Positions 1-37,971 of a stretch of DNA of 37,971 nt are shown piece after piece. Position 1 is the first letter of the stretch; each line of letters opens with the position of its first letter. The notes beneath the pieces were generated by a model. It had not been told where the DNA came from, searched no databases, and saw nothing but the letters and a program-made list of their open reading frames with translations. The stretch covers positions 1-37,971 of the forward strand of contig JADHSL010000017.1 in assembly GCA_016776925.1 (NCBI GenBank). Direction: 5' to 3'. The DNA comes from Pirellulales bacterium (GTDB lineage Bacteria > Planctomycetota > Planctomycetia > Pirellulales > UBA1268). The position numbers were made by a program, and so were the translations under genes.

Positions 1-231
1 ATCACTACCTTTTAAAACGGATTGATAGCTGTCCAGCCTGAGTCCTGCCTCTGAAATTTCTTCAGAGTGACACTCATAACATTTGGCAACCAAAAGTGGA
101 CGTACCTTTGTCTCAAAGAAGCGTTCTTCATCATGAACGCTTGCTTTTGACCCAATTGAAAAAGAGGCCCCTGCAAGCAGAGTCACCAAGAAGGCTGTTT
201 GGACAACTAGTCGTTTTTGAAGTGGATACAC
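1..231 (-). CDS. Planctomycete cytochrome c (PSCyt1) domain protein, N-terminal 77 residues only
   Basis: The gene runs off the left edge of the window. The visible frame from a GTG at 231 gives a basic start and hydrophobic stretch (a signal peptide), then KVRPLLVAKCYECHSEE and GLRLDSYQ. This is the pattern of the planctomycete PSCyt1 domain, with the CxxCH haem c site (CYECH). In this family PSCyt1 usually precedes PSD1/DUF1549 and DUF1553 domains in large exported proteins of about 700-1100 residues; those parts would lie outside the window. The start is uncertain. An ATG at 278 with a strong AAGGAG ribosome site lies in the neighbouring frame, and one extra base in the six-A run at 234-239 would join the two frames. 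Family assignment is firm; start and intactness are not. Confidence 0.8.
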   Translation of the reverse strand, partial: MYPLQKRLVVQTAFLVTLLAGASFSIGSKASVHDEERFFETKVRPLLVAKCYECHSEEISEAGLRLDSYQSVLKGSD

Positions 232-284
232 TCTTTTTTCCGCATGAATAAAAATCGGCTTAACCCGTCTTCAATCATACTAAT

Positions 285-290
285 CTCCTT
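285..290 (-). promoter_or_regulatory. Strong ribosome binding site AAGGAG before ATG 278
   Basis: On the minus strand AAGGAG is followed six bases later by ATG at 278. That ATG opens a frame of only 23 codons that overlaps the start of the cytochrome gene in another frame. A Shine-Dalgarno site this good most likely marks the original start of the cytochrome gene, now separated from it by a one-base frameshift in the A run at 234-239. Confidence 0.55.
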
Positions 291-512
291 CACCGGACAA
301 GTCTTACTTCTCGTTCGTATTTGAATGAAAACCAGCATTTTTAAGCCCGCTATATGGGTATTCACATCAGCCGAACAGAGGGGTAACAAGACAGTTACCA
401 CGTTGACTTGTCTTCTGAATGAACGAAGTGCTGACAGAGAAATTCGGGAAGCATCCGTTCACAGAACTTCAATGGCAATCAAACCCATAGCAAATCGTCA
501 TAGATTCATTCT

Positions 513-530
513 GCGTTCACGCGTGAATGC
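513..530. repeat. Palindrome TTCACGCGTGAA with flanking pairs
   Basis: Positions 516-527 form the perfect palindrome TTCACGCGTGAA. The flanking GCG/TGC bases extend pairing to nine pairs including one G:T. It lies four bases beyond the stop of the minus-strand gene at 534-929. On the plus strand it is followed by four Ts, but not on the minus strand, so it is at best a weak terminator for that gene. It could equally be an operator. Confidence 0.35.
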
Positions 531-533
531 GTT

Positions 534-929
534 TTAGTAGCTACCCCATGGGCCTCGAATTGCGTGAACACCAAACTGCACGGTATCACTCGGGTGTTGA
601 GGTGTTGGCATAAGTGGACGAGACCCTGGCGCGTAGGCAGCACCGGGGTATGGTTTACGGTACTGCTGGTAGAGAGGCATCACGCGTGAACTCGGTACAC
701 CCCAACTGTATTCACTCACAAACTCTGCCGTCGGTGGCACCACCAGTGGAACAGGCCGCCCGACGTCTGGGTTGTACCAGCCACTATGCCAACTCTTGTT
801 TCTTCCCCTTAGAAAATATCGTTTTTCTGCTGCTCCATGACCTCCTGCATCAACAGCTTGTGAAAAAGTAACAGCAACAATGACAGCAATCATTGCACGG
901 CTGAACAGTAAGAATAGGGAGGTCTTCAT
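534..929 (-). CDS. Small secreted Tyr/Pro/Gly-rich protein, unknown function
   Basis: A 131-residue protein with a clear signal peptide (MKTSLFLLFSRAMIAVIVAV followed by a small-residue cleavage region near AVDA-GG). The mature part is rich in Gly, Pro, Tyr and Arg, with no cysteines, no recognisable domain and no membrane segment after the leader. It has the same design as the next gene upstream on this strand (983-1330): signal peptide, then a short Pro/Tyr-rich chain with VPxxV/PVPxR-like patches. The two are probably distant paralogues in one operon, separated by 53 bases. Such short exported proteins are common in planctomycetes and mostly uncharacterised. Function not known. Confidence 0.6.
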   Translation of the reverse strand: MKTSLFLLFSRAMIAVIVAVTFSQAVDAGGHGAAEKRYFLRGRNKSWHSGWYNPDVGRPVPLVVPPTAEFVSEYSWGVPSSRVMPLYQQYRKPYPGAAYAPGSRPLMPTPQHPSDTVQFGVHAIRGPWGSY

Positions 930-982
930 AAGTCAGCTTCTTTCCTTGCTGGTTTTGAACATCACACTTCGTAATTCTGTAT

Positions 983-1330
983 TTACCACCAATACACATG
1001 GGTATCGTTTCGCGTGCCCATCGCTCCGGAACAGCGTATGTACCGCCGTCGGTGCTGATAGAGAAACTCATGGGGCATGAACGGTGGATACGTAACCCAT
1101 GTATGACCAACACGAGCTGGCACAGGCTGTGGTGACACGTAGAGCTGGGCTCCCACGCCCGGATACGGACCGGGAGGAATCGGCGGGTAATAATAGTTTG
1201 AGAACACATCTGGTACTGGGGCCTCGACACCCCCATTTATTGGGTTGGCATGAACAGACTGTGAAAACAATCCCGCAGTGATGACAGCACACAGCATCAT
1301 GATGGCGAGTCGGGTTCGTCGAACACTCAT
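983..1330 (-). CDS. Small secreted Pro/Tyr-rich protein, unknown function
   Basis: A 115-residue protein. Residues 1-28 form a typical signal peptide (basic MSVRRTR start, hydrophobic core, cleavage near VHA-NP). The mature chain is rich in Pro and Tyr (YYYPPIPPGPYPGVG) and ends in HVYWW. The start at 1330 is well supported by GGAGG placed seven bases upstream. No domain is recognised. It resembles the following gene (534-929) in length, leader and composition, so the pair probably forms one small operon of exported proteins. An upstream open frame with a TGA overlapping this ATG is discussed with the region 1331-1687. Confidence 0.6.
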   Translation of the reverse strand: MSVRRTRLAIMMLCAVITAGLFSQSVHANPINGGVEAPVPDVFSNYYYPPIPPGPYPGVGAQLYVSPQPVPARVGHTWVTYPPFMPHEFLYQHRRRYIRCSGAMGTRNDTHVYWW

Positions 1331-1687
1331 TGTTTTTCCTCCATGAAAGCTCTCATTTCATTACTTTGATCGCCTGCCAAATCCCTCTCACGCACGAGAG
1401 CCGGGCACTCAGGAATCACAGGACGGCCCTCCATGGCCCTAAGCAGTGATCCATCACGATCCCTCCAGGGAAGAAATCCCCCTGAAAACGCTTCGGCATA
1501 CCAGCCCCAGTAGCATCATGGAGACACCTGCGAAGCCATTCCAATAACCCCACGGATAAAGTCTGCCCCGGCAGACCTATCGGTACGGTTGGATTTTGAA
1601 CAGGAAATATCACTACACTTTGCCTCACTTACCCGGACCACCGAAATCCGGACTTTATTCCAGTCAAATCCCCGAATTCGTAGAACT
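1331..1687. other. Intergenic region between a secreted protein gene and topo VI B, with fragmentary reading frames
   Basis: No intact gene is supported. On the minus strand, three frames carry gene-like fragments in succession: a hydrophobic WGYWNGFAGVSMMLLGLV stretch around 1500-1550, then in another frame WYAEAFSGGFLPWRD and a charged tail ending EEKQ, whose TGA overlaps the ATG at 1330. This could be a small membrane-protein gene broken by frameshifts, or chance. A strong 16-base inverted repeat lies at 1561-1576. The plus-strand extension of the topo VI B frame (from 1589) also lies here. Confidence 0.3.
1561..1576. repeat. GC-rich hairpin GTCTGCC-CC-GGCAGAC
   Basis: Perfect seven-base inverted repeat with a two-base centre, effectively a six-pair stem with a four-base loop. 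It sits 112 bases before the preferred topo VI B start, so it may lie in that transcript's leader. There is no T run, so it is not a canonical terminator. Confidence 0.35.
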
Positions 1688-3850
1688 ATGGCCGCTTCTT
1701 CAACAAGAACCAGGAAAAAGAAAAAAACGAAAGCCCGTTCCTCTCGTGGCACGACGACTCAAGAGAGTTCAGCCTCGGTAGCAGAGGTAAGAAGACCACG
1801 AACAAAACGGCGAGCCACTGCTCAGAAACTCGCGACCGGACAACGAGATATTTCGGTCAGTGAGTTCTTTGCAAAGAATCGCCACCTACTCGGCTTTGAC
1901 TCTCCGAGAAAAGCACTGCTGACGAGTGTGAAAGAGGCTGTCGATAACTCACTCGACGCGTGTGAAGAAGCAGGCATCCTTCCCGAAATCTGGGTCCGTA
2001 TTGATCAGGCCGGTGAAACTGGCAATCGGTTTGCTGTCAGCGTACAGGACAACGGGCCAGGTATCGTTCGAAAACAGATACCCCTTATCTTTGGAAAACT
2101 TTTATACGGATCAAAGTTTCATCGTTTGAGAATGAGTCGAGGACAACAAGGAATTGGTATCTCTGCTGCAGGAATGTATGGAGTACTTACAACCGGCAAA
2201 CCGGTAAAAATTATTTCAAAGACTTCTCGTAAAGATCCAGCACACTATTACGAACTACGTATCGACACAAAAACAAACCAACCTGAAATTCTTAATGGCC
2301 GAGGTGCGGGTGTTGATATTCCACCCGGCAAGGCTGGTGATGCCATGATGCACAAGCGTGGCATCGAATGGGTAGCAAGAAATGACCTTGATGAAGACAC
2401 TGAGCATGGAACGCGTGTCACAATCGAGATGGAGGCAAAATTTCAACGCGGTCGTGGCAGCGTAGAGGAATACTTGGAGCAAACGGCAATTGCAAACCCT
2501 CACGCCCGTATTCATTTTCAGGGGCCAGATGGGAACGATCGGTTGCTGGAACGAGCAAACCATGAACTCCCTCCAGAGCCAAAAGAAATAAAACCACACC
2601 CTTACGGTGTCGAACTTGGCCGTCTTGTCACGCTGCTCCAAGAGCAGCCAAAAATGACATTGTCGCAATTTCTCAACCAAAGTTTTTCTCGTGTATCACC
2701 CACAACAGCTCGAAAACTTTGTAACGCTGCGGATCTTTCTACACGTATTAGTACAGGCAAGCTGGGACGTGGTGAGGCCGATGCTCTTTACACAGCTATC
2801 CAATCAACCCGAATTCCACCACCCGCTACAGACTGCGTCGTACCAATCGGTGAACAGCGACTATTGGCAGGGCTTCATCAAGTCGTGCCTGGTGAATTTT
2901 TTACAGCTGCAACACGACCTCCTGGAGTCTATCGAGGAAACCCTTTTGTCATCGAAGCTGCCCTCGCATACGGAGGTGCTGTCGCTGCAAGAAAAGTTTC
3001 ACTGGAAGCACTCACTGAACTTGCGGCTGAGAGTGATGCACGAAGCCTTCGCCAATTTCTTGCAACCACGTTTGGCGGTGTTGGCACAGAAGCGGCTGAT
3101 AAAATTTTAAATGAAGCGAAGCTAGCACCTCGTCAATCTCCCTCAAAGCTCAAAAAAGCGGCGATGCGAGATCTCCACGAGGCTATGAAGCATGTCAATC
3201 TCGATGAAGGCCAAAGCATGAATGTCCTTCGCTTTGCTAATCGAGTACCGCTTCAATTTCAACACGCAGCCTGCGCAATCACGCAGACCATGTTGTCAAC
3301 GAACTGGCGATCATATGGCCTCTCACAATCACGGGGAAGCCTTCCAAGCGCCCCGATCACTGTGATGGTTCACATGGCAAGCGTGTGGGTACCTTTTACC
3401 AGTGAATCAAAAGAGGCGATCGCCTCCTATCCAGAGATACAAAAGGAAATACGTTTAGCCCTCCAAGCGGTAGGACGAAAACTTGGCATGTACCTCAGGC
3501 GACGACTGAAAGTTGCACAGGAGGGCCAACGCCGAACAATTTTTCTTCGCTATTTAGGTGAGGTAGCTACAGCGGTTGCAACTATAAACGGGGGGAATCG
3601 GGAAAAAATCTACGAGGAACTCCTACGGGTTGCAAAGAAGAAAACATCCGAAGCAGATATTAAACTCGACGAATCTGGACAACCCCTGGAAGAACCTGAA
3701 GAACTTAACCTCGGCGACAACGTAATTATTGTTTCAGAGCATGACCATCAAAAACAAAATGATGATGAAGAGGATGAGGAAAAACCAAAGCCAAAGTTAA
3801 GGAAAAAGACAAAGAAGAAAGTAAGAAAAAAACGACGAGTGAAAAAGTAA
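1688..3850 (+). CDS. top6B: DNA topoisomerase VI subunit B (ATPase subunit), bacterial
   Basis: Type IIB topoisomerase ATPase subunit. In the A2B2 enzyme it closes on ATP binding while the Spo11-like A subunit cleaves DNA. The product has 720 residues from ATG 1688; the frame is open from 1589, but the extra part has no ribosome site and does not look conserved. Visible GHKL motifs are VKEAVDNSLDA (82-91, catalytic Glu83), DNGPGI (121-126), GQQGIGISAAG (152-162) and GTRVTIEM (241-248). An H2TH-like segment spans about 324-372, the PIGEQ linker follows, then the transducer with YRGNPFVIEAALAYGG, RFANRVPL and VPFTSESKEAI; the switch lysine is probably Lys575. Odd points: about 78 extra residues after AYGG (431-508) that resemble a second H2TH, Lys/Arg-rich tails at both ends, and no A-subunit gene in the window. 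Archaeal B subunits are usually about 530-660 residues. Confidence 0.95.
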   Translation: MAASSTRTRKKKKTKARSSRGTTTQESSASVAEVRRPRTKRRATAQKLATGQRDISVSEFFAKNRHLLGFDSPRKALLTSVKEAVDNSLDACEEAGILPEIWVRIDQAGETGNRFAVSVQDNGPGIVRKQIPLIFGKLLYGSKFHRLRMSRGQQGIGISAAGMYGVLTTGKPVKIISKTSRKDPAHYYELRIDTKTNQPEILNGRGAGVDIPPGKAGDAMMHKRGIEWVARNDLDEDTEHGTRVTIEMEAKFQRGRGSVEEYLEQTAIANPHARIHFQGPDGNDRLLERANHELPPEPKEIKPHPYGVELGRLVTLLQEQPKMTLSQFLNQSFSRVSPTTARKLCNAADLSTRISTGKLGRGEADALYTAIQSTRIPPPATDCVVPIGEQRLLAGLHQVVPGEFFTAATRPPGVYRGNPFVIEAALAYGGAVAARKVSLEALTELAAESDARSLRQFLATTFGGVGTEAADKILNEAKLAPRQSPSKLKKAAMRDLHEAMKHVNLDEGQSMNVLRFANRVPLQFQHAACAITQTMLSTNWRSYGLSQSRGSLPSAPITVMVHMASVWVPFTSESKEAIASYPEIQKEIRLALQAVGRKLGMYLRRRLKVAQEGQRRTIFLRYLGEVATAVATINGGNREKIYEELLRVAKKKTSEADIKLDESGQPLEEPEELNLGDNVIIVSEHDHQKQNDDEEDEEKPKPKLRKKTKKKVRKKRRVKK

Positions 3851-3947
3851 CAGTACGACACAGTTGTATTGCAAAGACTATACAACGAGCACACAAGCAG
3901 ATCCTCGATCGAATTGTCGTCCGGAAATTCTTTTCTGAAACACTTTT

Positions 3948-4643
3948 CTAGACACCTGCTTCCTCAAACCGCTCTTCGATTTCCCCCATTCCTTCCTCTA
4001 ATCCTTCGATACGCTCGTTCAGCTCTTCGGCTACCCCTATTTCCTCTTCAAGCTCTTCAACACGCTCGTTCAGTTCTTCAATTCGCTCATTGAGTTCCAT
4101 AAACCGTTCGCGAGCCTGCTCCATCATTTCTCGTGATCGATGCATACCCTCTTCGATTCGCTCGCGAATTTCTTCGTGTGTTCGATGAGCCTGCTCTGCC
4201 ATTTCGGGTCGCTGTCGCATTCGGTCAGTCATGTCATCTCGCATGTGACGATCATGACCAGGACGATCAAAATTATGTCGTCGACCTTCTTCTTTCATCC
4301 TCTCTTCATTTCCAAAGTGCTCTGGCCCATGTGGTGGACGATACCCATTTGGATTGTGTCCACCAACAACACGATGCTCGATACGATCAAGGCGTGTGAT
4401 CACTTCATCAAAACGTCTCATCAAATGATCCATTATCGGACCACCTTCGTTACTGAACTGTTTGTGATCGTGCATTGGCTCTCGGCCTCTATCAGGGCGA
4501 TCTGGGGCACGCTCTTTCCGGGGCCTATTGCCTTGTTGCTGTAAACGAGGTGGCTCTTCTGCACTCAATCGCCACTGCGGAGCAAGGAACACAACGGCAA
4601 GACCAGCAAGTATGGTGACTGGAACGAATGCTGTTTGTTTCAT
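3948..4643 (-). CDS. Exported coiled-coil protein, Glu/Arg-rich
   Basis: A 231-residue protein from ATG 4643, preferred over the ATG at 4709 because AAAGGA sits eight bases upstream and a signal peptide follows at once (MKQTAFVPVTILAGLAVVFL, cleavage near LSA-EE). The middle is a hydrophilic, His/Arg/Asp-rich linker. From about residue 140 the chain is almost continuous charged helix with heptads such as ELNERIEELNERVEELEEE, ending in IEERFEEAGV, so it should form a long coiled coil outside the cytoplasmic membrane. No enzyme motif is seen. It converges with topo VI B. Its role is unknown; a structural or periplasmic chaperone-like role is only a guess. Confidence 0.65.
   Translation of the reverse strand: MKQTAFVPVTILAGLAVVFLAPQWRLSAEEPPRLQQQGNRPRKERAPDRPDRGREPMHDHKQFSNEGGPIMDHLMRRFDEVITRLDRIEHRVVGGHNPNGYRPPHGPEHFGNEERMKEEGRRHNFDRPGHDRHMRDDMTDRMRQRPEMAEQAHRTHEEIRERIEEGMHRSREMMEQARERFMELNERIEELNERVEELEEEIGVAEELNERIEGLEEGMGEIEERFEEAGV
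4012..4098. repeat. Degenerate 17-mer repeats encoding ELNERIEEL heptads
   Basis: CGCTCGTTCAGCTCTTC at 4012-4028 recurs as CGCTCGTTCAGTTCTTC at 4063-4079 and partly at 4084-4098. The repeats lie inside the coiled-coil gene and encode the recurring ELNERIE unit, so this part of the gene probably grew by short in-frame duplication. Confidence 0.7.
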
Positions 4644-4762
4644 TAGAAATTCCTTTATGCCAGAATAGTTCAAAGTTTTGTGTTTTTTACAAGATGTTCG
4701 TGTGTTCAAGTACAGTATGACAAGCAGCGAGCGAATTCTTATTCATCTAGTCGCCTCTTTAT

Positions 4763-5671
4763 ATGAACGATTCTATTTGGAAAAAGTTGCCCGATCCAGC
4801 ACTTCTCGATTTTGGAGTTGATCGCTCGGGAACTGGCTATCGTCTTGAAAAAATGGGGAATGTTGTTCTGATTCGGCCCCTCCCCTCGACAACGGCAAGA
4901 CAACAGAACCCAGAACTCTGGGAAGAGGCGCATGCCTTTTTCCGCGAATCGCGGCGAGGCACTGGTGATTGGGAGTTCACGGCTCCCCCGCCTGATCCAT
5001 GGCATATTGAGTTTCCACTTCACGGCGGTCCGCTTCAGCTTCATGTGCGACCATCACCGTCAGGACAAGTTGGAATTTTTCTGGAGCAGGTACCTCAGTG
5101 GCAATGGCTTTCTAAAATAACGCCAAAAGGGAGTCGAGTGCTCTCACTGTTTGCACACTCAGGTGCAGCCACACTCGCCTTAGCCCAGGCTGGTGCTGAG
5201 GTAGTGCACGTGGACAGCTCGCGTCAATCGCTCCAACTAGCTCGAAGAAACGCCACGGCCTCTCATCTTGACGCCGCATCCATTCGATGGATCTGCGAAG
5301 ATGCACAACGATTTGTCACCCGAGAAAGAGCCCGTGGCAACACCTATGACGGCTTTGTGCTTGATCCACCGTCATGGGGTCATGGCCCAAAGGGAGAAGC
5401 CTTCTCTATCGACAGGCATCTTGCATCACTTCTGACAGATTGCGCACAGTTACTTTCTCCAACGGCACAGGGGCCAATTCTTCTCACCGCACACTCCCCC
5501 GGATGGCATCATCAGCGATTGGCAACAGCACTCGCATCTGCACTTCAGGCGGTATCATGCAAAATGCTGCCAATCTCCAGTGGTCCACTCTCATGTATGG
5601 ATCTTGATAGACGACAGCTCCTTCTCGGCGGGTTTGCTCGCTCGAGTGGTATTGGGGACACATCACAATAA
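4763..5671 (+). CDS. RlmI/RlmK-like class I SAM-dependent methyltransferase
   Basis: A 302-residue protein with a Rossmann methyltransferase fold. The SAM-binding motif I is RVLSLFAHSGAATLALAQAG (about 125-144), an acidic VDSS ends the second strand, and the catalytic motif is VLDPPSWGHGPKGEAF (199-214). The DPPxxG motif and the following GPKGEAFS pattern are typical of the COG1092/Methyltrans_SAM group, which methylates cytosine C5 in 23S rRNA (RlmI) or guanine N7 (RlmK N2/N7 enzymes). It lacks the N-terminal PUA domain of E. coli RlmI; the first 120 residues are instead a short beta-rich region of the Methyltrans_SAM type. The exact RNA target cannot be read from sequence. It lies 27 bases upstream of a SpoU methyltransferase, so the two probably form an RNA-modification operon. 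Confidence 0.85.
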   Translation: MNDSIWKKLPDPALLDFGVDRSGTGYRLEKMGNVVLIRPLPSTTARQQNPELWEEAHAFFRESRRGTGDWEFTAPPPDPWHIEFPLHGGPLQLHVRPSPSGQVGIFLEQVPQWQWLSKITPKGSRVLSLFAHSGAATLALAQAGAEVVHVDSSRQSLQLARRNATASHLDAASIRWICEDAQRFVTRERARGNTYDGFVLDPPSWGHGPKGEAFSIDRHLASLLTDCAQLLSPTAQGPILLTAHSPGWHHQRLATALASALQAVSCKMLPISSGPLSCMDLDRRQLLLGGFARSSGIGDTSQ

Positions 5672-5683
5672 GATGGTTTCAGC

Positions 5684-5689
5684 AAGGAG
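5684..5689 (+). promoter_or_regulatory. Ribosome binding site AAGGAG selecting a TTG start
   Basis: AAGGAG lies nine bases before TTG 5699. The TTG frame matches the N-terminus expected for the SpoU family, so this site decides a non-ATG start. Confidence 0.6.
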
Positions 5690-5698
5690 ATCACAGAA

Positions 5699-6559
5699 TT
5701 GTCAGTGCTTCAATCAATACCAACTACTGAAACGATTACGAGCCCATCGAATGCTCGTGTTCGATCCACGATGAAGCTGAGGGATGCAACAGCTCGGCGT
5801 CAGACGGGCCTCACCCTCATCGATGGACAACGGGAAATACAGAGGTGCCTGACTGCTAAAAAAGAAATTGTTGAAATATTCTTTGAAGCTGACAGATTGT
5901 CGTCCCTGCCAGACACTGAGCAGGAGATCTTTGCATCACTCCTTCACCAAGCCTCCGCCCAAGGCTGCTCATTGACATCACTGAGCAGCCGACCCTTTTC
6001 AAAAATTGCTTTCGGAAATCGCAACGAAGGGCTTGTTGCGGTTGCGCGTTTTCAAACTGATTCAGTAGCAGAATTTAAGCCTCGTCCGGATGCACCGATT
6101 TTTATTCTCGAGGGAATTGAGAAGCCGGGCAACCTTGGTGCAATTTTTCGCACAGCTGATGCGGCTGGCTTTGGTGGCATTATTATTTGCGGAAAAGGGA
6201 CTGACGCTTCGAATCCGGCTGTGATTCGCGCTAGCTTAGGCACTGTGTTTAGTATGCCGGTTGCATGCGATACAACGCCCACCGTTATGCAATGGTGTAT
6301 TTCTCGAAAACAAAATATTGTTGCCGCCACGCCCAATGGCACCACTCCCTGGCATGCAGTTGAATTTGCAAATCAACCGGCCATCCTGCTGGGCAGCGAG
6401 GCGAATGGGCTTTCTTCACTCTGGCTGGAGGCTGCAACAAAAAAAAACATAGCTTTAGAGACTGTTGCTCTTCCGATGCTTGGCCTTGCGGATAGCCTCA
6501 ATGTTTCGGCAACAGCTGCCGTACTAGCCTATGAATCATTACGGCAGCGAGAGCTCTGA
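5699..6559 (+). CDS. TrmH/SpoU-family RNA 2'-O-methyltransferase
   Basis: A 286-residue protein of the SPOUT superfamily, which transfers a methyl group from SAM to ribose 2'-OH in rRNA or tRNA. All three SpoU motifs are visible: motif 1 EKPGNLGAIFRTADAAG (141-157, with the conserved Asn and Arg), motif 2 AILLGSEANGLSS, and motif 3 LPMLGLADSLNVSATAAVLAYE-like (trefoil-knot SAM site). The first 110 residues, with SPSNARVRS and a GQREIQRCL patch, are the usual SpoU substrate-binding domain related to ribosomal protein L30e. Length is normal for the family. TTG 5699 is chosen as the start because of AAGGAG nine bases upstream. It follows the RlmI-like gene closely and is followed after about 30 bases by an unknown gene. 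Confidence 0.9.
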   Translation: MSVLQSIPTTETITSPSNARVRSTMKLRDATARRQTGLTLIDGQREIQRCLTAKKEIVEIFFEADRLSSLPDTEQEIFASLLHQASAQGCSLTSLSSRPFSKIAFGNRNEGLVAVARFQTDSVAEFKPRPDAPIFILEGIEKPGNLGAIFRTADAAGFGGIIICGKGTDASNPAVIRASLGTVFSMPVACDTTPTVMQWCISRKQNIVAATPNGTTPWHAVEFANQPAILLGSEANGLSSLWLEAATKKNIALETVALPMLGLADSLNVSATAAVLAYESLRQREL

Positions 6560-6592
6560 CCAGAGAACTTCAACGTGAAAGAACATCAAAAA

Positions 6593-7837
6593 ATGCCTCA
6601 CGATAATTCAATAGACACCACCTCGCTTGCTACAGAGCTAACCACGACTCTGGAAGCGAATGGTATCGATGCCATGTTTCAAAAACTTGAGAATTCACTT
6701 CGTCATTCTTGTCGTTGGCACAGCCTCTTCGATGCCCATCTCTTACGAGCCCGTGCAACTCTCGGACTCCCTCTTGTTGGACCTGTGGCAGACGCTGATA
6801 AGGAGACTAAGAAAAAACTTGATGAGCAAACAATTGCTGCATGCCGGGAAGTTGGCTGGAAGTTTTTTGATGAAGGGCAGATTGCTTCCGGATGGATGTA
6901 TCTACGAGCAGCCGTTGAAACACACGAGGTCATAGATAAGCTCAGCCAAATCGCCTCTCGGCTCCTTGAACAAGAAGAGTCTGTGGCTGATGAAGAAGAA
7001 TATCAGCCGCTTCAGGAAATCATCCAATTGGCCCTCTGGGAAAACCTTGACCCCGCTCTTGGTATCCGTGTGATGCTGGCTGCTCAGGGAACCTGCAATG
7101 CCGTTACCGCTTACGAACAGTCTGTTGCTGGACTTCCCCCAACGCAACAGGAACCTGTTGCAAAAATCATGATCAACCATCTCCACGAAGAGGTGTTTGA
7201 AAATCTGTCCAGAGACCTTATTGAACGTGAACTGGTTGATGTGAATAGAATCGATGAAATAAAGAATCGCCAAGGCACACTTGTCGATCTTCTAGAAGCT
7301 GCTGATGGTCTTTCGAACGAAGAAAGCATTCATGTAGATGCCTCACACCTCCAGGCAGTACTTCGATTTGCCAGAATATGTACTGACTCTGTTGACGTTC
7401 AACGCGCCCACGCTCTGGCATGCTATGCATGCCGCCTCCCGAAGGAATTCCAGTATGCGGGTGATACGCCATTCTCAGATTTTGGAGTAGCGTCGCGCCT
7501 CTTTTACTCAGCACAATTGGACAAAGAAACTGATCAAGCCATTGCATTTTTTAGACAGGAAGCAGAACAGGCAAATGAGTATGAGGCCCCCACCGCCTGG
7601 GATGTGCTCGCAGTATTAGCAGCTCGGATCAATCGACCAGATGACGCACTCAGCGCCATTCTTGCTCGCCCCGCCGAAACAGGCCCATCCCACAATTCAC
7701 CACTTGCTGCAACGCTACCGCCGCTTGTGGAACTATCACACAAAGCTGGTGGTGGTGAAAAACTACGAGCCGCATGCATTGAGAGAGATGATCTTATCAC
7801 CTACGCTGCATCACTTGCTCGTGATAGTGCACCATAG
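6593..7837 (+). CDS. Unknown cytoplasmic helical protein, third gene of the methyltransferase operon
   Basis: About 414 residues from ATG 6593; an in-frame GTG at 6575 would add six residues and neither start has a good ribosome site. There is no signal peptide and no membrane segment. The chain is acidic and almost wholly alpha-helical in character, with Ala/Leu/Glu-rich segments of TPR-like spacing in the C-terminal half (RAHALACYACRLP, SRLFYSAQLDKETDQAIAFF, AWDVLAVLAARINRPDDALS). I recognise no catalytic motif. It lies immediately downstream of the SpoU gene on the same strand and is probably co-transcribed with it. A planctomycete-specific helical-repeat protein is the most I can say. Confidence 0.65.
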   Translation: MPHDNSIDTTSLATELTTTLEANGIDAMFQKLENSLRHSCRWHSLFDAHLLRARATLGLPLVGPVADADKETKKKLDEQTIAACREVGWKFFDEGQIASGWMYLRAAVETHEVIDKLSQIASRLLEQEESVADEEEYQPLQEIIQLALWENLDPALGIRVMLAAQGTCNAVTAYEQSVAGLPPTQQEPVAKIMINHLHEEVFENLSRDLIERELVDVNRIDEIKNRQGTLVDLLEAADGLSNEESIHVDASHLQAVLRFARICTDSVDVQRAHALACYACRLPKEFQYAGDTPFSDFGVASRLFYSAQLDKETDQAIAFFRQEAEQANEYEAPTAWDVLAVLAARINRPDDALSAILARPAETGPSHNSPLAATLPPLVELSHKAGGGEKLRAACIERDDLITYAASLARDSAP

Positions 7838-7870
7838 CAAATATTATTTCGACACAGTTGGGGTCTGCTG

Positions 7871-8266
7871 TCAGTCAAGCCAGTATCGCGGCTTCAAACA
7901 ATTCAACCAACCTCGTGGGCCGCAGGTATGACAGGCATATTCAGTTGTATAGCCACACTGCTTTGGTGACCAAAACCCTTTTCCTGGGGGCATCTGCCAG
8001 GGCGCGAGGAGATCGAGTGAGGGCGACTGAAAGCCTCCTCCGACCCACTCATTCCTGCAGTTACAGGGATCCGGATGAAACGGTTCATCACAAAACGCAC
8101 CCCAATACCGTGGGCCACAGCCGGTATCACCACAGGGCGGTGTCTTCCCGCCGTAAGGGCCTTTGCATTTTCTGCACTCACCAGCCGATGCAGAACAAAC
8201 AAATTGTCCTGTAGAACAAATAAGAACAGCACATAGTACGATCAGTTGTAGAGCAGTATTTTTCAT
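7871..8266 (-). CDS. Secreted cysteine-rich protein, unknown
   Basis: A 131-residue protein with a signal peptide (MKNTALQLIVLCAVLICSTG, cleavage near SASA-GE). The mature part contains many cysteines in short pairs: ECRKC, PCGDTGC, FCDEP, PCNCRNEW, QCGYTTEYACHTC and LNCLKPRYW, so it should be disulphide-rich or metal-binding outside the cell membrane. GPRYWGAFCDEPFHPDPCNC resembles small exported planctomycete proteins I have seen described only as hypothetical. It is not a CxxCH cytochrome, although ACHTC is close. It converges with the unknown gene at 6593-7837. Function not known. Confidence 0.65.
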   Translation of the reverse strand: MKNTALQLIVLCAVLICSTGQFVCSASAGECRKCKGPYGGKTPPCGDTGCGPRYWGAFCDEPFHPDPCNCRNEWVGGGFQSPSLDLLAPWQMPPGKGFWSPKQCGYTTEYACHTCGPRGWLNCLKPRYWLD

Positions 8267-8390
8267 ACAGACGATATCGACAGACCACGTGTGACGCTGT
8301 TTGGGAAAAGAATTCCGCTGGTAACGACTCTATGGCTTCACCAGAGTCACAGGGCTTCCCATTTTCCACCAACTGCGGCAATAGAGTGAA

Positions 8391-9881
8391 TTAACGCACA
8401 TCCACAACATCGGCTGGGGCATTTGCAAGCGCTCGTTCATAGACTTTCTGATACTGCTGAGCACTCACCTCCCAAGACCAATCTTGCTGCATAACGCGAT
8501 AGACAAGGTCTTGCCAAAGCGTTTTATTCCCATGGGCAGCGAGGGCACGCTGAACAGCTTCTTCAAGAGAAGCTGATTGAAAATCCTGAAAGACAAAACC
8601 GCTTGCCGTGCCATCAGCACGTGTCTGATCGTTGACATCAACAACCGTATCTACAAGACCACCAGTGGCTCGAACGACGGGAATCGTGCCATAACGAAAC
8701 GCATAAAGCTGTGCTAGACCACAGGGTTCATACTGGCTTGGCATGAGGAGAATATCCGCTGCTGCCTGAATCAGATGTGCGAATACTTCATCAAAACCGA
8801 TCACCACATCAATAGCACCTGGATGCTCCGAGGCGACAACTTTTAGTGCTTCTTGCAATTGGGGATCACCAGCACCCAATACAACAAATCTCGCATTCCC
8901 TGATCCTGCCATACGGTGAAGAAGGTCGAGTACAAGACTGACACCTTTCTGTTCAGCAAGGCGACCAACAAATGCCACCAATGGGCGATCATCAGGAGCG
9001 GCATGTCCAAGCCGAGCAGCAAGTGCAACTCTCGCCGTATACTTCCCCTGCTTGAAGTCATCATCACTGTAATGCCGAGGAATCAACTCATCTGTTCTCG
9101 GGTTCCACGTCTCAACGTCAATTCCATTGACTATGCCAGTTAAATCAGACGCACGTCCTGCGAGCACTCCTTCAAGTCCACAACCGCCAGGGGCAGCCTG
9201 TATCTCCTGAGCATAGGTTGGACTTACTGTTGTCAATTGATCTGCAAAAACAATACCTGCTTTCAGCATATTGAGTTGGCCATAAAACTCGAGCTGCCGC
9301 CAGTTGAAGTACTTCCAGTGAAATCCGGTCAGAAGCATGTCCCAATGCCAAAACATTCCCTGGAAGGCCATATTATGAATTGTTAGAACGGAACGAGCCT
9401 CTGACAGCGTTGGCCACGACTGATACAGCAGTTTCTGGTATGCGGGGACAAGACTCGTCTGCCAGTCATGGCAATGAATAATATCAAAGGCATGAGGCTG
9501 TCGAGCAGCCACCTCAAGCGCTGCTCTTGAAAAGAAGATAAATCGTTCAGCATTATCGGCATAGTCTTCCGCGCCACCATAGAGGGTGTCTTGATCGAAG
9601 CAATGCGTATTCCCTATGAGAAAAACATTATGTTTTTGATCCGGAAGGGAACATGAATAAATAGTAGCTTCAAGATTTCGCTGCCCAACGGGAACGGAAA
9701 ACTGCATATCCGTTTTCTGGATTGGCAGATTTTTTTCAAAAACCTCACGATAGGCTGGTACAACGAGCGTGCAGTCACAGCCCGCACGCTCAAGCGCATC
9801 TGGAAGCGCACCGGCGACATCGGCAAGCCCCCCGGTCTTGGCAAAAGGTGTTGCCTCGCTAGAAATCTGCAGTACCCGCAT
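8391..9881 (-). CDS. glgA: Glycogen synthase (ADP-glucose type), GT5
   Basis: A 496-residue bacterial-type glycogen/starch synthase. It extends alpha-1,4-glucan from ADP-glucose in the cytoplasm. The N-terminal catalytic GT5 domain starts MRVLQISSEATPFAKTGGLADV, with the substrate-binding KTGGL motif at residues 15-19. HCHDWQTSLVP and the LTIHNMAFQG segment follow. The C-terminal GT-B domain has VAFVGRLAEQKG and the conserved LLMPSQYEPCGLAQLYAFRYG with the catalytic Glu and nucleotide-binding residues. Length is normal (about 480-500). ATG 9881 gives the canonical N-terminus; GAGGAG lies about 12 bases upstream. No other glycogen genes are in the window. It is divergent from the CBM9-like gene, with about 110 bases between them. 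Confidence 0.95.
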   Translation of the reverse strand: MRVLQISSEATPFAKTGGLADVAGALPDALERAGCDCTLVVPAYREVFEKNLPIQKTDMQFSVPVGQRNLEATIYSCSLPDQKHNVFLIGNTHCFDQDTLYGGAEDYADNAERFIFFSRAALEVAARQPHAFDIIHCHDWQTSLVPAYQKLLYQSWPTLSEARSVLTIHNMAFQGMFWHWDMLLTGFHWKYFNWRQLEFYGQLNMLKAGIVFADQLTTVSPTYAQEIQAAPGGCGLEGVLAGRASDLTGIVNGIDVETWNPRTDELIPRHYSDDDFKQGKYTARVALAARLGHAAPDDRPLVAFVGRLAEQKGVSLVLDLLHRMAGSGNARFVVLGAGDPQLQEALKVVASEHPGAIDVVIGFDEVFAHLIQAAADILLMPSQYEPCGLAQLYAFRYGTIPVVRATGGLVDTVVDVNDQTRADGTASGFVFQDFQSASLEEAVQRALAAHGNKTLWQDLVYRVMQQDWSWEVSAQQYQKVYERALANAPADVVDVR

Positions 9882-9990
9882 CCGGACAGTATTCTCCTCA
9901 GACGCTCTCTCCTACCGATCATGAACGAAACCCGCTACCGTGTAGCATACCCTCCAGCCTTAGAGATGACTTCCTCCGACGGTGTTCGAT

Positions 9991-10638
9991 ATGCCACTTG
10001 TAAACCCCGCTAGCGTATTTAATCTCCGATTTCCCTGTCTTTGGAGGGAACGGCTCTGGCCTCCAGCAGAAAGCCATATCGACAAGTCGTGCTCTCTACC
10101 GCGGCTGGCAGGACTAGCGGGCGTGCCTGATATCCTCGAAATTGCCATCGGCTGGAACGAAGCAGGATTCGGTATTCGTGCACAAGTTGAAGGACTTTCA
10201 GGGAATCGCTGGTGTCAGCCAACAAAACCTGAAGATAGTGACGGACTCCATCTCTGGATTGCAACTCGTCCAACGGGTGAAAGTCACCGCGCGGGCCGTT
10301 TCTGCCGACGGCTCGCTCTTCTTCCAACTGGTGGTGGAAAATCTGCGGACAAACCGGTAGCTGTTGCTGCGCAAATTCCACGAACGAGTGAAGAGGCCTC
10401 CCCGTTGCCTCCTGAGGCAGTTTTCATTGAATCAGTCACATCCGAAACAGGGTGGAAAATAGAAGCTTTTCTCACAGCTGCCGCGCTTCCAGGATGGGAC
10501 CCCGAGGAAAGCCCACGACTTGGTTTTTTTGCTGCAACCGTTGATCGACGTCTTGGAAAGATACCTGCCTTTGGGACACCCGAATTTCCTTGGGAGAGTG
10601 ATCCAACAACCTGGGCCGAATTACTACTCACCCGTTAA
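9991..10638 (+). CDS. CBM9-like carbohydrate-binding fold protein (predicted)
   Basis: A 215-residue protein from ATG 9991 (an in-frame GTG at 9982 is the alternative). There is no signal peptide. The order of beta segments and conserved spots fits the CBM9-like/DOMON beta-sandwich: DILEIAIGWNEAGFGIRAQVEG, then DGLHLWIATRPTGESHRAGRFC, then WKIEAFLTAAALPGWDP, LGFFAATVDRR and finally WESDPTTWAELLLTR. The 'D...LHLWIATR...H.AGRFC' pattern occurs in planctomycete proteins annotated only as hypothetical or CBM9-like. Ligand unknown. It lies next to glgA, divergently transcribed, which would suit a glucan-related role, but that link is only positional. Confidence 0.65.
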   Translation: MPLVNPASVFNLRFPCLWRERLWPPAESHIDKSCSLPRLAGLAGVPDILEIAIGWNEAGFGIRAQVEGLSGNRWCQPTKPEDSDGLHLWIATRPTGESHRAGRFCRRLALLPTGGGKSADKPVAVAAQIPRTSEEASPLPPEAVFIESVTSETGWKIEAFLTAAALPGWDPEESPRLGFFAATVDRRLGKIPAFGTPEFPWESDPTTWAELLLTR

Positions 10639-10645
10639 GGAGGAA

Positions 10646-10705
10646 ATGGAAATATTTTTTATGACGGAAAGTAAGGACTACCTTACAGAAGGCTTCCTGG
10701 CTTAA
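10646..10705 (+). CDS. Possible 19-residue ORF with a strong ribosome site
   Basis: Directly after the CBM9-like stop the sequence TAAGGAGGAAATG places a near-perfect Shine-Dalgarno site, with short two-base spacing, before ATG 10646. The frame MEIFFMTESKDYLTEGFLA then stops. An in-frame ATG at 10661 would have more normal context for a shorter peptide. The frame is short and ends just before the convergent helicase gene. It may be a real microprotein, a remnant, or chance. Confidence 0.2.
   Translation: MEIFFMTESKDYLTEGFLA
10671..10686. terminator. Hairpin between convergent genes
   Basis: GTAAGG-ACTA-CCTTAC is a perfect six-base stem with a four-base loop between the convergent CBM9-like and helicase genes. 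No T run follows on either strand, so intrinsic termination is uncertain. Confidence 0.25.
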
Positions 10706-10714
10706 TGAGATCGC

Positions 10715-12838
10715 TTAGTAAGGAACTTCCAACGAGTCGTTGAATGACTGAATACGAAGCCGAGCAGGTGGCAAACTCTTGTGAAAAATTTTCCCGTATG
10801 GCTTGGTAATCATTCGAGGGTCAAGAATAATTACTCGCCCTGTATCCTCTCGGGTGCGGATCAATCGGCCAAAACCCTGCTTCAGTTTGATCACTGCCTC
10901 AGGCAATTGGTATTCAGCAAAGGCATTCCCACCAGCCTGTTTGATGGCCTCGATGCGAGCGGCAATAAGTGGGCGGTCAGGCACCGCAAACGGAAGGCGT
11001 GGAATAATCACCTGAGTGAGCAGGTCACCAGGAAGATCAATACCCTGCCAGAAGCCATCTGTACCAAGAAGTACTGCCTGTGGGGTACTACGAAATTCTT
11101 CCAGCATCTGTCCACGAGAGAGTCCGTCGGCCTGACTCACGAGTCGAATCTTGTTACGAATACAAAATCCAGCAAGTTCACCCGATGCGCTGGCAAGTGC
11201 TTGATGACTTGTAAAAAGCACCATTGTCCTGCCTTGCTGATCAACCACAAAGGAACGAAGCATTTCTGCGACTGCCCGATCATACTCGTGTTTACTACTT
11301 GGATCTGGCAGCCGGTTTACAAGAACAAGTTCTGCTTGTGATTCATAATCAAATGGACTGTCTAACTGACGCTTGATTGCTGATTCGACGCCAAGCCTTT
11401 CGCACAAATAATGAAAACCGATCTCTTTGGCATCATGTTCGTTCTCTGTATCAAAAGTATCATCGAATGCCTCGCTTTGGGTTCCTGTTGAAAGCGTCGC
11501 GCTGGTGAGAACTACTGTATCTACTTTGCTGAAGAGATCTCTCCGCAAAACACCACTCACATCAATCGGTGAACTTGCCAACTTTACACGTGGTGCACCA
11601 CGGCGACTATTTGCTAATTCAACCCACCAGACACTTCCGGGGTCATCCTGTTCCAACCAGAAACGAATTGACCCCGCCTGTGATGCCAGACGATCGGCGA
11701 GTGACTGAAAGTCTTGTCTTTCGGCATCGCTTGAAAGCCGATCAGATGCTTTTCTTATCTTCCGTCCTAACGACAAAAGAACCTCTCCTAACGTGTTGGG
11801 AACAAGATTGGGCTCTAAGATTCGCCAAGGCCCGTCGCCACGATCCGCAACAGCGTGAATTATCCCAGAAAAAAAATCCTCCGCGATACGGCGAGCCTGA
11901 ATAACATCTGGCCGTAGGTCATCAAGTTGATAGTGCACCAGCAGACCACGATTTGTCCGCTCGTTATAGAGACGCGAAAGGAGCCGCTCAGCCGCAATAC
12001 TCGACAGCCCAACACCGAGGTGGTCACTGGCGACCGACTCGACCATATGTGCTTCGTCTAAAATGACAATGTCATACTCAGGAAGAAGGCTTACTCCACT
12101 TCGACGCAACGCAAGGTCTGAGAAGAAAAGAGCATGATTCACAACAAGGACCTGCGCATTATTCATACGCCTTCGAGCTGCAAAATAATGGCAGTCACTA
12201 TACCGGGGGCAGGTGCGACCCATGCAGTTTCCAGAGTCGCTATGAACTTCATCCCATACTGAACTGCGCGGAATTGTTGGCAGATCTGCCAGGGAACCGT
12301 CACGTGTATTTCCTGACCACTCAAGAAGTCCGTCCAGCTCTGCGACTTCTTCATCATATTGAAACAGACTTCCCTCGCGCTCCTTCGCAAGCTCCATCCG
12401 ACGAAGACTGATATAATTCCCACGCCCTTTGACCAGCACGGCGGAAAACTCATGTGGCATGACTGCCGATACCACCGGAATATCTTTCTTCACCAATTGT
12501 TCTTGTAATGCAATCGTATGAGTCGCGATGACGATCCGACGAGGCCGCTTCTCATTTGTCTTTTCTGATTTTTGATCCTCATGTCCAGTTTGCTGCTGTT
12601 GCTCCGGCTGGTTCTCTTCTTGATGGGCCTGATCTGCTGTAGCCGCCAGCACAGCGGGTATGAGGTAGGCAAGGCTTTTGCCGGTTCCAGTCCCAGCCTC
12701 AATAATTGCATGCTTTTTTTGATCAATTGCAGCCGCAACGAGGTCAGCCATAACAATCTGCTGGGGGCGGGGTTCCCAGCCCGGAATACGAGCAGCAAGT
12801 CGACCGTTCGGCGCTAAAAAAGACGAGGGTGAATCCAT
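10715..12838 (-). CDS. dinG: DinG/XPD-family superfamily 2 DNA helicase
   Basis: A 707-residue 5'-to-3' DNA helicase of the DinG/YoaA/XPD type, acting on D-loops, R-loops or damaged replication intermediates. Motif I is IIEAGTGTGKSLAYL (45-58), motif II is VILDEAH (258-264), and motif III is VVLTSATLS. Motif VI is the QGFGRLIRTREDTGRVIILDPR region near the C-terminus. An Fe-S domain is indicated by GNCMGRTCPRYSDCHYF, with Cys205, Cys210 and Cys216. The usual first ligand, after the GRxNY motif, is Ser144 (GRGNYISLRR), so only three of four cysteines are present. Between motifs I and Ia there is a Gln/Glu-rich low-complexity insert of about 30 residues (about 69-99). Length suits the family. 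It is divergent from argH. Confidence 0.9.
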   Translation of the reverse strand: MDSPSSFLAPNGRLAARIPGWEPRPQQIVMADLVAAAIDQKKHAIIEAGTGTGKSLAYLIPAVLAATADQAHQEENQPEQQQQTGHEDQKSEKTNEKRPRRIVIATHTIALQEQLVKKDIPVVSAVMPHEFSAVLVKGRGNYISLRRMELAKEREGSLFQYDEEVAELDGLLEWSGNTRDGSLADLPTIPRSSVWDEVHSDSGNCMGRTCPRYSDCHYFAARRRMNNAQVLVVNHALFFSDLALRRSGVSLLPEYDIVILDEAHMVESVASDHLGVGLSSIAAERLLSRLYNERTNRGLLVHYQLDDLRPDVIQARRIAEDFFSGIIHAVADRGDGPWRILEPNLVPNTLGEVLLSLGRKIRKASDRLSSDAERQDFQSLADRLASQAGSIRFWLEQDDPGSVWWVELANSRRGAPRVKLASSPIDVSGVLRRDLFSKVDTVVLTSATLSTGTQSEAFDDTFDTENEHDAKEIGFHYLCERLGVESAIKRQLDSPFDYESQAELVLVNRLPDPSSKHEYDRAVAEMLRSFVVDQQGRTMVLFTSHQALASASGELAGFCIRNKIRLVSQADGLSRGQMLEEFRSTPQAVLLGTDGFWQGIDLPGDLLTQVIIPRLPFAVPDRPLIAARIEAIKQAGGNAFAEYQLPEAVIKLKQGFGRLIRTREDTGRVIILDPRMITKPYGKIFHKSLPPARLRIQSFNDSLEVPY

Positions 12839-12977
12839 ACGAACAATCTACACGGAAAGTAGAAACGCCTGATGAGAACGGTTGGTAGACTACTCTTTCC
12901 TGTTTTGCAGATACAGCAGATACATTTGGGCCTTAAATAAAACCGGTAAATCCTCGACGCATACGACAGATATCATT

Positions 12978-14378
12978 ATGAGTGAAAAATCAGACGGAAA
13001 AGCCTGGGGTGGTGTCTTCCGCGTGCCAACAGACCAACGAGTTGAATCCTTCTCGGAAAGCATTTCTTTCGACCAACGGTTGGCTGACGACGACATTGAC
13101 GGATCGATCGCCCACTCACAAATGCTTGCTGAGTGCGGGTTACTCACGCAAACCGAAGCAGATGCTATTCGCGAGGGTCTTGAAGAAATTCGAAAAAATA
13201 TTCGTGAAGGGACATTTCACTTCACTGCCAGTAAAGAAGATATCCACCTTCATATCGAATCTGCACTTACAGAAAAACTGGGGGATACTGGCCGGAAACT
13301 CCATACTGCACGAAGTCGAAATGATCAGGTCGCTACAGACCTTCGTCTCTTTTGCCGACGTGCGATTGATCGTATAGATGCCGGTATCCTTGAATTGCAA
13401 AAAGCATTTCTTGAGATGGGTGGTCGAGAACATGATCTCATCATACCCGCGTACACACACCTTCGACGCGCCCAGCCTGTTCTTGCAGCACATCAACTAT
13501 TAGTGTGGTGTGAAAAATTTGATCGCGATCGACAACGACTTGCTGATTGTCGACAGCGGACAAACATTATGCCGTTAGGTTCAGCGGCACTCGCCGGTAC
13601 AAGTCTGCCAATTGATCGGTCAAAGACACAGACAGCACTTGGGTTCGATGCAATCGCTCCAAATAGTCTTGATGCTGCCAGCGACCGAGACTTTGTCTGT
13701 GAGCTTGCGTTTGTTCTCTCACTGACCGCAGTGCATCTCTCCCAATGGGCTGAAGAGTGGATTATCTACAGTACTGATGAGTTTGGCTTTCTCAAACTCC
13801 CGGAAGCATTCTGTACGGGCAGTTCCATCATGCCTCAAAAGATTAATCCGGATGTACTCGAATTGGTGCGTGGAAAGTCTGCACGAGTGATTAGTAACGT
13901 TCAGCAAATTCTTGTATTACTCAAAGGACTTCCAACTGCCTACAACCGAGACCTGCAGGAGGATAAGGAGGCTGTCTTCGATTCAATTGATACGCTCGAA
14001 ACGATGCTTGGTGTCGCTGCACCGCTTGTAGCTGGTACACATTTTGATCGAAAACGGATCGGTGAATCAATTGAAAAAGGACATCTTGATGCAACGACCC
14101 TCATGGAGGCACTCATCGTTGAAGGTGTGCCGCAGCGGACCGCACACGAAACCGTTGGCAAACTTGTACGACTTGCCCTGACAAAAGGGTGCAGTCTGGC
14201 TGAACTTACTGATGATGCCTGTCGGGCAGAATATGACGGCTGGAAGGCCTCTCTACGGCAGGCTTTGGGGTCCTCACGGGCAGTTGAACGGATGGTGAGT
14301 TTTGGCTCGACCGCTCCGGCTTGTGTTGCCGAACAACTTGCTGCGTGGCGGCAGAAACTGGAGACTGCCGCGAAGTAA
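12978..14378 (+). CDS. argH: Argininosuccinate lyase
   Basis: A 466-residue enzyme that splits argininosuccinate into arginine and fumarate, the last step of arginine synthesis. It starts MSEKSDGKAWGGVF, the classic ArgH N-terminus, at ATG 12978; the longer frame from 12882 has no conserved content. Fumarase/aspartase-superfamily landmarks are DIHLHIESALTEKLG, the LHTARSRNDQVATDLRL segment, AYTHLRRAQPVLAAHQL and the signature loop GSSIMPQKINPD. Length is standard. No other arg gene is present in the window. The downstream gene begins 25 bases after the stop, so it could be co-transcribed although the functions look unrelated. Confidence 0.96.
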   Translation: MSEKSDGKAWGGVFRVPTDQRVESFSESISFDQRLADDDIDGSIAHSQMLAECGLLTQTEADAIREGLEEIRKNIREGTFHFTASKEDIHLHIESALTEKLGDTGRKLHTARSRNDQVATDLRLFCRRAIDRIDAGILELQKAFLEMGGREHDLIIPAYTHLRRAQPVLAAHQLLVWCEKFDRDRQRLADCRQRTNIMPLGSAALAGTSLPIDRSKTQTALGFDAIAPNSLDAASDRDFVCELAFVLSLTAVHLSQWAEEWIIYSTDEFGFLKLPEAFCTGSSIMPQKINPDVLELVRGKSARVISNVQQILVLLKGLPTAYNRDLQEDKEAVFDSIDTLETMLGVAAPLVAGTHFDRKRIGESIEKGHLDATTLMEALIVEGVPQRTAHETVGKLVRLALTKGCSLAELTDDACRAEYDGWKASLRQALGSSRAVERMVSFGSTAPACVAEQLAAWRQKLETAAK

Positions 14379-14403
14379 GTTCGTTAGTAGTGAAGGACGA
14401 CAC

Positions 14404-16878
14404 GTGGCTAGAAAAGGTTGGCTCACCTGGTGGTTGTCTCTGGGGATTTTTGTGGTCCTGTCTGCCCCAGCTTTTACGGAAACAACTGAGGGCAAGAAGC
14501 GTTCGAACCCACTTGACCCTTTTCAATGGGCCGTTGTCGATTCCCTGAGATACCCGAAACGGACAACGCCCCAGGAACTCCTTGAGGCCGCAATACGTGC
14601 CGCCTCTGTTGAGGCTCTTGATCCCACCACAAAGTTTCTCGAACAATTTGATGAAGCCTTGGCAAAAGAGCCTGATAAAGAAGCGGCTCTTGCGCACCTT
14701 GGTGAGTCTTTCCAGACTGCTGAACTGAGTCGCCTCGAGAGATTTCTGAAGCAAACCGCTCAGCCCGAACAGGCAGATGCGGTAGCGTTCCTCATTGATG
14801 GCATGCTAAACGCTGCTCAGAAAAGAAGAACTGATACTTCGAGGCTGAAACAAGCTGCTGTTGATTTGGGTTCTGACAATGTTTTCGCGCGGCAACAAGC
14901 GGCTACGACGCTCATGGAGGGCGGAACATATGCACTTCCAATGCTGGTTGGAATTCTTATGGAAACAGTTTCTGCTGACGACGAAACACCGTTATCCAAG
15001 ACAGATTTTCGGACAAGGAAGCTTGCTGAAACAATTATTGAACAGCTGGGAGAAAGAGGTGTTCGAGCATTAACATCTTGGCTTGGCTCTGATGATATTC
15101 AACGGTTCCCAGGAATCATTCATGCTCTAAGCATCCTCGTTGATTCCGGATGCTTACCAGCGGGGAAGAAAACGAATCCTAATGCAGCTGCAAACTTAGA
15201 TTTGGCAAGTGTTCTCTTTGCACCAGCTTGTATTCCTGAATTCGGTGAAACAACACGAGTGGCGGCGTTGCAACTCTTGGTCAAACTTGAACAACAGGGT
15301 CATACTGACTTCGGTGGCAGGCCGTTTACTCAGGACCTTGCCTGTCAGATGCTTACCACAAAACTTGATCAACTCCTCACGCCAGCCGGCATTCCAGTTC
15401 CTGACAGCCTTACCGAGGGTGAAGCCTCGATCACGAGCCCAAGGCCGACAGTGGAGCAGTATCTCTGGGTCACACAAACAAGCCGACCTGAGATTCGGTA
15501 TCTGCCGCCTGTCGCTTGTCGAAGCCTTCGTGCTGGACATATTGCACGAGATCTTTCTGGACTTGGATGTGTACATCCACGCACCGTACGTCTCGTGCTT
15601 TTAGCGCAATCCGAAGCCCTACTCGTTTTCCAGAATGACCATTTTTCGGCTTTAAATACTCTTCCGACTGAAGCGATAACAGAAACGTTAAGCGGGCCGG
15701 ATGGTTTCTCAACAGAATTAGCAGCAGAAGTCCTTGATGGTGCTCTCGACCGGTCTATGCCACTTGCTGCCGCAGTAGCAGCGAAAGCAATACGTGAAGT
15801 AAACGTAAGTAAACCAGCGACTATTTCTACAATTCGGCCGCCCCTTGTGCGAGCGTTGGCTGCTCCTTCGACACTGGTTCAATTCGAAGCTTCACAAACA
15901 CTGGCTACCGTTTCACCACACCTTCCTTTTACGGGATCGAGTCGGCTCTTTAATCGACTGCTCTATTTTGCATCCTCACGTGGTACGGACCAAGTTCTCA
16001 TTACATATCCAAATCATGACACTGCTGAGTTGCTCAAAAGTAGTGTTGCCCAATTTGGATTCGAAGCATCGATTGCTTCAAGCGGCCGTTTATGCGTTCA
16101 AGGGGTTCGACAATCACCAGATGTCTGTCTGGTGATCCTTTCTGCTCGTCTACCGGATCTGGGTGCTCCAGAAGTTGTCCAATTATTACAACAAGAATCA
16201 CTCGGTGAGCAAGTACCAGTACTTGTGATACTTGACCCTCTTGATGACGATAACGCATGCCGTCGACGCACCCGCCTTGTATTGAGTCTTGCTGATTTTG
16301 AGAACGCCCTGTTAACAGACAGGCTCGAAAGTCAGTTCTTTCCCTCTATCCATCAGCCAGGAACAGCGGATGAGTTCATCAGCCCGCCGCGATTCCCAGA
16401 GACACTCACTCGTATCGCTGGCCCACAGGCGATGGATCAAAGCTGGCGACAAACACAGGCCAACCATCGTCTTCAGCGTGCCCGTTTAGCCATTGATACG
16501 CTCACTCAACTCAGCACCCTCGGATGGGATGTTCGGGGGGCTTTAGCTATCGCCCAGAATGGCCTCAGGCATGCAGAAACGTTTGAGCCGTCGATGCGAT
16601 TACTGGCAAACATGCCCAGCCCGAATGCCCAACAGGCACTTTTTGATTTGGCGTGGGCACCAGATTTAGGCAAAAATGTTCGTGAAATGGCAGTCGGGGC
16701 TCTCGGTGAAAGCATTCGATCCCACGGCATTCTTCTGACAAACAGTACCTTACGAATCATCAATGATATGTACAATATCTCGAGTCGAGGAGGTGATTCT
16801 TCGATAGACCATTCCCTCGTTGCCCTTTTCCGACTGCCAAGACAATCAGCGGCTGCAGATGCTCAGGAAACCAACTGA
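14404..16878 (+). CDS. Exported helical-repeat protein with an internal pseudo-receiver domain
   Basis: An 824-residue protein from GTG 14404, chosen for AAGGA six bases upstream and because an export signal follows at once (WLTWWLSLGIFVVLSAPAF); the frame is open from 14302. Residues about 60-520 are alpha-helical and HEAT-like (ARQQAATTLMEGGTYALPML, GERGVRALTSWLGSDD, AAAVAAKAIREV). Residues about 528-640 read like a CheY-type receiver: VLITYPNHDTAELLKSSVAQFG, ASIASSGRLCVQGVRQSPD, then LVILSARLPDLGAPEVVQLL and PVLVILDPLDD. The phosphoacceptor Asp position is Ser (VILSARLPD) and the acidic pair is absent, so it should not be phosphorylated. A further helical region closes the protein. Its last 20 bases overlap the sigma-54 activator gene, so the two are translationally linked. 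Function unknown. Confidence 0.7.
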   Translation: MARKGWLTWWLSLGIFVVLSAPAFTETTEGKKRSNPLDPFQWAVVDSLRYPKRTTPQELLEAAIRAASVEALDPTTKFLEQFDEALAKEPDKEAALAHLGESFQTAELSRLERFLKQTAQPEQADAVAFLIDGMLNAAQKRRTDTSRLKQAAVDLGSDNVFARQQAATTLMEGGTYALPMLVGILMETVSADDETPLSKTDFRTRKLAETIIEQLGERGVRALTSWLGSDDIQRFPGIIHALSILVDSGCLPAGKKTNPNAAANLDLASVLFAPACIPEFGETTRVAALQLLVKLEQQGHTDFGGRPFTQDLACQMLTTKLDQLLTPAGIPVPDSLTEGEASITSPRPTVEQYLWVTQTSRPEIRYLPPVACRSLRAGHIARDLSGLGCVHPRTVRLVLLAQSEALLVFQNDHFSALNTLPTEAITETLSGPDGFSTELAAEVLDGALDRSMPLAAAVAAKAIREVNVSKPATISTIRPPLVRALAAPSTLVQFEASQTLATVSPHLPFTGSSRLFNRLLYFASSRGTDQVLITYPNHDTAELLKSSVAQFGFEASIASSGRLCVQGVRQSPDVCLVILSARLPDLGAPEVVQLLQQESLGEQVPVLVILDPLDDDNACRRRTRLVLSLADFENALLTDRLESQFFPSIHQPGTADEFISPPRFPETLTRIAGPQAMDQSWRQTQANHRLQRARLAIDTLTQLSTLGWDVRGALAIAQNGLRHAETFEPSMRLLANMPSPNAQQALFDLAWAPDLGKNVREMAVGALGESIRSHGILLTNSTLRIINDMYNISSRGGDSSIDHSLVALFRLPRQSAAADAQETN

Positions 16879-17917
16879 CGACTACCCTCAATCTATAGCA
16901 GGCTTCATCGGAACAAGTCCTGCCATGCAAGAGGTCTACGCCATGACCCACCGCGTGGCAGCCTCAACTGCATCGGTTCTCCTCGTTGGTGAAACGGGCA
17001 CGGGCAAGGAACTTATTGCACGAGCCATCCACGAACTTTCCCAGCGCGGAAGCGGACCATTTGTCCGTGTAAACTGTGGAGCTCTGTCGGAGAGCCTTTT
17101 AGAGAGTGAGCTCTTCGGACACGTCCGCGGCTCCTTTACCGGGGCCGTGGCAAACCGAGCCGGCCGGTTTGAAGCCGCGCATACAGGCACAATTTTTCTC
17201 GATGAAATTAACTCCACGACACCAAAACTTCAGGTAAAACTGCTACGCGTATTACAAGAACGTGAATTCGAACGTGTTGGGGACACCGAAACCATTCAGG
17301 TTGACACTCGTGTGATCGCTGCAAGCAATCGAGAACTTCTTGATGAAGTTGCAAAAGAAACATTCCGAGAGGATCTGTACTATCGACTGAACGTGGTACC
17401 GATTTATCTACCACCACTTCGTGGAAGGCGGACTGATATCCCCTTGCTTGTTGGTCACTTCATGGAAACTTATTGTCGTGAAAATGCACGCGATACTATG
17501 ACCATACATCCATCTGCAATGGAAGCACTGACCCGACATCATTGGCCGGGTAACGTTCGTGAACTACAAAATGTTGTTGAACGATGTGTCATCATGTCCG
17601 ACAGTAGTGAACTTACACTTGACATTTTACCACCGGCATTTCGTGGCGGGCAGCCTGCTGTTGCCATGCCTGGCCGTGGCGGTGACCTTGACAGCCTTGC
17701 ACGTGATCTTGTTGAACAGGGTATGGCATCAGCACCAGACGGCGATGTGAATCTATTTGATCGGGTTGTCAGTCGTGTTGAAAGAGAACTCATTGCCCAG
17801 ATGCTTGCAGCCTGCGATGGCGTCCAACTCAAGGCAGCTGCAAGATTGGGAATTAATCGAAATACGCTAAGAAAGAAGCTGCTCGAGCACGGACTCGACG
17901 AGTCAACTGAAGAGTAA
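16859..17917 (+). CDS. Sigma-54-dependent transcriptional activator without an N-terminal sensory domain
   Basis: A 352-residue bacterial enhancer-binding protein from ATG 16859 (TTG 16820 is a less likely alternative). An AAA+ central domain begins almost at once: Walker A GETGTGK (44-50), the sigma-54 contact loop GSFTGA (91-96, a GAFTGA variant), Walker B TIFLDEI (111-117), then sensor and arginine-finger segments (REDLYYRLNVVPIYLPPLRGR) and HWPGNVRELQNVVER. A C-terminal Fis-type helix-turn-helix is LKAAARLGINRNTLRKKL. There is no receiver, GAF or PAS domain, as in PspF, so control must come from another protein. The start lies inside the end of the upstream pseudo-receiver gene, a strong hint that that protein is the partner; this is inference. 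It converges with lipA. Confidence 0.92.
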   Translation: MLRKPTDDYPQSIAGFIGTSPAMQEVYAMTHRVAASTASVLLVGETGTGKELIARAIHELSQRGSGPFVRVNCGALSESLLESELFGHVRGSFTGAVANRAGRFEAAHTGTIFLDEINSTTPKLQVKLLRVLQEREFERVGDTETIQVDTRVIAASNRELLDEVAKETFREDLYYRLNVVPIYLPPLRGRRTDIPLLVGHFMETYCRENARDTMTIHPSAMEALTRHHWPGNVRELQNVVERCVIMSDSSELTLDILPPAFRGGQPAVAMPGRGGDLDSLARDLVEQGMASAPDGDVNLFDRVVSRVERELIAQMLAACDGVQLKAAARLGINRNTLRKKLLEHGLDESTEE

Positions 17918-17987
17918 CTGCTTCCGACAGCCGTGCATATTTTCAGCTCAGGTGGACTGAACACCAGACGCCCACGTATCGGCTTCC

Positions 17988-18953
17988 CTAGGCTTCAGCC
18001 ATCTCACGAGCATGATAGCTTGACCGAACAAGCGGTCCTGATGCAACTTGCTGAAAACCCATGCGCCGGGCAACATTGCCAAGCTCATCAAATTCATCTG
18101 GATGGACATATCGATCAACTGGCAGACTGTCGAGTGTCGGCTGTAAATATTGACCAAGTGTCAGGAAGTCAACGCCGTGACTCAATAAATCAGCAAACAC
18201 CTGAAGCAACTCTTCTCGTGTTTCTCCAAGCCCCAGCATCAAACCACTTTTCGTCTTCGTGCCTGGCATGATTTTTTTTGTATCCGCAAGTAATGTCAGT
18301 GTCCACTCATACACGCTCTTGCGTCCGCGGACTTGTCTGTAGAGTCGCGGCACCGTTTCAGTGTTGTGATTAAAGACATCAGGACGACTCTCAAGGAGTC
18401 GCTCGAGGGCACCTGGCTTGCCAATAAAATCAGGGACAAGCACTTCGATTGATGCCCCGGTTGCCTGCCTGACAGCTTCAACGGTTCTCCGGAAGTGTTC
18501 TGCACCACCATCAGGCAAATCATCACGTGTTACACTCGTGATCACTACATGTTTTAAACCAAGACGTCTTGCTGCCTCAGCGACTCGCTGCGGTTCATCA
18601 TCTTCAAGTTCTTCTGTTTTCCCTTTTGGCACTGAGCAAAATCCACACGGACGTGTGCACACGTTGCCGAGAATCATGAATGTTGCTGTCCCTGAAGACC
18701 AACATTCTAATCGATTGGGACATTTCGCGGACGAGCAGACCGTTTCCAATTCAAGCTCAGCAATCAGTCCGGCTGTCTCTCCATGTCCACCTCCCTCACC
18801 AAGATTCTGCCGCAACCATGGCGGGAGCCGCCGTGAGACGAGCATCGAGGGTTCTTGAGAAGTTGAACAACCAGATTGCTCTGCAGAAGTTTGCTCGTTG
18901 AGTATTGGCAACAGACTTACGGTATTCGTTGAAATTATTTGATTCTTCGACAC
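17988..18953 (-). CDS. lipA: Lipoyl synthase (radical SAM)
   Basis: A 321-residue enzyme that inserts two sulphur atoms into protein-bound octanoyl groups to make lipoyl. Both 4Fe-4S motifs are intact: the auxiliary cluster CSSAKCPNRLEC (Cx4Cx5C) and the radical SAM motif CTRPCGFC (Cx3Cx2C). TATFMILGNVC, HVVITSVTRDDLPDGGAEHF and VASGPLVRSSYHA are typical family blocks. GTG 18953 is chosen because TGAGGA lies seven bases upstream and overlaps the stop of the preceding gene; the open frame extends to 19181 but is then inside that gene. ATG 18845 is the alternative. It is the last gene of a coupled operon behind a LipB-like gene and a very large unknown. Confidence 0.95.
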   Translation of the reverse strand: MSKNQIISTNTVSLLPILNEQTSAEQSGCSTSQEPSMLVSRRLPPWLRQNLGEGGGHGETAGLIAELELETVCSSAKCPNRLECWSSGTATFMILGNVCTRPCGFCSVPKGKTEELEDDEPQRVAEAARRLGLKHVVITSVTRDDLPDGGAEHFRRTVEAVRQATGASIEVLVPDFIGKPGALERLLESRPDVFNHNTETVPRLYRQVRGRKSVYEWTLTLLADTKKIMPGTKTKSGLMLGLGETREELLQVFADLLSHGVDFLTLGQYLQPTLDSLPVDRYVHPDEFDELGNVARRMGFQQVASGPLVRSSYHAREMAEA

Positions 18954-18960
18954 GGATAAA

Positions 18961-18966
18961 TCCTCA
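18961..18966 (-). promoter_or_regulatory. Ribosome site TGAGGA overlapping a stop codon, sets the lipA start
   Basis: The TGA stop of the LipB-like gene (18966-18964) is the first part of TGAGGA, seven bases before GTG 18953. This supports translational coupling and a GTG start for lipA. Confidence 0.6.
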
Positions 18967-19749
18967 GGCACTCTTATTTGTTCGAATATGCGATCGTGTT
19001 TCACTATTTTGAGAAATTGGTACGCCAGACTGAATGGAGACATCTCCACACCCAAATGCATCTGCCAATGACCGAACAATCGCGGTGCGGGCATCTTGTA
19101 TACGTACCTTACGCCGGATCTCCGCTTGCACTGATCCCATCGTACGCTTCTTGATACCTGTGGCGACAGGCACCGTATCAATCCGGCGATAAAGCCCTAA
19201 ATCAGGACAAACATTCACAAAACCGCCGTGCCAGACAACTCCCCGACGAACCGCAAAACTGACAGCAGCAAGTAACCCTGAGCGACCAAAAATTCCTGGC
19301 TGACGTGAGTCACGAGCCGTTGAACACCTGAGGCTTTGAATAGCTGATTCGAGACCAAACTCAAATCGTTCAAGGAAACCACCAACATCATACGATGAAA
19401 GGCCAAGTTTTCTCAGAGGAGCAAACATGGCAATGCCAACCTGCCCTGGTCCGTGGAGTACAGCACCACCACCACGACCGACGAAACGTACTGCAATGCC
19501 TTTCCTTGCCAACTCATCAGAAGAAATATCAATGTCGACGTGTGACCCAAGCCGCCCAATCGTAATACCGGTGGCTGGCTCATAAATCACAAGTGTTGGA
19601 GATCGCCCATTTGGCTCTGAAACATCCCAAGCAATCCGCTCGGCCATGCTTTGATAGGCCTCTTGCTGGAGACGTCCTGCAAGCCACACACTCAATGGTC
19701 GCTGGCTTTCACTTGAATCGTAACAAGAATTCTTGCCGTGTGACGACAT
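18964..19749 (-). CDS. LipB/LplA-family protein lacking the catalytic lysine and cysteine
   Basis: A 261-residue member of the biotin/lipoate A/B transferase fold, whose canonical members move octanoyl or lipoyl groups onto E2 and GcvH domains. Family signatures are seen: GRGGGAVLHGPGQVGIAMF (91-109), and AAVSFAVRRGVVWHGGFVNV (161-180), matching the 'HG.a.NV' block. Two key features are missing. The invariant lysine of the GrKIA-type motif is replaced (GRSGLLAAV, 155-163; there is no Lys at all between residues 114 and 200), and the PCG cysteine of LipB is replaced in IDTVPVATG (190-198). It may therefore be non-catalytic or use other chemistry. ATG 19749 overlaps the TAA of the upstream gene, and the stop overlaps the lipA ribosome site, so it belongs with lipA. 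Confidence 0.8.
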   Translation of the reverse strand: MSSHGKNSCYDSSESQRPLSVWLAGRLQQEAYQSMAERIAWDVSEPNGRSPTLVIYEPATGITIGRLGSHVDIDISSDELARKGIAVRFVGRGGGAVLHGPGQVGIAMFAPLRKLGLSSYDVGGFLERFEFGLESAIQSLRCSTARDSRQPGIFGRSGLLAAVSFAVRRGVVWHGGFVNVCPDLGLYRRIDTVPVATGIKKRTMGSVQAEIRRKVRIQDARTAIVRSLADAFGCGDVSIQSGVPISQNSETRSHIRTNKSA

Positions 19750-22700
19750 TATAATCGCCCTTGCTTCTTCGAAACTGCATCAAGAAGTTGCGGCCAAGGC
19801 AACCGACTCCAGTACAGAGGCTCAGCAAGTGATGAAGGCATCACGTGCCGTTGATCATCTGGCGCAAGTCCTCCTGTCTCTGCTTCTTCAAGCACTCGAT
19901 CGACTGTTGCACTCAAGTGATCAAGCCAATCCGGCACTTCAACTCCCGCGCCAGTTGCCACACCAAGAAATTCTTCGGCGTGTGTCTCGAGTTGACTACC
20001 GGCACCGGCAGGCTGACCAGCAAGAAGTTCTCGAACGGCGGGCTCAACAAGTGATTCGAGTTCGTCCTGCTCGAGCATGGAAGTAAAGGGCCGTTGCACT
20101 CGATCAGAAACACTGGCCAGACGAACACCTGTCTTCTGCTGAAGTGCTGACAACCGTTCAATCAGTTCATTTGCCGTGCCTTCGGTTTCTTCCTCCATCC
20201 GTTGCCTCCAAGCAGATGCAGCCTCAGTCGCACCACTCCGCACAAGTACCCGATGAGCCATACTTACAGGACGAAGAGTCCAGACAATTCTTTCGTACTC
20301 TGCTTTAATTCGAAGAAACTCAAGCAGCACATAAAGATAGTCACCTCGATCAGATTGTGTTGTGGTCGAGTTCCAATCTCTATATTCCGAATGATTCTCG
20401 GCAACACTCTCCAGAACGAGTCGTAGTCGACTCGTTGCTTGTTTTAGTGAAATCTCACCAGTATTGATTGCTTCAATTAACTTGTCCGGGTGAGTCTTGT
20501 TGTATTCATCATCTGAATCAGAGTTCCGCCAATCTGATCCCGAGGCATTTTGTTCAATAAGATGCTCAAGAAATGGACGGACGCCACCACGGAGCACACT
20601 TCGCAAAGATGGTGGCGTAAGGAGATGTTGCGTGAAGAGTCCAGCACCATAACGCTCAACAAAATCCTTAATGATACGAAAGGATTTATCCTCTCGTACT
20701 CTCTCCAGCACAGAAAGCCGAAGTTGCCGAGCATGGGTGGTCCACGTTTCTAATAATTTGGGAATGAGAATAGCCAGTCCATCTAAAATTCTTTGTGTTG
20801 TCACAACACTTGATGGCTTGGACTCACCAGGTCCTGCTACCGGAGCACTTGCTACTATTCGACCTACAAGTGCGGTTGTCGCAGCTTCAAAAACCCTATC
20901 AAATTCACTGACGCTTGCTGCTCCTGGTGGACGCCGACTTTCCAGTTTTTTTGCCAGACGGACCAGACCAATTGTTTCTTCAACAAGACCTCGGCGGGGC
21001 AACACCGAAACAAGCCTTTCCAGAAGTCGTTCTCGCATTCTTGCTGCAAATACGCGATCTGCCCGACCACCCCGTGACAAAGGCACATAGAGCACTGTCT
21101 TGCCACGTAGATGATACCGAATACATTCCATCTGCTGATGAATCATTTGTTGGTCATCCACGAACACTGCAGCCAGTAACTTTCCAACCGCTGGTTTTGG
21201 AATCTTTCTGGAAGGATCTCGCTTTCCATCCTCTGAAGAAAGTGATGTTTTTTGGACAGTACCCTGAGCAATTGCAATCCTGGCTGAGAGCATCCAGATT
21301 GTTTCACCAGTTTGGAGAGCCGCCTCAAGAAGTCTTTCTGCGGCTATATCGCGTTGCCAGCGGAGACGATCAAACTCTGCAGCTGTCATTCCAGGTGGCT
21401 GCTCCTGATCCCGAGCAACAATATGCATTGCCGCACGTACCATAGCCCGGCGCAGCCGCCTCAACGTCTGTCGCCAACCCACAAAGGAATCAATCTCAGC
21501 AACTGCTGTGTGGATACGGCCGGCAGCGGCATCGAGACAACCCGTGACAACGGTTTGTCGGAGCATAACAATGACACCAGTTAAGAAATCAGCAGCTTCC
21601 TCCACCGCTACAACAGGGTTTGTAGCACCGGCAGGAAGATCAACGTCGAGCATTCCACCATCTATTCCATCGTCTGTCGAGTCCTGCCACACCATGGACT
21701 CGTAGGCCGATGCAACACTTTCATCTGCACCAATCTGATCGTCATCCGTCTCATCAGGCAATGGAGTCTCTGATGTATTTCGACTCAAGGGTTCTTGGCC
21801 TGATGCAGCGATATCAATCATTTCAGTGAGGCCAGCCGTGTTTGCTTCAACTAATTCAAGGAATCGTCGTACACGAATACAACCTGAATCACTGAGGTCC
21901 GTAAGCGCAAATCGAAGCCATCGATGGGCTGCTACTAACCATGAATTTCCGGAGTGATCAATTTCATCTCCTTCAAGCAGTGTTATCCAATGCACGAGCA
22001 ATCCCATAGCTGCATCAAAGTCCTTCTCTTGCAGAAGGGCATCAGCTGCTGCCGCATGAGTTCTTGCGGATGAAAAATCAGCAACTGCATCTCGCCAAAA
22101 TACAGGAGATAATGGAACTGGGGCAGTTGCTCGTCGTTCTTCTAACACGGCAACAACTTCTCGGGCAGATTGGAGCATTTCAAGACCGGATAGATACGTT
22201 ATGTCACCAACTGAGGTTGTCGCATATTGATCCCACCAAGATGCTAATTCTTCAACCAAACTACTGGCTTGATCTGAGATCTTTTTATTTGACTCAAGGC
22301 AGGATCGCTGCCACACCATACAAGCACATTCAAGGAGATTACCGACACTCCCAATCAGGTCATCCACTCGTGAATCTGGGAGTGCCTCTCCGCCCGGCTC
22401 ATGCAGTGGGAACTGGCCCGCAAAGCCAAGAATATTCCATGGATCAACCAATGCCCCGCAACCAATTCCTCGGAGGAGAAGATCTTTGGCCTCGCTGAGG
22501 GTGTCAACCGCCCTTTCGAGAGAATCTTCATCACCACGACGAGCAAGCCCCTGGGCGATAACGATACGACTTGTGATCCTCGCAAGCATTCGTGCACTTG
22601 CTGCCGGCACAAGACCCACCAAACGCTCAGCTGCATCTATTCGCCCAAGACGGGCAAGAACCGATGCCAGAGTTACACTCCCAACTTGCCGTGCGCGTCG

Positions 22701-23834
22701 GTCTGCAAGAAGCATATTAATGTGTCTTCGCACGCCGCCAAATGGCTGCTGCAGGCTCTGGGCCTCTTTTTCAAGGCGATGGCGATGATTGTCAGGAAGT
22801 CGAGTTATCAGCCAACGATAAAAGTTATCCCGGTACGCAGCAATCCGAGGAAGAAGGTCTGCGAGAGCCAGGCCAGACTGGACAGCACCAGGCCCACGAC
22901 CGGAGAGCCCGGAAGCCATCAGCATGACACCTGCCAACACAGCTGCGGATTCCTGCTGTAGTTCTTCAACCGGCACGCCAGGCTGGGCTTCAGCTGACCA
23001 CGATAAAATTCCTTCGAGTGTCGCCTGCTGGATAACAAGGCGACGATAGTAGCCTCGTTCATCAATACACATCGGGTCCCAAAGGCCAAAAAGATAGTTT
23101 GGACGGCTGGCTGCTGGATGTAAAAAATCAAAGGCTCGAGGATCGACTGACAGTTCAGTTAATAAATCCAATTCAAAATCAGCCTGCTGCAAAAGTTCCT
23201 TTGGGGCCTCGCTAAGAATTTGGATTGCTTGATCTACAAGTCTTGAAAAATGACCATGGGCTGCCCCTACACCACTTCTATAAATTGGAAGAGGCCTTAC
23301 TCGCTCATGGGAATACGGTTCCGATAACTGATCATTTTCGAGCACAGCAACGGGTCGCCAACCCATGTAATCATTGATCTTACGAAGCGTCTTCTCCACA
23401 AGAACATTGTCTTGTCCTTCCCACGGACCACCAGTCTCAAGGACCGCCTGAAACACAGCCATCAGAAAGAATGGGCGCTCCATAGCCCCGATTGCCTGAT
23501 GTTCTAAAAGATCAGAGTGGAATGCCCGATACGCCGGCAACACATTGTCAAAAACAATTCTTAGAACACCCTCAGCTTGGCCAACGTCACGAAATGCCGG
23601 ATCCGTTTGGTGAAGCCGCTTCAAGGCTTCCCGTAAAGCATCTGCCACGTTATCCACCGTATCCGACCGTTCAACAATTTCACCATTGGCAGTAATTGGC
23701 TCAAACTCTGCATAAAGACTATTAATAGACTTCCACGCTGACACATCAAAAGCACCAGCTGAAAAATTCAGATACCCAAGAAGCAGGGCAAATGAATTCG
23801 GTAGTTCAGCAGCAGATTGGGAAACCTTTGGCAT
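19749..23834 (-). CDS. Very large unknown protein (1361 residues), first gene of the LipB-like/lipA operon
   Basis: A cytoplasmic-looking 1361-residue protein without signal peptide or membrane segments. It is mostly alpha-helical, rich in Ala, Leu, Arg and Glu, with TPR-like stretches (LASVLARLGRIDAAERLVGL, ITSRIVIAQGLARRGDED, DAAMGLLVHWITLLEGDE). An acidic linker near residues 680-720 (LPDETDDDQIGADESVAS) divides it into two large halves. No catalytic motif, P-loop or metal cluster is recognised. It is preceded by a divergent 248-base gap shared with the PQQ-type gene, and its stop (TAA) overlaps the next ATG in TAATG, so the LipB-like gene is translated in its wake. The coupling suggests a shared function with lipoyl metabolism, which is inference only. 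Confidence 0.7.
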   Translation of the reverse strand: MPKVSQSAAELPNSFALLLGYLNFSAGAFDVSAWKSINSLYAEFEPITANGEIVERSDTVDNVADALREALKRLHQTDPAFRDVGQAEGVLRIVFDNVLPAYRAFHSDLLEHQAIGAMERPFFLMAVFQAVLETGGPWEGQDNVLVEKTLRKINDYMGWRPVAVLENDQLSEPYSHERVRPLPIYRSGVGAAHGHFSRLVDQAIQILSEAPKELLQQADFELDLLTELSVDPRAFDFLHPAASRPNYLFGLWDPMCIDERGYYRRLVIQQATLEGILSWSAEAQPGVPVEELQQESAAVLAGVMLMASGLSGRGPGAVQSGLALADLLPRIAAYRDNFYRWLITRLPDNHRHRLEKEAQSLQQPFGGVRRHINMLLADRRARQVGSVTLASVLARLGRIDAAERLVGLVPAASARMLARITSRIVIAQGLARRGDEDSLERAVDTLSEAKDLLLRGIGCGALVDPWNILGFAGQFPLHEPGGEALPDSRVDDLIGSVGNLLECACMVWQRSCLESNKKISDQASSLVEELASWWDQYATTSVGDITYLSGLEMLQSAREVVAVLEERRATAPVPLSPVFWRDAVADFSSARTHAAAADALLQEKDFDAAMGLLVHWITLLEGDEIDHSGNSWLVAAHRWLRFALTDLSDSGCIRVRRFLELVEANTAGLTEMIDIAASGQEPLSRNTSETPLPDETDDDQIGADESVASAYESMVWQDSTDDGIDGGMLDVDLPAGATNPVVAVEEAADFLTGVIVMLRQTVVTGCLDAAAGRIHTAVAEIDSFVGWRQTLRRLRRAMVRAAMHIVARDQEQPPGMTAAEFDRLRWQRDIAAERLLEAALQTGETIWMLSARIAIAQGTVQKTSLSSEDGKRDPSRKIPKPAVGKLLAAVFVDDQQMIHQQMECIRYHLRGKTVLYVPLSRGGRADRVFAARMRERLLERLVSVLPRRGLVEETIGLVRLAKKLESRRPPGAASVSEFDRVFEAATTALVGRIVASAPVAGPGESKPSSVVTTQRILDGLAILIPKLLETWTTHARQLRLSVLERVREDKSFRIIKDFVERYGAGLFTQHLLTPPSLRSVLRGGVRPFLEHLIEQNASGSDWRNSDSDDEYNKTHPDKLIEAINTGEISLKQATSRLRLVLESVAENHSEYRDWNSTTTQSDRGDYLYVLLEFLRIKAEYERIVWTLRPVSMAHRVLVRSGATEAASAWRQRMEEETEGTANELIERLSALQQKTGVRLASVSDRVQRPFTSMLEQDELESLVEPAVRELLAGQPAGAGSQLETHAEEFLGVATGAGVEVPDWLDHLSATVDRVLEEAETGGLAPDDQRHVMPSSLAEPLYWSRLPWPQLLDAVSKKQGRL

Positions 23835-24082
23835 AAGATCAAAATGTATGAAATCGGAGTGTCTTCCAACAAAAAATACGAGTCACTATCGGCGTGTTTA
23901 TTCTACCAATCACAGATCAATACGCAGCAGGGGCAACTGTTTCGGCGGAGAGAGAACAAAAGGAGTTCCATCTCTCTTTTTGCATCATTTTTTCTGTGAA
24001 TTAACGTTAGAGGGGGTTCTCGAATGAAGACTCGAGAGCGATGCTAAAACCAAGAGAATATTCCTTCACGGAGAAGTTAGAC

Positions 24083-25501
24083 ATGTTTCGGTTCAATAGA
24101 GTGAGGACATGGCTTTGGCTCATTTTTCTGTCGACTGCTATTTCTTTTTCCACCGTATACGCTGAGAGTCTATACGGCACCGCAGCTGACCCCTTTGAGG
24201 CTGATCGGGTTGGGCTTACTCGTGAATGGATTATTCAACTTCCGTTTGACTCTGATCGCTATCGACTGAACCAAATCGATGCTGGACGCTGGATGGTTGT
24301 TGCTCAGTCAGAAGATGGCATTGTGCACGCGGTTCGTACAGGCAGTGGTGATATGACTCAACCGGGAAGCCCACCGCCCGGAATATTACTTTGGTCAGTA
24401 CCTCTTGGGCTACCAAAAGATAGTCTTCAATCCGCAGGAATTGATCGTGATCTTGTAACCATTAATCGAGACATGAATACCTTTGGAATTGATAGCCGCA
24501 CTGGCTCTATCTTCTGGAAGCGAAGATTGCCGGCCCCTTCTTCTTCAGGAAGCTTTCCTGTTGGTGACTGGGTCTATGTCCCGCTTTGGGACAAGACTAT
24601 GTATCGCCTCCCTGTGAATCCTTATCGCAGCCCAACCAACTCAGATGAAGAAGAAGGTACCAACGCAAAAAAAAGCTCTTCGAGTAAAACGAACCTCGAT
24701 CCTGTTCGCATAAAAGCGCATGGTCTCATCGAACAGCAGCCATTACTCTTTGGAGAAGGTGTCATCTGGTGTACAGAAAATGGACGCCTTACGGCACTTG
24801 AGCCGGCAGAAGAAGGCTGGGAACGACATGAATTCTTTCTTCGAGACAACCCAAATGGTCCTGTCGCAGTTCGCGGCACGGTAGTTTTTGCTGCAACAGA
24901 AAAGGGAGAGTTGGCACGTTTTGAAGATGCATCTGGAGGCCTTCGACTCACGTGGCGATATCTGCTGGAAACAAGTCTTCATCCCAACCAGACACGTCCA
25001 CAACTTCTGGTCAATGACGAAACACTTCTTGTTTCCCTTGGTGAAGAAGGCATTGCTGCCCACAATGCCAGTAATGGAGAACGATTGTGGAAGACGCCCT
25101 TGCAGGCCGATTTCTTAGCATGCATTGGAAGTCATCTCTGGTGTTACGACACACAGAACAGAATCACCGCTCTTCGCTTGAGTGACGGGATAGAGGACGC
25201 ATGGCTTTGCCCCGGCCCCTTCACTATTCCAGTAACAAACAGGTCCTCTGAGCGTATTATCCTTGCCTCGCCTCGTGGCCTACTGGCTTCGCTCAGGCCA
25301 CGAGTTGTAGCAGGTGAGGACTCGGCTATTCGGCCTTCGGCCCCATCGTCGGACAAAAAGACCATGCCATCGATCGCTGAAAAAAACACTTCGCCTGAGG
25401 CCCCTGAAAAGAAACCTTCTGTTCAGGAATCTGAAAAAATGAGTGGCGAAAAGCCGAAGCAAGAAAAAAAAGATGAGCCGTTTAATTTTTTCGGCAACTA
25501 A
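24083..25501 (+). CDS. Exported PQQ/WD40-like beta-propeller protein
   Basis: A 472-residue protein from ATG 24083, supported by GGAGAAG eight bases upstream and an immediate signal peptide (MFRFNRVRTWLWLIFLSTAI, cleavage near VYA-ES). The mature part has repeated 'G..W......' blades typical of PQQ-like or BamB-like propellers: FGIDSRTGSIFWKRRLPA, VWCTENGRLTALEP-like, GTVVFAATEKGELARFE and GIAAHNASNGERLWKTPL. The last 60 residues are a charged Lys/Glu/Pro/Ser tail ending NFFGN. No catalytic PQQ-enzyme residues are apparent, so a scaffold or binding role is more likely than dehydrogenase activity. It converges with the 47-residue membrane protein gene. Confidence 0.8.
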   Translation: MFRFNRVRTWLWLIFLSTAISFSTVYAESLYGTAADPFEADRVGLTREWIIQLPFDSDRYRLNQIDAGRWMVVAQSEDGIVHAVRTGSGDMTQPGSPPPGILLWSVPLGLPKDSLQSAGIDRDLVTINRDMNTFGIDSRTGSIFWKRRLPAPSSSGSFPVGDWVYVPLWDKTMYRLPVNPYRSPTNSDEEEGTNAKKSSSSKTNLDPVRIKAHGLIEQQPLLFGEGVIWCTENGRLTALEPAEEGWERHEFFLRDNPNGPVAVRGTVVFAATEKGELARFEDASGGLRLTWRYLLETSLHPNQTRPQLLVNDETLLVSLGEEGIAAHNASNGERLWKTPLQADFLACIGSHLWCYDTQNRITALRLSDGIEDAWLCPGPFTIPVTNRSSERIILASPRGLLASLRPRVVAGEDSAIRPSAPSSDKKTMPSIAEKNTSPEAPEKKPSVQESEKMSGEKPKQEKKDEPFNFFGN

Positions 25502-25513
25502 GACACGTGCACG

Positions 25514-25657
25514 CTATGGCTTCAGCGGAAGCCCCCTGGCCCATAATTCAAGCGCAAGGATGAGGCAGCCAATTGAGATTGCAGTAAAAGATAACATCAT
25601 CATCCCGGTGTAAGCATTTTGTCGCTTGGGATGTGTTGGTTCACCACTCTCTACCAT
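25514..25657 (-). CDS. Small single-pass membrane protein (47 residues)
   Basis: Short gene of 47 codons: a hydrophilic start (MVESGEPTHPKRQNAYTG), then the hydrophobic MMMLSFTAISIGCLILALEL membrane helix and the tail WARGLPLKP. The near-perfect ribosome site GGAGGAG lies five bases before ATG 25657, which makes it much more credible than a random frame. It lies 52 bases after the coiled-coil gene at 25710-26537 and is probably the last gene of the lnt cluster. Small planctomycete proteins with an 'AYTGMMM' motif before a helix look familiar as hypotheticals, but no function is known to me. Confidence 0.7.
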   Translation of the reverse strand: MVESGEPTHPKRQNAYTGMMMLSFTAISIGCLILALELWARGLPLKP

Positions 25658-25662
25658 CTCAA

Positions 25663-25669
25663 CTCCTCC
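25663..25669 (-). promoter_or_regulatory. Ribosome binding site GGAGGAG of the 47-codon gene
   Basis: GGAGGAG, five bases before ATG 25657 on the minus strand, is one of the strongest Shine-Dalgarno sites in the window. It is the main evidence that the short frame is translated. Confidence 0.65.
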
Positions 25670-25709
25670 AAAACACTCTTAGCACTAACCTTAACTATTA
25701 AGTTTAGCC

Positions 25710-26537
25710 TTAGCTATCAAGTTTGAGCCGTGTCGCAACGCGATCACCCCGTTGAACAATTCCACGCGCAAAGTCTTTGAGCACACGGACAACAGCACGG
25801 TCAGGCTTTACGCTGACTACACGAAGACGACCAAGATATTCATCGGCACGAAAAACTTCTAACTCATGCCCGGCTTGAAGCCCATCATCGCTTCCGATCG
25901 AAACTTCGACAAGATCGTTCGCAACAGCAGTAACGACTCCACCAACAACTGGTATGACTGTTTCAGGGCGCTTTAATGAAAGTCCGTTCTGCTGTAAGAC
26001 CACTCTCGCATTTGCTACTTGTTGTTCAAGCTGCTTTTTTCGTTCCGTGGCCATGGCTAGCTCAGACTCCGCTTGATGCAATTCAGCAGCCAACTCAGCA
26101 CCTCGGTTTACTGATCCCTTGAGATTATCCTGAAGGCCATGGATTTCTTCTCGCAACTCGCCAACAAGTTTCTCTGCAGCATCTCGTTCATCCTTCGCAC
26201 TGGCAAGTTCTTTGATGTCTTTATCGAGATCACTCAGCTCCGCCTCACGCTTTTTCTTTAGACCGGCGAGTTCTGTGTCTTTTTGCTGAAGTGCTGTTTC
26301 AAGTTTCGCGACGACCTGCTCACGATCTTTTTCAGAAGCAGCAATCTGTTCGTTGAGTGTTGTGAGTTCTGATTCTTTGGCCTGCCGCTCTGCTTTGGCC
26401 TGCTCAAGCTCAGTCGCAAGTCGCTGTGATTCTTTTTGCCAATTCGTGTGCGATGAAAAAATTGCGATCGCAAAGCTCATGAACACAACGCTCATGACCA
26501 TCACAGCAAAAACAAATATCTTTCCGAGAGTATTCAT
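25710..26537 (-). CDS. Membrane-anchored coiled-coil protein
   Basis: A 275-residue protein from ATG 26537. The first 30 residues (MNTLGKIFVFAVMVMSVVFM and onward) are one membrane anchor. Residues about 35-185 are a long Lys/Glu/Gln-rich coiled coil (ELEQAKAERQAKESELTTL, ERDAAEKLVGELREEIHGL). The C-terminal 75 residues form a beta-rich domain (GVVTAVANDLVEVSIGSDDG, LEVFRADEYLGRLRVVSV, RGIVQRGDRVATRL) like the small OB/SH3-type domain after coiled coils in FlgT- or MreC-like proteins. That domain likeness is tentative. It is the first gene downstream of lnt on the same strand (139-base gap). A structural or cell-envelope role is likely. Confidence 0.75.
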   Translation of the reverse strand: MNTLGKIFVFAVMVMSVVFMSFAIAIFSSHTNWQKESQRLATELEQAKAERQAKESELTTLNEQIAASEKDREQVVAKLETALQQKDTELAGLKKKREAELSDLDKDIKELASAKDERDAAEKLVGELREEIHGLQDNLKGSVNRGAELAAELHQAESELAMATERKKQLEQQVANARVVLQQNGLSLKRPETVIPVVGGVVTAVANDLVEVSIGSDDGLQAGHELEVFRADEYLGRLRVVSVKPDRAVVRVLKDFARGIVQRGDRVATRLKLDS

Positions 26538-26676
26538 GCCCGAATCCGTACTACCGAACAAGGAATTAAAACAACAAGCTGGTCGCTCCGTAACTTTCGC
26601 CCGAGCAGCCCAGTCAATCAAATATTACGCTTCTATCGTCTGATTCGTCCCGAAAGCCGGTATTCCTTCAACTATC

Positions 26677-28374
26677 TTACGCTAGGGTACCTCTTCTCAC
26701 CCAGTGTTCCAACGCCACTGTCACCGTAATCGCTACACATATCCCAGGCAGAAAACTGCCCCAGAGAAGCCAGAGTGTCCAGCGTCCGTCTGGCACGACG
26801 GTAACACGTAATGTAGCCGTTTTTCTGCGTGGACCACACGCAAGCAAACGCCCACAACCGTCAACAGAGGCCGAAAAACCTGTATTTGCAGCGATGACAA
26901 TTGGTGTTCGAACCTCAACCGCGCGAAAAATAGCTGCTGTGAGATGCATGTCGAGTTCACTGGAACCCCAAAACCAACCATCATTTGTTAGATTTGCAAT
27001 AAGGTCAGGACCGCCATTTATCTGACGACAATATCGAACAAGTGAACGAATTGTCTCTGGGAGTGCTGTTTCGTAACAGATCGTACAGGTCAGCCGCCTG
27101 CCAGCTACGGACGTCACGAGTGGCTGGTGGCCAGCTGTTAGACCAACAGGAAGCGGTGTAAGACGATAGAGCCATGGAAATGTCTCAGCAAAGGGGACAT
27201 ATTCACCAAAAAGAACAGGTTTCATTTTGGCATATGTGTCTCGGACTCGACCACGATCATCGAGGAGAACAGCGCAATTAAAGTATCGAGTTCCTGTGAC
27301 AGCACTCGGTGTCACAACCTGTTTATCAACACCGACAAGCCAATTCGTACCGTATGACTTTGCATAGGTTACAAGTGGTTCAAGGCGTTCCTCTTCGAGC
27401 CGCTGACGGCAGAGGGCCTGCAACGCAACATCTTCAGTATCACTACCATCTGTTAGCTCACTTTTGGTAAGCATTGCTCTCACAACACTTGCAGGCAATC
27501 GTTCATTTGGATCAATTTCAAGAAGACCAAGACGCCACATTGTTTCAGGCCAGAGAATCAAGTCAGGCAATGTGGGCCTTTCTAAGAGGCCACTGCGGGT
27601 CAGTTCGTCATACTGCTGAGTCACTTTCTGGAAGGCATTTGGATCGTGTTTGAGTTCAGTATCTATGGAACCCTGGACAAGCAGTGTCTCCAGAGGTGCA
27701 ACACGAGGCTCAGGGATCGTCGTAAGTCGCCAATGACCATAAAAAATTGATGCACCAAGAATGCCGGCAGCCAGAACTACATCTCGGACTGTTTCTTTCG
27801 TCCGCCAAGACGATATCGAGCAGAAAAGTGCTGCTGCCACAAGCATCACAATACCGCTGACACCAATGGCACCGGCAATGTCTGCACTTTGTAGCAGAGT
27901 GGTCCATCGCCATTGTGAATGACCGAGCATTGCAAATGTAAAGCCACCGAAAAGTACACCACGCAACTGCTCACACGCCACCCATGCTATTGGTGCTGCC
28001 GCTACCAACGGCCATCCCCACCGCCGCATCAGGAGTCGAGCAGACCAAATGAAAGCAGGCAGATAAAATGCTAGGTAGGCCGACAAACAAACCCAGCCCA
28101 ATGAAGTTGCTGGGTGAGGAAGTCGAAGCCAGTGGATCGTTGCAAGCCAGTGAATGAAACCGGCACTCCAGATCAGTAACCAGAATTTTTGTGGCACATG
28201 GCTCGTCTTTCTCGTGATCAGCCACAGCCAAGGCAACGGTGCAAGCCATGCGAAAAACCACACGTCACATGGTGGTTGAATGAGAAACATTGTTCCTGCA
28301 CCACCAAATGCCGCAACCGTCTCTCCTCTCAAAGACCGGTCATGAAACAGTCTTTGAACGAATGACCGGTTCAT
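26677..28374 (-). CDS. lnt: Apolipoprotein N-acyltransferase
   Basis: A 565-residue integral inner-membrane enzyme that N-acylates the diacylglyceryl-cysteine of lipoproteins, the last step of lipoprotein maturation. About eight hydrophobic N-terminal segments (residues 20-215) are followed by a nitrilase-type domain. The catalytic triad is present: Glu277 in ILWPETMW, Lys383 in YAKMKPVLFGEYVPF and Cys433 in CTICYE; the downstream NLTNDGWFWGSSE is also conserved. A C-terminal membrane helix (WTLWLLWGSFLPGICVAITV) closes the protein. A lineage insert of about 20 residues (SELTDGSDTEDVALQ region) lies inside the nitrilase domain. Its ATG overlaps the stop of the lipoyl-like gene as ATGA, so translation is coupled. 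Confidence 0.95.
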   Translation of the reverse strand: MNRSFVQRLFHDRSLRGETVAAFGGAGTMFLIQPPCDVWFFAWLAPLPWLWLITRKTSHVPQKFWLLIWSAGFIHWLATIHWLRLPHPATSLGWVCLSAYLAFYLPAFIWSARLLMRRWGWPLVAAAPIAWVACEQLRGVLFGGFTFAMLGHSQWRWTTLLQSADIAGAIGVSGIVMLVAAALFCSISSWRTKETVRDVVLAAGILGASIFYGHWRLTTIPEPRVAPLETLLVQGSIDTELKHDPNAFQKVTQQYDELTRSGLLERPTLPDLILWPETMWRLGLLEIDPNERLPASVVRAMLTKSELTDGSDTEDVALQALCRQRLEEERLEPLVTYAKSYGTNWLVGVDKQVVTPSAVTGTRYFNCAVLLDDRGRVRDTYAKMKPVLFGEYVPFAETFPWLYRLTPLPVGLTAGHQPLVTSVAGRRLTCTICYETALPETIRSLVRYCRQINGGPDLIANLTNDGWFWGSSELDMHLTAAIFRAVEVRTPIVIAANTGFSASVDGCGRLLACGPRRKTATLRVTVVPDGRWTLWLLWGSFLPGICVAITVTVALEHWVRRGTLA

Positions 28375-28643
28375 TTTTGCGCATCCTCGGGAAGAATTTC
28401 TGCAACAACCATACCAGGAAATACAATGGTATCTTCGTCAACGAATTGCCGGACACACTCACCAGCAACAGGAGCGAGCAAATCGACTGTGGCCGGATTC
28501 GTAGCCAATTCAACAACGCGATCACCCTCAAGAACATTACTTCCTTGTGGAACAAGCCACAAGGAAAGAACAAGCGGGGTTTCACCGAGCCCAAGATCTG
28601 GAACAACAATTGGAACAGGCGTGACTGGATTACGTGACTTCAT
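28371..28643 (-). CDS. Lipoyl/biotinyl-like domain protein without acceptor lysine
   Basis: A stand-alone 90-residue protein from ATG 28643 (the frame is open to 28730 but then overlaps the peptidase gene). The fold signature of a lipoyl (2-oxoacid dehydrogenase E2) domain is clear: PIVVPDLGLGETPLVLSLWL, GSNVLEGDRVVELATNPATV, LLAPVAGECV and VFPGMVVAEI. In true lipoyl domains the hairpin reads E-T-D-K-A-T-V; here it is A-T-N-P-A-T-V (46-52), so the modified lysine is replaced by Pro50. It cannot be lipoylated at the usual site. It follows the M28 peptidase by 20 bases, and its TGA overlaps the lnt ATG. Role unknown; a binding or scaffold use of the barrel is possible. Confidence 0.8.
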   Translation of the reverse strand: MKSRNPVTPVPIVVPDLGLGETPLVLSLWLVPQGSNVLEGDRVVELATNPATVDLLAPVAGECVRQFVDEDTIVFPGMVVAEILPEDAQK

Positions 28644-28663
28644 AAATTCTGATTTCCTACCAA

Positions 28664-29611
28664 TCAGTCGCTCTTTTGAAGCCACGAAAGCATAACTTGC
28701 CCCACTAAACCAAGGGACTTTGCAGAGCAATTCGCTGGAATATCTTGTGTTGTATGCCAGTGTGGGTAGTCAAAGTCAATAATGTCACACGTTGGAATGC
28801 CACCGGTCATTCGAAGTGGCACATGATCATCATTGATGACATATTTTGGACGTGGCACAAATTCCCGTATCTGTAGCTGTTTTGCTGTTGCCCAAATTGA
28901 TTCAACGACTGGGCGTGTATCAGGCCAATCAACACTTTGCTGCTCCTGCCAAATTGCAAGATTACGATCACCCACCATGTCCAAGATAACGCCACAGCGA
29001 TAGGCGTACGATATCGATCCGGCTTTTCGAGAGGTGGCGTATTGTCTCGCAAAAAACAGTGACCCGAGACAGTAGGAATCCCGCCCCTCCTCAAAAACGT
29101 ATTCTTCAGCATCAAAGAAGACAAAGTCGACACCCACCGATCCCTTTATTTCGGGCATTGATTCAGCGAGCTCCATCAAAACAGCAACACCGCTTGCGCC
29201 ATCATTCGCACCAAGAAAAACTCCCGTAGGATCGCGCCGATCTCGATCTGGGTATGGCCGGGTATCATAGTGAACCCCTAAAAGCACTCGGTCATTTCTC
29301 TCGGGGTGCCAGGAAACGATGAGATTCTCCATGCGTACCCAGTCACCAGTCCGACCATCTCGGCTTCGAAAAGCCTGACGAAAGACTTTCGCCCCTGCTT
29401 TTTGAAAATGACGGATAAGAAGATCTCGCTGTTCCTGCATTCCTTTGGAACCACTTGGACGGGGGCCAAGTTCACAAATTGCTTCCAAGTACTCCATTGC
29501 TCGTGTTCCTGAAAACCCAGTGGGCTCATTCGCTTCCAAACCTGATCCTGCTAGGAACGCCAAAAAAACCAGCGTGGTGTTGAGGGTGACAGAATGAATC
29601 GTAATAGCCAT
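28664..29611 (-). CDS. Exported M28-family zinc peptidase / glutaminyl-peptide cyclotransferase-like
   Basis: A 315-residue protein from ATG 29611, where a signal peptide (MAITIHSVTLNTTLVFLAFL, cleavage near GLEA-NE) begins; ATGs at 29662 and 29713 would only put a basic extension before it. The M28 metal sites are visible: HYDTRPYPDRD (His114), LGANDGASGVAVLMELAE (Asp137), FFDAEEY (Glu169/Glu170), DMVGD (Asp211) and DYPHWHTTQD (His286). The HYDTRP..D.D and GANDGASG blocks are closest to secreted glutaminyl cyclases, which cap N-terminal Gln as pyroglutamate, but an aminopeptidase cannot be excluded. It probably acts outside the cytoplasmic membrane. It heads a run with the lipoyl-like gene and lnt. 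Confidence 0.88.
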   Translation of the reverse strand: MAITIHSVTLNTTLVFLAFLAGSGLEANEPTGFSGTRAMEYLEAICELGPRPSGSKGMQEQRDLLIRHFQKAGAKVFRQAFRSRDGRTGDWVRMENLIVSWHPERNDRVLLGVHYDTRPYPDRDRRDPTGVFLGANDGASGVAVLMELAESMPEIKGSVGVDFVFFDAEEYVFEEGRDSYCLGSLFFARQYATSRKAGSISYAYRCGVILDMVGDRNLAIWQEQQSVDWPDTRPVVESIWATAKQLQIREFVPRPKYVINDDHVPLRMTGGIPTCDIIDFDYPHWHTTQDIPANCSAKSLGLVGQVMLSWLQKSD

Positions 29612-29921
29612 TGGGAATTCCCAGGGAATAGATCTCGTCGGTGCTCTTGATCTCCTTTTCATGAATGTTCTTCCGATACCAACAACTACTTTATTTTTCC
29701 GAACACTAAGCAAAAAATTATTTTATGTATCTGACATCACACAGACTCTTACTAGAACTGTGGCTCTCTACCGTTGTACGTCTATCCAGATCATTGCGTC
29801 AAAAAACAATGTTGTCATAGTTCTTATCAACCCACTTTGAGACGCACTTGAAAACATGAATCGCCGGCAATTATCTCATCTGATTGCGGGATTGAGTGAC
29901 CAAGAAAACGAGCCTCTGGCA
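29612..29921. other. Intergenic stretch between the M28 gene and the histidine phosphatase gene
   Basis: About 310 bases without a supported gene. The part nearest the peptidase could be its leader (alternative upstream ATGs at 29662 and 29713). AT-rich sequence around 29690-29735 may hold its promoter, but I cannot place clear -35/-10 boxes. A 33-codon plus-strand frame (29856-29957) overlaps the end of the phosphatase gene and has no good ribosome site. Confidence 0.4.
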
Positions 29922-30554
29922 TCAACCGAGATGATCCGTTTCATTAAAAGAAAGTAATGCTGGGCCTGGCCATTTGAGCTGGGATACTGAACAATTTCCA
30001 AGTGCTGGCAATCGAGTAAAAGGCCTTTCAGCAACTTCTGCAAGTAAAGAGTGATCACGTCCAACAAGAAGACCAAGTGCTGCTGTTAAAACACCCCCAT
30101 GGGCCACAACGATCATGCTGTTAACAGACCGACTTGAAAGAGACTGCAGGACATGACGTCCTCGCTCCGCAAGCTGCCGCCTTGATTCTCCGCCCGGTAT
30201 CTGAAAATCCACATCACCTGAACGCCATCGAGCAACATCCTCAGGAAACCGATCCGCTAGGTCATCCCATAAGTGGCCTTGGAACACACCTGCATTCAAC
30301 TCAACAAGTTCATCTGCGACCTGGACGGCGAGACCTGTTACTTTTCCGATTTCCTCGGCCGTCTCACGGGCACGGCAAAGCGGACTACTCCAGAGTTCGC
30401 AGGATTGATTTCGAAATGACTGACTTTGGCACCATGAAGCAACTGCGGCTGCCTGCTGACGACCTGTATCAGAAAGCTTTACATCTGCTTGTCCTTGAAC
30501 TCTTCCTTCGCGGTTCGACAAACTCTCGCCATGGCGAATCAGGATCTGGAGCAT
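29922..30554 (-). CDS. Histidine phosphatase superfamily protein (phosphoglycerate mutase-like)
   Basis: A 210-residue branch-1 histidine phosphatase. The catalytic RHG motif is LIRHGES (residues 6-12, His8). The second arginine motif is SSPLCRARETAEEI, the acid is in ELNAGVFQG (Glu at the usual 'E...G.w.G' site), and the second histidine is in VVAHGGVLTAAL. There is no signal peptide, so it is cytoplasmic. The length suits GpmB/CobC-like broad phosphatases rather than a glycolytic mutase; the substrate cannot be assigned. It starts 24 bases after the stop of the thioredoxin/protease gene on the same strand, which suggests co-transcription. Confidence 0.9.
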   Translation of the reverse strand: MLQILIRHGESLSNREGRVQGQADVKLSDTGRQQAAAVASWCQSQSFRNQSCELWSSPLCRARETAEEIGKVTGLAVQVADELVELNAGVFQGHLWDDLADRFPEDVARWRSGDVDFQIPGGESRRQLAERGRHVLQSLSSRSVNSMIVVAHGGVLTAALGLLVGRDHSLLAEVAERPFTRLPALGNCSVSQLKWPGPALLSFNETDHLG

Positions 30555-30578
30555 AGATTTTTTATATCTACAAGGAAA

Positions 30579-32249
30579 TCACTCACTTGCAACATTTCCC
30601 TGTTCGTGCACCTCGGACAGTCTTTCAACAAAACGAGGACTGGCGTTCTGAAGCATGAATACTTCACTATCTGCTTGGCTTGCTCCACGAGGTCGAACAA
30701 TGCATATCACCTCAGCATCCCCTCCATGTTCCCGCACGTGATCGAGTAGAGCTTGCTCACCTGCAGAAAGACCATGCATCTGCTCACCATCTTCTATGGC
30801 TTGTGGCAAAGGAGGATTTGAGGATTGTCTTTCATTTTGATTGACACGTAGTGGATCAACACCTTCCGCAGATAATCGTGGACCACTTGATGCAGTAGGA
30901 ACAGCATCTGCTCTGTCACGACGATCAAAAGAAAAAGCTGGCATCGCATCTGGCAAATGAGGCACGGTTGTTTTGTCAGCGTTTCCTGCAAGTTCATTTT
31001 CAGTGCCGGGGTAAACATGTCTGTAGACAAACGCGAGTCCAGCCTCGTCAAGATGTTCATGAATTGACGGAAGTGCTGCAAAAAGCCCTTCGTTGTCCTC
31101 CGGGTCAGCCGCGTTGCAGACGCCTAAAAGTGTTCCATCAAGTGCAAATAAACCGCCGCCGCTACGGCCCTGTACCGGCTGTCCAGCAACCTGAACATTC
31201 GCCGGACCAAGGTACTTATCGACTGAAGTAACTCGACTCACATGCATCGTAGGCTCACGACCTCCGTCACAACCGATCGTGGCAACACCTTCACCAACGT
31301 CACGCGGGCGACCAACAGAGCCAATTTTGACAGGCTCCAAAATTGCCTCTGTGAAAACACTAACGAGTGCAAGATCACGGTCCAAATCATACGACACCAT
31401 CTGTCCTGCTAAACGATCAGCAGAGGGGTCACCAAACAAATCGACCTCAATCGTGCCTTCTCCAACAGAATCGCGGAAAATATGACCACAAGTAAGTATC
31501 AGCGCTTCTCCTTGTCGACAATCGATGACGGTTCCGGTTCCCCAGGAAGCTCCATTCGGATCCTGTACTCGTAATCTCGCGGTAGCCTGAATCAGGTTGC
31601 GTTGAAGTGCAGATTTCGTTTCAACAGCTAATGTGGGTGGTGGTGCCAGAACTGGTTGCTGTTTTGCACCTTGTGGATCTCGAAGTGACCGTTCCGCAGC
31701 CTGGTCAACAAGCGGTTGGCTCACCGAACCTGACAGTTGTGCCGGCGGATGAACCGTAGGTGACACTGCAGACTCTGTTGCAAGATGGGTAGCGGAATTA
31801 CTTACGGGGACAGGTACCCCAGGTATTTGATGAACAGTTGGAGAATCAGTTGGGACAGCGAGTTTCGGCAAGCCCAATGGCTGCCGACTTTGTGCAAGTA
31901 GCTTTTCAAGCTCACTCCGAGTGGTAGCCCCATCGATTCGACCAACTTCATGACCCTTTACCAACAAGATATAGCAGGGGACTCCTGTTACCTGAAACCG
32001 CTTGACGATATCGTGTTCTTGGTCGACATCTACGTGACGGACAAGCCAACCGGCTGCACCAATTTCTCCAATAAGAGGTGCCATCTGCTGACAGGGACCA
32101 CACCAGTCCGCAGAGAAATCGAGTAGGACAACATCACCTGTTGTTGCAGCTGTTGCCGGCGCAGTTGTTTGGCAGCGCCCAATACTGGGTGACAGCCAAA
32201 CAAGACTAAAAACAACAGACAACAATACAAAGCGAAAGACTCGGGACAT
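30579..32249 (-). CDS. Exported thioredoxin-domain / trypsin-like serine protease fusion
   Basis: A 556-residue protein from ATG 32249, preferred over ATG 32261 because GGAG lies six bases upstream. The signal peptide is MSRVFRFVLLSVVFSLVWLS. A thioredoxin domain (about 37-120) has the redox motif SADWCGPCQQMAP (Cys49/Cys52 in the shorter numbering) and GVPCYILL at the cis-proline loop. A Pro/Ser-rich linker of about 80 residues follows. Residues about 220-400 are a chymotrypsin-fold S1C-like domain with an intact triad: LTCGHIF (His256), DLDRDLALV (Asp292) and QGRSGGGLF (Ser363). The C-terminal 150 residues are low-complexity, then a helical segment. It may link disulphide chemistry with proteolysis in the periplasm; no PDZ domain is seen. 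It is upstream of the phosphatase gene. Confidence 0.85.
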   Translation of the reverse strand: MSRVFRFVLLSVVFSLVWLSPSIGRCQTTAPATAATTGDVVLLDFSADWCGPCQQMAPLIGEIGAAGWLVRHVDVDQEHDIVKRFQVTGVPCYILLVKGHEVGRIDGATTRSELEKLLAQSRQPLGLPKLAVPTDSPTVHQIPGVPVPVSNSATHLATESAVSPTVHPPAQLSGSVSQPLVDQAAERSLRDPQGAKQQPVLAPPPTLAVETKSALQRNLIQATARLRVQDPNGASWGTGTVIDCRQGEALILTCGHIFRDSVGEGTIEVDLFGDPSADRLAGQMVSYDLDRDLALVSVFTEAILEPVKIGSVGRPRDVGEGVATIGCDGGREPTMHVSRVTSVDKYLGPANVQVAGQPVQGRSGGGLFALDGTLLGVCNAADPEDNEGLFAALPSIHEHLDEAGLAFVYRHVYPGTENELAGNADKTTVPHLPDAMPAFSFDRRDRADAVPTASSGPRLSAEGVDPLRVNQNERQSSNPPLPQAIEDGEQMHGLSAGEQALLDHVREHGGDAEVICIVRPRGASQADSEVFMLQNASPRFVERLSEVHEQGNVASE

Positions 32250-32657
32250 CCGTGACTCCATGAGACCTAAACTTTTTCAGGCCAGTAATTTGCACTCGTA
32301 GTGTCTGGTGAGCACTCAGTCCGCCAGTGACATCCTTGTCATTGGGAAAACAAACCAACTCACCAAAAACCAGACGGTGGGATAGTGGCGGCGGCATGGG
32401 GCCGCGGACAAGAGCATTTTTCTCATAACGGCCTAAAAACGGAACGTGAGGCAATTCGGGTAGGGTACGGAAATCGGGGTTCCTATAGCCTGATACGCAA
32501 GCTAGTCTGCCCACGTACTGAAGTACCTCGCACAATGGCTTTTCTTGAATTCAGCATTCGTTTTAGACTATCATTTCGTGGATTCGATCAATGCAGCCCA
32601 CGAAGCGGCACGGTATCGAGCTACCACCATCCTGTGCTCTTTCGCTCATAAGGCATC
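32250..32657. other. Divergent intergenic region before metG
   Basis: About 400 bases without a supported gene between the divergent protease-fusion gene and metG. It holds a GC-rich inverted repeat (GCGGC 32388-32392 / GCCGC 32401-32405) and a possible metG promoter at 32545-32574. Open frames on both strands (32206-32535 minus, 32385-32651 plus) lack ribosome sites and protein-like composition. Confidence 0.45.
32545..32574 (+). promoter_or_regulatory. Possible sigma-70-type promoter of metG
   Basis: TTGAAT (32545-32550) and TATCAT (32569-32574) are spaced by 18 bases, about 85 bases before the metG start. Both boxes match the consensus at four or five of six positions. Position and spacing fit, but such matches arise by chance. 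Confidence 0.3.
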
Positions 32658-34757
32658 ATGCCCAAAACCCGCCGAATCCTGATTACTTCGGCTCTCCCGT
32701 ACGCCAACGGTCATATTCATCTTGGGCATCTAGTCGAATATATCCAGACAGATATCTTCGCACGATTCCAACGACTTCGTGGGAATCAAGCGGTTTACCT
32801 GTGTGCTGACGACACGCATGGTACAGCCATCATGATCAGAGCGCAGACCGAAGGACGTACTGAACACGACCTCATCGCTTCAATGCGAGATGCCCATTTG
32901 GCTGACTTCGAAGGCTTCGACATCACCTTTGATCATTATGGATCTACCGACAGTGAAGAAAATCGTTCGTTGTGTAGCCACATCTGGCAATCTCTTCGAA
33001 AGCACGATTTAATTGTTCAGCGAGAGGTGAGTCAGCTCTTCGATCTCAAAGCCGGCATATTTCTTGCCGATAGATTTGTTCAAGGTAGTTGTCCTCGGTG
33101 CCACGCTCCTGATCAATATGGCGATTCATGTGAAACCTGTGGCGCAACATACTCGCCCGCCGAACTCATAAACCCTGTCAGCACTCTCTCTGGCACAACA
33201 CCTGAGATACGAAAAGCGGAGCACCTCTTTGTCACGCTGGAAAGCCTCCGGCCTTTCCTCACGAAATGGACACAGGAATCTGGATCCCTTGATCCGAAAA
33301 TCTCAAATTATCTTGCAGGGCATTTTCTTAATGAGCCTCTGCGCGACTGGGACATTTCACGTCCATCTCCGTATTTTGGTTTTGAAATTCCAGATGCGCC
33401 TGGCCATTATTGGTATGTCTGGTTCGATGCACCTATTGGCTATATTGCCACCACCGAACAATGGGCCACAAAACATGGCGGGTCATTTGCTGACTGGTGG
33501 TGCTCAGGTGATACAAACCAGCCCAATGCAGAAATTCACCATTTCATTGGAAAAGACATCACCTACTTTCACACACTGTTCTGGCCAGCAATGCTCAAAA
33601 TTGCAGATATGAACCTGCCAACAAAGGTTCGTGTCCATGGTTTTCTGACTGTGAATGGTCAAAAAATGTCGAAAAGTCGTGGCACATTCCTCTTGGCTCG
33701 TACGTATCTTGACCACCTGAATCCAGCAGCTCTGCGGTACTACTACGCAACAAAGCTTTCGGGTGGCATTGATGATATTGATCTCAATCTTGAAGAATTT
33801 ACCACGAAGGTAAACACCGACTTAATTGGAAAGCTTGTCAACCTTGCAAGCCGCACAGCCCGATGGCTCAAAAAAACGGGTCTCTCTTCTTCATATCCAA
33901 ATGATGGTGGTCTTTTTGCCAAAGCAGCCACTGATGGTGAAGCAATAGCTGCTGCCTACGAATCATGTGACTTTGCACGAGCAATGCGGATCATCATGCA
34001 GGCTGCAGATAGAGCAAACCAGTATGTTGATAATGAACAACCTTGGAAACTGGCCAAACAGGGTCCCCAAGAGCAACAAAGATTACAGGATGTTGCCAGT
34101 GTCTCGCTCAATCTATTCCGCCAATTAGTCGTTTATCTGACCCCGGTTCTTCCCAAATTAGCAGACGATGTTGCTGAACTTGTTGGAGACCCCATAACAG
34201 ATTGGCAGCAATCACAAACTCCACTGGAAAATCTGCCAGTTGCTACCTTCCGACCATTGATGCAACGAATTGAATCTTCACAAATTGATGCGATTCTTGC
34301 TGACTCAAATGCCTTATCATCCACCCCACAAGGATCTACTGTGTCTGAAACATCACCTATCAAATCAGAGCCGGGTGCCCTTCCTGAAGATTCTACAGAA
34401 CCTCTTGAATCAGACGCTCTTGCAGAAACATGCACTATCGATGATTTTGCCAAAGTCGACTTACGGGTTGCTCGAGTCGTCAATGCCGAAGAAGTCCCAG
34501 AAGCCCGTAAGCTCCTGAAGCTTACAGTGTCACTCGGCGGTGACGACCGTCGTACAATTTTTGCTGGTATCAAAAAATTTCATCGTCCCGAAGATCTTCA
34601 CGGACGACTTGTTGTCATTGTTGCCAATCTCGCTCCCCGACAAATGAAGTTTGGCCTCAGCGAGGGTATGGTCGTTGCTGCAAGTGGAGCAGGAGCCGAC
34701 GGTGTCTACCTCCTTTCGCCCGATAGCGGAGCGATGCCTGGCATGCGTCTTGGATAA
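32658..34757 (+). CDS. metG: Methionyl-tRNA synthetase with C-terminal tRNA-binding domain
   Basis: A 699-residue class I synthetase that charges tRNA-Met. The HIGH-type motif is GHIHLGH (18-24) and the second signature is [10 protein letters not shown] (about 335-344). A zinc knuckle of the MetG1 type is [21 protein letters not shown]-like at about 146-166 (four cysteines). The anticodon-binding helical domain follows. After a Ser/Glu-rich linker (about 555-590) comes a C-terminal OB-fold tRNA-binding domain ([38 protein letters not shown]) used for dimerisation and tRNA binding. Length is normal for this two-domain form. AAGG lies seven bases upstream of ATG 32658. It is followed by a stress-protein gene after about 180 bases. 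Confidence 0.97.
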
Positions 34758-34804
34758 CTCCGTAGTCGCAAGACATCAATCTTTATGTAAAAAACACTTC
34801 GTCA

Positions 34805-34818
34805 CTCACATTTGTGAG
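34805..34818. repeat. Inverted repeat CTCACA-TT-TGTGAG downstream of metG
   Basis: Perfect six-base arms with a two-base centre, 48 bases after the metG stop and 123 bases before the universal stress gene. There is no T run. It could be an operator for the stress gene or a weak hairpin. Confidence 0.3.
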
Positions 34819-34940
34819 CATACAAAACTTGCCTGCTTGAAAACGAACAGATGAATAGCTTCCTCTTTTCGTGTGGCAAAGGATATCATGAGAATGGGGG
34901 TTCAGTGAGCAGACATATTCATAAACCACTGAGGTGAGTC

Positions 34941-35384
34941 ATGAGTGTAAAAAAAATTCTCTTCCCGACAGACTTTTCAACTGCCAGTGATGCAGCACTT
35001 GTCCATGCCGAAAATCTTGCCAAACAGTCTTCTGCGAACCTCATCATTCTCCATATCGAAGAACCACCACTTGCCTACGGTGGTGGTGAACTCTACTACG
35101 GGCTTCCCGAGCCAAGTTCCGAACGCATACTCGAAATGCTGCAGAACGTATGCCCATCCAACCCTGAACTTACTTTTGAACATCGCCTTATTATCGGAGA
35201 TCCGGCAACAGAGATTGTTCGCATTGCCGAGGAGGAAAGAGCTGAACTTATCGTGCTCGGAACACATGGCCGCACAGGACTCAGTCGAATTTTGATGGGG
35301 AGTGTGGCCGAAGCCGTTATGCGGCATGCGCCTTGTCCCGTGCTGATCTATCGCCAAGATGCTGGTAAACTCTCAACGAAGTAA
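34941..35384 (+). CDS. Universal stress protein (UspA family)
   Basis: A 147-residue single-domain Usp protein, usually a cytoplasmic dimer. It starts MSVKKILFPTDFSTASDAAL with the family's strand and D/S pattern. The ATP-binding signature G-x2-G-x9-G-S/T is visible as LGTHGRTGLSRILMGSVAE, so it should belong to the nucleotide-binding (MJ0577-like) subgroup. The end PCPVLIYR is typical. The start at 34941 is supported by GAGGTG seven bases upstream. It lies between metG and an EpmA-like gene, with gaps of about 180 and 45 bases. The stimulus cannot be inferred. Confidence 0.93.
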   Translation: MSVKKILFPTDFSTASDAALVHAENLAKQSSANLIILHIEEPPLAYGGGELYYGLPEPSSERILEMLQNVCPSNPELTFEHRLIIGDPATEIVRIAEEERAELIVLGTHGRTGLSRILMGSVAEAVMRHAPCPVLIYRQDAGKLSTK

Positions 35385-35428
35385 CTCGTTTCCGAGCAGC
35401 CTCTTACATCGCAAACAATAGATTCTTC

Positions 35429-36373
35429 ATGTCTGTTCGCCCACTTCTTCAACGCCAAGCCAGGGTTCGTTCTCTGATCCGTCATCGCCTCGAGAGTCGA
35501 GGTTTCCTGGAAGTTGACACGCCAATTGTTGCGAGTGAATTACTACCAGAGGTCTCGATTGACCCTTACACGGTCATGCATGGGAACGAAAAAAAATTCC
35601 TGCCGACCAGTCCAGAACCTCACATGAAGCGATTGCTTGCAGAAGATTCGGGGTCGATTTTTCAGTTTGCACATTGCTTTCGAAGAGACGAGCGAGGGCC
35701 ATATCATGATACTGAATTCACCATGCTCGAATGGTACGAACCCGGGGCAGATCTAACTTCAACTGCTGAATTAATCACACTGCTCTTGCATGATTCGCTC
35801 CATACCAATGGACTTCAAAGACTATCCTGCAGGGAGGCATTCATTCAGCATGCCGGCATAGACCCGATGACGGCCAGTGTTGGTGCCTTCGTGCAGGCAT
35901 CTCATTTTCATGACGTTGGAATACCAGACAGCATTTCTAGCCTTCCTGAAGAACAGCAGTGGAGCCTCGTATTTGAACTCTTACTTTCCGAGATCGTTTC
36001 TCCACAGCTTGGAACTCCTCAACCAACCATGCTTGAATTCTGGCCTGCGAGTGAGTCTGCATTCGCGCAATTGGACTCAACAGACAAACAGGTGTCACTT
36101 CGCTTTGAGGTTTTCGTTGCCGGCATTGAACTTATGAATGGGTGGCAGGAAGAGACCTGCTCTTCAACTATTCAAAATCGACTCGAAAAGACAAACATCA
36201 TTCGGACTTCATTTGAAAAACAAAAGCTACCTCTCCCAAATAGATTACTTGCCGTGCACGATAATATGCCGGAAGGTGTTGGGGTTGCCCTTGGATTCGA
36301 TCGTCTCGTGATGTTAGCGTCTGGGGCCGATTCAATCGATGCCGTCCGTTACTTCAATTCAGACAATTCCTGA
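35429..36373 (+). CDS. epmA: EpmA/GenX/PoxA-like lysyl-tRNA-synthetase paralogue (EF-P lysyltransferase)
   Basis: A 314-residue class II synthetase catalytic core without an anticodon-binding domain, as in EpmA, which attaches beta-lysine to elongation factor P. Motif 2 and the neighbouring block read PTSPEPHMKRLLAEDSG, IFQFAHCFRRDERG and TEFTMLEWYEPG. The lysine-site segment is VFVAGIELMNGWQEE, and motif 3 is GVGVALGFDRLVML. Length and domain content fit EpmA (about 325 residues). No efp or epmB (lysine 2,3-aminomutase) gene is in the window, so the substrate is inferred from the family. It starts 44 bases after the universal stress gene and has no clear ribosome site. Confidence 0.88.
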   Translation: MSVRPLLQRQARVRSLIRHRLESRGFLEVDTPIVASELLPEVSIDPYTVMHGNEKKFLPTSPEPHMKRLLAEDSGSIFQFAHCFRRDERGPYHDTEFTMLEWYEPGADLTSTAELITLLLHDSLHTNGLQRLSCREAFIQHAGIDPMTASVGAFVQASHFHDVGIPDSISSLPEEQQWSLVFELLLSEIVSPQLGTPQPTMLEFWPASESAFAQLDSTDKQVSLRFEVFVAGIELMNGWQEETCSSTIQNRLEKTNIIRTSFEKQKLPLPNRLLAVHDNMPEGVGVALGFDRLVMLASGADSIDAVRYFNSDNS

Positions 36374-36376
36374 TTT

Positions 36377-36391
36377 CATGCAGGAAGCATG
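36377..36391. terminator. Hairpin CATGC-AGGAA-GCATG after epmA
   Basis: A five-base stem with a five-base loop directly after the epmA stop, followed by TCTTTC on the plus strand, between convergent genes. The stem is short and the T run poor, so this is only a possible terminator. Confidence 0.25.
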
Positions 36392-36408
36392 TCTTTCGAT
36401 GAGAGCAT

Positions 36409-37149
36409 CTACTCTGACGGATCAACCCTGATGATTTGCCATATTTCAACGTTCTGAAATCCAGCCGCATCTTTACCTACTTCGGGCTCCTCTTGAGTCT
36501 TCTGATTCAACCAAAGATCAACGGTGAGTGGTAATGCATCTTCTGGATTTTGCTTGCATTCATTGACGTCTACAGTCACATGTAACGATCCTTGGAATTG
36601 CTGATCGCCGCGAACTATATCGGAAATTGTAATTTTGTTACATGCTGCAAGCGAACGGACAGCAGGCAATTCCTGTAACGCCTTGATCTCAGATAACTTC
36701 CTGCTTTCTACAGAATCATGTTGATGTCCATCATGATCTGGATCATCAAACTCCACTTCTTCTGATGGAAGAAGTCCTGGTGCACAAAACCCATGAACGA
36801 CGTCCCACTCTCCTGCCCGGATCGCCTGGTGCCATTGGACGACCGTTTCACGAGCACGACTGTGGTCAATCCACGCGTTTACTGAAAAAACAGTGAAGGA
36901 TTGCACCCCAAAGCCTACAGATAAAGCTAAGCCGATCAGGGCAATGCCTCGACCAGCTTTATGCGACCTTCCGACTGCAGTATCCCTAATCGCTGCAATT
37001 GACAGACCACCCGCAAGAATTGGAATCACCCATAACACCTGACTCATTAATGCCAAAACTGAACAACATCCAGCAACAACGGCAAATACCGCAAGCGTAC
37101 TTATCGGACGATATTCTTCAATCCTGTCTTCAGCTTGACTAACACTCAC
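36409..37149 (-). CDS. DUF4190-like membrane protein with an extracytoplasmic domain, unknown function
   Basis: A 246-residue protein from GTG 37149 (GAGGA eight bases upstream; another in-frame GTG at 37164 would add five residues). Residues about 15-90 hold three hydrophobic helices with the DUF4190-type pattern ending SHKAGRGIALIGLALSVGFG. The rest is a soluble domain with WHQAIRAGEWDVVHGFCAPG, an acidic His/Asp patch (DDPDHDGHQHD) and a beta-rich end (LHVTVDVNEC, IWQIIRVDPSE). This resembles a lipoprotein-type NTF2-like or 'DUF4878-like' domain only loosely. It is 24 bases downstream of the GspE-like pseudo-ATPase gene on the same strand and converges with epmA. Confidence 0.65.
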   Translation of the reverse strand: MSVSQAEDRIEEYRPISTLAVFAVVAGCCSVLALMSQVLWVIPILAGGLSIAAIRDTAVGRSHKAGRGIALIGLALSVGFGVQSFTVFSVNAWIDHSRARETVVQWHQAIRAGEWDVVHGFCAPGLLPSEEVEFDDPDHDGHQHDSVESRKLSEIKALQELPAVRSLAACNKITISDIVRGDQQFQGSLHVTVDVNECKQNPEDALPLTVDLWLNQKTQEEPEVGKDAAGFQNVEIWQIIRVDPSE

Positions 37150-37173
37150 GGCTCTTATCCTCACTGGTTCAGA

Positions 37174-37971
37174 TCAAGCCTTAGATCTGGGCCTTCGCGT
37201 CTGCGATTTCTTTTTCGATGAAAAAATTCGTTGCATCTCTTCTAGTGACGTAACACCGTTGAGCACCAAATCCATGCCCTGATCTCGTGCGGAGATGTAG
37301 CCATCTTTGCTTGCTGCTTTTTTCATCGTCGCAGCATCTACTCCCTTCGCAACTCCTTTACGAAGAGTTACACCTGAAGCCAGCTCAAATGCACCGATTC
37401 TGCCAACGTACCCGCGACCAAAACAGAAACGGCAACCACCGTACTCTGAGACTGCACGAATGTGGGGAACGTCTTCTGTTGACTTTCCAAATTTTTCAAG
37501 AAGTGGAAGAGGAGTCTCTTGATGATTAGCACACTTTGGACATAATTTGCGAACCAACTTTTGCGAGACCGATCCAACAAGGCACTTCGCGAGATCACCT
37601 GGCACAATACCAAGATCAATAATCTTGGATATCGCATCGATGCTGTCTTCAGCCGGAACACTGACAATCACCATTTTGTCTTCGAGCGCTCGCTGAACAA
37701 GTTCGTGCGCAAAGGCTGGATCTCTTAAGTTACGGGTAACAAATCCACTCGGATATGAGAGCATGGCCCTCTCGATTGCCTGATTTGGTCCCTCGCCTGA
37801 TTCTGCATCATACTTCTGTATTTTAACGTTTTGGATCTCTGTGTTGTTTTCATTTTTTTCCTCGATGGAAACAAAGTCTCGCATCAGCCGATCTCCAGCT
37901 GTCACCGTCATGTCAAAAAGGGTAGAGAGGCCATTGCCTTTTGACGCTGAGACAATAAACAAACCATGTTT
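37174..37971 (-). CDS. GspE/PilB-like type II/IV secretion pseudo-ATPase, C-terminal part
   Basis: The gene enters from the right edge; 265 residues are in the window. The order matches the C-terminal half of GspE/PilB, but every ATPase motif seen is eroded. The P-loop site reads HGLFIVSASKGNGLSTLFDM, with no GKS/T lysine. The Walker B region is YPSGFVTRNLRD instead of DPDxxxxGExRD, and the His box is IVSVPAEDS instead of TLHTND. The zinc tetracysteine is kept (KLCPKCANH ... GGCRFCFGRGYVGR), as is the IGAFEL block. Planctomycetes carry such GspE-like proteins, and this appears to be one. It probably assists a secretion or pilus complex rather than hydrolysing ATP. The C-terminus is a basic KKKSQTRRPRSKA tail. 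Confidence 0.82.
   Translation of the reverse strand, partial: KHGLFIVSASKGNGLSTLFDMTVTAGDRLMRDFVSIEEKNENNTEIQNVKIQKYDAESGEGPNQAIERAMLSYPSGFVTRNLRDPAFAHELVQRALEDKMVIVSVPAEDSIDAISKIIDLGIVPGDLAKCLVGSVSQKLVRKLCPKCANHQETPLPLLEKFGKSTEDVPHIRAVSEYGGCRFCFGRGYVGRIGAFELASGVTLRKGVAKGVDAATMKKAASKDGYISARDQGMDLVLNGVTSLEEMQRIFSSKKKSQTRRPRSKA

Follow-up and report, generated by a model that had tools for sequence, protein, structure and literature searches.

In the class Planctomycetia, the octanoyltransferase LipB appears to have become a class-wide pseudoenzyme or re-purposed protein, which lacks both residues of the catalytic Lys/Cys dyad and is coupled to lipA, the gene for lipoyl synthase. The explanation we prefer, with a probability of about 0.45, is that LipB, without leaving its lipB-lipA operon, turned into a protein that binds LipA as a partner and no longer catalyzes. 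No published account of the dyad-less protein was found in the literature searched, and the papers searched contained no pseudoenzymes of the lipoate pathway. Our data come from one window, i.e., the whole stretch of DNA analyzed (37,971 nucleotides from a Pirellulales bacterium), and from orthologues gathered from its relatives, phylum and class. The following features of the window are considered.

19749..23834, minus strand: upstream gene for a 1361-aa protein, with a 1-nt overlap (TAATG) with the lipB-like start
18964..19749, minus strand: dyad-less lipB-like gene, 261 aa, ATG start (Pfam, NCBIfam, AlphaFold2 model and fold match)
19441..19476, minus strand: codons for R92-Q103, RGGGAVLHGPGQ, the retained acyl/phosphopantetheine-binding loop (sequence and conservation)
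19273..19275, minus strand: Leu159 codon, at the alignment position of the catalytic Lys (K135 of E. coli LipB)
19171..19173, minus strand: Val193 codon, at the alignment position of the catalytic Cys (C169 of E. coli LipB)
18964..18971, minus strand: 8-nt overlap of the lipA start and the lipB-like stop (GTGCCTGA; sequence)
17988..18971, minus strand: lipA, lipoyl synthase, with a probable GTG start at 18971 and intact cluster and RSSY motifs

Two LipB fold signatures that a sequence-only reading had pointed out, RGGGAVLHGPGQ (residues 92-103) and HGGFVNV (residues 174-180), are both retained in the window protein. The LplA/LipB catalytic domain (PF21948; 66 bits against a cut-off of 27) is its sole Pfam domain, with no accessory domain, and its Pfam and NCBIfam matches include no DNA- or RNA-binding domain. 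The NCBIfam matches are exclusively LipB models, all far under cut-off (43.2 vs 83.55 bits for TIGR00214; 45.4 vs 155 bits for NF010925). The closest solved structures by sequence are the LipBs of T. thermophilus and M. tuberculosis, and an AlphaFold2 model (mean pLDDT 86) matched T. thermophilus LipB (2qhs) over 210 residues with a Z score of 28.9 and an rmsd of 1.8. Judged from this model, the protein has a LipB fold.

The dyad-less proteins share with the LipBs of E. coli, M. tuberculosis and T. thermophilus the fold, the RGG loop, the HxPGQ and N(V/I) motifs, a neighboring lipA and a position in the LipB tree. The RGG loop and the pocket residues R, H, Q and T/S, which are used as a criterion for LipB, are present in them as well. 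Unlike LipB, the protein scores under every NCBIfam LipB equivalog cut-off. Because the two defining residues were tested and are absent, it falls outside LipB by membership, but it descends from LipB.

The absence of the dyad was established by aligning 92 distinct dyad-less proteins with 20 canonical LipBs. The former comprise the window protein and 91 other distinct sequences in which the dyad was read, drawn from 159 carrier genomes (the dyad-less profile matches 162 of the 219 genomes of the class, three of which have a canonical LipB instead: G043, G436 and G454). The latter include 16 LipBs from other Planctomycetota, those three from Planctomycetia and the E. coli protein. All 20 canonical sequences have Lys in the Lys column, compared with 0/92 dyad-less ones, in which the position is occupied by Gln (37), Leu (36), Arg (7), Met (6), Val (3) and others; the Cys column contains Cys in 20/20 and 0/92, respectively. 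Leu159 and Val193 occupy these columns in the window protein. Both losses had been noticed by the sequence-only reading in a single protein, and they proved fixed in all 92 class orthologues; its statement that no Lys occurs between residues 114 and 200 is also exact (Lys at 6, 83, 114, 200, 201, 214 and 259; Cys at 9, 142, 181 and 234).

In a maximum-likelihood tree of a sample of these proteins, the dyad-less sequences form a single clade (100/100) among canonical LipBs, apart from LipM and LplA-like proteins, and therefore the loss is most simply one event. A profile search of a contig collection with a narrow alignment yielded 51 loci, whose titles indicate planctomycete MAGs except for one named just "bacterium". 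We also considered a Lys supplied from another position. This was rejected, as no column of the 92 sequences has Lys in more than 22%, and K200/K201 were rejected specifically, being unconserved and located in or beside a low-confidence loop of the model.

Could the gene be a decaying remnant, retained solely through its translational coupling to lipA? Such a scenario would fit the multiple independent losses of the gene and the occurrence of a catalytically inactive enzyme next to an intact one. However, same-genus orthologues have dN/dS values of about 0.07-0.18, no stops occur inside matches, and R92, H99 and Q103 (91/92 each, 99%) and Pro244 (89/92, 97%) are conserved across the class. The sequences thus indicate purifying selection, and these selection data refute pure decay; we consider the remnant scenario highly improbable. 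Decay or sequencing error was likewise rejected as the source of the missing dyad, given the dN/dS values and the frames that are open in independent genomes.

Statements on the pocket are based on alignment to published LipB positions. R76, H83, Q87 and T54 of M. tuberculosis LipB, listed as pocket or nucleotide-site residues (PMC9307952), correspond to R92, H99, Q103 and T63 of the window protein; position 63 is Thr or Ser in 92/92. Other parts of the site have changed. The equivalent of M. tuberculosis T81 is lost (V97 in the window protein), that of H157 (H174) is retained in 63/92, and the HG motif is often YG or FG in other families of Planctomycetia, from which we conclude that the pocket is partly remodelled. 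Compared with LipB, the dyad-less proteins have other residues fixed in place of Lys and Cys, have lost Thr97 and often His174, and have gained Ser69 (88/92, 96%, vs 15% in LipB), Arg221 (82/92), Pro244, a C-terminal extension and, in most relatives, Cys56. The nearest known parallel is the engineered E. coli LipB K135A/C169A, which has no activity but retains octanoyl-ACP binding and in which NMR reveals perturbation by octanoyl-CoA (PMC9307952). That protein is a double mutant made in the laboratory; the planctomycete protein occurs naturally throughout the class and has diverged considerably.

Cys56 bears on whether catalysis has been lost at all. Position 56 lies on a strand lining the pocket and aligns with Leu47 of M. 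tuberculosis LipB, an acyl-pocket position (PMC9307952). Cys is present there in 69/92 dyad-less proteins (55/60 when the window's family is set aside) and in 0/20 canonical LipBs. Within the window's family of 32, position 56 is not Cys in 18 (14 Tyr, 2 Gly, 1 His and 1 Ser). The window protein is among these and has Tyr, and therefore the residue is not needed family-wide. One alternative is that the protein is still an acyltransferase, using another residue or substrate-assisted catalysis, for example to move octanoyl or lipoyl groups between GcvH and E2 domains. Cys56 would be its candidate nucleophile, the conservation of Ser69 is in line with such a role, and unknown amidotransferases have been called for in LipM organisms (PMC10332631). 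Against it, Cys56 is missing from the window protein and 17 others of its family and Lys does not exceed 22% in any column, so that no single residue replaces the dyad. We regard this alternative as unlikely. Because Cys56 is found in most relatives outside the window's family, a new catalytic mechanism retains some probability, and a related proposal can be made for the class as a whole: a LipB whose nucleophile moved to Cys56 or was dispensed with would serve as a carrier or amidotransferase that feeds octanoyl-lysine to LipA, the window's lineage lacking Cys56. This appears to us rather improbable.

The distribution of other proteins of this fold suggests which enzyme does LipB's job. The sequence-only reading had raised the question of a canonical LipB or LplA elsewhere in the genome. 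No canonical LipB was found in the source genome (93% complete), which has three PF21948 proteins, namely the dyad-less LipB, a LipM-like protein and an LplA-like protein. The LipM-like protein (C29) is encoded directly after gcvH (the pair at L003 1034-2235) and contains both Cys and Lys (NFYCF, NHKILGSAQ); it is likely the actual octanoyltransferase of the organism. The LplA-like protein (C11; L001 1435-2193) has no accessory domain, retains a catalytic Lys (RKISGNAL) and has a GPGC motif, shared by most relatives, where LipB has HGPGQ. It is a candidate amidotransferase or ligase. Further LplA-type proteins, with GKIGGAAQ and VRRM(T/S)GGGAM motifs, were observed in six loci of Gemmataceae-like and other organisms (L223, L225, L226, L227, L228 and L238), and most proteins of the GKIGGAAQ type have an N-terminal domain that resembles, by eye, the lipoate-ligase accessory domain.

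A profile search detected LipM in 210/219 class genomes and in 154/159 carriers of the dyad-less protein, and other LipM- or LplA-type proteins occur in 157/159 carriers. LipB and LipM in one genome have been described as very rare (PMC10332631); in the carriers with LipM, the LipB homologue that co-occurs with it is the dyad-less form. Among the five carriers without LipM, one (G448) has a second PF21948 match and two (G475 and G530) have another LplA-type protein bearing Lys. In the remaining two, G368 and G045, BirA is the sole other member of the LplA/LipB fold found, and G368 (rated 100% complete) retains lipA beside the dyad-less gene. These two genomes favor the retained acyltransferase activity discussed above, but both assemblies are fragmented (220 and 430 contigs, respectively), and the near-constant presence of LipM argues against it.

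Known enzymes of the superfamily differ from the dyad-less protein in other respects. LipM shares with it the superfamily, the pathway and, here, the genome, but LipM has Lys and Cys (PFLCF, K.GSAQRR) and forms a separate clade, and the window protein has neither the cysteine loop nor a Lys in the GSAQRR region. LipL and LplA share the fold, and GcvH-to-E2 transfer or ligation would be a possible niche. LplA depends on a catalytic Lys together with an accessory domain at the C terminus; the corresponding requirement of LipL is an active-site Cys. Neither the Lys nor the accessory domain of LplA is present in the window protein. With regard to LipL, the window protein has no LipM-type cysteine loop, and position 56, Cys in 69/92 relatives, is Tyr here.

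The sequence-only reading described a translational coupling to an intact lipoyl synthase gene, and the 8-nt overlap bears this out; the encoded LipA has the CX4CX5C, CX3CX2C and RSSY motifs and scores above the TIGR00510 cut-off (349.5 vs 310.25 bits). The gene is followed immediately by lipA in 84/89 testable dyad-less loci, and in 61/84 of these the lipB-like stop is overlapped by a lipA start in frame. Start codons occur in 39/80 in the control frame, and for this reason the overlap is taken as suggestive and toned down as proof of coupling. Taken together, the lipB-like/lipA coupling appears real at the sequence level in the window, and across loci the overlap, moderately above control, suggests the same. 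Canonical lipB-lipA adjacency was also seen in other Planctomycetota loci, which leads us to propose that the dyad was lost in place.

Only in the window's own family is the lipB-like gene accompanied by the 1361-aa upstream gene, which is the first of three overlapping genes and whose product has no Pfam match. Elsewhere in Planctomycetia, one locus (L239 1440-3072, from G436) encodes a canonical LipB with Lys and Cys fused to LipA in a single open frame, so both activities are possible on one chain. The window itself encodes several further proteins, including a DNA topoisomerase VI subunit B (1682-3850, plus strand; PRK04184, 672 bits, and TIGR01052, 501 bits, both NCBIfam), an EpmA/GenX-like EF-P lysine ligase (35429-36373, plus strand; TIGR00462, 274.5 bits, slightly below the cut-off of 286.9), and a protein that combines an N-terminal thioredoxin domain with a trypsin-like peptidase domain (30579-32261, minus strand). 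DNA topoisomerase VI is best known from archaea and plants.

The overlap also allows for a different role, in which the protein senses octanoyl-ACP, octanoyl-CoA or lipoate and tunes the level or activity of LipA, partly via overlapping translation. Binding residues that are retained while the dyad is gone, the start-stop overlap and the dispensability of the gene, which suits a tuning function, all agree with a ligand-binding sensor. The protein, however, has no domain for binding DNA or RNA, and adjacency to lipA is equally consistent with a physical partner; a sensor role is in our view unlikely.

Within the order, the dyad-less gene was lost repeatedly, and the well supported branches of the LipA tree require a minimum of five changes of label. 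An obligate partnership with LipA was dropped from consideration, as 12/14 genomes without the gene retain a vertically inherited LipA; the other two carry a replaced LipA. As lipA persisted through several losses of the gene, LipA does not need the dyad-less protein. In five genomes without it (G274, G458, G500, G524 and G535), LipM is the sole LplA/LipB-fold enzyme above the PF21948 cut-off. A functional exchange between the dyad-less protein and the C11 LplA-like protein, to which the first 46 genomes had pointed, none of them being LipM-only, was dropped when LipM-only genomes appeared.

Our preferred reading, the non-catalytic binding partner of LipA, would involve the following steps. 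Around the time when the class arose, LipB lost its dyad in a single event within the lipB-lipA operon, and a LipM-type enzyme took over the transferase job. The dyad-less protein would still bind an octanoyl group, carried either by acyl carrier protein or by the octanoylated lipoyl domain that LipA uses as substrate, and would act as an adaptor or substrate-presenting partner made in step with LipA. We infer both the binding of an octanoyl substrate and the contact with LipA. The fold, tree position, lipA adjacency, retained pocket residues, dN/dS values, presence of LipM, octanoyl-ACP binding by the engineered E. coli double mutant and the canonical LipB-LipA fusion speak in its favor; the partly remodelled pocket, the dispensability of the gene, the moderate overlap signal and the two genomes in which BirA is the sole other fold member found speak against it. 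Sequence alone does not single out one of the roles listed earlier (a regulator, a carrier or a transferase working by a new mechanism), but the evidence favors non-catalytic binding, because LipM- or LplA-type proteins occur alongside the dyad-less one and neither an invariant nucleophile nor an invariant Lys has arisen in place of the lost residues.

These findings call for caution in annotating dyad-less genes as LipB, as homology-based LipB counts would misscore these genomes. They are also relevant to how bacteria that use LipM handle octanoyl groups, and to the identity of the proteins other than LipM and LipL that take part (PMC10332631). A dyad-less protein that is fixed in the class, retains binding residues and is coupled to lipoyl synthase would make the feeding of LipA by a dedicated partner a testable proposition.
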